From assembly GCA_009787695.1 (NCBI GenBank), contig WQSW01000006.1, positions 32,532-80,396 of the forward strand: DNA of 47,865 nucleotides, written 5' to 3'. Origin of the DNA: Treponema sp. (GTDB taxonomy: Bacteria; Spirochaetota; Spirochaetia; Treponematales; Breznakiellaceae). The translations under genes and the position numbers were made by a program. Every line of letters starts with the position of its first letter. The first letter of the stretch is position 1. Below the pieces are notes generated by a model. It saw only the letters and a program-made list of their open reading frames with translations, had not been told where the DNA came from and searched no databases. Shown here piece by piece: positions 1-47,865 of the stretch.

Positions 1-1
1 A

Positions 2-1009
2 AAAATAAACGAGGCTGATGCAAAAAGACAAGCAGAAAAAGAAGAAAAAGCAAAGTTAGCGAAAGAACAAAGAGAAGCCGCAGAAAAAGCCGAGCAAGAA
101 AGATTGGCGAAAGAAGAGATAAAGAAAATTGTCGCTACTGTATTGGCGCTTGAACAGACAGCAAAAATATCTGCACAAAAAGCAAAAGATTCTTTAAAAG
201 CAGCGCAAGATTTTGAAGCGGCTTTTTATGAAGCATTTAATCAGAAGAAAAGTATAAAAGCTGATCCGTTTAACGATCATATAACTCAAACAAAAAATGC
301 TTTTGACAGCGCAAGCGATGCAGTTGCAAGAGCAAAGGATGCTGCCGCTGAAGCGGGAGAAAAAGCAAAATTATCAACTTCTGAAGTAATAAAAAGCGAA
401 GCTGAAAAAGTTGAAAAAGCGGTGCTTAACGCTGTCTCTTATGAAGAATCAGCAAAAACATCTTATGAAGAAGCGGAAAAACTAAGAACCAATATCAAAA
501 ACTTTATAATGGAAGCCAAATTAAAAGCGGAAGCAATTGCGAAAGCAAAAGCGGAAGCGGAAAAAGCAACAGATACAAAAAAAGCCGATCCTCTGGAAGG
601 GGGAGATTTTATAACACCGGACGGTAAACCGGTTCAAGAAACGGAAAAAGAAGCAGCAGCTGACAATCCTGCAGCTAAAGCGGCTAAAGCGGCAGATGCG
701 GCTACAAAAGCGGCTAAGGCAACTTCTAAATATGCTGAACAAGCAGATGCTGCTGCACAAGCGGCAAAAGAAGCCGTAGCAATAGCGGCGGCAAAAGCGG
801 CAAAAGATGAAGAAGCAAAAGCTGCTCAAGCCGGAGAAGAAGCATGGAAAGCGGCAATGGAAGCTTCCCAAACCGACGATCTTGCAAAAGCGGAAGAAGC
901 GGCAAAAAAAGCTGAAACAGCTGCAAAAAATGCAAAAGAAGCAGAAAAAAAAGCGAAAGAAGCCGCTTCAAAAGCAGTAGAAGCTGCAAAAAATGCGGAG
1001 AACTCTTAA
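2..1009 (+). CDS. Ala/Lys/Glu-rich coiled-coil protein, 5' end missing
   Basis: The reading frame is open from base 2 without a stop, so the gene begins outside the window; the visible part is 335 codons. A TTG at 104 is only an internal codon. The protein is almost entirely Ala, Lys and Glu, with heptad-like spacing that predicts long helices or coiled coil, and a short break around residues 195-220 (a Gly/Pro/Thr stretch) between two helical blocks. It resembles the helical middle part of TolA-like proteins, but no diagnostic domain is visible. I do not assign a function. The repetitive codon use (many AAA, GAA, GCA) also creates long meaningless open frames on the other strand. Confidence 0.8.
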   Translation, partial: KINEADAKRQAEKEEKAKLAKEQREAAEKAEQERLAKEEIKKIVATVLALEQTAKISAQKAKDSLKAAQDFEAAFYEAFNQKKSIKADPFNDHITQTKNAFDSASDAVARAKDAAAEAGEKAKLSTSEVIKSEAEKVEKAVLNAVSYEESAKTSYEEAEKLRTNIKNFIMEAKLKAEAIAKAKAEAEKATDTKKADPLEGGDFITPDGKPVQETEKEAAADNPAAKAAKAADAATKAAKATSKYAEQADAAAQAAKEAVAIAAAKAAKDEEAKAAQAGEEAWKAAMEASQTDDLAKAEEAAKKAETAAKNAKEAEKKAKEAASKAVEAAKNAENS

Positions 1010-1023
1010 GGCTTAACTTGAAG

Positions 1024-1052
1024 TTGACGTATTAATATAAATAAAGTATATT
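1024..1052 (+). promoter_or_regulatory. Sigma-70-like promoter before the small gene at 1091
   Basis: TTGACG (1024-1029), 17-nt spacer, TATATT (1047-1052). The predicted transcript has a leader of about 30 nt that carries the AAGGA Shine-Dalgarno of the gene at 1091. Confidence 0.5.
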
Positions 1053-1090
1053 TTAAAAGGTTTCTATTTCCTATTATGAAGGAATGAACA

Positions 1091-1282
1091 ATGGAAAAAA
1101 TGAAAAATAAAAAAGAATACGATTTTACAGGCAAAGATCCGAAAGCTGTTTTAACTCAAGACGAGCTTTTGCATTTTGAAGAAGGAATGCGCTTAAAAAA
1201 CGAATCTCTTCCTGCCGATCATGTTGATTTTGATCGAGCAGCCAGCTCTGTAACATCGGATTTCGATAGGTTATTATTTTAA
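1091..1282 (+). CDS. Small hypothetical protein, 63 aa
   Basis: The ATG at 1091 follows an AAGGA Shine-Dalgarno (1079-1083) with 7 nt spacing and a good promoter at 1024-1052. The protein is charged and soluble-looking, with no signal peptide or membrane segment. I do not recognise a family. The distance to the next gene is short (36 nt), so the two may be co-transcribed. Confidence 0.6.
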   Translation: MEKMKNKKEYDFTGKDPKAVLTQDELLHFEEGMRLKNESLPADHVDFDRAASSVTSDFDRLLF

Positions 1283-1318
1283 ATTACTTACATTTTCATA
1301 TATTAAAGCAGGTTCATT

Positions 1319-1891
1319 TTGCAGGATAATGATATTATATATGGCTCTGACACTTGGATACCGAGTATTAAGAATTTATGCTTTGATTTCTTAAAATACT
1401 TACAAGAACATCGGATAGGCGGCAGATTTCTAAAATTTAGAGATTATTTAGGTACGATTGAAAAACCAGGCAGAATTATTAAAGAATATCATAAAACCGT
1501 TAAAAAACTTAAAAATGAAATTTTTAGAAATGAAGCAAATAAATCATTTATTGATTATCATAAAATAACATCTCTTTATATCCGCTCATTCCTTAAGTAT
1601 AAACCGTTCTTTCTGGATAAACCAAAAGAAACGAAAAATATCGAATTATGTTTACAAACAATGCTGCCAAATGAATATTTTGTATTACCATTTCTTGAAA
1701 CAATGTTCAGAGCATGGAACAATGATTTTGAAGGACAGCTTCGGATGGATACAAATTATAGAGATAATTTTATTAAATTACTTTATCGTTATAAAATGAA
1801 TATTAATACACTTGATCCCATATCTTTCTCTAACACTATTTATTTAATAGAACAAAGATATTTTTATCAAGGTGATGTAATTTTACAATAG
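1319..1891 (+). CDS. Hypothetical protein, 190 aa
   Basis: The frame opens with TTG at 1319, behind a partial Shine-Dalgarno (GCAGG, about 6 nt upstream); no ATG lies nearby in frame, the first internal Met being far downstream. The protein is rich in aromatic and basic residues (many Tyr, Phe, Lys, Arg), predicted mostly helical and without a signal peptide. I do not recognise a domain. Codon use is AT-rich, somewhat more than in the metabolic genes of the window, which could mean recent acquisition. It may be co-transcribed with the 63-aa gene before it. Confidence 0.6.
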   Translation: MQDNDIIYGSDTWIPSIKNLCFDFLKYLQEHRIGGRFLKFRDYLGTIEKPGRIIKEYHKTVKKLKNEIFRNEANKSFIDYHKITSLYIRSFLKYKPFFLDKPKETKNIELCLQTMLPNEYFVLPFLETMFRAWNNDFEGQLRMDTNYRDNFIKLLYRYKMNINTLDPISFSNTIYLIEQRYFYQGDVILQ

Positions 1892-1987
1892 CTGCATAGA
1901 CCGCACCCCCTCTCAAAAGGCTCTTTACAAAAGATTAAACAAATTATTTAATAAATATAATAGAAGTAAAGACAAGGGGTAATCGGT

Positions 1988-3778
1988 ATGAAAATAAAGA
2001 ATATATTAATTATAACAGTTTTTTCTATAATAGTTGCTGCCTGTTTCAGTTCGTGGGAAGGCGGAAGCGAAGGTACTATAACTATCCGTTTAAGCGGCAG
2101 CAGCGGACGCTTTGTGTTTGACTTACCCTGGCCGCCCACCGCAGATTCAGATCAAAATCAAATCTTGGAATATGAAGTCTCTTTAACAGGTAATAACGGA
2201 AAAATAACACTGCCGAAAGAAAAAGGCGCAGAAAGTATAACCGCTACCGTTCCCGTAGGTTTTTACACAATAATAATAGATGCGTATTTAATAATAGAAG
2301 ATAAATTTGCAACAACCCCTGATACTCGATTAACACGCAGGTATTACGCCGTAGGATCAAGTTCGATAGAGGTAATTGCAGGACATAATACGTATCGTAT
2401 AACGATGTATCAGGTTTGTCAGGTATGTGGAAAAGATAAAGATCGTTGCGGGTGCAGAGAAACAGGTGATGTTTGTCCGAAATGTGGTAAAAATATCCCC
2501 TGCGAGTGCGGAGAAACAGATTATATAACCTTTCAGGTTAATAATCAAGCAGAGTGGGACGTTGCTATCAGTAGTATAAAGAGTGCAAAGGAAGACGATG
2601 GTGTAAAAAATTATCTTATAAATATTCACGATAATATCGTTATTGCACCTTCTGACGGTTCAACATTCGGTGATAACGGCAATATTTCCGTTGTAATTGA
2701 TGGCAATGGTAAATCTCTAAAATTAAATGATAAAGGTCCCATACTTCGTATTGTAAAAAACCAAAGCATAATGCTTACTAATGTCAATCTTGTAGGAAGA
2801 GATGACAACAATACAGCAGTGATTATTATAGAGAAAGACAGTTCAGTTATTATGTCAGGCTCTACCTCTGTGTTAGGAAATTATAGTTTTGGTAATGGCG
2901 GCGGCGTTCTCATAAATGGAGGAACCTTAAATATGATGGATGACTCATCAATATACAATAATCTGGCAGCAAATGGCGGAGGAGTGTATGTTATGGGGGA
3001 ATACGGACAATTAAATATGGATAATAACGCATCAATATACAATAATGTATCAGAAGGAAGCAGCGGCGGGAATGGCGGCGGCGTTCTCATAAATGGAGGA
3101 ACCTTAAAAATGATGGATGACTCATCAATATACAATAATCGGGCAGCAAATGGCGGAGGAGTGTATGTTATGGGGGAATACGGACAATTAAATATGGAAA
3201 ATAACGCATCAATATACTACAATAATGCATCAGAAGGAAACGGCGGCGGGGTTTTAATTGGTAATAAAGGTACATTCCAAATGACGGGTGATAGTAAAAT
3301 ATACATGAATCGCGCATATGATGCAGGCGGAGGAGTGTATGTTGGCGATATAGATACTACGGAGAGCGGAACATTCATTATGGATAAAAACGCATCAATA
3401 AACAATAATGAGGCATATGTCGGCGGCGGAGTTTATGTCGGCTATGGTGAATTCAGGATGGTAAATGGAACAATCTCCGGTAACAAGGCTGCAAGTAATG
3501 ATTTCGTACCTGTAGGTCAAGGAGGTGGAGTTTATATACGCGGTAAGTTCAGTATGGAAGATGGAATTATCTCTGGTAATTTTGCCGTAAATTATGGTGG
3601 CGGAGTATTTATAGCAGGTGAATTTATAAAAACCGGCGGGATCATTTACGGTAACGAAAACGAAGTAGAAGAAAATTTAAGAAATACTGCTGAGATAGGT
3701 GCCGCATATGGTATAGACCACATTTCCTTTCAAAATAATACATTGGGAAAGGATGATAATTATCCTCCTTTACCGTAG
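1988..3778 (+). CDS. Beta-helix repeat lipoprotein (PMP/autotransporter-like repeats)
   Basis: The 596-aa product starts with a lipoprotein signal peptide ending in V-A-A-C (Cys20), so it should be lipid-anchored outside the inner membrane. Residues about 140-180 hold a cluster of nine or more Cys in CxxC/CxC pairs, like one or two zinc knuckles. From about residue 265 to 590 there are repeated units with a GGGV(Y/L) core followed by short Asn-rich turns, the pattern of right-handed parallel beta-helices such as Chlamydia polymorphic membrane proteins. Two of the units are a 177-bp near-exact DNA duplication. It heads a rightward run with ompA-like, barrel and fecR-like genes. A surface or adhesin-like role is an inference. 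Confidence 0.8.
   Translation: MKIKNILIITVFSIIVAACFSSWEGGSEGTITIRLSGSSGRFVFDLPWPPTADSDQNQILEYEVSLTGNNGKITLPKEKGAESITATVPVGFYTIIIDAYLIIEDKFATTPDTRLTRRYYAVGSSSIEVIAGHNTYRITMYQVCQVCGKDKDRCGCRETGDVCPKCGKNIPCECGETDYITFQVNNQAEWDVAISSIKSAKEDDGVKNYLINIHDNIVIAPSDGSTFGDNGNISVVIDGNGKSLKLNDKGPILRIVKNQSIMLTNVNLVGRDDNNTAVIIIEKDSSVIMSGSTSVLGNYSFGNGGGVLINGGTLNMMDDSSIYNNLAANGGGVYVMGEYGQLNMDNNASIYNNVSEGSSGGNGGGVLINGGTLKMMDDSSIYNNRAANGGGVYVMGEYGQLNMENNASIYYNNASEGNGGGVLIGNKGTFQMTGDSKIYMNRAYDAGGGVYVGDIDTTESGTFIMDKNASINNNEAYVGGGVYVGYGEFRMVNGTISGNKAASNDFVPVGQGGGVYIRGKFSMEDGIISGNFAVNYGGGVFIAGEFIKTGGIIYGNENEVEENLRNTAEIGAAYGIDHISFQNNTLGKDDNYPPLP
2894..3243 (+). repeat. 177-bp intragenic tandem duplication
   Basis: Bases from 2894 recur from 3071, offset 177 bp (59 codons), with only scattered differences over about 150 bp. 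The unit begins with AATGGCGGCGGCGTTCTCAT and codes for one full beta-helix unit pair of the lipoprotein. The frame is kept, so it changes repeat number without breaking the gene. Confidence 0.85.
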
Positions 3779-3798
3779 CAGAAATGGAGAAAAGAGAA

Positions 3799-4767
3799 AT
3801 GAAAATAAAGTATGAAGTAATTAAACAAATTATAATCTTTTTATTTGTTTTTATACTTCCCATATCCATGACTGCAAACTTCGTTTTTGCGCAAAGCCAA
3901 TCGACAGCGGCGGAAATTGAAACACTGCTGCAAAGTAATACAATTACCTACGCACAGGCGGCACGTTTTATTCTTGATGCCGCAGAAATAATGACAACTG
4001 CTGACAGCGAAGAAGCATTCAATTATGTTCTTACGCAAAAATGGCTGCCGAAAAACACAAATGCAGACAGCAGCGCAAGACTGGATCGTGTATCGCTTCT
4101 TTTAATGAACTCCTTTAAAATCGAAGGCGGGCTGTTTTTTAAACTTACCAAAGCTCCGCGTTACGCTTACAGGGAACTTCTTTATCTTGATGTGATTCAA
4201 GGCAGAAACGATCCTACCATGTCTGTCTCCGGCGAGAGATTGCTTTTTTATATTACAAGAATTCTTTCCAGACAAGATGAGAAAATTGCAATGGAAACAA
4301 GAAGGAGAGAGCAGCGCGAAGAATCAGAGTTAATGGCTCAACGCAGAGCACTTGCAGCGCAAATATCAAGAATTATCAGGGGACAGAATTTAACTGACAC
4401 TAAAGTTGAAGCGACAGAAGAAGGCGTAATTATCATTTTTTCAAATATTATGTTTGAAGCCGATTCTGCTGTACTTCCTCAAGCCGAATTGGAAAAAATC
4501 AGAGAGATTGCAGGAGTTTTAAAATCTATCCCCAATATAAAATTGCACATAACAGGACATACAACACACTTGGGGGCAGAAGATTATCTTTTAAAACTCT
4601 CGGAAGAAAGGGCAAGAGCGGTTGCAAATTATCTTGTTTCATTGAATGCGGCAAAAATGCAAAATATCACCATTGAAGGTTACGGAGCCAGCCGCCCAAT
4701 TGCAGACAGTTCTGCTCCCGAAGGATTAGCTGCTAACAGACGCGTTGAAATTACAATTTTGGAGTAG
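3799..4767 (+). CDS. OmpA-family outer membrane/periplasmic protein
   Basis: The chosen start is ATG 3799, which has GGAG (3786-3789) 9 nt upstream; ATG 3784 in the same frame has no Shine-Dalgarno. The 322-aa product has an N-terminal signal sequence ending near F-A-Q (about residue 32). Residues about 40-160 form a helical region with no clear family. The last ~120 residues are an OmpA/MotB-type peptidoglycan-binding domain: a beta strand with F-EADSA, the segment ending T-G-H-T in the usual TGHTD place, the helix with L-S-E-E-R-A, and a final A-N-R-R-V-E. In this family the domain anchors the envelope to peptidoglycan. The next gene begins 3 nt downstream, implying translational coupling. 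Confidence 0.85.
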   Translation: MKIKYEVIKQIIIFLFVFILPISMTANFVFAQSQSTAAEIETLLQSNTITYAQAARFILDAAEIMTTADSEEAFNYVLTQKWLPKNTNADSSARLDRVSLLLMNSFKIEGGLFFKLTKAPRYAYRELLYLDVIQGRNDPTMSVSGERLLFYITRILSRQDEKIAMETRRREQREESELMAQRRALAAQISRIIRGQNLTDTKVEATEEGVIIIFSNIMFEADSAVLPQAELEKIREIAGVLKSIPNIKLHITGHTTHLGAEDYLLKLSEERARAVANYLVSLNAAKMQNITIEGYGASRPIADSSAPEGLAANRRVEITILE

Positions 4768-4770
4768 AAA

Positions 4771-5982
4771 ATGAAACTAAAAATTATTTTTCTGTTATTA
4801 GTTTTATTTACAATACAAACATCTTTTTCTCTTTGGGCATATGATTTTGGCTTGGTTACAAGTGTTAAAACAAGTTTCGGTAATGTAAACGAAGAAAACA
4901 ATTTTCATTTTAAAACTGATTTCTGGCCCCGCTTTTCATGTTTAATCGGCGATAATGCAAGTTTTTATGCGGCAGCCGGAATAGCGCTTGATTATGAAGA
5001 TACTTTCAGAATAATACCGGAATTGCTTCGCACTGAATTTACTTATAATTCAGGCAGTTGGGGTATAAAAGCAGGCAGGATTAATTATGCAGACCCTTTA
5101 TCTTTTATCGCCGCAGGTCTTTTTGACGGTGTTCAATATCATACTAATACTTCTATCGGAAGATTTAATATCAGTGCATTTTATACAGGTTTGCTTTATA
5201 AAGAAACGGCAAACATTACAATGACTCCGGAAGATTTAAATATTTATAACACACCTCTTGATTTTTCGGATTTTTCAAACACATACTTTGCACCTAAAAG
5301 ATTAATTGCCGCTTTTGATTGGAGTCATCCTTCTATCGCCAGAAAATTCCGCATGAATGTTTCTGTTATAGGGCAGTTTGATTTATCCGATTCCGATTAT
5401 CAATATCATAGCCAGTATTTGGTTTTGAAAGGCGGTTTACCGATAAACAAATTTTTTATAGAAGCCGGATTCGCCGTGCAGTTTTCTCAGGCAATATCTG
5501 ATACCGATACCGTTAACAATATTGCTTTTGCCGGAGATTTTAATTTTACATGGCTGATTCCGGCTAATATAAATTCCAGTCTCTCTTTTTCGGCTAGGGT
5601 TGCAGGAGGAAGAATAGATGAAACTGTCGGAAATTTTGTCCCGATAACCACCGTTTACTTTGGAAATATTCTGTCGCTGAAAATGTCCGGGCTTTCCATT
5701 CTAAACCTTAATTATTCGGCACGTTTTATGGAAAAAATAGCGGCATTTTTATCAATGTCTTATTTTATCAGAAACGATTTGGGAACAGTAACCGGATACC
5801 CAATATCAGATAAAAAAGAATATTTTCTTGGCGCAGAAATTTACGCAGGGTTTATTTATAAACCGTTTTCAGATTTGCAATTTAATCTCGGCGGCGGAGC
5901 ATTCCTGCCTTCATTGGGGAATGCATCACCGAATGAAAAAATATTATGGCGTTTGGAATTAAAAGCTGTAATTTCCATCTAA
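4771..5982 (+). CDS. Predicted outer-membrane beta-barrel protein
   Basis: The 403-aa product has a signal peptide (residues 1-23, ending ...S-L-W-A). The rest alternates polar and hydrophobic residues in short strands rich in Gly, Phe, Tyr and Asn, and it ends with an amphipathic strand (L-E-L-K-A-V-I-S-I), as expected for a barrel. I do not recognise a named family. It starts 3 nt after the OmpA-like gene and is followed 20 nt later by the FecR-like gene, so all three are probably one transcription unit. The role as a porin or structural outer-membrane protein is inferred from sequence character only. Confidence 0.7.
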   Translation: MKLKIIFLLLVLFTIQTSFSLWAYDFGLVTSVKTSFGNVNEENNFHFKTDFWPRFSCLIGDNASFYAAAGIALDYEDTFRIIPELLRTEFTYNSGSWGIKAGRINYADPLSFIAAGLFDGVQYHTNTSIGRFNISAFYTGLLYKETANITMTPEDLNIYNTPLDFSDFSNTYFAPKRLIAAFDWSHPSIARKFRMNVSVIGQFDLSDSDYQYHSQYLVLKGGLPINKFFIEAGFAVQFSQAISDTDTVNNIAFAGDFNFTWLIPANINSSLSFSARVAGGRIDETVGNFVPITTVYFGNILSLKMSGLSILNLNYSARFMEKIAAFLSMSYFIRNDLGTVTGYPISDKKEYFLGAEIYAGFIYKPFSDLQFNLGGGAFLPSLGNASPNEKILWRLELKAVISI

Positions 5983-6002
5983 ATAAATTAAAGGAGAAAA
6001 GA

Positions 6003-6656
6003 ATGAAAAAGATTTGTATTTTTATTTTAACATTAGTAACTGTAGCAGGATTATCTGCCCAAAGCGGAGTTATCAGAGAACTTACAGGAGAGGTAGAAAT
6101 AAAACATTCAAGCGCTGCTGCTTTTGTTAAAGCTTCTGCCGGAGATGAAGTATTGATGAACACAATAATTTCGACAGGTTTTCGAAGCACAGCTGTTGTC
6201 GCAATCGGCTCATCTGTTATTACAATCCGTCCGCTGACCCGTCTTACACTTGCAGAAATTCAAAGAATGGAAAATTCAGAAAACGTAAATATTAATTTAC
6301 AAACGGGAAGGGTCAGGGTAGAAGTAAAACCGCCTGCAGGATCAAAAGCAGATTTTACCGTTCATAGCAATGGTGCGACAGCTTCCGTACGCGGAACAAT
6401 TTTTGAGACTGACGGCTTTAATTATAAAACAGAAGAAGGCGTAATAGATATAAGAAGAAATGCAAACGAACCTGTTACTTTATTATCTGCGGGATTAACA
6501 ACTTATATCAGTACAGACGGAACACCTTCCGATCCTTTTACGGTTGCAGTTCAGCAAATTACAATTACACCGATAGAAGGAGTACAGGAGATTCAAATTC
6601 CAACTGCCCCGGGGGCTTCAGAAGGAACTATAGAAGTTATTCCTATTTACAGATAA
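6003..6656 (+). CDS. FecR-domain secreted protein
   Basis: Start ATG 6003 has AGGAGAAAAG directly upstream; an upstream in-frame ATG at 5946 lies inside the previous gene and lacks a Shine-Dalgarno. The 217-aa protein has a signal peptide ending around L-S-A-Q. Residues about 22-150 match the FecR domain: a G-E-V strand, a region with stepwise beta strands ('TGFRSTAVVAIG'), the G-R-V-R-V-E block and the S-V-R-G-T-I-F motif. It lacks the N-terminal anti-sigma part of classical FecR, so it is one of the periplasmic FecR-like proteins common in spirochaetes. Its 3' end overlaps the convergent trpA by 10 bp. Confidence 0.8.
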   Translation: MKKICIFILTLVTVAGLSAQSGVIRELTGEVEIKHSSAAAFVKASAGDEVLMNTIISTGFRSTAVVAIGSSVITIRPLTRLTLAEIQRMENSENVNINLQTGRVRVEVKPPAGSKADFTVHSNGATASVRGTIFETDGFNYKTEEGVIDIRRNANEPVTLLSAGLTTYISTDGTPSDPFTVAVQQITITPIEGVQEIQIPTAPGASEGTIEVIPIYR

Positions 6657-7420
6657 ATCGCCTCTTTCATTTCTTTCACATAACGATAAATATGCTCCGT
6701 TGCATTTGATCCGTGCTGCGCGATTATTTTTACAATCGCGCTCCCTACAATAACACCGTCAGCGATACGCGCCATTTCCTTTGCTTGCGTTGGAGTGTGA
6801 ATACCGAAACCGATGGCAACAGGGATCGATGTTACAGATTTAATTGCTGCGGTTATCGAAGAAAGGTCTGTAGTAATTGTACTGCGGATTCCTGTTACAC
6901 CCATCGAAGAGACAAGATAGATAAATCCTGATGCATTTTTTGCAATTTCTTTTATGCGCTCTTCTGATGTCGGAGCGATTAGCGAGATTAAATCGACACC
7001 GTATTTGCTTGCCGTTTCTTTCACAGGCGCTTGTTCCTCAAAGGGAAGGTCTGGGATTATGATGCCGTCTAACCCTGTGTCTTTGCATCTTTTAAAAAAC
7101 GCATCGTAACCGTAATGAAAGACAGGGTTTACATACGTTAAAAATACGAAAGGAATATCGGTAACTTTGCGTAATTGAGCAACTAACACAAATAATTTTT
7201 CCACTGTTGTTCCTGCGGCAAGGGCGCGGTTATTCGCTTCTTGAATTACAGGTCCTTCTGCAATCGGATCGGAAAACGGGATACCGATTTCTACTAAATC
7301 CGCTCCCGCTTTTATCATTTCTAAAATAAATTCTTTTGTTTTTTCGATGTTTGGGTCTCCGCCTGTGACAAAACCGATAAATGCCTTTCCGTTTTTAAAA
7401 GCGTTTTTTATGTTACTCAT
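6647..7420 (-). CDS. trpA: Tryptophan synthase alpha chain
   Basis: The 257-aa product is a TIM-barrel enzyme that cleaves indole-3-glycerol phosphate to indole and glyceraldehyde-3-phosphate, passing indole to TrpB. Visible motifs are the F-V-T-G-G-D-P start, catalytic Glu44 in L-V-E-I-G, the [10 protein letters not shown] loop, and the phosphate-binding G-F-G-I and G-S-A-I-V segments. The loop residue matching Salmonella Asp60 is Glu55, a conservative change that also occurs, to my memory, in some clostridial enzymes. The start is ATG 7420, which overlaps the trpB stop by 8 nt; longer starts would run into trpB. It is the last gene of the trpF-trpB-trpA unit. Confidence 0.96.
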
Positions 7421-8612
7421 TGATCTTTTTACCTCTGTATTTTGCGATTGAAGAAACATCTTTGTCGCCCCTGCCTGAAAGACAGATGATGATGCTTGCA
7501 TCTTTATTGAAGTTACGCGCTATTTTTTGTACGTGTGCAACCGCATGAGCGCTCTCTATCGCGCAGATAATTCCCTCTGTTCGGGAAAGATACTCAAACG
7601 CGCAAACCGCTTCCTCATCTGTGACGGGAACGTATTGCGCGCGCTTGCTGTCATGCAGCCACGCATGTTCGGGACCGATGCCGGGATAATCCAAACCTGC
7701 GGAGATCGAATAAACAGGAGCGATCTGCCCCTCTTCGTTTTGGCAAAAATAAGATTTCATTCCGTGAAAGATTCCAACTTGCCCCTTTGCGATAGAAGCG
7801 GCGTGTTTTTCCGTTTCGATCCCTTTGCCTGCCGCTTCGCAGCCTATCAGCTGCACTTCTTTATCATTAATAAAATTATAGAAAATTCCCATCGCATTGC
7901 TGCCGCCGCCGACACAAGCAAGGACGGCTGCAGGGAGTTTACCTTCCGCGCAAAGAATCTGTTCTCTCGCCTCCTTGCTGATTACCGCCTGAAAATCGCG
8001 CACTATCGTTGGGAATGGATGAGGTCCCATCACAGAGCCCAGTACATAGTGGGTGTCGTGAACGCGGCTTACCCATTCGCGCATTGTTTCGTTTACCGCG
8101 TCTTTAAGAGTTTGAGTCCCGGATGTTACAGGGTGTACCTTTGCACCTAACAGCTCCATGCGGTAAACATTTAACGCCTGTCGTTCTGTATCTTCCTTTC
8201 CCATAAAAATTTCGCACTCTAAACCTAAAAGAGCCGCCGCAGTGGCGGAAGCGACACCATGCTGACCCGCTCCTGTTTCGGCGATTATTCTTGTCTTGCC
8301 CATTTTTTTTGCGAGTAACGCCTGTCCTAATACGTTGTTTATTTTATGAGAGCCGGTGTGATTTAAATCCTCGCGTTTTAAATATATTTTTGCCCCTCCT
8401 AGGTCGCTTGTCATTTTTTCTGCAAAATATAAAAGAGACGGTCTTCCCGCGTAATTTTTTAATAACGCTTCAAGTTCCTGTCTGAATGAAATATCATCTT
8501 TATAAAAGTTATACGCTTTTTCTAAATTGATAATTTCGTTCATCAATGTTTCCGGTATGTATCTGCCGCCGTAATCTCCGAATCTGCAAACATCGTTTGT
8601 TCCATTGTTCAT
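7413..8612 (-). CDS. trpB: Tryptophan synthase beta chain
   Basis: The 399-aa product is a PLP enzyme that joins indole and serine to make tryptophan, working as an alpha2-beta2 complex with TrpA. The H-T-G-S-H-K-I-N-N motif carries the PLP lysine (Lys90), the [10 protein letters not shown] segment is the serine-binding loop, and G-G-G-S-N-A-M-G (from 235) binds the PLP phosphate. Length is normal for the TrpB1 family that pairs with TrpA. Its ATG overlaps the trpF stop in an ATGA (8609-8612) and its stop overlaps the trpA start, so the three genes are tightly coupled. Confidence 0.97.
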
Positions 8613-9229
8613 TTTGTGTTTCCTTGTCTTACAGTTGTAACCAACTGTAATATTTTTTCCCGATCTTTTATATCGTTTGTTTCCGCTCCGCTTGAAATAT
8701 CTATTGCAAAGGGGTTATACGCCATTGCTTGTTCTAAATTTTTAATATCGATGCCTCCTGCAAGAAACCAAGGTTTTGGAAATTTAAAAGATTTTAAAGT
8801 ATCCCATTTAAATGTTTTCCCTGAACCTGCCCCCGAATCAATAAGGAGATAATCTGCGCAGCTGTTTGCGTTAGCCGTCAGCGTTTCTTTTGATAATTGC
8901 CCGCTTTTAATAACTTTAATTACAGTGATGGGTTTGCTTCCGCTTGTTTTTTTAAGGCTTGCGATGTAACTCTCATCTTCATCGCCGTGAAGCTGAGCGA
9001 TGGATATTATGCCGTTTCTGTATAATTCCGTAATTTCTGCGATTTTCGAATTTACGAAAATTCCCACTGGAATTATGCTGTTTACCAGCCGAAAGCGCAA
9101 ATATTGGGCTAAAACAGGCGAAATTTTACGTTTGCTTTCTGCAAAAACAAAACCGATAAAATCGGGCTTTGCTTCGTTTACAAAGTCAATGTCCTGATCG
9201 CGGGATAAACCGCAGATTTTTATTTGCAT
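8609..9229 (-). CDS. trpF: Phosphoribosylanthranilate isomerase
   Basis: The 206-aa product is a TIM-barrel enzyme that isomerises N-(5'-phosphoribosyl)anthranilate to the ribulose form, the third step of tryptophan synthesis. The start M-Q-I-K-I-C-G-L holds the catalytic Cys6; the Q-L-H-G-D-E segment, the catalytic Asp in L-L-I-D-S, and the late L-A-G-G-I-D and D-I-S-S-G-A-E phosphate-binding segments are all present. It is the first gene of the trpFBA unit. No Shine-Dalgarno precedes the ATG; a GATAAT -10 lies 8 nt upstream, so the unit may be transcribed leaderless and has no room for a T-box or trp leader peptide. Confidence 0.95.
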
Positions 9230-9237
9230 AGTATAAA

Positions 9238-9243
9238 ATTATC
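9238..9243 (-). promoter_or_regulatory. Possible -10 box of trpFBA
   Basis: GATAAT on the minus strand, 8 nt before the trpF ATG. No convincing -35 was found, so the call rests on position alone. Confidence 0.3.
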
Positions 9244-9348
9244 ATATTTCATATTTTTTTTATACTGCTTTTTTTACGGTTTTATTACTTTATTTTTCGT
9301 ATATTATATATATAAGAAGAAATGAATTATTTTTAAAGAGGTGTTTTG

Positions 9349-11082
9349 ATGTTTAAAAAAATTAAAGATGCTTTATTGTATTATTTTTACTCTGAAAAAA
9401 TTCCTCCGTATGGAAGGCTCTTTAATGTTATCGCTTTTTTTTGCGGTACTGTTATTTTATTCAATGCGTTAAAAATATACGAGTCACAAATAATTCTTAC
9501 TATTCTGTTATTAATACTTTTAGTCATCGCTTTTTTAAGTAATAAAACTAATAAATATAACAGCGGCGCGTTATGGTTAATTATTTTTATGTCGGTTATT
9601 GTTTTTCCTTACCTTTTTTTTACAAATGCAGGAATAGAAGGCGGCACAATTATTTATCTTGTTTTCGGCGCTGTGCTTGTTTTTCTTTTATTATCAGGTA
9701 AAGTTCTTTGGATTACAATTTCATTATATCTATTAATTACCATAGGATATATGTTATTAAATTATTATTCCGGTTTTTGTATATTTAGTGTTTTAAATTA
9801 CGAGTCTGAAATTATTCATTATTATGATGTTGAATCAACTATAATTTTCTGCGGTACTGCCATCGGTATAATTGTAAAATTTCAAAATAAAATTTATATG
9901 GACGAAAAATTAAAAGCTGATGCTGCAAACCGCGCTAAATCCGAGTTTCTTGCAAATATGAGCCATGAAATCCGCACACCGATGAATGCAATTATCGGAA
10001 TGACATCGATTGGAAAAATTGCGGAAAATATCGACAGAAAAGATTATTGTTTTTCCAGAATCGAAGACGCTTCCAGACATTTGCTTACGGTAATTAATAA
10101 TATCCTTGATATTTCAAAAATCGAAATTAATAAATTTGAATTGTCGGTGCGGGAGTTTGAATTTGATCAAATGCTTAAAAGGGTTTTTTCCATTATAAGC
10201 CAGCAAATAGAAGATAAAAAAATTGATTTTAAAATAATTATCGATAAAAATATTCCGAAAAAAGTGATAGGAGACGATCATAAACTTTCACAGGTAATCA
10301 TGAATATTTTGGGCAACGCAGTAAAATTTACACCTAACAACGGAGCTATTTGTTTTGAAACTGAATATTTAGGCGAAAATAATAATATTTGCGAAATTAA
10401 AATAAGCGTGAAAGATTCCGGGATTGGCATGAGTCCTGAACAGCAAGTGGATATTTTCTTGCCGTTTAAACAGGCGGAAGGAAGCACCTCCCGTAATTTC
10501 GGAGGTACAGGTTTAGGGCTTGCAATTTCCAGAAGCATAGTAGAAATGATGAAAGGAAAAATATGGATTGATTCTGAATTGAATAAAGGCTCTACTTTTT
10601 CATTTATTATTAAATTAGAAATTTGTTCAGATAAAACTTTGCATGAAGGCAACACTGATACAAATAAAAACGAAGATACAAATAAAAATGATAATTTTGA
10701 AGAGAAGCGAATTCTTCTTGTCGATGATGTAGAAATAAACCGCGAGATCGTACTTGTTCTTCTTGAGCATACAAAACTGCAAATAGATTGCGCCGAAGAC
10801 GGTATCCATGCAATAAATAAATTTATTAATGCCCCTTCAAAATATGACATGATCTTTATGGATGTACAAATGCCGAAAATGAACGGATATGATGCAACAA
10901 GAAAGATAAGATCGATAGAAAAAGAAAAATCATTACAGAAGACCCCGATTATTGCAATGACGGCAAATGTTTTCCGCGAAGATATAGAAAAATGCATAGA
11001 TTCAGGAATGGATGATCATCTTGGGAAACCTTTGAACATAAATGAAGTTTTAATTATTTTACGCAAGTATTTAAATAAATAA
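9349..11082 (+). CDS. Membrane hybrid histidine kinase
   Basis: ATG 9349 is chosen over TTG 9346 because AAAGAGG (9335-9341) sits 7 nt before it. The 577-aa product has five or six membrane helices (about 25-180) with almost no periplasmic loops, so the stimulus is probably sensed in or at the membrane. It continues with a HisKA domain (His206 in M-S-H-E-I-R-T-P), an HATPase domain (N box near N319/N323, D-S-G-I-G near 356-360, G-G-T-G-L-G-L near 385-391), an Asn/Thr-rich linker (about 430-450) and a receiver domain (Asp459/460, phospho-acceptor Asp505, Lys560). The output partner is not adjacent. It lies between trpC and trpF on the opposite strand. Confidence 0.93.
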
Positions 11083-11096
11083 TTGTCAGGTGAAAA

Positions 11097-11933
11097 TTAA
11101 GCAGAGATAAACTCTTTTAATAATTTTTTCTTGTCAGAAGAACGCATCAAAGTTTCGCCGATTAAAACAGCGTCAACGCCTGTATCTTTTAATTTGCGTA
11201 TATCATCAGTATTGCTAATCCCGCTTTCCGCGACAGTCAGTATTTGCGAGTGCGAAGGAATTTTTTTAATTAAACGCTCTGTAAGCCCTGTATCAACATT
11301 AAAAGTTGTAAGGTCGCGGTTGTTAATCCCGATGATGCACGCGCCGGCTTTTAACGCTTCTTCCGCTTCCGCCTCATTGTGGATTTCGACAAGGCAATCA
11401 AGAGCAAGTGATTGTGCAATTACAAGCAGCAATTCCAGATCGTCTTCTTCAAGCAAAGCGCAAATTAAAAGTACCGCTTTCGCTCCCCAAATTTTCGCTT
11501 CGTAAAGCTGGTAAGGATCGATAATAAAATCTTTTCTTAATGCAGGGATTTTAACGGCAGAAGAAATCTCGCGTAAATATTGATCGCTTCCTAAAAAAAA
11601 TTCAGGCTCTGTAAGAACGGAAACCGCCGCGGCGCCCCCTTCCTCGTATTCTTTTGCAATTTCCAAGTAGGGAAAATCTTGCGCTATTACACCCTTTGAC
11701 GGCGAGGCTTTTTTCACCTCGCAAATAAAAGAAAGACCTGGTTTTGCGATCGCTCTTTCAAATGAATAAGGATGAATAGTTTCCCCGCGCTGTTTTTGCT
11801 CCGCGCATTGCTGTGCCGCTATATCCAATGCAAGATCTCGCGCTTGAAAGGGAGGTAGCGTTTCTTTTGCTTTTTCTATACGAAGCAAGGTACTTGACGC
11901 TATTTTACCGAGTATTGCAGGCGGGGTTTTCAT
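11097..11933 (-). CDS. trpC: Indole-3-glycerol phosphate synthase
   Basis: The 278-aa TIM-barrel enzyme closes the ring of CdRP to form indole-3-glycerol phosphate. The key blocks are I-C-E-V-K-K-A-S-P-S-K-G (catalytic Lys), the P-A-L-R-K-D-F-I-I-D strand (second catalytic Lys), the L-V-E-I-H-N-E-A-E segment, I-G-I-N-N-R-D-L and the terminal A-E-S-G-I and G-E-T-L-M-R phosphate-binding segments. It is a stand-alone gene here, separated from trpF by the plus-strand histidine kinase, whose stop is 14 nt away. A TATAAT lies 9 nt before the ATG and no Shine-Dalgarno is visible. Confidence 0.96.
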   Translation of the reverse strand: MKTPPAILGKIASSTLLRIEKAKETLPPFQARDLALDIAAQQCAEQKQRGETIHPYSFERAIAKPGLSFICEVKKASPSKGVIAQDFPYLEIAKEYEEGGAAAVSVLTEPEFFLGSDQYLREISSAVKIPALRKDFIIDPYQLYEAKIWGAKAVLLICALLEEDDLELLLVIAQSLALDCLVEIHNEAEAEEALKAGACIIGINNRDLTTFNVDTGLTERLIKKIPSHSQILTVAESGISNTDDIRKLKDTGVDAVLIGETLMRSSDKKKLLKEFISA

Positions 11934-11942
11934 TGTGAATAA

Positions 11943-11948
11943 ATTATA
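11943..11948 (-). promoter_or_regulatory. Possible -10 box of trpC
   Basis: TATAAT on the minus strand, 9 nt before the trpC ATG. The -35 is weak. The transcript would start within about 2 nt of the ATG. Confidence 0.4.
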
Positions 11949-12130
11949 AGTTATATTTTTTGTAAAGGAAAGCGCAAAAACCCTCCCTTAAACAGACATT
12001 TTCCCCTATGTTGTAATTTAAGAAAATTCGGTAAAAACTCTTTTCAATATAATGTTTTTAGTGTAATATATGTTATATTATTATTATCTACTAGGGTGAG
12101 AATTAAACCCGGTATAAAAAAGGAGTTTTT

Positions 12131-13192
12131 ATGAAGAATTTAAAGTTGTGGGCTGTCGGTATCGCTGTGTTACTGATTGCCGTGTTTACAGGCTGCGCTT
12201 CAATGCAGCTTGTTTCAGTTGAACAAGACACCGTAACCGGTCCCAAACAAGTACGTCAGGGGCAGGACATCAATCCCAGAGAAATAACTGTCTGGGGTAT
12301 TTACAAAAATGGAGATCGCAAGGTTGTCAATGTAAACCAAAACAATATTACTTTTAATAAGCACACACCGGGAATTCAAACAGTTAAAGTAAGGGTAGGC
12401 GGTTTCTCAACGAATCAAGAGGTCTCTTTTGAAACAGAGGTAATGGCGCTTCGTACATTGTCTATCGCTTCCCAGCCCAGGGTCGCTCTTTTTAAAGAGG
12501 GAGATGTACCGGATCCAAAATGGCCGGGTCTTGAGATACGCGGCGAATGGGATCAAATGGGAAGCCATAAAATCGAGATTACTTCCTGTGAAGTTACAGG
12601 CTTTATGAAAGACCAACCGGGCAAGCAGACTATCAAGATTACATATGAAGGAATACAAACAACCTTCGATATTGATGTTCGAAGCATGGCAAGTCTTGTA
12701 ATTGTCCAGAATCCGACAAAGCTTGATTATTTGCAAGGTGAACGTCTTGATCTTACCGGTCTTTCAGTAAGGGGCGTATGGGGTGATGGTATCCCCGATG
12801 AAACGCTTAGCATAACAGCGAGTGATATTTCAGGTTTTAACCAGAATAATTCAGGTATTCAACGTTTAACGATAACCAAGAACGGCAAGACCGTTAATTT
12901 TAATGTTGAAGTTTTGGCGCTTTCAAGTCTTGAACTGCTAAAACCGCCCACAAAAACCGAATATCATGCAGGTGAGCAATTAGACCTTACCGGTATCGAG
13001 GTTTCCGGCAACTATACAGGCGCAGATCCGACTAAGAGAAAATCGACACTTATCCCTGTTGAACAGCTTACAACAAGCGGTTTTGAACCTAACCGCGTCG
13101 GCAGACAGCAGAGAGTAACTGTTACAGTAAGAGGAATATCTGCTAACTTCTTTGTAAATATTAGTGAAGCGCCTGCACAACCGGCGCATTAA
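12131..13192 (+). CDS. Lipoprotein with four bacterial Ig-like repeats
   Basis: ATG 12131 has AGGAG upstream. The 353-aa product has a lipoprotein signal peptide ending F-T-G-C (Cys22). The rest is four Ig-like units of about 75-80 residues that resemble the group-3 bacterial Ig-like domain: each holds a strand such as L-D-L-T-G-(L/I)-x-V followed by a loop and a closing 'G-x-Q-x-V-x-(I/V)' strand. The first unit (about 25-105) is the most diverged. Such lipoproteins are usually surface or periplasmic spacers or carbohydrate/protein binders; the ligand is unknown. It has its own terminator (13216-13250), so it is a single-gene unit. Confidence 0.85.
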   Translation: MKNLKLWAVGIAVLLIAVFTGCASMQLVSVEQDTVTGPKQVRQGQDINPREITVWGIYKNGDRKVVNVNQNNITFNKHTPGIQTVKVRVGGFSTNQEVSFETEVMALRTLSIASQPRVALFKEGDVPDPKWPGLEIRGEWDQMGSHKIEITSCEVTGFMKDQPGKQTIKITYEGIQTTFDIDVRSMASLVIVQNPTKLDYLQGERLDLTGLSVRGVWGDGIPDETLSITASDISGFNQNNSGIQRLTITKNGKTVNFNVEVLALSSLELLKPPTKTEYHAGEQLDLTGIEVSGNYTGADPTKRKSTLIPVEQLTTSGFEPNRVGRQQRVTVTVRGISANFFVNISEAPAQPAH

Positions 13193-13215
13193 TCCTTCTT
13201 AACTAGGAAAAAAAG

Positions 13216-13250
13216 TCCGCAGATTATACGAAATCAGTGTAATCTGCGGA
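13216..13250 (+). terminator. Intrinsic terminator after the Ig-like lipoprotein gene
   Basis: Perfect 11-bp inverted repeat TCCGCAGATTA / TAATCTGCGGA with a 13-nt loop, followed by TAAATTTTTA. Confidence 0.75.
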
Positions 13251-13270
13251 TAAATTTTTACTTCGCTTAT

Positions 13271-13299
13271 TTGTTTCCATCTCGTATAAGCTTTATAAT
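13271..13299 (+). promoter_or_regulatory. Leaderless promoter of the cyclase gene
   Basis: TTGTTT (13271-13276), 17-nt spacer, TATAAT (13294-13299), then 6 nt to the ATG at 13306. The expected start of transcription is the A of the ATG itself. Confidence 0.65.
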
Positions 13300-13305
13300 T
13301 ACATT

Positions 13306-15348
13306 ATGAAAATAAAAATCGGTTTCTTATTTATTTTCCCCTTGATATGTATATTTGCTTTTACTTCCTGCGATTCCGATACAAACAGGTTATACCTTGA
13401 TAATTTCCAAATATTTACAGGTACTGTGGCTGACAGGGAAAAACTGCTTAAAAGTAATTTTGAGTTAGACGTATTTAAACCATATAACAGAGAATCGCTT
13501 GTTAATGTACAAACAGGGTTTACAACCGGCGGAAACTATCATGTGTTTAAAACTTATTTTACAATACCTGAATATTTCAGGGATAAAAATTTATCTCTTT
13601 ATATCGATATTTTTGATATGCCTGTTGTAATCAGTGTAAATGATATATTTGTATGTAAAAGAGGGCTTAGACCGGAAATAGAAGGCGCTTATTCTACAGG
13701 AGAAACTGCCGTAACGCATGTGCCGCTGGAATTCGCGCAGAAAAATAAAATAGTTGTCGAGGTTTTTCCTCAATTTGAAACCAATTCGTTGCCTGAAATT
13801 TCTATCGCTGAATATAAAGACAATGAAGCAAAAGTGTTTTTAAAAAACCTGCTTAATAAGTATCTTGTAATCGCTGCGCAATTTCTTGCCGTACTTGTCG
13901 CTTTTTATCATTTCGGCTCATTTATTTCCAGAGGCTGCAAAGATCCAAAATATATTATCTTCGCTTTCTTTTCACTGTCTTTCGCTCTTGCTTATTCAAA
14001 TATCGGTTTTGCGTTTGATTCAAAAAACTATACTGTTCTTGTAAAGTTGACGCGCAGTTTTCAGCTTCTATCTCTTGGTTTTTATCTGATGTATATTATT
14101 GAATCGACAGGGCTTTTCATTAAGCAAAAAAAATATATTTTTACAGGTCTTATTATTTATAGCATTATATGCGCTGGATATCCTTTTATTCAAAATGATA
14201 AGTATTCAATAAACGCTGCATTTAATGTAATGACTAATTTTTATTTTATACCTATATTGCTTAGCAGTCTTATTATCCCGATTATATCAATTATAGTTAA
14301 AAGAAATCTTGCGGTTATTTTATTACTGGCTACAACATTGACAGTTATCGCGGCAACTTTGCGTGATATGCTTCTTCTTACTGCGGCAGCATTTCCTTTG
14401 TTTTGGTTATCGCCGTACGCTTTTTTTCTGATAATAATTGTTATCTACGGGATTCTTGTACATGAAGAGAGCAGTTTATTTAAAAACTTTAAACGGTATG
14501 TTCCGGCAGACCTTGTAGTTCAATTAATCAACCAAAACATCAAACCCGATTTAGGCGGCAAGCAGCAGGAACTGACAGTTTTTTTCAGTGATATTTCTAA
14601 GTTCACATCTATTGTAGAAAAAATGGAACCTGAAAAACTCATTATGGATCTTTGTATATATTTTGAAAGTATTTCCAAAAATATTCTGGCACACAAAGGA
14701 ACAATCGATAAATATATAGGAGACTCTGTCATGGCTTTTTGGGGTGCGCCTTTACCGATGGAAGATCACGCGCAAAAAGCCTGTCTAACCGCGCTTAAAA
14801 TACAAAGTAATCTGCGTAATCTTTTCAGTCAATGGGATAATTTGGGAAAAGTTCCGTTTCTGACACGCATCGGTATTCATACAGGCAGTGTGCTTGTTGG
14901 AAATCTGGGTTACAAAGAGAGGCTTAATTATACAGTTGTAGGCGATACGGTTAATGTTTCAAGCAGGCTTGAAGGAATTAATAAAGTTTATGGAACTGAA
15001 ATTATTGTCAGCGAAAATGTATTTAATAAATGCCAAACAGATTTTGAATTCCGCATGCTGGATCGCGTCTCTCTTCTTGGACGCTGTGAAGGAATGAATA
15101 TTTACGAATTAATTACTTTTAAAGAAGAAATTATAAAAAAAGAAAAGAAAATTAATGAGTTTTACGAAATAGGACTAAAATATTATTTTGAGCAAAATTG
15201 GAATGAAGCGCTTAAATATTTTAACACTGTAATAAAATACCGTGCGAATGATTTACCCGGAAAACTCATGAGAGAACGCTGCCTCCTGTACAGAAAAAAT
15301 CCGCCCCCCGCAGATTGGAACGGCGTTTATGTTCAGACTAATAAGTAG
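13306..15348 (+). CDS. 7TM class III adenylate cyclase
   Basis: The 680-aa product has an N-terminal signal-like segment with F-T-S-C at 19-22, an outside domain (about 30-175) and seven hydrophobic segments (about 185-385), the 7TMR-DISM layout. The cyclase domain (about 415-600) has both metal aspartates (Asp429 in F-F-S-D-I, Asp473 in Y-I-G-D-S), Lys469 and Thr543 in the adenine-selecting places, and the transition-state pair Asn550/Arg554. This residue set fits an adenylate, not guanylate, cyclase that can act as a homodimer. A TPR-like helical tail (about 615-660) follows. It would make cAMP in response to an outside ligand. Its stop overlaps the convergent relB-like gene by 11 bp. Confidence 0.92.
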   Translation: MKIKIGFLFIFPLICIFAFTSCDSDTNRLYLDNFQIFTGTVADREKLLKSNFELDVFKPYNRESLVNVQTGFTTGGNYHVFKTYFTIPEYFRDKNLSLYIDIFDMPVVISVNDIFVCKRGLRPEIEGAYSTGETAVTHVPLEFAQKNKIVVEVFPQFETNSLPEISIAEYKDNEAKVFLKNLLNKYLVIAAQFLAVLVAFYHFGSFISRGCKDPKYIIFAFFSLSFALAYSNIGFAFDSKNYTVLVKLTRSFQLLSLGFYLMYIIESTGLFIKQKKYIFTGLIIYSIICAGYPFIQNDKYSINAAFNVMTNFYFIPILLSSLIIPIISIIVKRNLAVILLLATTLTVIAATLRDMLLLTAAAFPLFWLSPYAFFLIIIVIYGILVHEESSLFKNFKRYVPADLVVQLINQNIKPDLGGKQQELTVFFSDISKFTSIVEKMEPEKLIMDLCIYFESISKNILAHKGTIDKYIGDSVMAFWGAPLPMEDHAQKACLTALKIQSNLRNLFSQWDNLGKVPFLTRIGIHTGSVLVGNLGYKERLNYTVVGDTVNVSSRLEGINKVYGTEIIVSENVFNKCQTDFEFRMLDRVSLLGRCEGMNIYELITFKEEIIKKEKKINEFYEIGLKYYFEQNWNEALKYFNTVIKYRANDLPGKLMRERCLLYRKNPPPADWNGVYVQTNK

Positions 15349-15568
15349 TATAAACTTTAGCTGTGCCATTCTTTATCTCTATGTCAACCTCGGCAGCGTC
15401 ATTCAGGAGAGCGTCTGTATAAGCCGGTTCCGAAATAACTTCGTTAATAGGGAGCTTGCCTTGAAGTACGGACCGGGTAAGAAAGAGATTGATTGCTGAT
15501 GATAAAGTTAACCCCATTTTTTTATAAAGAATATCAGCTTGTTCCCGAATCTGTTTATTAATGAGCAA
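15338..15568 (-). CDS. RelB/DinJ-like antitoxin, orphan and probably 5'-truncated
   Basis: The 76-aa frame holds the typical RelB/DinJ helix segment (A-D-I-L-Y-K-K-M-G-L-T-L-S-S-A-I-N-L-F-L) and continues with a plausible toxin-binding tail. Family members start with a beta strand of the V-N-(I/F)-R-(I/V) kind that makes the ribbon-helix-helix DNA contact. Here the frame can only start at TTG 15568, right after it, and the sequence upstream is a degenerate repeat (GAAGTGAGAAATGAAC type). No RelE/YafQ gene is next to it. I infer a remnant whose 5' end was replaced by the repeat. It could still be made, but DNA binding would be impaired. Confidence 0.6.
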   Translation of the reverse strand: MLINKQIREQADILYKKMGLTLSSAINLFLTRSVLQGKLPINEVISEPAYTDALLNDAAEVDIEIKNGTAKVYTTY

Positions 15569-15621
15569 ATGAGAAGTGAGAAATGAACAGTGCTGCTTAT
15601 ATGCCTATGGGGTTTACTTTT

Positions 15622-15954
15622 TTAAAGTGAAATTAATTTTAAAAACTCATTATATGTTTCTAATAAAACTTCGTTTTTAATCTTGCCGATTTTTTTAATG
15701 ACTATGCCGACTTCCAATGTATAAACTTTATCGACTTTGATAATAGATTTCTTCGGTAAAAAACCGTCTATCAAACTATCATTTGTAATTTCAATACCTT
15801 CTTGCGTAAGGTTTGATGTAATTGCAATTACAATAATATCTCTGTTTGATACATTATGATTATAATTGGACAACACTAACACAGGTCTTTTCTTAACAGA
15901 AGATAAATCGGAAAACGGTACAGGAACTAACAGGATTTCACCCTGATCAAACAT
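15622..15954 (-). CDS. MazF/PemK-type toxin (endoribonuclease family)
   Basis: Start ATG 15954 gives 110 aa beginning M-F-D-Q-G-E-I-L-L-V; longer starts would run through the antitoxin gene. The hallmarks are Q-G-E-I-L-L-V-P-V-P-F-S-D-L and K-K-R-P-V-L-V-L-S, followed by a strand with A-I-T-S-N and the K-V-D-K-V-Y-T-L segment. Family members cut mRNA at short sequences and dimerise; sequence specificity cannot be read here. The start overlaps the antitoxin stop by 8 nt, the usual coupling in toxin-antitoxin pairs. Confidence 0.85.
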   Translation of the reverse strand: MFDQGEILLVPVPFSDLSSVKKRPVLVLSNYNHNVSNRDIIVIAITSNLTQEGIEITNDSLIDGFLPKKSIIKVDKVYTLEVGIVIKKIGKIKNEVLLETYNEFLKLISL

Positions 15955-16147
15955 TATTCCAAACCTCGTCGTCTTCATTATCCCAAAAATCCAATGTGCT
16001 ATTGGAAACAAAAAGTAAATCTTCAAATTCGCCTTTATTTTTATCGTGAGGAGTAGTAAAGGTAATAATTACTGTTCCTGTCGGAACTTCACGAGGAACG
16101 GTAATACGGCGGTCAGTAGGTATTTCGACTGTTTGAGTTATGGTCAT
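15947..16147 (-). CDS. Antitoxin of the MazF-type pair
   Basis: The 66-aa product starts M-T-I-T-Q-T-V-E-I-P-T-D-R-R-I-T-V-P, a swapped-hairpin-like start found in a small antitoxin family that pairs with PIN or MazF-type toxins; the acidic tail (about 45-66, with D-N-E-D-D-E) is typical of toxin-neutralising segments. It lies directly upstream of and overlaps the toxin. The ATG has no Shine-Dalgarno; TTGTAT-17-TATATT ends 6 nt before it, so the pair is probably transcribed leaderless. Confidence 0.75.
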   Translation of the reverse strand: MTITQTVEIPTDRRITVPREVPTGTVIITFTTPHDKNKGEFEDLLFVSNSTLDFWDNEDDEVWNNV

Positions 16148-16602
16148 ACATTAAATATAGCATGAAAAGAAGGGTAATACAATTAGAAGTGAGAAGAGAA
16201 CAAAGAACAGTGAACAATGACCTTGTTTGAAAGCTTAGATTGATGTTACAAGGTTAAGTTTTCGGATAGGGATATTTTTCACTTCTAATTCTTCACTTTT
16301 CACTTGGTTAAAACCTACGCTTTCCAGTAGCTTTCCAACCTCCAAAAAAGCCATAAAATGATAAAAGACACAATAAATTTCCATATTAATGGGCGTTTTG
16401 TCTATAGAAAAATTGAATTTTTCGTGAATTAAAGATAATGAGAGTAATGGTCTGACCGTTGGGGGGGATTTGGGGCTGACAGCGACAAAGGGAAGTGAGC
16501 AATGAAAAATGAGAAATGAGCAAAGTTTTTGCTCTTAAATAATTTAATGGCGTTATTAAAGTTGGAGTCAATCTGCTTCGTTCACTAGAAGGCTGTGAAT
16601 TT
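16148..16602. repeat. Gene-free region with degenerate AGTGAGAAATGA-type repeats
   Basis: About 455 bp without a gene apart from the promoter at its left end. It holds imperfect runs of short units of the AGTGAGAA/AATGAGCA kind at about 16186-16216 and 16492-16521, and an inverted run at about 16277-16306. A related run lies at 15569-15592 before the relB-like gene. A G7 tract is at about 16460. The single open frame on the minus strand here is Ser/Thr/Leu-rich and I do not believe it. Confidence 0.6.
16154..16182 (-). promoter_or_regulatory. Leaderless promoter of the MazF-type module
   Basis: Minus strand: TTGTAT (16182-16177), 17-nt spacer, TATATT (16159-16154), 6 nt to the ATG at 16147. 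An antitoxin operator may overlap it, but no clear inverted repeat was seen. Confidence 0.55.
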
Positions 16603-16998
16603 ATGCGGGTTGTTGCACTTGCACATAAAAACAATTTAGATAGTGCGATTCATCTATTAGGAAAGCTATTGAATGGATATTACCGTTTTTGGAATAATGA
16701 AGAAATAAAAAATGCACATGAAGCCGCTGATGAAGCGATTAATAAAGCATGGGGAAGAGCAAATGGAAGAGCAATAACAAATGAAGAATATGCAAAAATT
16801 ATACTTCCCCGTATTGAAGAAAAAATAAGAGTCGCACAATACGAATACGATAATGCCCCTTTTTATCAAAATGATTTTCATAAAGAAAATAAACAAAAAG
16901 AAATTGATTGTTTGATAAAACTATGGGAAAGATACTCTGGAAGGGAATATAAAAAAGGCGGCGGAGGTTTAAAAAAATACTTATTATTTGGATTGTAA
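16603..16998 (+). CDS. Hypothetical protein, probable first part of a frameshifted membrane SH3 protein
   Basis: ATG 16603 has AGAAGG about 10 nt upstream. The 131-aa frame is helical and charged, with a stretch around K-G-G-G-G (residues about 118-123) followed by a short out-of-frame tail and a stop at 16998. The next frame (-1) holds a hydrophobic segment and an SH3 domain but no start codon before 17052. A slippery T TTA AAA (16968-16974), in phase with the reading frame and part of a T3A7 run, lies at the junction. The simplest reading is one protein: helical cytoplasmic domain, Gly linker, membrane helix, SH3. Whether the shift is programmed or a mutation cannot be told. Confidence 0.55.
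   Translation: MRVVALAHKNNLDSAIHLLGKLLNGYYRFWNNEEIKNAHEAADEAINKAWGRANGRAITNEEYAKIILPRIEEKIRVAQYEYDNAPFYQNDFHKENKQKEIDCLIKLWERYSGREYKKGGGGLKKYLLFGL
16968..16977 (+). promoter_or_regulatory. Candidate -1 slippery site
   Basis: TTTAAAAAAA read as GGT TTA AAA AAA in the upstream frame gives the X XXY YYZ form U UUA AAA. GGAGG (16963-16967) lies immediately before it. The -1 product continues directly into the membrane segment. Confidence 0.4.
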
Positions 16999-17270
16999 TA
17001 AGTATTGCAGTACTCTTTTTTGGCAGTAAGATTATCGGTTTTGTCGGCAGTTTGCTTTCAGATAACAAAACAGAAACAACTCAATCCGCAACTGCTACAG
17101 TAACCGCAAATGTAAATTTCCGCTCTGGACCATCAACAAATGACGATGTTATCAGGCAGTTACAGCAGGGCGATAAAGTAACATTGACAGGAGAGGTTTC
17201 AGGCACTTGGACACAAGTTTCGCATAACGGGGATATTGGGTGGGTCAGTACGGAGTTTTTGAACAAGTAA
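16977..17270 (+). CDS. Membrane-anchored SH3-domain segment (second half of the frameshifted gene)
   Basis: The frame is open from 16953 (stop at 16950) to 17270. It codes for a hydrophobic helix (I-L-I-I-W-I-V-I-S-I-A-V-L-F-F) and then a bacterial SH3 domain of about 60 residues (T-A-N-V-N-F-R-S-G-P-S-T-N-D-D-V ... G-D-I-G-W-V-S-T-E-F-L). Such SH3 domains bind cell-wall peptides or proteins. No ATG, GTG or TTG lies before TTG 17052, which falls after the membrane helix, so the helix is reached only by frameshift from the upstream frame or from a non-standard start such as ATA/ATT behind GGAGG. The start given here is the junction, not a real start codon. Confidence 0.55.
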   Translation: MLIIWIVISIAVLFFGSKIIGFVGSLLSDNKTETTQSATATVTANVNFRSGPSTNDDVIRQLQQGDKVTLTGEVSGTWTQVSHNGDIGWVSTEFLNK

Positions 17271-17387
17271 ACAGAAGAATTTCTTGTATTTACGTCATTG
17301 GATAAAGCAATCGTTCAAAAAATGTTGGCGAAAATAGTAAGTTATTTACATAATATTTCTGACATTATAAAAATAGATTATAAAAGC

Positions 17388-18407
17388 TCACACCAAATCC
17401 TTCCTCTGCGAAAGTGATATAAACTTTTTAAGCTGCTCATTTGCTTTCCCGGAATCTATCGCTTCTGCCGCAATGGCAATCGCTGCTTTCATATCAATTT
17501 CCGGTTTTGCAATGTGTATCGCGGCGGCGGAGTTTAACAATACCGCATTGCGCTTAGGTCCCTTTTCGCCTGCAAGTATGTTTCTTGTAATTTGCGCGTT
17601 TTCCGAAGGAGTGCCGCCTAAAAGGTCTTCTCTTTTACAGCGTTCAAAGCCGAATTGTTCTGGTTCTATATCATATGTTTTTATAAACCCGTCGCGCAGT
17701 TCGCAAACTGTTGTTTTTGCACCTAACGAGATTTCGTCTAACATATCATGTCCGTATACAACCATGCCTCTTTTTACGCCGAGGTTGCATAATACTTTTG
17801 CCATCGGCTCTATTAATTCAGGTTCGTATACACCTAACAGCTCCATGTTGGCGCCTGCCGGGTTTACCAAAGGACCTAATATATTAAAAATTGTTCGTAT
17901 TCCCAATTCGCGGCGCACAGGGGCTACATACTTCATTGATATATGATAGTTTTGTGCAAAGAGAAAACAAAGGTTGATGTTCTTTAAAAGATAAAGGCTG
18001 TGTTCTGGTTTAATTGTAATATCGACACCTAACGCTTCGAGTACATCCGCAGACCCTGTCCTGCTCGATGATGCGCGGTTGCCGTGCTTTGCTACAGGTA
18101 TTCCCGATGCGGAAATAACAAGCGCAGAAGTTGTAGAAATATTAAACGAGTTGGAATGATCCCCTCCCGTCCCGACAATTTCCAGTACGTCCATGTCATG
18201 CAAGATTTTCTGGCAATGCTTGCGCATTCCTGTCGCTGATGCGGTTATTTCATCGATAGTTTCGCCTTTTACCGACATTGCGGCAAGATATGCCGCCATT
18301 TGAATCTCGCTTGCCTTGCCTTCCATTATTTCGTTCATAACCGCTTCTGCACATTCAAAGGTAAGGTCTTCCCTGTTTGCCGCTTTCATTATCGCTTCTT
18401 TTATCAT
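17388..18407 (-). CDS. trpD: Anthranilate phosphoribosyltransferase
   Basis: The 339-aa product transfers phosphoribose from PRPP to anthranilate, the second step of the pathway. The PRPP loop G-T-G-G-D and the N-I-S-T segment (about 80-95), the K-H-G-N-R anthranilate/PRPP site (about 108-112), the [12 protein letters not shown]-x-N-P block and the D-E-I-S metal site are all present. Length is normal. It stands alone, about 5.5 kb upstream of trpC on the same strand. The ATG has no Shine-Dalgarno; a TTGTTT-17-TAAATT promoter ends 6 nt before it and closely matches the promoter of the MFS gene at 20095. Confidence 0.96.
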
Positions 18408-18413
18408 GTTAAT

Positions 18414-18442
18414 AATTTATCAATCAGTTATATAAAAAACAA
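18414..18442 (-). promoter_or_regulatory. Leaderless promoter of trpD
   Basis: Minus strand: TTGTTT (18442-18437), 17 nt, TAAATT (18419-18414), 6 nt to the ATG. The spacer end TGATTGA and the whole element match the promoter before 20095 (14 of 17 spacer bases equal). Confidence 0.6.
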
Positions 18443-18496
18443 GTGGTTTAATTATTTTTTATCATGTTGTAATATATTAAAGGAATGGGAGGCGGT

Positions 18497-20023
18497 ATGT
18501 TTATCATTTTTAAACGTCTGTTTGATAAACGGATAAAATCAAAAGTATCAATAATACCCAAGCCGATTTTTTATGTAAAAACTATGGGAATGTTCAAACT
18601 CGTCTCTAAGAGCAAAATAATTGTGACGGCAGACGATAACGAAATTCAAAACGAAGTAAAACAAAATATTGCAGAATATCTTGCAAATATTTTAAGCGCT
18701 TCAACAGGTTTTAATTTTGAAATTGTATTGATCGATAAAACTGATCTGTCAAATTATCTTTCTAATAATATTATTTTATGTATTGATAAAAAAGAATCTT
18801 TTCTTGATGAGGCGTATATTATAAATATTGATAAGAAATGTATCAATATTACTGCGTGTGAGCCTGCCGGTTTATTCAGAGGAGTTCAGACTCTCCGTCA
18901 GTTATTTTCTGAAAGTATCGAAAGTAAAAGTTTAGTTAAAGATCGCAAATGGAAAATCGCTTGCTGTAAAATAATTGACGGTCCCGCTTATGAATACCGA
19001 GGTTTAATGCTTGATGTTGCGCGTCACTTTTTTAATAAAGAGGCTGTTATGCGTCAGATCGATCATGCTTCTCTTTATAAAATAAACAAGTTGCATCTTC
19101 ACCTGACAGACGATCAGGGCTGGAGGATAGAGATTAAATCCCGCCCCGCATTAACAGAAATCGGCTCTTTAGGTTCGGCTTACGGCACCAATCCCGGCGG
19201 TTTTTTTACGCAGGAAGATTTTATTAAAATTGCTGAGTATGCCGCAAAACGATATATCGAAGTTATTCCCGAAATTGATATGCCCGGTCACATGAATGCA
19301 GCACTTGCATCGATCCCCGAATTAAATCCCGACGGCAAACTTGCAAAGCCGCGAACAGATACAAAAGTAGGGGTAAGTACATTGATGTGTCATTCAGATG
19401 CAACTTTTAAATTTTTAGAGGATGTAATAAAAGAAATCGCCGCAATATCTCCTTCAAAATATTTTCACATAGGCGGCGATGAAGCTGATGTAACTACCTT
19501 GTCAGAATATTCTTACTTTTTTGAAAGATTAATTCCTATAGTAAAAAAATACGGCAAAACAACAATCGGGTGGAGACCTTATGATTGTACAGACGCTGTT
19601 GACGGAGACGCTGTTGTTCAAAATTGGTTTTTGATTCAAGACGGTTTTTATTTTATTAAAAACAAAAAATTAAAAACGATTCTTTCTCCCGCCGTTGCGT
19701 ATCTTGATCAAAAATATAATAAGAATACCAGAATCGGTTTTAAATGGAGAGGTTTAATCAGTTTAGAAAAATCATATGATTGGTATCCGTCAAAAATATC
19801 CCCTGCGACCGATATTTTAGGAATAGAAAGCGCTTTATGGACGGAAACAATTGTCACAGAAGATGACATCGATTATATGCTGTATCCGCGTCTTTTAGCA
19901 AATGCAGAAGCCGGATGGACTGCGGAGAACTTAAGAGATTTTTCTGATTTTAAAAAACGATTAAAAAAGCATTTTGCAAGGCTTGATGTTCTGGGGGTAA
20001 AATATTGCGATGATTATAACTAA
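18497..20023 (+). CDS. Glycoside hydrolase family 20 beta-N-acetylhexosaminidase
   Basis: ATG 18497 is preferred (508 aa) because GGGAGG (18487-18492) lies 4 nt before it; ATG 18485 has AAAGGA touching the start codon. Residues about 35-145 match the GH20 N-terminal alpha/beta domain, ending in the F-R-G-V-Q-T-L-R-Q segment. The catalytic barrel follows with Y-R-G-L-M-L-D-V-A-R, H-L-H-L-T-D-D-Q-G-W-R and the acid pair Asp328-Glu329 in H-I-G-G-D-E, which drives substrate-assisted cleavage of terminal GlcNAc/GalNAc. No signal peptide is seen, so it should act in the cytoplasm on imported chito- or muro-oligosaccharides. The MFS gene 72 nt downstream may be functionally linked. Confidence 0.9.
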   Translation: MFIIFKRLFDKRIKSKVSIIPKPIFYVKTMGMFKLVSKSKIIVTADDNEIQNEVKQNIAEYLANILSASTGFNFEIVLIDKTDLSNYLSNNIILCIDKKESFLDEAYIINIDKKCINITACEPAGLFRGVQTLRQLFSESIESKSLVKDRKWKIACCKIIDGPAYEYRGLMLDVARHFFNKEAVMRQIDHASLYKINKLHLHLTDDQGWRIEIKSRPALTEIGSLGSAYGTNPGGFFTQEDFIKIAEYAAKRYIEVIPEIDMPGHMNAALASIPELNPDGKLAKPRTDTKVGVSTLMCHSDATFKFLEDVIKEIAAISPSKYFHIGGDEADVTTLSEYSYFFERLIPIVKKYGKTTIGWRPYDCTDAVDGDAVVQNWFLIQDGFYFIKNKKLKTILSPAVAYLDQKYNKNTRIGFKWRGLISLEKSYDWYPSKISPATDILGIESALWTETIVTEDDIDYMLYPRLLANAEAGWTAENLRDFSDFKKRLKKHFARLDVLGVKYCDDYN

Positions 20024-20059
20024 ATTAAATTGTATAATTTTACTGCTTTTGCCGCGCAC

Positions 20060-20088
20060 TTGTTTTTTATTAATCTGATTGATAAATT
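20060..20088 (+). promoter_or_regulatory. Leaderless promoter of the MFS-HEAT gene
   Basis: TTGTTT (20060-20065), 17 nt, TAAATT (20083-20088), 6 nt to the ATG at 20095. Near copy of the trpD promoter. Confidence 0.6.
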
Positions 20089-20094
20089 AATAAT

Positions 20095-22386
20095 ATGGCG
20101 CAGTTATCACCTTACCGCTTAAGCAAGGCGCGTGATGTTTACAATTATTTTAATGTTTTTAACGCTATCTCATGGAATTTGCTGGTAGGGATTATTATCA
20201 CTCTTTTTGCTCTGCGTTTAGGAGCGTCTTCCACTTATATCGGGCTTATGAGCGCAACTTTTTACATCGCGCTGTTTTTGCTTCCGCTTGGAAAAGTTCT
20301 TGCAAGGCGTTTTTCGATTATCAGTATTTTTGCTTTTACTTGGAGCGCCCGTTCCTTGTGTATGATATTGGCAGTAGCGGCTCCTTTCGTGGATTACGCA
20401 GGCTACAGAAAAACCGCTCTTCTTTTAATCATGCTCGGAGTGCTGCTCTTCCATCTTTTTCGCGGCATCGGAATGATAGGGAATAACCCTGTCCTAAGTC
20501 AGCTGGCAACAGGTCCTGACAGGGGCAGTTATATGACACAAATACAAATTATAAACAGCGCGATTGGAATGTTCGGCAGTTTTTTAATTGCCATGATTCT
20601 TGGAATGGAGCCGCCGATTTTTATTTTCTCTATTCTGCTGAGTATCGGAGTAATAACAGGCGTAATAAGCGGCAATGTAATAAAAAAAGTGCCTGAGCCT
20701 CCGCGCGAAGAAGAAGGCAAGGGTATGAATCTTGCAGGTATTTTTAAAGAAGCGATGACACAGGATTCACTTCGTCATTTTATGTTTATTCTCTTTCTTG
20801 TTGTGCTTGTGTCAGGCGTTACGCGCACATTCGTTGTGGTTTATGCGCGTGAAGTGTTCGCTCATAACGACGGTTTAATTTCTTTATATTCGGTTTTCGG
20901 TGGTCTTGGTTTTTTAATGGCGGGTTTAATTGTCAAGTTTCTTGTTGACAGGCTCGGTGCTAAACCGCTCTTTCTTGTTTGTGTAATCATCGGGCTTATT
21001 TGTTTAATACCGATTATTTTCTTGCCGTCTTCTGCAGTAGAAAATATGACAGGTGCAATTCTTTTTATGGTTTTTTTATTCTTCATGCTGAACTTTGGTT
21101 TTCTAGGTTCTGAAGGAATTGCACAAACATATTTTATTGCACTAATACCTTCGGAAAAAATGCTTGATATGGGAATATTGTATTTTTTTATTTTCGGTGT
21201 TGCAGGTGCTGTCGGCTCTTTTTTATCTGGGCTTTTGCTTGATTTACTGATGTTAATCGGTGTTTCTCCTTTTATTTCTTTTAAAATATTATTCGGTATA
21301 ATGATCATTCTTGCGGTTATCGCGCTTGCCATGCGAAATAAAATGAAAGCCCTTGATTCTCTTCCGTTACGTGATGCATTGGAAGTAATTTTCTCTGTAA
21401 GAGATCTTCGCGCCATTAGTTTGCTTGGCAAATTAAATAAAGCGCAGGATCACAAAGAAGAGGAACTGCTGCTTGAAGCAATGCATGATACTCCGTCCAA
21501 TCTTATTGTTGACGGTTTGCTTGACAGAACTCGATCCCCTAAACTTGCAACAAGAATGGAATCTATCAGGGCTTTAGAAAAATTAAAAACTTTAAACAAG
21601 AAAGCGGAACAGGTTTTAATTAAGGATATAACTGATAATCCTTTTACAACTGCTTATATTTCCGCACGTATACTCGGCAATAATAATTGTACAACGGCAA
21701 TCCCCATGTTAAGGGAACTTGCTGTCTCTGATGATTATATGCTTGCAGGCGAATCAATTATCGCGCTTGCAAGAATGAAAGACGAAGAATTCCGCCGTGA
21801 AATTGAAAATATTATATTAGAAACAAAAAATCCGCGCTTGCAAATTATGTGTGCGGAGGCTTTGGGTATTTATCATAAAGCAGAATCAATTACAGTGCTG
21901 TTGGATATTTTACGGGCAGAAAATCCTCCGCCGTATTTAATGGACGAGATTGTCCTTATAATTTCTACAATTATAGATACGCAAAAAACATTTTATAAAA
22001 TTTTAGTTCGTTACATGGCAGATAACACACTTGCCGCCACGCTCGCCAATGATGAAGCAGAAGCAACTCTTGAGTTTGTCAATAATACGCTTGGAAAAAA
22101 GAAATTTAAAATAAATTCTGCAATGATAAATCCGTTCATTAAAAATTTTCATGAAGCTGTATTAAAATATGTTAAAGAAAATAACGGCGGCGAACTTTCC
22201 CGCTGGATATTGGATTTACCGGAAGAATCATTGCGCAATTATGATGCAAGAGAAAAAAGTATTATTAAATCCGTTCTTTCAGAAGCAGTCGTTGATACAG
22301 ATTTAAATGGTTATGATTGTTTGCGGCTTTTAATCATAAACTGGGCGGCACAGCAGCTGCGTATTTGGGCTGCAATGATTAAATAA
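20095..22386 (+). CDS. MFS transporter fused to a C-terminal HEAT-like repeat domain
   Basis: The 763-aa product has about 12 membrane helices in residues 20-410, with a long central loop at about 200-225 (P-E-P-P-R-E-E-E), as in major facilitator transporters. The Asp-Arg-Leu-Gly segment after the seventh helix fits the loop motif of the family. Residues about 420-763 are soluble, with helical hairpins of about 30-40 residues that look like HEAT/armadillo repeats (for example 'ATRMESIRALEKLK', 'PRLQIMCAEALGIYHKAE'). Typical MFS proteins are about 400 aa, so the tail is an addition facing the cytoplasm. Substrate is unknown; the hexosaminidase next to it makes a sugar possible. Confidence 0.8.
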   Translation: MAQLSPYRLSKARDVYNYFNVFNAISWNLLVGIIITLFALRLGASSTYIGLMSATFYIALFLLPLGKVLARRFSIISIFAFTWSARSLCMILAVAAPFVDYAGYRKTALLLIMLGVLLFHLFRGIGMIGNNPVLSQLATGPDRGSYMTQIQIINSAIGMFGSFLIAMILGMEPPIFIFSILLSIGVITGVISGNVIKKVPEPPREEEGKGMNLAGIFKEAMTQDSLRHFMFILFLVVLVSGVTRTFVVVYAREVFAHNDGLISLYSVFGGLGFLMAGLIVKFLVDRLGAKPLFLVCVIIGLICLIPIIFLPSSAVENMTGAILFMVFLFFMLNFGFLGSEGIAQTYFIALIPSEKMLDMGILYFFIFGVAGAVGSFLSGLLLDLLMLIGVSPFISFKILFGIMIILAVIALAMRNKMKALDSLPLRDALEVIFSVRDLRAISLLGKLNKAQDHKEEELLLEAMHDTPSNLIVDGLLDRTRSPKLATRMESIRALEKLKTLNKKAEQVLIKDITDNPFTTAYISARILGNNNCTTAIPMLRELAVSDDYMLAGESIIALARMKDEEFRREIENIILETKNPRLQIMCAEALGIYHKAESITVLLDILRAENPPPYLMDEIVLIISTIIDTQKTFYKILVRYMADNTLAATLANDEAEATLEFVNNTLGKKKFKINSAMINPFIKNFHEAVLKYVKENNGGELSRWILDLPEESLRNYDAREKSIIKSVLSEAVVDTDLNGYDCLRLLIINWAAQQLRIWAAMIK

Positions 22387-22392
22387 TATTTT

Positions 22393-23286
22393 TCACGGCG
22401 GCGGCGGAAGTGTTTTTGAATCATTTTTTCTGGAATCCGCAGCCTCTGTAATATCTTTAATATAATTTTTAGGGCTTTTTCCTGTTACTTGTTTAAAAAA
22501 ACTTGAAAAGTAAAGAGGGTCTTCAAATCCCACTGCAAGAGAAATTTCTTTGATCGATCCGTGTCTTTTTTCTAAAAGGCGTACCGCTTCACGTATTCTG
22601 TAATCTATTAAATATTGCTGAGGCGAAATAAAAATCTGCTGCATGAATACTCTGTAAAGGCGGCTTCTGCTAAGATTCACGTGTTCGGCGATATCGATCA
22701 CACTGATTGGTTTTGAATAATTCTTTGATATATAATCTATTGCATTTTGAAAATGCAATGTTCCGGTCCATCCGGGCGGAGAAGCAGATTGATCCCAAGT
22801 TGCAGTCCTTGCTAAAGCTGCAAGCATGGCATATATCAACGCTGTTGATTGGACAGTGCTGTAAATTTCCTGACCTTTCCATACATAGATTCCAGCCATC
22901 AATTTAACTAAATTTTCTGCAAAGAGGGGGTCAAGGGTGCGAACAGGTTTCTTTGGTTCAAAGCCTGCGGCGTTAATCAGCAGTCTCGCATCAACACCGT
23001 CAAAACTAACTGCCTGAAGTTCCCAAGGTTTTTTACTGTCTGAAACACAGCTTACGGGGATATCGGGATACATTACAAAAATATCGTTTTCTTTAACAGG
23101 AAACTCTTTATTATTTACCGTATAAATTCCCTTGCCGTCATAAACAAGGTAAATGGCATAAGAATCAGGTCGTTCTATGGGCAAAACATAAGATGCAGGG
23201 CAGCTAAAACCTGCAATTTCATGCAGGGAAAGTGAAGCTAAAGGCCGAAATTTGTTATTAAAATAGTAGTGATAGGTAGGTTCCAT
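22393..23286 (-). CDS. AraC-family transcriptional regulator
   Basis: The 297-aa product has an N-terminal cupin-like ligand domain (about 15-110, with 'VKENDIFVMYPDIPVS' as the cupin strand) and a C-terminal pair of helix-turn-helix motifs (about 185-285): 'ISVIDIAEHVNLSRSRLYRVF' and 'SIKEISLAVGFEDPLYFSSFF' followed by F-K-Q-V-T-G-K-S-P. ATG 23286 has GGAG 8 nt upstream. The layout is that of sugar-responsive activators. It ends 6 nt from the convergent MFS gene and lies divergent to the 1037-aa gene; which it controls is unknown. The protein ends in a run of four Pro. Confidence 0.92.
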   Translation of the reverse strand: MEPTYHYYFNNKFRPLASLSLHEIAGFSCPASYVLPIERPDSYAIYLVYDGKGIYTVNNKEFPVKENDIFVMYPDIPVSCVSDSKKPWELQAVSFDGVDARLLINAAGFEPKKPVRTLDPLFAENLVKLMAGIYVWKGQEIYSTVQSTALIYAMLAALARTATWDQSASPPGWTGTLHFQNAIDYISKNYSKPISVIDIAEHVNLSRSRLYRVFMQQIFISPQQYLIDYRIREAVRLLEKRHGSIKEISLAVGFEDPLYFSSFFKQVTGKSPKNYIKDITEAADSRKNDSKTLPPPP

Positions 23287-23418
23287 TTTTACTCTCCTAT
23301 CCTAAATGTAACATACCTGAAGATTGATGCAACCGATTTTTCGTAAAACGCAACAAAAGTCCATATATATGCGTTTTTCGTCTATATGATTCTTCGTTTT
23401 TTGGAAGAATTTTTATGA

Positions 23419-23424
23419 TATAAT
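23419..23424 (+). promoter_or_regulatory. -10 box of the 1037-aa gene
   Basis: TATAAT 8 nt before the ATG at 23433; weak -35. No Shine-Dalgarno is present, so a leaderless start is likely. Confidence 0.45.
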
Positions 23425-23432
23425 TCGTAATT

Positions 23433-26400
23433 ATGTTATTCGGGAATCCTACAATCTATTATTGCCCCTGCTGCAACAAACCCATGAAACAGACTTCTTA
23501 CAGAAGTTATACCGTCCGTAACAGCGGTCTTTTTTCAGACGGCGCAAAGACCGGGCACCCGCATTTTACATCGGATTTGGCAAAATGCCCTAATTGCAAG
23601 GCGATTTTATTTTTGCATAATATTTGGGCAAAAAAGGAAATAGAACTCGCCGATGCCGGTAATATTAAAGACATACAAGACCCCGATCGCGCCGATATTA
23701 TCAAAGCTTTAAAACAAAATCTTGCAAAGGGCTGGCAGGAAGAAAAACAAATACGCGAAATCCTGTGGCGTAATCTAAACGAGATTGTCCGTAATGGGAA
23801 CGGAGAATTTACCGATCAGAATTTCCCGCTTTGGAAGGACAATTGTGTTGCCCTTCTCCCTTTGATGAGGCAAACTCTTGAAGAGATTCTAAAGAAAAAA
23901 GACAGTAATAATTATGATGACAGGGAACGGGGAAACTGTTTAATAATGATAGCGGAACTCTACCGTAATTTGGAAAATTATAAAGAGTGCATGAAGCTTA
24001 TAAATCAGCTTGGCTCTGATTGGGATTGGATGAAAGATCAATATGCATGGGAATGTTTGGCGGAGAATCGTTTTACATTTGAATTTTTATCAAAATACGA
24101 GATGGGACTTGAAAAGTTAAATAATGTTCCTGGAAAAGATTATTATGAAAGAGGACGAACATATTTTAAACGCAAACATTTTGATAAAGCGCTCTGTGAT
24201 TTTAATAAAGCGGAAAGTTTAAATTTTAATTCTTTAAATATAATTGATAAATGCACGCTGTTTCAAATGCGTAGTTCTATATATAAACAAAAAGGTAATC
24301 TGTCTGCAGCTCTTGCCGATATTAATTCCGCTATTGAAATTAAAGATACATCTGTAGAGTTATATGCTTTAAGAAGTAAAATTCAAGAAGAGCTTGGAAA
24401 TACTGATGAAGCGCAGTGGGATCACTTTAAAGAAGAATTGTTACAGAAAGTTCTGTACACCGCTCAGTCTTCTCCCGATCCTTCAATGCCTTTTGCTGAA
24501 CTTTATAATTATCAGGACTTTTTAAAATTACGCAAAAGAATTTATTCTAAAAAGCATTTGCCAATCCGCGATGTTATAAGCAAAGAAGACTGGGTAGTTC
24601 TTGCCTGTGTTCTTGCACGCGAAGAAGACTATGAACAGCTGGAACGTTATGCGTCAGAAGGTTTGCCGTTGAACGATATTTCCCCTTTTTATTTTAGATA
24701 TTTTAAACCGACACCAATTTATTATATCACCACGCATAAAATATGGCTTTCCATGAAAGACCCTGTAAAAATGCTGCGCTGGCTAATCTCACATGGAGCG
24801 GACATAAACAAGGCGGCAGGGGATAAAAGCACGCCTTTGGGCAATCATTGCACTGCAAACGGAAACTACAGCATTATGAAAGCCTTGCTTGAAAACGGTG
24901 CCAATCCCAATGTTGAAACGTATGATGAAAACCAATATTTTAAACCTCTTGCGATAGTTGAGTTTCTTGCAGACTATGAATCAAATAACATACAAACAAA
25001 GTATGCGTTATCTGACGAGGATATAGAATATATACAAGAAAATTTTACTAAAGAAGAAATTGAAAACTGTAAAAAACTCGCATCGCTGCTGCGTGAATTC
25101 GGTGCCGAAGAAATATCTGATCCTATCAAGGAAAATAATAAGTATAACAATGACAAGGAGAGCAGCATGCCGGAACAAGGGCAGAGTTCAAGTGAAGAAA
25201 AAGATAAATTAAAAGAAGCGGAAGAAGCTTTTAAATGCGGAAAGCAAGCATTGGCAAAAAAAGATTTTGAAAATGCAGTTTGGGAATTATATAAAGCATC
25301 AAGGTTAGATCACGGCAATAAAAAGTATCACAAAGCTTTTGCAGACGCGCTGCTTAAACGCGGATACAAACCAATGGAAGAAAAAGATGCCGCTAAAGCG
25401 GAAGAACTTTTTAAAGAAGCAAAAAAATGCAGAGAACTTATTCGTTACGATATGAAACTGGAAGCGTTTTTATTAGGGCATCTTGAAGCCGGATTTGATC
25501 TCCGCACTGAATTTATTATTTCTGTATGGACTTCGCCGGAAGGAAATGCGTTAAACGACTTATTAGTTAAAGCAAATTATCCCCCTGCGCTTTGCGCTGT
25601 TGCTCGTGATTATAGCTGGGGTACAGATTATTATCCCAGAGATAAAAAAAAGTCAATGGAATTGTATCAGATTGCTGCGGATTTAGGTTACGAACCTGCA
25701 AAGTCTGCAATAGAGAATACGATTCGCCAAGAGCAGGAAGAAATTGAAAGCATGAAAGAAGCGAAGGAATTTGCAAAAAACTTTCCGCCGCTTCAAGGCG
25801 CGCAGAAGAAAAAATACGAAGAAGAGCTTGCCGCTTTACTGCGTCCTTTAGCAAAGAGAACAACTTTTTTTAATTTTGTTAAAAATAAAAAAATAAAACC
25901 TGCTCAGCAAATAATTACTTCGCATGTCGGGGGTTTCCCTTATTTTGAAGAAGGGGGGCAATGGTACTATAATAAAAAAGGCGAGCCTTATGAATTTATT
26001 TTTCAAGTTTTTCAAAATGAAATCGATTCTATCGTCCTTCCTGAAGGTGTAAAACTTTTTCAGCTCTTTTATAATTGGGAAAACAGAGAAGAGCATATTG
26101 TTCTTTTTGATCATTTAAATATGGAAAAAGCTGTCGTTATTAATAACCCTTCAGAAGATGTTCTTAACTATCATGTTATCAATCTTGAATTTGCAGATAT
26201 GCTTCCTTATTATGAATATATAAAAGTTAATGTTCCTGAAGCCGCAGCTTTGGCAGAGAAGCTCCATCCAAGACACGGAGATGAAGTATATGAAAGAGTT
26301 AGAAAATCGCTCGGCTTTGAACGTCCTATTTTATATTCATATCTTGGCGGTTATCATGCAGAGTTTGACGGTTACGGATCAAGTCAAAAAGCGAATGAAG

Positions 26401-26546
26401 AAATTCAGCCTTTCTTTCAAATTTATTTGGATGATGATGATGCAAACCCCTTCGGCTGGGGAAGATTTGATGATGCAATGCTGTATGCATTTTATAATAT
26501 CAAAACAAAAAAAATTAAAATTGAATTAGATATAAATTACGACTAA
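23433..26546 (+). CDS. Multidomain zinc-ribbon/TPR/ankyrin/DUF1963-like protein
   Basis: The 1037-aa product begins with a zinc-ribbon-like set (Cys11/13/14 and Cys52/55). TPR-like helices follow (about 130-320, with the clear pair 'GKDYYERGRTYFKRKHFDKAL' near 235 and 'LSAALADINSAIEI' near 290). Two ankyrin-like units lie near 450-520 (W-L-I-S-H-G-A-D-I-N and L-L-E-N-G-A-N-P-N). A second TPR/Sel1-like block is at about 590-770. The last ~230 residues resemble the DUF1963/YwqG fold ('HVGGFPYFEEGGQWYY', 'LFQLFYNWENREEHIVLF', 'LGGYHAEFDG'). No signal peptide or membrane segment is seen. A scaffold role in the cytoplasm is inferred. The Sel1 gene follows 21 nt downstream. Confidence 0.75.
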   Translation: MLFGNPTIYYCPCCNKPMKQTSYRSYTVRNSGLFSDGAKTGHPHFTSDLAKCPNCKAILFLHNIWAKKEIELADAGNIKDIQDPDRADIIKALKQNLAKGWQEEKQIREILWRNLNEIVRNGNGEFTDQNFPLWKDNCVALLPLMRQTLEEILKKKDSNNYDDRERGNCLIMIAELYRNLENYKECMKLINQLGSDWDWMKDQYAWECLAENRFTFEFLSKYEMGLEKLNNVPGKDYYERGRTYFKRKHFDKALCDFNKAESLNFNSLNIIDKCTLFQMRSSIYKQKGNLSAALADINSAIEIKDTSVELYALRSKIQEELGNTDEAQWDHFKEELLQKVLYTAQSSPDPSMPFAELYNYQDFLKLRKRIYSKKHLPIRDVISKEDWVVLACVLAREEDYEQLERYASEGLPLNDISPFYFRYFKPTPIYYITTHKIWLSMKDPVKMLRWLISHGADINKAAGDKSTPLGNHCTANGNYSIMKALLENGANPNVETYDENQYFKPLAIVEFLADYESNNIQTKYALSDEDIEYIQENFTKEEIENCKKLASLLREFGAEEISDPIKENNKYNNDKESSMPEQGQSSSEEKDKLKEAEEAFKCGKQALAKKDFENAVWELYKASRLDHGNKKYHKAFADALLKRGYKPMEEKDAAKAEELFKEAKKCRELIRYDMKLEAFLLGHLEAGFDLRTEFIISVWTSPEGNALNDLLVKANYPPALCAVARDYSWGTDYYPRDKKKSMELYQIAADLGYEPAKSAIENTIRQEQEEIESMKEAKEFAKNFPPLQGAQKKKYEEELAALLRPLAKRTTFFNFVKNKKIKPAQQIITSHVGGFPYFEEGGQWYYNKKGEPYEFIFQVFQNEIDSIVLPEGVKLFQLFYNWENREEHIVLFDHLNMEKAVVINNPSEDVLNYHVINLEFADMLPYYEYIKVNVPEAAALAEKLHPRHGDEVYERVRKSLGFERPILYSYLGGYHAEFDGYGSSQKANEEIQPFFQIYLDDDDANPFGWGRFDDAMLYAFYNIKTKKIKIELDINYD

Positions 26547-26567
26547 CGGTCGCAAAAGGAGAAAAAA

Positions 26568-27713
26568 ATGGCAGACAATACCGGTAATAAAACTGCGGAA
26601 GAATTGATGGAACTGTACTTCGGAACAGTGGATAGTGAAACCGGAGAGATTCCCGAAGAAAAACAGGAACTTTCGATAAATTATCTTAAGACGGCGGCAG
26701 ATATGGGGCTGCCTGAAGCATGGGGAGAGTTAGGTGCATGTTATTACAGCGGTTTCGGTATAGAGCAAAACATTGAGAAAGCATCTGAATATCTGGAAAA
26801 AGCGGCATTACGCAATGTTGCAAACGCGCAAATGAATCTTTACATTATTATGTTTAACAGCGCTCAGAATGAAGAAGAAAAAAAAGACGCTCTTTATTGG
26901 TTAAATCAAGCGGTGGAAAATAAAATTCCAAGCGCGTTATTCGAAACAGGCTCTCTCTATTATAATGGTATTATATATAATCAGGATTTTAAAAAAGCGT
27001 ATGAATATTATATGCAATCTGCTGCGGTAGGTTGCAGTGAAGCTATGTCGATGCTCGGTATTCTTTATATGCAGGGACAAGGCGTAGAGACTGATTTAAA
27101 AAAATCGGTTAAATATTTTTCTGACGGAGCGCGTGCCGGCAGTTTAACAGGGCTTTACAATCTTGGAAACGCCTACATGGGCGGACTTGGCGTGGAGCAG
27201 AATTACAGCGAAGCAAGAGCATGTTTTGAAAAACTTACCAATCTGGAAGAGCCTTTTTATTTATCATCGGATATATATGATAAAAAAAACCGTCTGGATA
27301 TCAGTATGATTCATTACCGGTTACATATGTATGAATTGGCATACCCGCAGGCGCATCACAATTTAGCTGTCATGTATCTGCAAGGTTTGGGCACTGACGC
27401 TGATGAGAGTAATGCGCTCCGCCATTTTATGTTAGCCGCAGAAAATGATTACGCTCCTGCCTGTTTACAAGCAGGCAGGATGCTCTATCTCGGCGAAGGT
27501 CACAGCGCTGATCCGGAAAAAGCGTTCGGTTATCTAAATACAGCACTTGAAGCGGGTCTAGACGATTCAAAACTCTTTTTAGGGCTGATGTATGTTTACG
27601 GTGAAGGTGTCGCAGAAGACAGAAAAAAAGGCATCGCTTATCTTGACGAACTTATCAAGGCAGGCAATGTTGCGGCTATCAAAATAAAAGAGCAGATAAT
27701 GAACGAAGGTTAG
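26568..27713 (+). CDS. Sel1-repeat protein
   Basis: ATG 26568 has AAAGGAG about 6 nt upstream. The 381-aa product consists of Sel1-like (TPR-type) helical pairs of about 36 residues, marked by A-x-x-x-L-G-x-x-Y-x-x-G-x-G-V/I. Clear units are near 55-90, 165-200, 200-235, 290-325, 325-360 and 345-375. There is no signal peptide, so it should be cytoplasmic. Sel1 proteins serve as protein-binding scaffolds. The shared repeat type and close spacing suggest that it works with the 1037-aa protein before it. Confidence 0.85.
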   Translation: MADNTGNKTAEELMELYFGTVDSETGEIPEEKQELSINYLKTAADMGLPEAWGELGACYYSGFGIEQNIEKASEYLEKAALRNVANAQMNLYIIMFNSAQNEEEKKDALYWLNQAVENKIPSALFETGSLYYNGIIYNQDFKKAYEYYMQSAAVGCSEAMSMLGILYMQGQGVETDLKKSVKYFSDGARAGSLTGLYNLGNAYMGGLGVEQNYSEARACFEKLTNLEEPFYLSSDIYDKKNRLDISMIHYRLHMYELAYPQAHHNLAVMYLQGLGTDADESNALRHFMLAAENDYAPACLQAGRMLYLGEGHSADPEKAFGYLNTALEAGLDDSKLFLGLMYVYGEGVAEDRKKGIAYLDELIKAGNVAAIKIKEQIMNEG

Positions 27714-27715
27714 GC

Positions 27716-29062
27716 TTATAAAAACATTGTCATATACACTGGCAAATGAATAATATCATCTTTAATCATTAAATCTTTGGGATAGATAATATATGCATCT
27801 CCAAGTTTAGAGGAAGAAAATTTGTTTCTAAACTTATCAAGTGAAGAGTGAGATTGATAACTGCCCGATTTTACTTCGACAGGGCATATTTTTTTTTCTT
27901 TGGTAATTAGAAAATCAATTTCTATCGAATTTTTCCTGTTATTATTATCAGGTCTGGAGTAGAAAAAAAGACGATGTCCGTTACTTCGAAGCATTTGTGC
28001 GGCAATATTTTCAAATAACATTCCTTCATTGATGTTTAGCTTATCAAGAAGAATTGCACGGTAAAGTTCGTTATCTGAATAATCATTATCCCAAAAGGTA
28101 TGAGTAACCAAAAGCCCTGTGTCAGCCATATAAAGTTTTTGTGTGGAATAATCGCTGCTTAATGCAAGACCCACATTGGGGTCTGTAGAATTAAAACAAG
28201 GATTTGCTATCATGCCGTCGGTTAGCCACATAAATGCATCTTCATAACTTCGCAGTCTGGCATTTTTATCAATAGATGCCAGCTTATATTTTTTTTCTTT
28301 TTTTGATAATTGCCCCGGCAGAGCGTCAAAAATCGCCGTCACTTTATTTTTATAACCGCCTGAATACTTTGCAATATCGTTGCGGTAAAGCGTTAAAATT
28401 TGTTTTTTTATTGTATCTGCCATTGCAAAATCTTTGTATTCTGCATATTCCAAAACCGCCTGAGGCATTCCGCCGACAAGCATATACTGCCTGAAATAAT
28501 TCATAACTTTACGGTGCAAAGCCTGCCCCAGAGGTTTTTTTTGTTCAAAGCAAGATTTAAGAAGGGGCATGGTAGTATCGTCACCTAACGCCCATAAAAA
28601 TTCTTCAAAATCCATAGGAAACATTTGTATCTCTTCTTCTTCTGACGGTATTAAAATATCCTTTACATTTTGTTTAAGAGATAATAAAGAGCCTGTTTCG
28701 ATATAATCATACCTGCCGTCTGCCACAAGATATTTAAGCAACTGCCTTGCATAAGGGAACAACTGCACCTCATCAAAAATAATTAAACTTTCTCTTTTAT
28801 AAAGCCGGGTATTAAAAAAAGCGGACAACTTGGTAAAAAACATATCAAGGTCGGCGCTGTCATTTTCAAAAATATCCTTAACTTCTTTTGGGGTATTTCC
28901 AAAATCAATAAGGATCATACTTTTATATTCATTCTTTCCGAATTGCTCGCATAAAAAACTCTTTCCCACACGCCGCGCCCCGCTGATTAACAGAACCGTT
29001 TTTCTTTTACTCTTTTTCTTCCAATTCAGCAGTTTTTGATAAGTTTTCCGGTGAAAGATCAT
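27716..29062 (-). CDS. AAA ATPase with DUF4143 C-terminal domain
   Basis: The 448-aa product has a Walker A motif G-A-R-R-V-G-K-S (about residues 28-35), a Walker B motif with 'LIIFDEVQL' (about 93-101), and a Thr/Ser-rich sensor-like segment ('IETGSLLS'). The C-terminal third matches DUF4143 and carries 'IEIDFLI' and 'PVEVKSG', the PD-(D/E)xK-like core. This is a widespread, poorly understood family of stand-alone ATPases in bacteria and archaea, often mobile. A GGGGT-containing segment before the ATG may be the ribosome site. The 33-bp repeat array lies just upstream of it. It ends 2 nt from the convergent Sel1 gene. Confidence 0.88.
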   Translation of the reverse strand: MIFHRKTYQKLLNWKKKSKRKTVLLISGARRVGKSFLCEQFGKNEYKSMILIDFGNTPKEVKDIFENDSADLDMFFTKLSAFFNTRLYKRESLIIFDEVQLFPYARQLLKYLVADGRYDYIETGSLLSLKQNVKDILIPSEEEEIQMFPMDFEEFLWALGDDTTMPLLKSCFEQKKPLGQALHRKVMNYFRQYMLVGGMPQAVLEYAEYKDFAMADTIKKQILTLYRNDIAKYSGGYKNKVTAIFDALPGQLSKKEKKYKLASIDKNARLRSYEDAFMWLTDGMIANPCFNSTDPNVGLALSSDYSTQKLYMADTGLLVTHTFWDNDYSDNELYRAILLDKLNINEGMLFENIAAQMLRSNGHRLFFYSRPDNNNRKNSIEIDFLITKEKKICPVEVKSGSYQSHSSLDKFRNKFSSSKLGDAYIIYPKDLMIKDDIIHLPVYMTMFL

Positions 29063-29093
29063 TTTCTACCCCTACTTTAATTTTAATGTTGTA

Positions 29094-29206
29094 TGCACGA
29101 AAAGGCAAGGTGAAAAGGGCTAAATTTGCACGAAAAGGCAATGCAGAAAGGGCTGAATTTGCACGAAAAGGCAGAGTCTAAAGACTTGAAATTGCACGAA
29201 AAGGCA
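29094..29206. repeat. Four-copy 33-bp tandem repeat array
   Basis: TGCACGAAAAGGCA begins at 29094, 29127, 29160 and 29193, exactly 33 bp apart. The 14-bp core is identical in all four; the other 19 bp are similar in units 1-2 and drift in units 3-4. It lies between the ATPase gene start (29062) and a ParE/RelE pair. There are no unique spacers, so it is not a CRISPR array. Confidence 0.85.
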
Positions 29207-29231
29207 ATTATTATGAATTTATGAGGTATTT

Positions 29232-29375
29232 ATGGATTATGTGATAGGAAACAGACAAGATTTAGGCGGTATTCTTGAACTTTTTAAACAATGTTAATGA
29301 CCTGATAAAGAACCGTCGGTTATTTATCATCCTGACGGCAATCCTGAATGTCTTCAACCATTACATTGTCATTAA
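29232..29375 (+). pseudogene. Possible remnant of an acetyltransferase (GNAT) N-terminus
   Basis: A GAGG followed by ATG 29232 opens M-D-Y-V-I-G-N-R-Q-D-L-G-G-I-L-E-L-F-K-Q, which looks like the start of GNAT proteins, then meets two stops (29295, 29298). The same frame stays open to 29373 with no other recognisable part. Its end lies under the ParE-like toxin gene. This is a weak call based on a 20-residue resemblance. Confidence 0.2.
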
Positions 29376-29616
29376 TAATTTGATAAACAATCCGATAACG
29401 GCGGTACGAGAGTTTGTACCGGTATTTTCTATTTTCCAGATAGGGTCGATCCAGATGAGGGTTTATTTCCGGCATATATTCCAGCGATTGAATGTCTTTT
29501 ATTAACTGGTCTAACAAATTACGGGCGGCGCTTTCGCTAATTTGCGCCAGAAACATGAAGTGATCATACATGCGATCATTAGCTGACGGAGAAATAAGAA
29601 TTTGATATTTTTTCAC
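29320..29616 (-). CDS. RelE/ParE-type toxin
   Basis: The 98-aa product starts with GTG 29616. It shows the RelE/ParE layout: an early helix pair, a central 'YLENRKYRYKLSYRRYRIVYQI' strand set and the closing strand 'NVMVEDIQDCRQD'. Members either cut mRNA on the ribosome (RelE) or poison gyrase (ParE); the sequence does not settle which. The start overlaps the antitoxin stop in a GTGA (29613-29616). Confidence 0.85.
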   Translation of the reverse strand: MKKYQILISPSANDRMYDHFMFLAQISESAARNLLDQLIKDIQSLEYMPEINPHLDRPYLENRKYRYKLSYRRYRIVYQIINDNVMVEDIQDCRQDDK

Positions 29617-29900
29617 TTTTTCCGATCAATTCCCTGTTTTATTGCATCAAGCATATTTTGATTAAATTCTTCTAGGGTATAATCTTTTGTACCGGATAAA
29701 CGAGCTAACTCAGCTGATGCCAAGCGCTGAGCAAGCGCCAAGTCTTCTTCCCGGCGGCTGTAAGTATCAATATCCATTAATACCATATCACCTTCTCCAT
29801 TCTTTGTTAAAAAAACAGGAGTTTTTTGAGTACGGCATATTTCTGCAATAGAATTGTAATTTCTTCTTAATTCGCTGGATGGCTTTATTATTGTTTTCAT
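29613..29900 (-). CDS. Phd/YefM-type antitoxin
   Basis: ATG 29900 gives 95 aa; a longer frame to 29960 would start upstream of the promoter. The N-terminus 'IIKPSSELRRNYNSIAEICR' followed by 'KTPVFLTKNGEGDMVLMDIDTY' is the Phd/YefM DNA-binding and dimer fold, and the Glu/Lys-rich tail should neutralise the toxin. No Shine-Dalgarno is present; a TTGAAT-17-TATAAT promoter ends 9 nt before the ATG. Confidence 0.88.
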   Translation of the reverse strand: MKTIIKPSSELRRNYNSIAEICRTQKTPVFLTKNGEGDMVLMDIDTYSRREEDLALAQRLASAELARLSGTKDYTLEEFNQNMLDAIKQGIDRKK

Positions 29901-29909
29901 TGTAGGCAA

Positions 29910-29938
29910 ATTATACCCTAATTTGTCATATAATTCAA
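29910..29938 (-). promoter_or_regulatory. Near-leaderless promoter of the YefM-type pair
   Basis: Minus strand: TTGAAT (29938-29933), 17 nt, TATAAT (29915-29910), 9 nt to the ATG at 29900. Confidence 0.6.
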
Positions 29939-29992
29939 TGCAAAAAAAATCAAAAAGCATTATGCTGCCTTTTTAAATTTTATTAAATCGTC

Positions 29993-30022
29993 TTGAAATT
30001 ATTAATTAAAAGATATTACAAT
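29993..30022 (+). promoter_or_regulatory. Leaderless promoter of the SprA-like gene
   Basis: TTGAAA (29993-29998), 18 nt, TACAAT (30017-30022), 5 nt to the ATG at 30028. Confidence 0.5.
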
Positions 30023-30027
30023 AAACC

Positions 30028-30600
30028 ATGCGGATTGACGGTTTTTCATCGTATCTAAATTATGAACCTCAATTGAGTGCGAAGCGTGAAGGTTCCCCTC
30101 TTGATTTAAAAAATTCTAATGACAGCAGACTTCCTAATCCGCGTGAAATTCAAGAACCGCCGCAGGTTAAAAATGATTATACTCCCGGAGCAATTGTAAA
30201 TATTTCCCAACAGGCGTTAGATTATCAGCGTAAATTACAGGCGGATGAGGGGCTGCAGAAAATTGCCGCTGCTGAGGAGATTAAAGGATGCCAAACTTGT
30301 AAAGATCGTAAATATGTTGATGTATCTAACGATCCGTCTGTCAGTTTCCAAACACCGCAAGCTATAAATTCTTCTCAATCATTTAGCATGGTAAGAGCGC
30401 ATGAATATGAACATGTTACCAACGAACAGGCAAAAGCTCAAAAGGAAGATCGAAAAGTTGTAAGCCAGACAGTCTCTCTGTCAATGTCCATCTGCCCGGA
30501 ATGCGGTACAGCATATGTTTCCGGAGGAGTGACCCGCACTGTTACCAAGTCTGATAATAAACCTGAAGTGAACGGCGAGCTGCCTGTTAGTGATAAATGA
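30028..30600 (+). CDS. SprA-related putative metallopeptidase
   Basis: The 190-aa product has a Cys pair 'CQTCKDRKYVDVSNDPSVSF', the zinc motif H-E-Y-E-H (in 'VRAHEYEHV', about residues 128-132) and a late 'CPECGTAYVSGG' pair. This combination matches the SprA-related family (Pfam PF12118), small predicted metallopeptidases of unknown substrate. Residues 1-60 are Pro/Asn/Ser-rich and probably disordered. No signal peptide is seen. It is transcribed from a leaderless-looking promoter, and its stop overlaps the next small gene in an ATGA. Confidence 0.8.
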   Translation: MRIDGFSSYLNYEPQLSAKREGSPLDLKNSNDSRLPNPREIQEPPQVKNDYTPGAIVNISQQALDYQRKLQADEGLQKIAAAEEIKGCQTCKDRKYVDVSNDPSVSFQTPQAINSSQSFSMVRAHEYEHVTNEQAKAQKEDRKVVSQTVSLSMSICPECGTAYVSGGVTRTVTKSDNKPEVNGELPVSDK

Positions 30601-30818
30601 AAAATAAATTTGCACTGCTTGTTTTTATGTTCTTTGTTGAACTGGTAAATACAAGAGAACTGGATACCGGAAACATAGAATATACATTACGGTTATCGAT
30701 TTATCAGCCTATGATGCACAGAGGTTATATTACTTATGATAAAAATTTTTTTGAAAAAGGAGCTAAAGGAACTTTTAGAATGCATGGCGCCTGGTCTGAT
30801 GTAAGAGTTATAGAATAA
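30597..30818 (+). CDS. Small hypothetical protein, 73 aa
   Basis: The ATG overlaps the stop of the SprA-like gene (ATGA, 30597-30600), so it is probably translated by coupling. Residues 4-17 are hydrophobic and may be a membrane segment or signal sequence; the rest is a short soluble part. I do not recognise a family. Confidence 0.55.
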   Translation: MKNKFALLVFMFFVELVNTRELDTGNIEYTLRLSIYQPMMHRGYITYDKNFFEKGAKGTFRMHGAWSDVRVIE

Positions 30819-30856
30819 ATATTTTGATTTAAAAATTAATAGTCCCGTTAACTCTG

Positions 30857-30884
30857 TTGCCAATTCCTGAAATAAATGTAAATA
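30857..30884 (+). promoter_or_regulatory. Possible leaderless promoter of the MATE gene
   Basis: TTGCCA (30857-30862), 16 nt, TAAATA (30879-30884), 7 nt to the ATG at 30892. Confidence 0.35.
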
Positions 30885-30891
30885 TATTAAC

Positions 30892-32277
30892 ATGCCCCAA
30901 ACCGCAGATGCCGCAAGCCGTCTTGGCACAGAGTCAATCGGTAAGTTACTTTTAAAATTCTCAATTCCCGCTATAACAGGGATGCTCGTTAACGCTTTGT
31001 ATAATTTAGTTGACCGTATTTTTATCGGGCAGGCTGTAAACGAAATCGCACTCGGCGGAATTTCTCTTGTGCTGCCGCTTATGACCATCGGTATGGCTTT
31101 TGCAATGCTCTTTGGAATAGGCGCCGCAAATATGATTTCCATGCGTTTAGGGCAGGGCAAAAAGCAGGATGCGGAAAATGCACTCGATCATTGTTTCTTT
31201 TTATTGATTGGAACAGGAATCGTTACGATGATAATCGGTCTTATTTTTCTTGATCCGATTCTTTCATTGATGGGGGCGGCAGAGGGAAGCGAAGCATTAA
31301 GTTATGCCAGAGATTATTTTCGCATAACTCTCTTCGGTTATGTTTTCTTTATGGTAAGTTTCGGTTTGTCTCATTGTACAAGAGCGCAAGGTTTTCCCGG
31401 TGTTACGATGATCTCCATGATTTTGGGTGCTGTTCTTAATATTGTTTTTGACGCTGTTTTTATTTTATGGTTCAAATGGGGTGTAGAAGGCGCTGCATGG
31501 GCAACTGTCATTGCTACATTTTCTTCAACCGTTTATTTACTTAGATTCATATTGAGTAAGAAAGCGGTTGTCAGGCTTAATTTCCGTATTTTAAAACCTG
31601 ATCTTTCTATCATTGTGCAGATACTGGCTTTCGGCTCCGCGCAATTTTTACTTCAATTTTTAATGTCTGCGGTTCAGCTTTTAATTAACACAAGCATGGG
31701 CTGGTACGGAGAGGCAGCGCTTGGAGTTGCAAACGGCGGAGATATCGCTCTTTCGGGAATGAATATAGCGGGTGCAATTTTAATGTTGATCCTTATGCCC
31801 ATTTTCGGCATCAATCAAGGGTCGCAGCCTATACTCGGTTACAATTACGGGGCAAAAATGTACCGCCGTGTGTTACGTGCATATTTGGGTGCAATTGCCG
31901 CAGCTACCGCAATCTGTGTAATTGGTTTTGCTGTAGTTCAGCTTTTTTCTGTGCAGCTGGTCAGAGGTTTTGCGCCTAACGGAAGCGAAGCCATTATGGA
32001 TTTTGCCCCGCGCGCTATGCGCATCATGATGCTCTTACTGCCGGTTGCAGGTTTTCAAATTGTTTCAACAAATATGTTTGTGGTTACGGGACGCCCTAAA
32101 ATTTCGATTTTTCTTTCAATGTTAAGGCAATGTATCGCGCTTATTCCTTGTATATTCATATTCGGTAAAATATGGGGTCTTTGGGGTGTGATTGCCGCAA
32201 CCCCTGTGGCAGACGGGTTTGCTTTCATCATTACTGCTATTTTAATTTCCTTTGAATTAAAGAAACTGCGTAGCTAA
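30892..32277 (+). CDS. MATE-family multidrug/metabolite exporter
   Basis: The 461-aa product has about 12 membrane helices in two similar halves. The first half starts 'LLLKFSIPAITGMLVNALYNLVDRIFIGQ', the second 'ILAFGSAQFLLQFLMSAVQLLINTSMGWYG', and 'PIFGINQGSQPILGYNYGA' follows in the usual MATE place. It should export organic cations or metabolites using a Na+ or H+ gradient; the subfamily looks closest to MepA/DinF-type proteins. The ATG has no Shine-Dalgarno. Confidence 0.92.
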   Translation: MPQTADAASRLGTESIGKLLLKFSIPAITGMLVNALYNLVDRIFIGQAVNEIALGGISLVLPLMTIGMAFAMLFGIGAANMISMRLGQGKKQDAENALDHCFFLLIGTGIVTMIIGLIFLDPILSLMGAAEGSEALSYARDYFRITLFGYVFFMVSFGLSHCTRAQGFPGVTMISMILGAVLNIVFDAVFILWFKWGVEGAAWATVIATFSSTVYLLRFILSKKAVVRLNFRILKPDLSIIVQILAFGSAQFLLQFLMSAVQLLINTSMGWYGEAALGVANGGDIALSGMNIAGAILMLILMPIFGINQGSQPILGYNYGAKMYRRVLRAYLGAIAAATAICVIGFAVVQLFSVQLVRGFAPNGSEAIMDFAPRAMRIMMLLLPVAGFQIVSTNMFVVTGRPKISIFLSMLRQCIALIPCIFIFGKIWGLWGVIAATPVADGFAFIITAILISFELKKLRS

Positions 32278-32305
32278 AACAGGAAAACTATGAATGATTT
32301 GTCTC

Positions 32306-32335
32306 TTGACCGCCGTTTTAATTGTTTACTATAAT
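32306..32335 (+). promoter_or_regulatory. Leaderless promoter of the PBP1A gene
   Basis: TTGACC (32306-32311), 18 nt, TATAAT (32330-32335), 8 nt to the ATG at 32344. One of the best promoter matches in the window. Confidence 0.65.
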
Positions 32336-32343
32336 TATAAGGT

Positions 32344-35151
32344 ATGGGCAGAAATGGCGGGAACAATTTTATTTCCTCGTTAGTTGTTAAATTAATAGTC
32401 GCTTTTACTATTGTTTTAGTAATTATAATCGGTGTCGGTCTTGGGCTTTCCCTTGCCGTTACTGCTAATATCAGAAATCAGGAAAATTTTGCCGAATTTG
32501 TACCTGCGCTTCCGACTAAGATTTTAGATATAAACGGTGTCCTTATTACCGAATTTGCTTCCGACGAAAAGCGGGAGATGGTAGCATTGAGCGAGTTGCC
32601 GCGTCATTTGATTCATGCAGTTCTTTCCCGCGAAGATCCGGATTTTTACAATCATAGAGGTTTTAGCATACGCGGTATAGCGCGTGCGGCAATGGGGCAG
32701 CTGACAGGCAGAAATTTGGGCGGCGGTTCTACGATTACACAGCAGGTGGCTGGTACTTTATATACTAACCGCAATGAGCGTACTATCAACCGTAAGATAA
32801 GGGAATTGTGGTGGTCTTTTCAAATTGAAAGACGTTATACGAAAAATGAAATTCTTGAAATCTATTTAAATTATATGCCGATGGGTCCCGGCACTTACGG
32901 AGTTGAAACCGCAAGTAAATATTTCTTTGGTCATAGTTCAAGAGATGTCAGCATCGCAGAAGCTGCAGTCTTGGCTGTCTTGCTTTCAGGACCGAGCCGT
33001 TTCGATCCTTTAAAAAATCCAAGTCTTGCAATGAATCGTCAGCATGCTGTTCTTGAACGTATGATTCAATTCGGCTATGCCGATAAAGACGAAGCAGAGG
33101 CTTCGTTTAACGAATACTGGGAAAATTTTGACTGGACACGCCCTCCTCTTTCTGCATATCTTACGCGCGATGATAAAGCGCCGTGGTTCAGCGAATATGT
33201 GCGCCGCGAACTTGATGCAATGATGTACGGCACAATGGATTATTTTCGCGATGGTTATATTGTTCACACCACTCTTAATCTTACACATCAAGAAGCGGCA
33301 GTTCAGTATATGTCAGAAGGAATAAAACAAGCAAATGTTGATTACAATATTTTATATAGAAGAGGTAATGTTCATGCGGAGAGGGCTTATCTTCCTATTA
33401 TTGATTTATTAACATTAGCTTTTGATATAACCGATATCCGCGAAGTAACATCGAATCAAAATGAAACAAGAGCGATTTCACGTTATAATAGAACAATTAA
33501 TCCTATTGTAGATATGATGGCTCTTACTTTCGGTGTTCATGAATTAAAAGATATTACCAATCCAAGTTATGCAAGGTTAAGAGAAAACACTCAGCAGAAT
33601 GTTGTAGAAGGAGCGTTAGTCGCAATTGAAAATGAAACAGGATATATAACAGCTATTGTCGGCGGATCAAAATTTGATGAATCGAATCAGCTGATACGTG
33701 CAAGTCAGGCGAATGTTCAAACAGGTTCGGCTATAAAACCATTATATTATTCTGCGGCATTAGACAGCAAGAAATTTACTGCTGCAACTTTAATAAACGA
33801 TATACCGATGGTTTTTTATAATGAAGATAACACTCCTTACATCCCTGATAACTACGGCGGATTATGGAGAGGTCCGGTTTTATTATATAATGCGCTGTCT
33901 TTATCGCTTAATATCCCTTCACTTTATCTTCTTGAAGCTATAGGTTTTGATGCCGCTATTGACAGATCTGCTTCTCTTTTAGGTTATACCGATGAAGCAA
34001 CAATCCGCAGATTATTCCCTCGTGTTTATCCTCTTGGGTTGGGAATTACATCAACCTCTCCTTTGCGGATGGCGCGTGCTTTTGCTATTTTCGCAAATCA
34101 AGGACGCGATGTTACGCCGATTGCAATCCGCACAGTAGAAGATCGTAACGGCGGAATTGTATTTGATGTTGAAAGAAGTGTGCGTCAAAGACAGCAGCGG
34201 ATGGGGAATAGGAATCAAATTGTCAGTCCGCAAAATGCTTATGTTATGACAAGGTTAATGGAATTCGCAACAACAATCGGCACACTTGCTGCAGGTGCGG
34301 GATACGGCAGATTTGTTTTTCAAGATGAGAACGGCAGATCATTCAGAATACCCGTTGCAGGAAAGACAGGGACAACACAGAACTGGTCGGATGCATGGAC
34401 TGTAGGGTATACACCTTATTATACAACAGCGGTTTGGTTTGGTTTTGATATGCCCGGCAATTCATTGGGAAATTCGCAAACAGGTGCAGGTCTTGCAGCT
34501 CCTGTTTGGGGCGATACAATGCGTGAAATTCACCGCGGTCTTCCGCAGAAAGGTTTTTCAAGACCGTCTTCAGGTGTAATTGATATAACAGTTTGCCGTA
34601 AATCCGGAAGATTAAGAACACCTAACTGCAATGAAGGTGAAGTAACACTTCCGTTCTTAGAAGGAACTATACCGTCAATGTATTGTGATATTCATTCAGA
34701 TGCAGCCCAGCAAATAAGATTACCAATTTCTTCCACAATGTTCGGTATAAATGATTCCAGTTTATTGGATTCACTGCCTCCGATGCCGACTTTGCCTTTA
34801 GATTTATTTCCTGAACTTCAATCTCCGCCGCCAAGAAATAATACTCAGAACAGGGGAACTACAAACAGAACGACTACCCGGAATACCGGAAGAACGACTA
34901 CAAATACAAATACGAATAACAGAAATCAATCTAATATTCCTTCGGTAAACAATCCGTTTTTAGATGATGATTTACCTCCTGCTGTAAACGAAGCGCCTTC
35001 TGCGCCGATTAATCAGCCTGTAAATCAACCGATCAATGAGCCTGTAAATAACAATGATGCAGTTTTACCTAACAATACTGTTCAATTTATTCCGAATAAT
35101 GATGATGAAAACGAAGACAGTGATCTGCCGTCGTGGAATCCTTTAGAATAG
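32344..35151 (+). CDS. Bifunctional penicillin-binding protein 1A (GT51 + transpeptidase)
   Basis: The 935-aa product has one membrane helix (about 12-38). The glycosyltransferase domain follows, with catalytic Glu97 in S-R-E-D-P-D-F and the blocks G-G-G-S-T-I-T-Q-Q and 'RRYTKNEILEIYLNYMPMG'. The transpeptidase domain has Ser462-x-x-Lys465 (G-S-A-I-K-P), Ser521-Leu-Asn523 and Lys674-Thr-Gly (K-T-G-T-T). It builds and cross-links peptidoglycan in the periplasm. The last ~130 residues are a disordered Asn/Thr/Pro-rich tail, unusual in length. It has its own leaderless-looking promoter, and its stop touches the stop of the convergent RNase gene with no base between. Confidence 0.95.
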   Translation: MGRNGGNNFISSLVVKLIVAFTIVLVIIIGVGLGLSLAVTANIRNQENFAEFVPALPTKILDINGVLITEFASDEKREMVALSELPRHLIHAVLSREDPDFYNHRGFSIRGIARAAMGQLTGRNLGGGSTITQQVAGTLYTNRNERTINRKIRELWWSFQIERRYTKNEILEIYLNYMPMGPGTYGVETASKYFFGHSSRDVSIAEAAVLAVLLSGPSRFDPLKNPSLAMNRQHAVLERMIQFGYADKDEAEASFNEYWENFDWTRPPLSAYLTRDDKAPWFSEYVRRELDAMMYGTMDYFRDGYIVHTTLNLTHQEAAVQYMSEGIKQANVDYNILYRRGNVHAERAYLPIIDLLTLAFDITDIREVTSNQNETRAISRYNRTINPIVDMMALTFGVHELKDITNPSYARLRENTQQNVVEGALVAIENETGYITAIVGGSKFDESNQLIRASQANVQTGSAIKPLYYSAALDSKKFTAATLINDIPMVFYNEDNTPYIPDNYGGLWRGPVLLYNALSLSLNIPSLYLLEAIGFDAAIDRSASLLGYTDEATIRRLFPRVYPLGLGITSTSPLRMARAFAIFANQGRDVTPIAIRTVEDRNGGIVFDVERSVRQRQQRMGNRNQIVSPQNAYVMTRLMEFATTIGTLAAGAGYGRFVFQDENGRSFRIPVAGKTGTTQNWSDAWTVGYTPYYTTAVWFGFDMPGNSLGNSQTGAGLAAPVWGDTMREIHRGLPQKGFSRPSSGVIDITVCRKSGRLRTPNCNEGEVTLPFLEGTIPSMYCDIHSDAAQQIRLPISSTMFGINDSSLLDSLPPMPTLPLDLFPELQSPPPRNNTQNRGTTNRTTTRNTGRTTTNTNTNNRNQSNIPSVNNPFLDDDLPPAVNEAPSAPINQPVNQPINEPVNNNDAVLPNNTVQFIPNNDDENEDSDLPSWNPLE

Positions 35152-37092
35152 TTATTTCTGTGTCTGAACAAAAACCGCTTCTCTCCGGGAAATATTAACT
35201 GATTTTAACATTACTTGAATTTTATCGTTAGGTGAAAGATTTCTTTGCATTGAAATGTGTATTTCTAAAGCAAGTGATGGGATTATCGCCTGCATACGGT
35301 TGATTTTATTTTCAGTTACAACAGCATCCCAAAGAGATTCTTTTTTATCACTAAGGTAAACCATCAGCCAATGATTGATAGATGCGCGTTCTGTCTGAAC
35401 AGCGGCAGCTACTGCCGCTTCACAGAAACCAATCCGTGCCGATACTTCTTCGGCATTAAGTGTTTTTTCTCCGCGCAGAAAAGCGCGTATTTGCATATGT
35501 GCAAGTAAATCTGTATAACGGCGAAGAGGACTTGTTACCTGCAAATAAATATCAAGACCTAATCCTTGATGAAAACCAGGCTTTACAGAAAGAATACGCG
35601 GTCTCATACAACGGCGTAATTGCAGAGAGTTTACAATATTTATTTCTAAATTATCTGTGTTAGCTGCAAATTCTTGCAATTCAATTTCTTGGCTGATGTA
35701 AGGAACTGCAAGCCCTCTTGAAGCCGCCCATGTTCCCGCTCCTTCACCTGCAGCGATCATACACTCTTTAACCAAAGAATCTGATTTGTAAGTAATTATA
35801 GGTTCGACATTTACAATTCCGTTTTTAACTTCGATATGTATATCAGGCAATTCGATGTTTACAGCTCCTTGCTTAATTCGTCTTTTAAAAATTCTCTGCG
35901 ATAAATTATACAGTGCGCGTAAAGTATCTGCAAACGGAGTTTGTGAATTTGCTATTTCTTTATCAGCATCTTCATAAGAAATACAATTTACTTTTACAAC
36001 AGAAGGAAATATCTGTGTATCAATTACTTCTGCGTTTTCATCTATAGTCATTTTAAAAGTTAGAGCTAAAGATTTTTCAGAGAGCCCGAGTGCAAACAAA
36101 GGCAAAGATTCTTCTGCTAACATACGCGCTGCGCCTTCGGGAAGGTAAAGTGTAACACCCCTGTTCCGTGCCTCTCTCTCCTGCGGGCTGTCAAAAGAGA
36201 TAGAAGATGCGGGGTCGGCGACATGAACATAAAGAAACGTTTTGCCGTCTTCTGTTATTTCAATTGAAACAGCATCGTCCGGGTCTTTGCTCCAAGGACT
36301 GTCGATAGCAAATGCAGCAAGACGGCACAAATCGATACGCTCTTCGTTAGGAGGAGCGGCAGGACAGATACTTGCGCTATTAGGCGAAAGCCCGAAGCGG
36401 CTTGGGTAGGGATTAATATTTGCTGTCCAAAAACCTGTTTTTAAAAGCAGTGAATGTGCATCTTCCGGTGTTTCGCTAAGCTTTAAATCTTTTAAAGTGC
36501 GGCTTTTTATTGATTTGCCGTAAGCGAGCGCCTCTGCATCTTGCATATAATGTGCATATTTTTTTCGCCGCTCATCATCATAAAAGAAAAGTTTTTCTGA
36601 CGGTTTTTTTAATAATGATTTTATCAATTCTAAAAACTCAGTACGTTCGCTTGTTTCGCGTAACTTTTCATTACGTTTTGCTTCTTCCGCTTCAACTTCG
36701 TTTCTTGGACGCGGTTTAATTGCTGTAATTGTTCCTGTAAAAAAAAGACCGTTTTGCAGTAATGAATACGCACAAAAAGCCGATGCAGGAGTATAATCGT
36801 TAAAAATAAGAGAAGTAAATTCCTTTATAGAAAGCGGAGTACAAACAGAGTTTTCGTCTGACATTAGTTCCCATGCTTCTTTGATCGCTGTAGACTCTGT
36901 TTGTGCTGTGTTTAAACTTTCTTCTAATTGTTTAAAATTATTTACCGGTCCCGGATGGATTAGTTCGATATCTTTATCACGAACTTTTAATTGTTCGTTA
37001 TTTTGCAGAGAGATTAAAATTTTCCCGTCTGTTTTTTCTTTTACAATAGCAGGTTTGTTTTTGTAAATGACCAGAGCGTTTTCTGTAATCAT
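35152..37092 (-). CDS. RNase II/RNase R-family exoribonuclease
   Basis: The 646-aa product has the RNB catalytic domain (about 240-560): 'FAIDSPWSKDPDDAVSIEI' holds the metal-binding Asp cluster, and 'ADPASSISFDSPQEREARNRGVTLYLP' and 'LQLRRCMRPRILSVKPGFHQGLGLDIYLQVTSPLRRYTDLLAHMQI' are typical RNB segments. It degrades RNA from the 3' end. The N-terminal part (about 1-110) is not a clear cold-shock domain, and the C-terminal S1 region is short, so it is closer to the spirochaete/cyanobacterial RNB subfamily than to E. coli RNase R. A TATAAT lies 6 nt before the ATG with no Shine-Dalgarno. Confidence 0.9.
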   Translation of the reverse strand: MITENALVIYKNKPAIVKEKTDGKILISLQNNEQLKVRDKDIELIHPGPVNNFKQLEESLNTAQTESTAIKEAWELMSDENSVCTPLSIKEFTSLIFNDYTPASAFCAYSLLQNGLFFTGTITAIKPRPRNEVEAEEAKRNEKLRETSERTEFLELIKSLLKKPSEKLFFYDDERRKKYAHYMQDAEALAYGKSIKSRTLKDLKLSETPEDAHSLLLKTGFWTANINPYPSRFGLSPNSASICPAAPPNEERIDLCRLAAFAIDSPWSKDPDDAVSIEITEDGKTFLYVHVADPASSISFDSPQEREARNRGVTLYLPEGAARMLAEESLPLFALGLSEKSLALTFKMTIDENAEVIDTQIFPSVVKVNCISYEDADKEIANSQTPFADTLRALYNLSQRIFKRRIKQGAVNIELPDIHIEVKNGIVNVEPIITYKSDSLVKECMIAAGEGAGTWAASRGLAVPYISQEIELQEFAANTDNLEINIVNSLQLRRCMRPRILSVKPGFHQGLGLDIYLQVTSPLRRYTDLLAHMQIRAFLRGEKTLNAEEVSARIGFCEAAVAAAVQTERASINHWLMVYLSDKKESLWDAVVTENKINRMQAIIPSLALEIHISMQRNLSPNDKIQVMLKSVNISRREAVFVQTQK

Positions 37093-37098
37093 TATTTT

Positions 37099-37104
37099 AT
37101 TATA
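37099..37104 (-). promoter_or_regulatory. -10 box of the RNB gene
   Basis: TATAAT on the minus strand, 6 nt before the ATG at 37092; -35 weak. Confidence 0.4.
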
Positions 37105-37130
37105 ATTTAATGTTTTATAATTAGATAGTT

Positions 37131-37394
37131 CTATTTTTCTGTTTTTATAATATCTATTATTCTTACTCCGAAATTTTCATCTACAACAACAACTTCTCCG
37201 ATTGCTATTTTAACATTATTTGCATAAATATCAACAGGCTCTCCTGCCAATTTATCAAGTTCAAGGATAGTTCCTTCCTCAAAATTTGAAACTTGTTCAA
37301 GAGTTGCTGATCTTCTGCCCAATTCTGCAATAATTTGAACATTAATGTCTTTTAAAGCACCCGTTGTTTCCAATACATTGTTTTTTTCACTCAT
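37131..37394 (-). CDS. fliN: Predicted internal FliN product within the FliM-FliN frame
   Basis: ATG 37394 lies in the same frame as the fusion and has GGAG (37407-37404) 9 nt upstream, embedded in codons that link the FliM and FliN parts. Start here would give a free 87-aa FliN. In type III secretion systems (SctQ/SpaO) an internal start of this kind makes the free C-terminal product needed for the ring; I infer the same by analogy. Confidence 0.45.
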   Translation of the reverse strand: MSEKNNVLETTGALKDINVQIIAELGRRSATLEQVSNFEEGTILELDKLAGEPVDIYANNVKIAIGEVVVVDENFGVRIIDIIKTEK

Positions 37395-38399
37395 ATAATT
37401 TTTCTCCAATTTCCATTCCTTTTTTATAATATTTATTTTTTTATAACTGTTATTTTCTGTCTGACAACAGTGTGCCGCAGCATTGCAAAATTCACCGATG
37501 CATAAATTATCTATAAATAATCTTCCGGTAAAAGGAGCTTGATCGTTTATTATGATAGTTCCTTTTGTATCCAATAAATCAACCAATTGATTTACTGTTA
37601 TTTCTTTTCTGAAATATTCAGCCCTTATTGATTTTTTAAGTCCGTCCAGATTTTCTAAATCTATTTTTTGATTGTTATTTCTTTTTTCTGCATATCCGAA
37701 AACATTAGATAATTTTCCTATGATCGATTCGACTGTCGGGAACGGAATGCAGAAATTCATCATTCCTTCTGTATCTAAAATTCTAAATTCAATTGTTACA
37801 AGAACAATCATCTCTGTAGGCTGGGAAATTTTTAAAAATTGCGGATTGGTTTCTATCGCTTCTAAACGCGGCTGTAAATTCAATACCGGCATCCATGCTT
37901 CACATAAGTTCGCAATCATTCTATTAAAAATTCCTGTCATTAATGATTTTTCAATATCAGTCATTTCATGTTGAATATTCGGTGCGTTTCCGTAACCGCC
38001 TAATATTCTGTCTAACATTGCAAAGGAAATACTAGGATCGATTTCCAAGACGGCATAACCGTTTAAAGGATGCATATTAATAATTCCAAGCGATGAAGGA
38101 GTCGGAACAGATCTTATAAACTCTTCAAAAGTAAGCTGATCTACTGAAGCAATATGGGCATAGCTCATAGCTCTGCATTTTGCTGTAATTGAATTTGTTA
38201 TTAATCTTGCAAAATGTTCATGAATGATAGATATGTTTCTTAATTGTTCTTTTGAAAATCTGTCAGGGCGTTTAAAATCATAAATTTTAATTTTTCTGGA
38301 TCCGGCTGCCGGTCTGAAATCTGCCGGTTTGGAATTATCTGAATTATTAATTGCGGTAAGTAATTGGTCTATTTCATCTGCCGATAATACATCTGTCAT
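37131..38399 (-). CDS. FliM-FliN fusion, flagellar motor switch protein
   Basis: ATG 38399 (AAAGGA upstream, 2 nt after the fliG stop) gives 422 aa. Residues 1-335 are FliM of normal length: the CheY-binding start L-S-A-D-E-I-D-Q-L-L, the CheC-like middle domain with the FliG-contact motif G-G-Y-G (in 'ILGGYGNAP'), and a rather diverged C-terminal SpoA domain (about 255-315). Residues 336-422 are a complete FliN-type SpoA domain ('NVQIIAELGRRSATLEQV', 'LDKLAGEPVDIYANNVKIA', 'ENFGVRIIDI'). No stop lies between. The FliN part begins with Met336 (37394), preceded by GGAG, so free FliN may be made too. FliM and FliN build the C-ring that sets rotation direction. Confidence 0.88.
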   Translation of the reverse strand: MTDVLSADEIDQLLTAINNSDNSKPADFRPAAGSRKIKIYDFKRPDRFSKEQLRNISIIHEHFARLITNSITAKCRAMSYAHIASVDQLTFEEFIRSVPTPSSLGIINMHPLNGYAVLEIDPSISFAMLDRILGGYGNAPNIQHEMTDIEKSLMTGIFNRMIANLCEAWMPVLNLQPRLEAIETNPQFLKISQPTEMIVLVTIEFRILDTEGMMNFCIPFPTVESIIGKLSNVFGYAEKRNNNQKIDLENLDGLKKSIRAEYFRKEITVNQLVDLLDTKGTIIINDQAPFTGRLFIDNLCIGEFCNAAAHCCQTENNSYKKINIIKKEWKLEKNYMSEKNNVLETTGALKDINVQIIAELGRRSATLEQVSNFEEGTILELDKLAGEPVDIYANNVKIAIGEVVVVDENFGVRIIDIIKTEK

Positions 38400-38401
38400 A
38401 A

Positions 38402-39742
38402 TTAATCCTTTAAAATTTCTCCGCAAACAGGGTTTGCTTCTTCATCAATATCATTTTCATCGGAATTTTCCTTGAGTACTTCTATTATTTGTAATTGCGC
38501 ATCACGGATATCATCATACCATATTACTTTTATTTTTTTAATTAGTCCTTTTACTTTTAATTTCTTTATGAAATTTAAATTTTTAAATACCATTTTTCTT
38601 TGATTATTATCTGTTCCAAACAATGATACAGCCAAAATTTCATTATCTATCTTTTCAAAGATTTCTTTTTTACTGTAAGCAAAAAGATAAGAAAAAGAAT
38701 CAAAAGGTAATATTTTATTGTCTTTTAATTCTTTTTCATTATATTTTATATCATCAACTATTATTTCATCTTCGCCTGCTCTTGCAATAACTATTTCACC
38801 GGTATCTTCTAAATGCCGGCAAATGGCAATAATTTTTGATTGCGCTTCTGCGACATCTTTTATCCGAATAGGTCCCATATATTCCATGTCTTCTTTTAAC
38901 ATACTAACCGCACGTTTTGACATATTTATAAAAAGTTTATCCTGTACTTCTGTATCAACAGCTTTAAGAGCTTTAGCAAGTTCTGTCGAGTCAACTTCGC
39001 GCAATAATTTTTGTATAGCGCGATCATCGAGCGTAACTATATCTTCAAATACAAACATCAGTTTTTTAATTTCTTCCGCTAATTCAGGGTCTTCATCTTC
39101 CAGCGCTTCGATAATTTGTTTTTCTGTAGCACGATCAACAAGATTTAGAATTTCTACTATTGATTCAACACCGCCAGAATATGTCCAGCCTTCTTTGTGA
39201 GTCATTGAAGATAATTTTTTTTCCAGTATTTTTTCAATTTCTCTGACTGTTTCAGGTTCTACCGCATCCAGCAATGCTATCCGTTTTGCAACCTCGCTTT
39301 GAATTTCGTGCGGAAAGTTTCTTAATAATACTGCCGCTTTTTTTGCTTCCATGAAAGACAGAACCACAGCTATTGTTTGAGGCATTTCCTGTAACAATAA
39401 ATGAAGTACCTGAGCGGGATCGCATTTTCGGATAAAGTCAAAAGGAGCACAAACAGAGTTTGCGGTGCCTGATATTGATTTTTTAATTTGAAATTCCATT
39501 AGTTTTTCTGTAAAAGCAGCGTAGAGTTCTTTATCAATATCATTAATATTCAATTTCTTTTTTAGTATATTTAATAATAAGGTATCTGCTTGAGAGCCGG
39601 AACGATTTATAGTATCCGAAATTATAAAGTTTAAAACATCGTTATCGCTGTCGCTGTAATCTTTAATTATACAAAGCGCTTCCTCGCCGTAATAATCGGT
39701 GAAATCTTTGGTTAATTTTGTTCTTAGGTTATTGATATTCAT
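38402..39742 (-). CDS. FliG-like flagellar motor switch protein with a duplicated C-terminal domain
   Basis: The 446-aa product is about 100 residues longer than usual FliG. Residues 1-95 do not show a clear FliG N-terminal (FliF-binding) domain. The middle domain (about 101-180) has E-M-P-Q in place of the conserved E-H-P-Q. The C-terminal torque domain (about 232-325) is well kept, with 'DDRAIQKLLREVDSTELAKALK' carrying the charged residues that face the stator. A second copy at about 347-425 ('FDSFSYLFAYSKKEIFEKID', then 'NEILAVSLFGTDNNQRKMVF') keeps hydrophobic positions but has lost most charged ones. It has its own promoter and an AAAGGA Shine-Dalgarno, and heads the unit with fliM-fliN. 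Confidence 0.88.
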   Translation of the reverse strand: MNINNLRTKLTKDFTDYYGEEALCIIKDYSDSDNDVLNFIISDTINRSGSQADTLLLNILKKKLNINDIDKELYAAFTEKLMEFQIKKSISGTANSVCAPFDFIRKCDPAQVLHLLLQEMPQTIAVVLSFMEAKKAAVLLRNFPHEIQSEVAKRIALLDAVEPETVREIEKILEKKLSSMTHKEGWTYSGGVESIVEILNLVDRATEKQIIEALEDEDPELAEEIKKLMFVFEDIVTLDDRAIQKLLREVDSTELAKALKAVDTEVQDKLFINMSKRAVSMLKEDMEYMGPIRIKDVAEAQSKIIAICRHLEDTGEIVIARAGEDEIIVDDIKYNEKELKDNKILPFDSFSYLFAYSKKEIFEKIDNEILAVSLFGTDNNQRKMVFKNLNFIKKLKVKGLIKKIKVIWYDDIRDAQLQIIEVLKENSDENDIDEEANPVCGEILKD

Positions 39743-39761
39743 TGTAAAACGTCCTTTTTTA

Positions 39762-39790
39762 ATTATAAACTATTTTATTGGATTTTGCAA
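39762..39790 (-). promoter_or_regulatory. Promoter of fliG-fliMN
   Basis: Minus strand: TTGCAA (39790-39785), 17 nt, TATAAT (39767-39762). About 12-nt leader with AAAGGA, so this unit is not leaderless. Confidence 0.6.
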
Positions 39791-39809
39791 ATATCCGCGA
39801 TGTATAAAT

Positions 39810-40595
39810 TTAATATTTAACCGAAGAAACCAAGTCACTGTTAAAAATATTTAATGAAATTTCAAGCATAGTCCCGTTTTTAAACAATTCTTCAAGCGCA
39901 TTGTTTAGTGCAAGAGTGAGAGCGTCATTCCCTTTTTTTAAAGCTATGCCGATATATTCGTCAGATGAACCTTGCCAGATAACTTCAAAAACGCCGTCCG
40001 TTTTTTGCGCATAATTAAATGTGACGATATTATCTGCTGCGATTAAATCCACCCGTCCCAAAAGGAGATCGTCAAAACAATTTGTGATTTTATCATATGA
40101 AAAAGAAGTAAAAATCAATCCCTGATTTTTTAATTTTTCTGTAAAAAATTGTGCGGTTGTATCGCCTTGATATGCGATGCGCAAACCGATAATATCCTGC
40201 GGTTTATCAATTTTTATCTGAGAATCTTTTAATGCGGCGATAGTCATTGAACTGTCAATGTAAGGTTTTGTAAAATTAAATTTCTTTTGTCTTTCTTCTA
40301 AAATTGTTATATTAACTGCGATGTCATATCTTTTTGCATCAAGCCCTGCAAGTATGCCTTCCCATGCGGTATCAATATAGTTTACTTTTAGTCCGAGTTT
40401 TTCTGCCAATGCTTTTGTTAATTCAATATCAAAACCAATAGGCGTTACTCCGTCAACGTCAAAATATTCCATCGGCGGATATCCGATTTCAACACCGACA
40501 GAAAGTACTCCTTCTGTGATTGTTAATCCTTGATTTTGTTTTGCATAACAGGAAATAAATAAAGCGGCTAATAATATTATTACAGAGAATCTCAT
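39810..40595 (-). CDS. Amino-acid ABC transporter substrate-binding lipoprotein
   Basis: The 261-aa product has a signal peptide with lipobox F-I-S-C (Cys16). The rest is an SBP family 3 domain: 'LSVGVEIGYPPMEYFDVDG' , 'PIGFDIELTKALAEKLGLKV', 'AWEGILAGLDAKRYDIAVN', and late 'LLLGRVDLIAADNIVTFNYA'. It should bind a polar amino acid or related ligand in the periplasm. No permease or ATPase gene is adjacent, so it is an orphan component or a sensor. TATAAT lies 9 nt before the ATG and there is no Shine-Dalgarno. Confidence 0.92.
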   Translation of the reverse strand: MRFSVIILLAALFISCYAKQNQGLTITEGVLSVGVEIGYPPMEYFDVDGVTPIGFDIELTKALAEKLGLKVNYIDTAWEGILAGLDAKRYDIAVNITILEERQKKFNFTKPYIDSSMTIAALKDSQIKIDKPQDIIGLRIAYQGDTTAQFFTEKLKNQGLIFTSFSYDKITNCFDDLLLGRVDLIAADNIVTFNYAQKTDGVFEVIWQGSSDEYIGIALKKGNDALTLALNNALEELFKNGTMLEISLNIFNSDLVSSVKY

Positions 40596-40604
40596 AACAA
40601 ATAA

Positions 40605-40610
40605 ATTATA
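40605..40610 (-). promoter_or_regulatory. -10 box of the binding-lipoprotein gene
   Basis: TATAAT on the minus strand, 9 nt before the ATG at 40595; -35 weak. Confidence 0.4.
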
Positions 40611-40650
40611 ACATTTGTTGATTTATTAAGAAAGAGCTGATAAACAAAGA

Positions 40651-40674
40651 TAACCACGGATTTCTCCGTGGTTA
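40651..40674 (-). terminator. Hairpin terminator after the basic secreted-protein gene
   Basis: Perfect 10-bp inverted repeat TAACCACGGA / TCCGTGGTTA with a 4-nt loop. On the minus strand it lies about 60 nt after the stop at 40733 and is followed by TCTTTGTTT. Confidence 0.6.
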
Positions 40675-40732
40675 AATAATCCCTTATCAAACTTTAATAT
40701 CTCCTCCTTTTTAATAAGGAATTAAAATTAAG

Positions 40733-41386
40733 TTATTCAATTTTTTGACTGTTATTGCTTTGTCTTTCTCTTGGATAATTATTTCTGTTTGGTCTAAAAT
40801 CATTGTCAGGATGGAAAGAGAAATCATATGCACGATCTCCGATTGTTAATTTTGTCATATGAAGCATATTTCTAAAACGGAAACCTTCTACAGAAACATT
40901 TGTTCCTTCGTTTAATCCATTAATAAAACCGATATAACGGTTTAATGCAGGAACAATTAAAACAGAGTTGTTTTCGCTTTCAGTTTGAACCGCGACAAAT
41001 CCCCTTTCTAATTTTAAAATTCCGCTTACTGTTACAGCTTCAGGGCGCGGAGCATTATTCATTCGCGGACGATTATTTCTAAACTGATTTGGAGCATCTC
41101 GCCTGTTTTTATTTCTTGATTGATGATGATTATATTCGCACCTTCTTTCATTCCTTCCCTTATGTTTAAACTCGCGTCTCTGTTCGCCTCTCGCCTGAGG
41201 ATTGACCTCTTGCCGTCTTTCGCTTCCAGCCTGCGGGCTTACTTCTTGCCGTCTTTCGCTTCTTTGAGGGCGGTTAATTTCATTTCCTGCTTGCGGAGTA
41301 TTATTCTGTTCATCTCTTATGCCTTGTGCTGAAACCGTACTTACAATTAAAACCGTAATTAACAATAAAACTGTTAACTTCTTCAT
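40733..41386 (-). CDS. Secreted basic Arg/Asn/Gln-rich protein
   Basis: ATG 41386 is chosen because GGAGG lies 6 nt upstream; an in-frame ATG at 41398 has none. The 217-aa product has a signal peptide ending V-S-A-Q (about residue 21). Residues 40-75 hold three imperfect copies of S-E-R-R-Q-E-V-x-P-Q-A-(G/R), followed by a very Arg/Asn/His-rich part to about 115. Residues about 120-175 form a small beta domain ('VSGILKLERGFVAVQTE', 'NVSVEGFRFRNMLHMTKLTI'), possibly an OB fold. No family is recognised. It could bind anionic polymers or the cell wall; that is an inference from charge. A terminator follows. Confidence 0.75.
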   Translation of the reverse strand: MKKLTVLLLITVLIVSTVSAQGIRDEQNNTPQAGNEINRPQRSERRQEVSPQAGSERRQEVNPQARGEQRREFKHKGRNERRCEYNHHQSRNKNRRDAPNQFRNNRPRMNNAPRPEAVTVSGILKLERGFVAVQTESENNSVLIVPALNRYIGFINGLNEGTNVSVEGFRFRNMLHMTKLTIGDRAYDFSFHPDNDFRPNRNNYPRERQSNNSQKIE

Positions 41387-41442
41387 ATAAACCTCCATGG
41401 TTAATAGTTATATAATCTATAACCAAAAAAATAATAATGTGT

Positions 41443-41448
41443 TACAAT
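41443..41448 (+). promoter_or_regulatory. -10 box of ogt
   Basis: TACAAT 7 nt before the ATG at 41456; -35 weak. Confidence 0.35.
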
Positions 41449-41455
41449 TTAGCAC

Positions 41456-41938
41456 ATGAAAAAATTCTTCTTTTATTGCTATAAATTCTGTAACCTTTTA
41501 ATTGCAGAGGAATCAGGGGCAGTATGCCGTGCCGCTTTTTGTGATAATAAAGGAAAGATGATAAACAACAAGACTTTGCCCGATTTTGTATACAGCGAAA
41601 CATCGTTGATAAAAAATGCGGCAAAGCAGCTTGATGAGTATTTTAATAAAAAACGCAAAGACTTTAATTTTCCTCTTGTTCTGCATGGGACGGATTTTCA
41701 GGTTGATGTATGGAAAGCGCTGCAGCAAATACCTTACGGCGAGACCAGAAGTTACGGTGAAATTGCCGCTGCAATTGGAAGACCAAAGGCGAGCCGTGCT
41801 GCCGGTATGGCTAATAACCGCAATCCAATTGTCATTATCGTTCCTTGTCATCGTGTAATCGGCGGTAACGGTAATCTTGTCGGATATGCAGGCGGTTTAG
41901 ATCTAAAACAAAAACTTCTTGAGATTGAAAAAAATTAA
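41456..41938 (+). CDS. ogt: Methylated-DNA--protein-cysteine methyltransferase
   Basis: The 160-aa product has the full active-site block I-V-P-C-H-R-V-I with acceptor Cys131, the helix-turn-helix 'TRSYGEIAAAIGRPKASRAAGMANNRNP' that flips the damaged base, and the closing G-Y-A-G-G. It removes O6-alkyl groups from guanine by transferring them to its own Cys. The length fits Ogt/MGMT without an Ada domain. The last base is 6 nt from the convergent membrane-protein gene. It differs from the alkyltransferase-like protein at 47304, which lacks the Cys. Confidence 0.95.
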   Translation: MKKFFFYCYKFCNLLIAEESGAVCRAAFCDNKGKMINNKTLPDFVYSETSLIKNAAKQLDEYFNKKRKDFNFPLVLHGTDFQVDVWKALQQIPYGETRSYGEIAAAIGRPKASRAAGMANNRNPIVIIVPCHRVIGGNGNLVGYAGGLDLKQKLLEIEKN

Positions 41939-41944
41939 TAATTT

Positions 41945-43708
41945 TTATCCGTGTTGTGCAGATAAAGAGATCAGCGAAACAAATAATAACACGCCCAGAG
42001 CTACAACATAGGCGATAACTGCCGGGAAGAAACCGAAACTTATAACTAACCATATTCCCAACGTATTAAAAACAGATCGGTACAAGAAAACAAAACCATG
42101 AAAAACAATCGGCAGTACAGGAAGCATAATAACAAATATATAACGCGGTTTTTTTACCGCGCGGTAACGCCACGCAATAACAATGATGAAGATTGCCATT
42201 GGAAGGAAAAATAATACTGTACCTAAACGGTTAAGAATTTCTGCCTGAAAGACTTGCGAAACATATCCTGTAGAAGATAGTTTTCGTGAGACATTATAAA
42301 GTTCATCAATTTGAAGGATCGATAATCCTCTGCGTACATGCGAAATAAGCAGAAAATCTTCATAACTTACATCAAGAAGAATACCGCCTGCCTGTCTCCT
42401 GCCAAGAAGCCATTCGCCTGCATTTCCTTTTTCTTCATGTTCGCGATCCAAAGCATGAGTTAAAACAAGTACTTGCGGTTTGCCGTCCACTGTAATCGGT
42501 GTCATCTTCGCATAACTTGATATTATACTTTCTTGTGGTTTGTTATCTGCATCGAATCTCATATATTCGAATCCCATGCCGTAAGCGGCATCAGCAGAAG
42601 TTGTAATGGTTGCAAATCGCATTACAACTCTTCCGTTTCCGTTTGGCAGAGAAAATAAAGCACCGTTTAATATTTGTCCCAATGAATAATTCATTTCGTC
42701 AATAAAAAAAGCTGTTTTCGCTGCGTTTTGTTCGCTTACAGCAAGAAAATTTACTACATCAGGATCATCAGGAGTTTGTGTTATTAAGTTTTTAAAAATA
42801 TAATACGCTTCTATCCATTTATCTGAATTCATTGCTCTGTAACCTGCAATTTTTAAATTAAAATAATTAAAAAGCTTTTCTTCTCTATGGGTAGGCGCCT
42901 GTGCAGTAATCATATTCCATGCATCGCTTGCTATGCGTGCGGCGTTTGCTTCCTGCGCGCTGCCGTTAGGTGCTAATCTCATTCCAAGATTTGCGAGCCA
43001 ATGCGCGTCAAAATAACGCTTGTCTTCAAAAGCCTTTCTGCTCATTGTAATTGCTTCTGTTGCATCAATAGGTGTTTCTTTTTCGTATAACGCGACAATT
43101 TCCGGGTCCCGATGACTTTCTGCTAACGCAGAACGGGCTAGGTATTTTTCATCTATATCTTCAAAAAGTTCTTCTTCAAGTTTAATCGCAGCCATATCAC
43201 GAAGTTTTTGCATTTCCTCGCTTTTATACCAAATAACATCGCAAATATCTATGAATTGAGAAGTTCTGTACCATTCGCCGGCTTGTGCATGTTCATTCGC
43301 TTTATTTTTTGCAAGATGATACAACTCGCCGCTAAAGCGGTAATTCTCTTCTTTATCTTTTACTGTCGGAAAAGCAAAGAAGAAAATAATTACGTAAACA
43401 GCGGCGGCAATAATGGCAACAATAACTGAAGGGGCAATCCATTTAAAAAAAATTTCAGAAAAACTTTGATATTGTTCTTCGTAGGCTGCAAGACCGAAAG
43501 GAATTACAAGAGCTGACAGTGCAAGTGCGGGGAAAAAATTAAAAACTTCCAATAAACCTTGCAGAAAACGCCAATCGCGCGAATAAATTAAAAGAGGCGC
43601 TTCTGCTCCGGGAAAAATGAAACGGAATAAAATTATTAAAAGCGATCCTGCAATTGCGTAAATTAAAAATATTATTTGCGGTTTGCGGAATGTATCTGAA
43701 TTAATCAT
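41945..43708 (-). CDS. Large membrane protein of unknown function
   Basis: ATG 43708 is chosen because it overlaps the stop of the upstream gene by 8 nt. The 587-aa product has three membrane helices at the start (about 10-35, 50-75, 90-120), a large soluble part (about 125-460) with TPR-like helices and a later beta-rich domain, and three or four helices at the end (about 475-580). The layout (membrane pairs at both ends around a large outside domain) recalls LptF/LptG-type permease parts, but the sequence does not show their motifs. It is coupled to the membrane gene before it; the two probably form one complex. Confidence 0.7.
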   Translation of the reverse strand: MINSDTFRKPQIIFLIYAIAGSLLIILFRFIFPGAEAPLLIYSRDWRFLQGLLEVFNFFPALALSALVIPFGLAAYEEQYQSFSEIFFKWIAPSVIVAIIAAAVYVIIFFFAFPTVKDKEENYRFSGELYHLAKNKANEHAQAGEWYRTSQFIDICDVIWYKSEEMQKLRDMAAIKLEEELFEDIDEKYLARSALAESHRDPEIVALYEKETPIDATEAITMSRKAFEDKRYFDAHWLANLGMRLAPNGSAQEANAARIASDAWNMITAQAPTHREEKLFNYFNLKIAGYRAMNSDKWIEAYYIFKNLITQTPDDPDVVNFLAVSEQNAAKTAFFIDEMNYSLGQILNGALFSLPNGNGRVVMRFATITTSADAAYGMGFEYMRFDADNKPQESIISSYAKMTPITVDGKPQVLVLTHALDREHEEKGNAGEWLLGRRQAGGILLDVSYEDFLLISHVRRGLSILQIDELYNVSRKLSSTGYVSQVFQAEILNRLGTVLFFLPMAIFIIVIAWRYRAVKKPRYIFVIMLPVLPIVFHGFVFLYRSVFNTLGIWLVISFGFFPAVIAYVVALGVLLFVSLISLSAQHG

Positions 43709-44612
43709 TTTCAAGCTTCCTTTTTGCAATAAAAACTAAAAATGAATAAAGATGTACAAGAAAACTAAAAGCAATAAATAATAAAGGCAAAGCAAAAGTT
43801 ACAGGCATTTTATTATTCAAAAACGATTTAATAGTTTCTTGCATCTCAGGTGAATTAAAAAAAGAGCTGAAAGCAAAAATACCGCGAAATGCAAGTGTAG
43901 CAAGAAATAAATTTGCAAGAGGCCAAACACTGAATTTAACAGCATAACCAATTGCACATAACAAGATAACAAAAGAACCAACATAAATTAAATAACTGAA
44001 AAATCCGTCTGTTAATTTACGCTGGAACATTTCTGCATTCATTCTGATATCTATGGAAAAACTTTTAATAAACCATGGAGTATCGTCTCCGAAAGGAACG
44101 GGAGGAAGTTCAAAATCCGCACTTGTTGTTTCATGATAAGATAAAGGCATACCGGGAATTGCCGTCACTCTCGGTCCAAGAGGATTAGCAGTTCCTTCAA
44201 GCAAGACAACCGAAGTAAAATTTCTGTTAAACGAATTTGAAAGAATTACACCTTTTTCTCCTAATTGGATACTTTTGCTTTTTGCAGGCGGAACAGATTT
44301 CCATTGATTAAGAACAAATGAAACACAAAAACAAAAACCGAAAGCTAAAACCATTACGCAAACTATCGATGTTAAAGGAAAAAAATTTTTTCTTGAAACA
44401 TAATTTAAAGTGATAAGGATTGATGAGAACAACGTCAGCGACAAAGCCCAGTGAGCGGCAGTTAATATCAATGTTAATATGGTTTCCGGTTTTGAAGGTA
44501 AACTTTTCGCCCACTCAACCTGTAAGGACAGGAACTTTAAGCACGTTACCGTTACAAAGATGATTATAAAGGTAAGAGTGAAAAAAATTATTAATTTGGC
44601 AAAATTCCTCAC
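43701..44612 (-). CDS. Membrane protein of unknown function, partner of the gene at 41945
   Basis: The 303-aa product begins with GTG 44612. It has three membrane helices in the first 105 residues, a soluble segment (about 105-205) with several beta strands, and three more helices (about 210-295). No family is recognised. It overlaps the following gene by 8 nt (ATGATTAA). A TTGCAT-17-TAATCT promoter ends 7 nt before the GTG, with no Shine-Dalgarno, so the pair is probably transcribed leaderless. Confidence 0.7.
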   Translation of the reverse strand: MRNFAKLIIFFTLTFIIIFVTVTCLKFLSLQVEWAKSLPSKPETILTLILTAAHWALSLTLFSSILITLNYVSRKNFFPLTSIVCVMVLAFGFCFCVSFVLNQWKSVPPAKSKSIQLGEKGVILSNSFNRNFTSVVLLEGTANPLGPRVTAIPGMPLSYHETTSADFELPPVPFGDDTPWFIKSFSIDIRMNAEMFQRKLTDGFFSYLIYVGSFVILLCAIGYAVKFSVWPLANLFLATLAFRGIFAFSSFFNSPEMQETIKSFLNNKMPVTFALPLLFIAFSFLVHLYSFLVFIAKRKLEND

Positions 44613-44619
44613 AATTTAA

Positions 44620-44648
44620 AGATTAACACTTCAAGAACCTCCATGCAA
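44620..44648 (-). promoter_or_regulatory. Leaderless promoter of the membrane-protein pair
   Basis: Minus strand: TTGCAT (44648-44643), 17 nt, TAATCT (44625-44620), 7 nt to the GTG at 44612. Confidence 0.5.
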
Positions 44649-44717
44649 GGGTAAAATCGGAAAAACATCATTTTTTACTATATATGTGATAAATATGCGT
44701 TTCTAACGAACCGCTTC

Positions 44718-44746
44718 TTGAGGAAAAAGAAAAATCAGGTCATAAT
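44718..44746 (+). promoter_or_regulatory. Leaderless promoter of gpsA
   Basis: TTGAGG (44718-44723), 17 nt, CATAAT (44741-44746), 5 nt to the ATG at 44752. Confidence 0.55.
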
Positions 44747-44751
44747 AAGGC

Positions 44752-45819
44752 ATGGATGAAAAAATTGCGGTCTTGGGAGCCGGTGCATGGGGAACGGCAA
44801 TAGGAAAAGTTATTGCCGAGAAAGGAAATGATGTAGTCATTTGGAGTTTTGAAGAAACAACAAGGGATTATATAAATCAAAAAAATGAAAATGTTCAATT
44901 TTTACCTGATGTTAAATTACCGGAAAATTTAAAAGCAACATCGGACATTGAAGAAGCGGCTGAAGGAAAGGATTATTTAATCTATGCAGTCCCTTCGCTT
45001 TTTCTTCTTAATACGCTTAAAAAAACTCTTTCTGTTAATTCGATACGCGAAGGCAAAACAGCCATTGCCGTTATTACAAAAGGTTTTCTGCCAAGCGAGT
45101 ATGGCCCGCGTTTAATTATAGAAACTATGGAAGATTATCTTCCCGGTTTTTTCCGTCAATCGCTTGTTTATATTTCAGGTCCAAGCCATGCGGAAGAAGT
45201 AGCGCGGGGAAAAATAACAGGTTTAATATCTGCAAGTGATAATGCAAAAAATTCCATCCGTTACAGATATTTATTAAAAAGCCCGAAACTTTTAGTTTAT
45301 TCTTCTCTTGATGTACGCGGGGTACAAGTAGCGGCGGCTGCAAAAAATGTTATAGCTATTGCATTCGGTATGTTAGACGCAATGAAGACAGTCGGAATGA
45401 CGGATATGTTCGGTGACGGAACAGATTCGCTGTTGCTTGCAGCAGGTCTTAACGAAATTCAAATTTTAGGCAATGCGTTAGGTGCAACACACCCTGAAAC
45501 ATTTACTTCTATATCAGGAATCGGCGATTTAGATGTTACATGCCGCTCTATTTACGGGAGAAACCGCCGCTTTGGCAGGGAAATAATCGAAAAAAATATT
45601 TTGGAGCCTTTTATAGATATTGATGATCTTATAACGCGCATTGCAGAAATAGGTTATCTGCCTGAAGGTATCGTTGCGGCAAAATATATCCGTATTCTTG
45701 CAGAAAAACACAAATTAAAAATGCCTGTCGCTGTCGGTTTATGCAAAGTTTTAAATAAGGAAATGGATCCCATGCAATTTTGCAAAGTCCTGTTAGGTGA
45801 TTGGGATACCAATGATTAG
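44752..45819 (+). CDS. gpsA: Glycerol-3-phosphate dehydrogenase [NAD(P)+]
   Basis: The 355-aa product has the Rossmann start 'IAVLGAGAWGTAIGKVIAEKG', the A-V-P-S segment, the G-P-S-H-A-E-E-V block and the substrate/catalytic region 'KNVIAIAFGMLDAM' with the expected Lys. The C-terminal half is the usual all-helical domain ('GIGDLDVTCRSIYGRNRRFG'). It reduces dihydroxyacetone phosphate to glycerol-3-phosphate for phospholipid synthesis. It is followed 12 nt later by ffh and may be co-transcribed with it. Confidence 0.96.
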   Translation: MDEKIAVLGAGAWGTAIGKVIAEKGNDVVIWSFEETTRDYINQKNENVQFLPDVKLPENLKATSDIEEAAEGKDYLIYAVPSLFLLNTLKKTLSVNSIREGKTAIAVITKGFLPSEYGPRLIIETMEDYLPGFFRQSLVYISGPSHAEEVARGKITGLISASDNAKNSIRYRYLLKSPKLLVYSSLDVRGVQVAAAAKNVIAIAFGMLDAMKTVGMTDMFGDGTDSLLLAAGLNEIQILGNALGATHPETFTSISGIGDLDVTCRSIYGRNRRFGREIIEKNILEPFIDIDDLITRIAEIGYLPEGIVAAKYIRILAEKHKLKMPVAVGLCKVLNKEMDPMQFCKVLLGDWDTND

Positions 45820-45831
45820 GAAAAATAAATA

Positions 45832-47178
45832 ATGTTTGAAAAACTAACTGAAAAAATCACTGATGCTTTCCGCTTTGTTACAGGAAAATCTTCGATAAGC
45901 GAAAAAAATATTGAAGATGCTGTAGAAGCAATTAAAATGGCGCTGCTTGAAGCTGATGTAAACCTGCGCGTTGTGCGCCGTTTTGTAAATTCAACGATAG
46001 AAGAAGCGAAGGGCGAGAAAGTTCTGCGTTCTGTCGATCCCGGCCAGCAATTTATAAAAATTGTTCACGACAAACTTGTTTCTTTTTTAGGTGATGAAGA
46101 TCCTGCAAGCCGTACTTTAAAACTTCGCGGTCCCGATGTAATCTCTGTAATTTTAATGTTAGGGCTTCAAGGTTCGGGGAAAACAACAAGCTCTGCAAAA
46201 CTTGCATTGCGTTTAAAAAAAGAAGGACGCAAACCTTTATTAGTTGCCTGCGATCTTGTACGCCCTGCCGCGATGGAACAGCTCGCCGTTCTCGGCGGGC
46301 AGATCGGCATTCCGGTTCACAGGGAAGAAGGCGCAAAGGACAGCGTTAAAGTTTATCAGAACGCTCTTAGCTGGGCGAAACAAAATATGATAGACACTGT
46401 AATCATCGACACAACAGGACGCTTGCAAATTGACGAGCCGATGATGCAGGAATTATCGCGTTTAAAAAATGCCGCTAACCCAGATGAAATGCTTCTTGTC
46501 GCAGACTCGATGACAGGGCAATCCGCCGCAGACATTGCAAAAACATTTAATGAAAAAATCGGATTGACAGGTGTAATACTAAGCAAGTTTGATTCTGATA
46601 CGAGAGGCGGCGCGGCGCTTTCACTCAAGACCGTTACGGGCAAACCGCTGAAGTTTACAGGTACAGGCGAGAAGCCCGAAGATTTTGAACCTTTCCATCC
46701 TGAAAGAATCGCAGGAAGAATTCTCGGCATGGGCGATGTAGTAAGCCTTGTAGAAAAAGCGCAGGAAGTATTTGATCAGAAAGAAGCTGTCGAACTCCAG
46801 AAAAAAATGGAGAAAGAAAATTTCACACTTGATGATTGGTTAAATCAAATCCGCGCCATGAAAAAAATGGGCTCGCTGCAAAAAATGCTGGAAATGATTC
46901 CCGGAATGCAAGGGCAAATAAGCGAAGACGACATTAATAAGGCTGAATTAAAACAACAAGAAGCGATCTTAAGTTCGATGACGTTAAAAGAACGCAACAA
47001 CCATTTGATAATCGGACCGCCGCGCCGTAGCCGCATCGCACGCGGTTCGGGAACATCTGTCGCAGAAGTTGCGCGTCTTTTAAAAAAGTTTGAGAAAATG
47101 CGCGGCATGATGAAAAAAATGGCAAAGAGCGCGAAAGGCGGCGGCATGCCGCAGATGCCTCCCGGAATGGGCTGGTGA
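45832..47178 (+). CDS. ffh: Signal recognition particle protein Ffh
   Basis: The 448-aa product has an N domain (about 1-90), the GTPase G domain (P-loop G-L-Q-G-S-G-K-T near 108-115, D-T-T-G-R near 190-194, 'LSKFDSDTRGGAAL' near 248-261) and a C-terminal M domain (about 300-448) that is Met-rich and ends 'GGGMPQMPPGMGW'. It binds SRP RNA and hydrophobic signal sequences and docks with FtsY. Its terminator stem begins on the last base of its stop codon. Confidence 0.97.
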   Translation: MFEKLTEKITDAFRFVTGKSSISEKNIEDAVEAIKMALLEADVNLRVVRRFVNSTIEEAKGEKVLRSVDPGQQFIKIVHDKLVSFLGDEDPASRTLKLRGPDVISVILMLGLQGSGKTTSSAKLALRLKKEGRKPLLVACDLVRPAAMEQLAVLGGQIGIPVHREEGAKDSVKVYQNALSWAKQNMIDTVIIDTTGRLQIDEPMMQELSRLKNAANPDEMLLVADSMTGQSAADIAKTFNEKIGLTGVILSKFDSDTRGGAALSLKTVTGKPLKFTGTGEKPEDFEPFHPERIAGRILGMGDVVSLVEKAQEVFDQKEAVELQKKMEKENFTLDDWLNQIRAMKKMGSLQKMLEMIPGMQGQISEDDINKAELKQQEAILSSMTLKERNNHLIIGPPRRSRIARGSGTSVAEVARLLKKFEKMRGMMKKMAKSAKGGGMPQMPPGMGW

Positions 47179-47212
47179 AGCGCGAAGCTTCGTCAAAGAA
47201 AACTTCGCGCTT
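47178..47212 (+). terminator. Intrinsic terminator after ffh
   Basis: Perfect 10-bp inverted repeat AAGCGCGAAG / CTTCGCGCTT with a 15-nt loop, followed by AATTTAATTTTTTCT. The first stem base is the A of the ffh TGA. Confidence 0.8.
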
Positions 47213-47303
47213 AATTTAATTTTTTCTATAAAATTATTTTATTAAATTATAACAAAGGATGATTAATTTTTAAAATCTTTTATTTAAAATAAAAACGCAA
47301 GAA

Positions 47304-47600
47304 TTACCACCCGAATTTTTCCAAATCGATTTTTCCGTCTTCAGAAACTTCCACGCCTTCGTTACGCAAAAGCGTTATCTGCAATGCCTTCCCTTCGTCT
47401 GCCAGAGCGATACTGCCGTCAGAGCGGATTACTCTGTACCACGGAAGATTAAATTTTTCCGACATGGAATGTAAAACCCTGACAGTCTGCCGCGCTCCGT
47501 TTTGGATTCCCGCTTTAAGAGCGATGTCACGATAACTGGAAACTTTTCCTTTTGGGATTGCGAGGATTTGGTTTATTATGTTTTGGGTTGATGGGGTCAT
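47304..47600 (-). CDS. Alkyltransferase-like (ATL) DNA-repair protein
   Basis: ATG 47600 is chosen because GGAG lies 6 nt upstream. The 98-aa product matches the C-terminal domain of O6-alkylguanine transferases ('IPKGKVSSYRDIALKAGIQNGARQTVRVLHS') but has P-W-Y-R-V-I with Trp54 where the acceptor Cys would be. ATL proteins bind O6-alkylguanine, flip the base and recruit nucleotide excision repair without chemistry of their own. It follows the HIRAN-domain gene by 14 nt, so the two form a likely unit. Confidence 0.93.
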   Translation of the reverse strand: MTPSTQNIINQILAIPKGKVSSYRDIALKAGIQNGARQTVRVLHSMSEKFNLPWYRVIRSDGSIALADEGKALQITLLRNEGVEVSEDGKIDLEKFGW

Positions 47601-47614
47601 GGGGCACTCCTTTA

Positions 47615-47865
47615 TCAATCATCCATAAAAATTTCCATTTCTATGTTGATAAATTTATCATCATTTTTAACGGATTTAACTGTCCCGTAAATTAATTTTC
47701 CGGCGTCCATCAATCTTGCAAGGATAGGATTTTTTTGACGCGGGACATAACCGAGTTTATTATTATTTTGATCTTTTACGAGTATCGCTAATTCATCATA
47801 TTGATTATCCGGTTCGCGTACAAAACGTAATTTAGCATCGATTTTTATTTCTTCAAGTAAATCGT
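47615..47865 (-). CDS. HIRAN-domain protein, 5' end missing
   Basis: An open frame runs from the right edge to TGA 47617-47615 (82 visible residues). It reads 'LRFVREPDNQYDELAILVKD' then 'NNKLGYVPRQKNPILARLMD', then 'GTVKSV', the HIRAN pattern in which the E-P-x-N-x-x-D and G-Y-(V/I)-P motifs are typical. HIRAN domains bind DNA 3' ends or damaged DNA, alone or attached to helicases. Whether this is a stand-alone HIRAN protein cannot be seen. Confidence 0.8.
   Translation of the reverse strand, partial: DLLEEIKIDAKLRFVREPDNQYDELAILVKDQNNNKLGYVPRQKNPILARLMDAGKLIYGTVKSVKNDDKFINIEMEIFMDD

Follow-up and report, generated by a model that had tools for sequence, protein, structure and literature searches.

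Two adjacent switch genes at the locus

The window analysed here, the whole 47,865-nucleotide stretch of a Treponema sp. contig, carries two adjacent genes for switch-complex proteins (Table 1). In such complexes FliG_N anchors FliG to FliF, ARM_C stacks on FliG and the torque subdomain faces the stator, while the N-terminus of FliM binds CheY-P and SpoA domains join rings. The product of fliG3 scores 309.8 bits with TIGR00207 (fliG) against a cut-off of 226.7, and Pfam detects FliG_M (PF14841; residues 109-182, 81 bits) and FliG_C (residues 212-319, 170 bits for the whole protein). The ATG of fliMN lies just past the stop codon of fliG3, and the open reading frame as called starts at a TTG at position 38426.

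Table 1 Positions of the fliG3-fliMN genes and of the FliG3 domains in the window.
Feature	Residues	Coordinates	Strand	Description
fliMN		37131..38399	(-)	FliM-FliN fusion, directly after fliG3
fliG3		38402..39742	(-)	FliG paralogue, 446 aa: N-domain, FliG_M, FliG_C and second FliG_C
fliG3 N-domain	1-95	39458..39742	(-)	Helical; not detectable as FliG_N
fliG3 FliG_M	100-185	39188..39445	(-)	EMPQ in place of EHPQ; 54% identity with own FliG2
fliG3 first FliG_C (ARM_C and torque subdomain)	212-328	38759..39109	(-)	Torque charges intact
fliG3 second FliG_C torque subdomain	about 343-432	38459..38704 (residues 347-428)	(-)	Torque charges lost

The sequence-only reading of this DNA had taken FliG3 for a specialised version of one of the two FliG proteins of spirochaetes. 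A specialised, non-standard FliG it is, but it is neither of the two, since a canonical FliG2 adjoining fliF in a flagellar operon (C10:47185-47922, L038) and a FliG1 (C11:10225-10977, L039) are both present elsewhere in the same genome. Judged from these sequences, FliG3 is a third paralogue, derived from FliG2: it shares 68% identity with its own FliG2 over residues 93-339. With the own FliG1 the identity is 26%. In a tree built from FliG2 sequences, the FliG3 proteins of three genomes cluster together on a long branch (support 99/96). FliG3 has the order of FliG_M and FliG_C and the torque charges of the first FliG_C in common with FliG2. What sets it apart is the missing FliG_N, EMPQ, a second FliG_C and a location beside a FliM-FliN fusion, away from the fliF-fliG operon. 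Like FliG1, it is an additional FliG encoded away from the standard operon.

For the torque positions we used the E. coli FliG residues K264/R281/D288/D289/R297. The corresponding residues in the first FliG_C of FliG3 are K260/R277/E284/D285/R293, identical to those of FliG2 (K/R/E/D/R). The FliM-binding motif EHPQ(R), on the other hand, has changed, as had been noticed before: it reads EMPQT both in FliG3 and in its orthologue at L040, ELPQT in the orthologue in genome G027 and EHPQT in the own FliG2, so that the canonical EHPQR is absent from all three FliG3 orthologues.

The neighbouring gene, which the sequence-only reading did not mention, encodes a FliM-FliN fusion in which, using the frame as called, Pfam finds FliM (PF02154) at residues 49-239 with 224 bits and the FliN SpoA domain (PF01052) at residues 358-427 with 82.5 bits; the first SpoA region is too divergent for Pfam. 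FliMN has a CheY-binding-type N-terminus (LSADEIDQLL), a FliM middle domain with GGYG and a C-terminal FliN SpoA domain. With the own FliM it shares 63% identity over residues 7-264, and with the SpoA domain of FliY 51%. Counterparts were aligned from L040 and G027, and each of the three proteins has kept the CheY-type motif intact. A FliM-type and a FliN-type SpoA domain in one chain is also what characterises SctQ/Spa33 and a described FliM-FliN fusion (PMC4832279); compared with SctQ/Spa33, FliMN has a clear FliM identity, the CheY motif and a FliG travelling alongside.

The two-gene cassette is present in three of the 40 genomes of the genus (G000, G061 with L040, and G027), always in the order fliG3 then fliMN and with different neighbours in each. 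No other clear instance turned up among 394 genomes drawn from across the order. It is under purifying selection, with dN/dS values of 0.05-0.22 across the N, M and C domains of FliG3 and 0.18-0.19 for FliMN, at dS near saturation; the tail and the linker of FliG3 evolve fast. We regard it as very unlikely that the cassette is a decaying, functionless duplicate: the fast-evolving parts and the presence in so few genomes would fit decay, but both genes have kept open frames and dN/dS well below 1 in three species despite a near-saturated dS. Most relatives of the source genome in the public collection are Treponema MAGs, and from their bin names we take the hosts to be termites or cockroaches. 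Viral contigs gave no relative, and the open-access literature gave no account of a third FliG like FliG3, of a FliG carrying torque domains in tandem or of soluble MotA in termite treponemes.

The tail of FliG3 is a second FliG_C domain

The sequence-only reading had described an intact FliG_C followed by a second, degenerate one, and this second domain is confirmed as real and not a chance likeness. The tail alone (residues 322-446) matches Pfam FliG_C with 29.9 bits and an E value of 7e-7 over profile positions 17-106 (cut-off 23.3 bits), and a profile scan of the own genome returns it as a separate FliG_C match (29.6 bits, E 1.6e-6). Against a FliG2-C profile it reaches a z of 5.2 over shuffled sequences, with none of 150 shuffles scoring as high, and hhalign aligns it to FliG_C over 74 columns with E 8.5e-5. 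The structure predicted by AlphaFold2 (pLDDT mostly 62-82) points the same way: helices in the tail start at residues 367, 379, 391 and 409 and those of the first FliG_C at 252, 264, 276 and 294, a constant offset of 115 residues, by which, in place of a superposition, the likeness was judged.

Read in ungapped register by eye, the tail has F/I/G/L/W at the five torque positions, so all five charges are gone, in agreement with the reported loss of the charged stator-facing residues; the L040 tail, likewise by eye, has F/G/K/I/W. The two tails are 39% identical with a dN/dS of 0.42, and the L040 tail scores 18.7 bits with Pfam FliG_C, under the cut-off. Two of the three orthologues have the tail; FliG3 of G027 is without it, and its sole torque domain no longer has R281 and R297. 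It follows that the module can do without the tail and that torque transmission is not conserved in the group. The rapid change of the tail, the low score of the L040 tail and the lack of a tail in G027 count against the role that we propose below.

Soluble MotA and stray FliG_C domains in the family

Many genomes of the genus also contain FliG_C outside any FliG, and here we found soluble MotA domains, in which both cytoplasmic segments of MotA are joined and the transmembrane helices are missing. Against the PDB they match both segments of the MotA cytoplasmic domain with E values of 1e-13 to 6ysf and 8ucs, without the transmembrane segments of those proteins, and the second segment alone gives a weak match. 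In the motor, R90 of MotA contacts D289 of FliG and E98 of MotA contacts R281 of FliG (PMC7564593). We placed these two positions by aligning the RREGLLALE motif with E. coli MotA ourselves; on that basis the equivalent of R90 is kept in 47 of 55 soluble domains and that of E98 in 42 of 55. Strong soluble-MotA matches are confined to the own family of the source, with 18 of 294 genomes of the order having them. Within the genus they co-occur with extra FliG_C (counts 11/2/7/20, Fisher p 0.0007), a test to be read with the incompleteness of MAGs, shared ancestry and the manual sorting of fragments in mind.

The arrangements vary. In the same genus, single chains have one to three soluble MotA domains followed by FliG_C (L133:1518-2270, L128:3722-5584, L128:5600-7201, L137:1614-2312 and L140:3030-4019). 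In two-gene operons (L129, L130, L132, L135 and, from another genus of the family, L216) the gene for a short N-domain with FliG_C immediately precedes a soluble MotA gene, and in many cases stop and start codons overlap. Two further chains combine FliG_C with a leucine-rich-repeat-like stretch and a pair of soluble MotA domains (L214:9772-12189 and L218:2417-4318); the first lies in a complete single-contig genome of 4,059,867 bp, which makes an assembly artefact unlikely. Another tandem FliG_C is found in L136:1780-2928, which has an N-domain and FliG_C twice, the second copy degenerate, and L134:2224-3837 has eleven DUF4116 repeats before its FliG_C. The own genome encodes a soluble MotA of 149 aa on C45 and, about 4 kb before the window on the same contig (C6), an 880-aa protein with Sel1-type repeats, soluble MotA and ankyrin-type repeats (L190:4226-6868; repeat types by eye), near kinase-like and VWA-like genes.

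It is possible, though doubtful, that in this family the contact between the MotA cytoplasmic domain and FliG_C has left membrane and motor behind and now serves to pair soluble proteins. It would do so both within single chains and between the products of two-gene operons, alongside TPR, Sel1, ankyrin, LRR, MORN and DUF4116 repeats, and FliG3-FliMN would be one branch of this reuse. The putative soluble rotor-stator pairs lie outside the window. If soluble MotA and FliG_C bind each other, the rotor-stator contact would be available in soluble form with a directly measurable affinity, and a motor interface would have turned into a general interaction module.

The N-terminal domain of FliG3

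The first 95 residues had been said not to look like the FliF-binding domain, and this assessment stands. A Pfam search of residues 1-95 for FliG_N (PF14842) gave no match, the one weak FliG_N hit in the protein falling on the middle domain (120-215), and no other Pfam family was found there at a meaningful level. Against the FliG_N profile the region reaches a z of -0.96, and the 23% identity to the own FliG2 is a level reachable by force-aligning unrelated helical sequence. At the level of sequence, a normal FliG_N is disfavoured by the Pfam search and the profile shuffles. Residues 1-95 are common to all three orthologues, with 59-70% identity and dN/dS of 0.05-0.15. When the domain was modelled alone with one orthologue in AlphaFold, one of five models reached a pLDDT of 79, with helices at 3-18, 20-29, 33-47, 51-63 and 71-91. 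Foldseek with this model gave no significant match to anything in the PDB, MotA included, which says little either way because AlphaFold was run on two sequences and one model in five was confident.

The region is predicted to be a helical domain, and a MotA-cytoplasmic origin is hinted at by the profile comparisons. The N-domain scores a z of 2.2-2.3 over shuffles with the soluble-MotA profile (p 0.01-0.03). Of 453 control windows, only two are not outscored by the G027 N-domain, and both are true soluble MotA domains. Widening the profile to 55 domains made the match no better.

These values bear on an explanation that we consider improbable, namely that FliG3 is part of a soluble rotor-stator interaction network of the family. 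In it, FliG_C and membrane-free MotA would pair up within signalling or scaffold proteins that have nothing to do with rotation, and residues 1-95 would be a diverged soluble MotA domain. The many loci with soluble MotA and stray FliG_C fused or in operons, their co-occurrence in the genus, the z values given above and a helix order in the model that is compatible with soluble MotA are what such a network would predict. By direct comparison the match nevertheless stays no more than suggestive (hhalign E 0.04-0.07, 3-5 bits in HMMER, no Foldseek match to MotA), the equivalents of MotA R90 and E98 would be lost in residues 1-95, and the partner of FliG3 is FliMN and not soluble MotA.

A proposed accessory switch module

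The source genome (2.8 Mb in 115 contigs) has one full FliF and one standard FliG2/FliM/FliY set, with fliM and fliY on C25 and a MotA-MotB pair on C54. With a single FliF and a single standard switch set there is no sign of a separate second motor, and an accessory role is the most likely one. We therefore tentatively favour, while holding it to be somewhat short of probable, the reading that FliG3-FliMN is a specialised accessory module of the switch, able to respond to CheY-P and to join the rotor with no FliF anchor of its own. This reading draws on the conservation of the cassette in three species with different neighbours, on the low dN/dS and on the retained CheY motif, as well as on the uneven identity of FliG3 to the own FliG2, which is 90% in ARM_C and 79% in the torque subdomain and only 54% in FliG_M.

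The module would have been built from copies of fliG2, of fliM and of the FliN domain of fliY/fliN, and placed away from the flagellar operons. FliG3 retains ARM_C for stacking on a neighbouring FliG and a torque subdomain for facing the stator, whereas the FliF anchor is gone. The middle domain, which binds FliM, has drifted together with the FliM-FliN partner, a single chain that carries the CheY-P-binding motif and both a FliM and a FliN SpoA domain. We propose that FliG3-FliMN is taken up into the standard C-ring in sub-stoichiometric amounts, or docks there, through ARM and SpoA contacts and not through FliF, and that the charge-stripped second torque domain, at or near the stator face, could lower or bias torque or switching in a CheY-P-dependent manner. 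That FliM-FliN fusions can be used is indicated by a Salmonella fusion strain that, as cited in PMC4832279, has limited and fragmented C-rings (Kihara et al. 1996). Lacking FliG_N, FliG3 may also never reach the rotor, which would speak against an accessory module. As a FliG with two torque domains and no FliF anchor, accompanied by FliMN, the pair is a natural experiment on which switch parts are required for ring joining, CheY-P binding and stator contact.

A somewhat unlikely alternative is that the two proteins form a soluble mini switch complex off the rotor, a decoy that titrates CheY-P, occupies MotA or does both, and so acts as a sink or clutch. The missing FliF anchor, the kept CheY-type motif and the torque charges kept in two of three FliG3 proteins all suit such a decoy, and the same genome encodes another FliM-like protein that could act as a CheY-binding stray. 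This protein (L146:709-1395, on C27) has 228 aa and two CheY-type motifs, the GGXG FliG-binding block is deleted and a SpoA domain is missing. FliG3-FliMN, however, retains FliG_M, the GGXG of FliM and the FliN SpoA domain, and a pure CheY-P sink would need none of these.

We hold it to be very unlikely that FliG3-FliMN is a switch dedicated to some of the motors, for example those at one pole, in which residues 1-95 would provide a different FliF anchor. Specialisation of motors through FliG does occur in spirochaetes, since FliG1 of Borrelia has an asymmetric localisation and is not needed for flagella to be made (PMC7225975), but the sole FliF gene clusters with the standard FliG2, and the presumed anchor region is without a FliG_N match.

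Two further observations concern relatives of these proteins. An order-level relative has FliM, FliMN_C, FliG_M and FliG_C in one chain of 605 aa (L150:967-2784), a single-chain switch, and long FliG-like frames at L149, L151, L152, L157 and L158 are probably of the same kind. Two proteins of about 160 aa resemble each other by eye (YWVSPNGEM in L009:2645-3139 and YWISPKGKI in L214:5583-6065); the former adjoins FliG3 in G027, and the latter adjoins soluble MotA-DUF4116 proteins in another genus.
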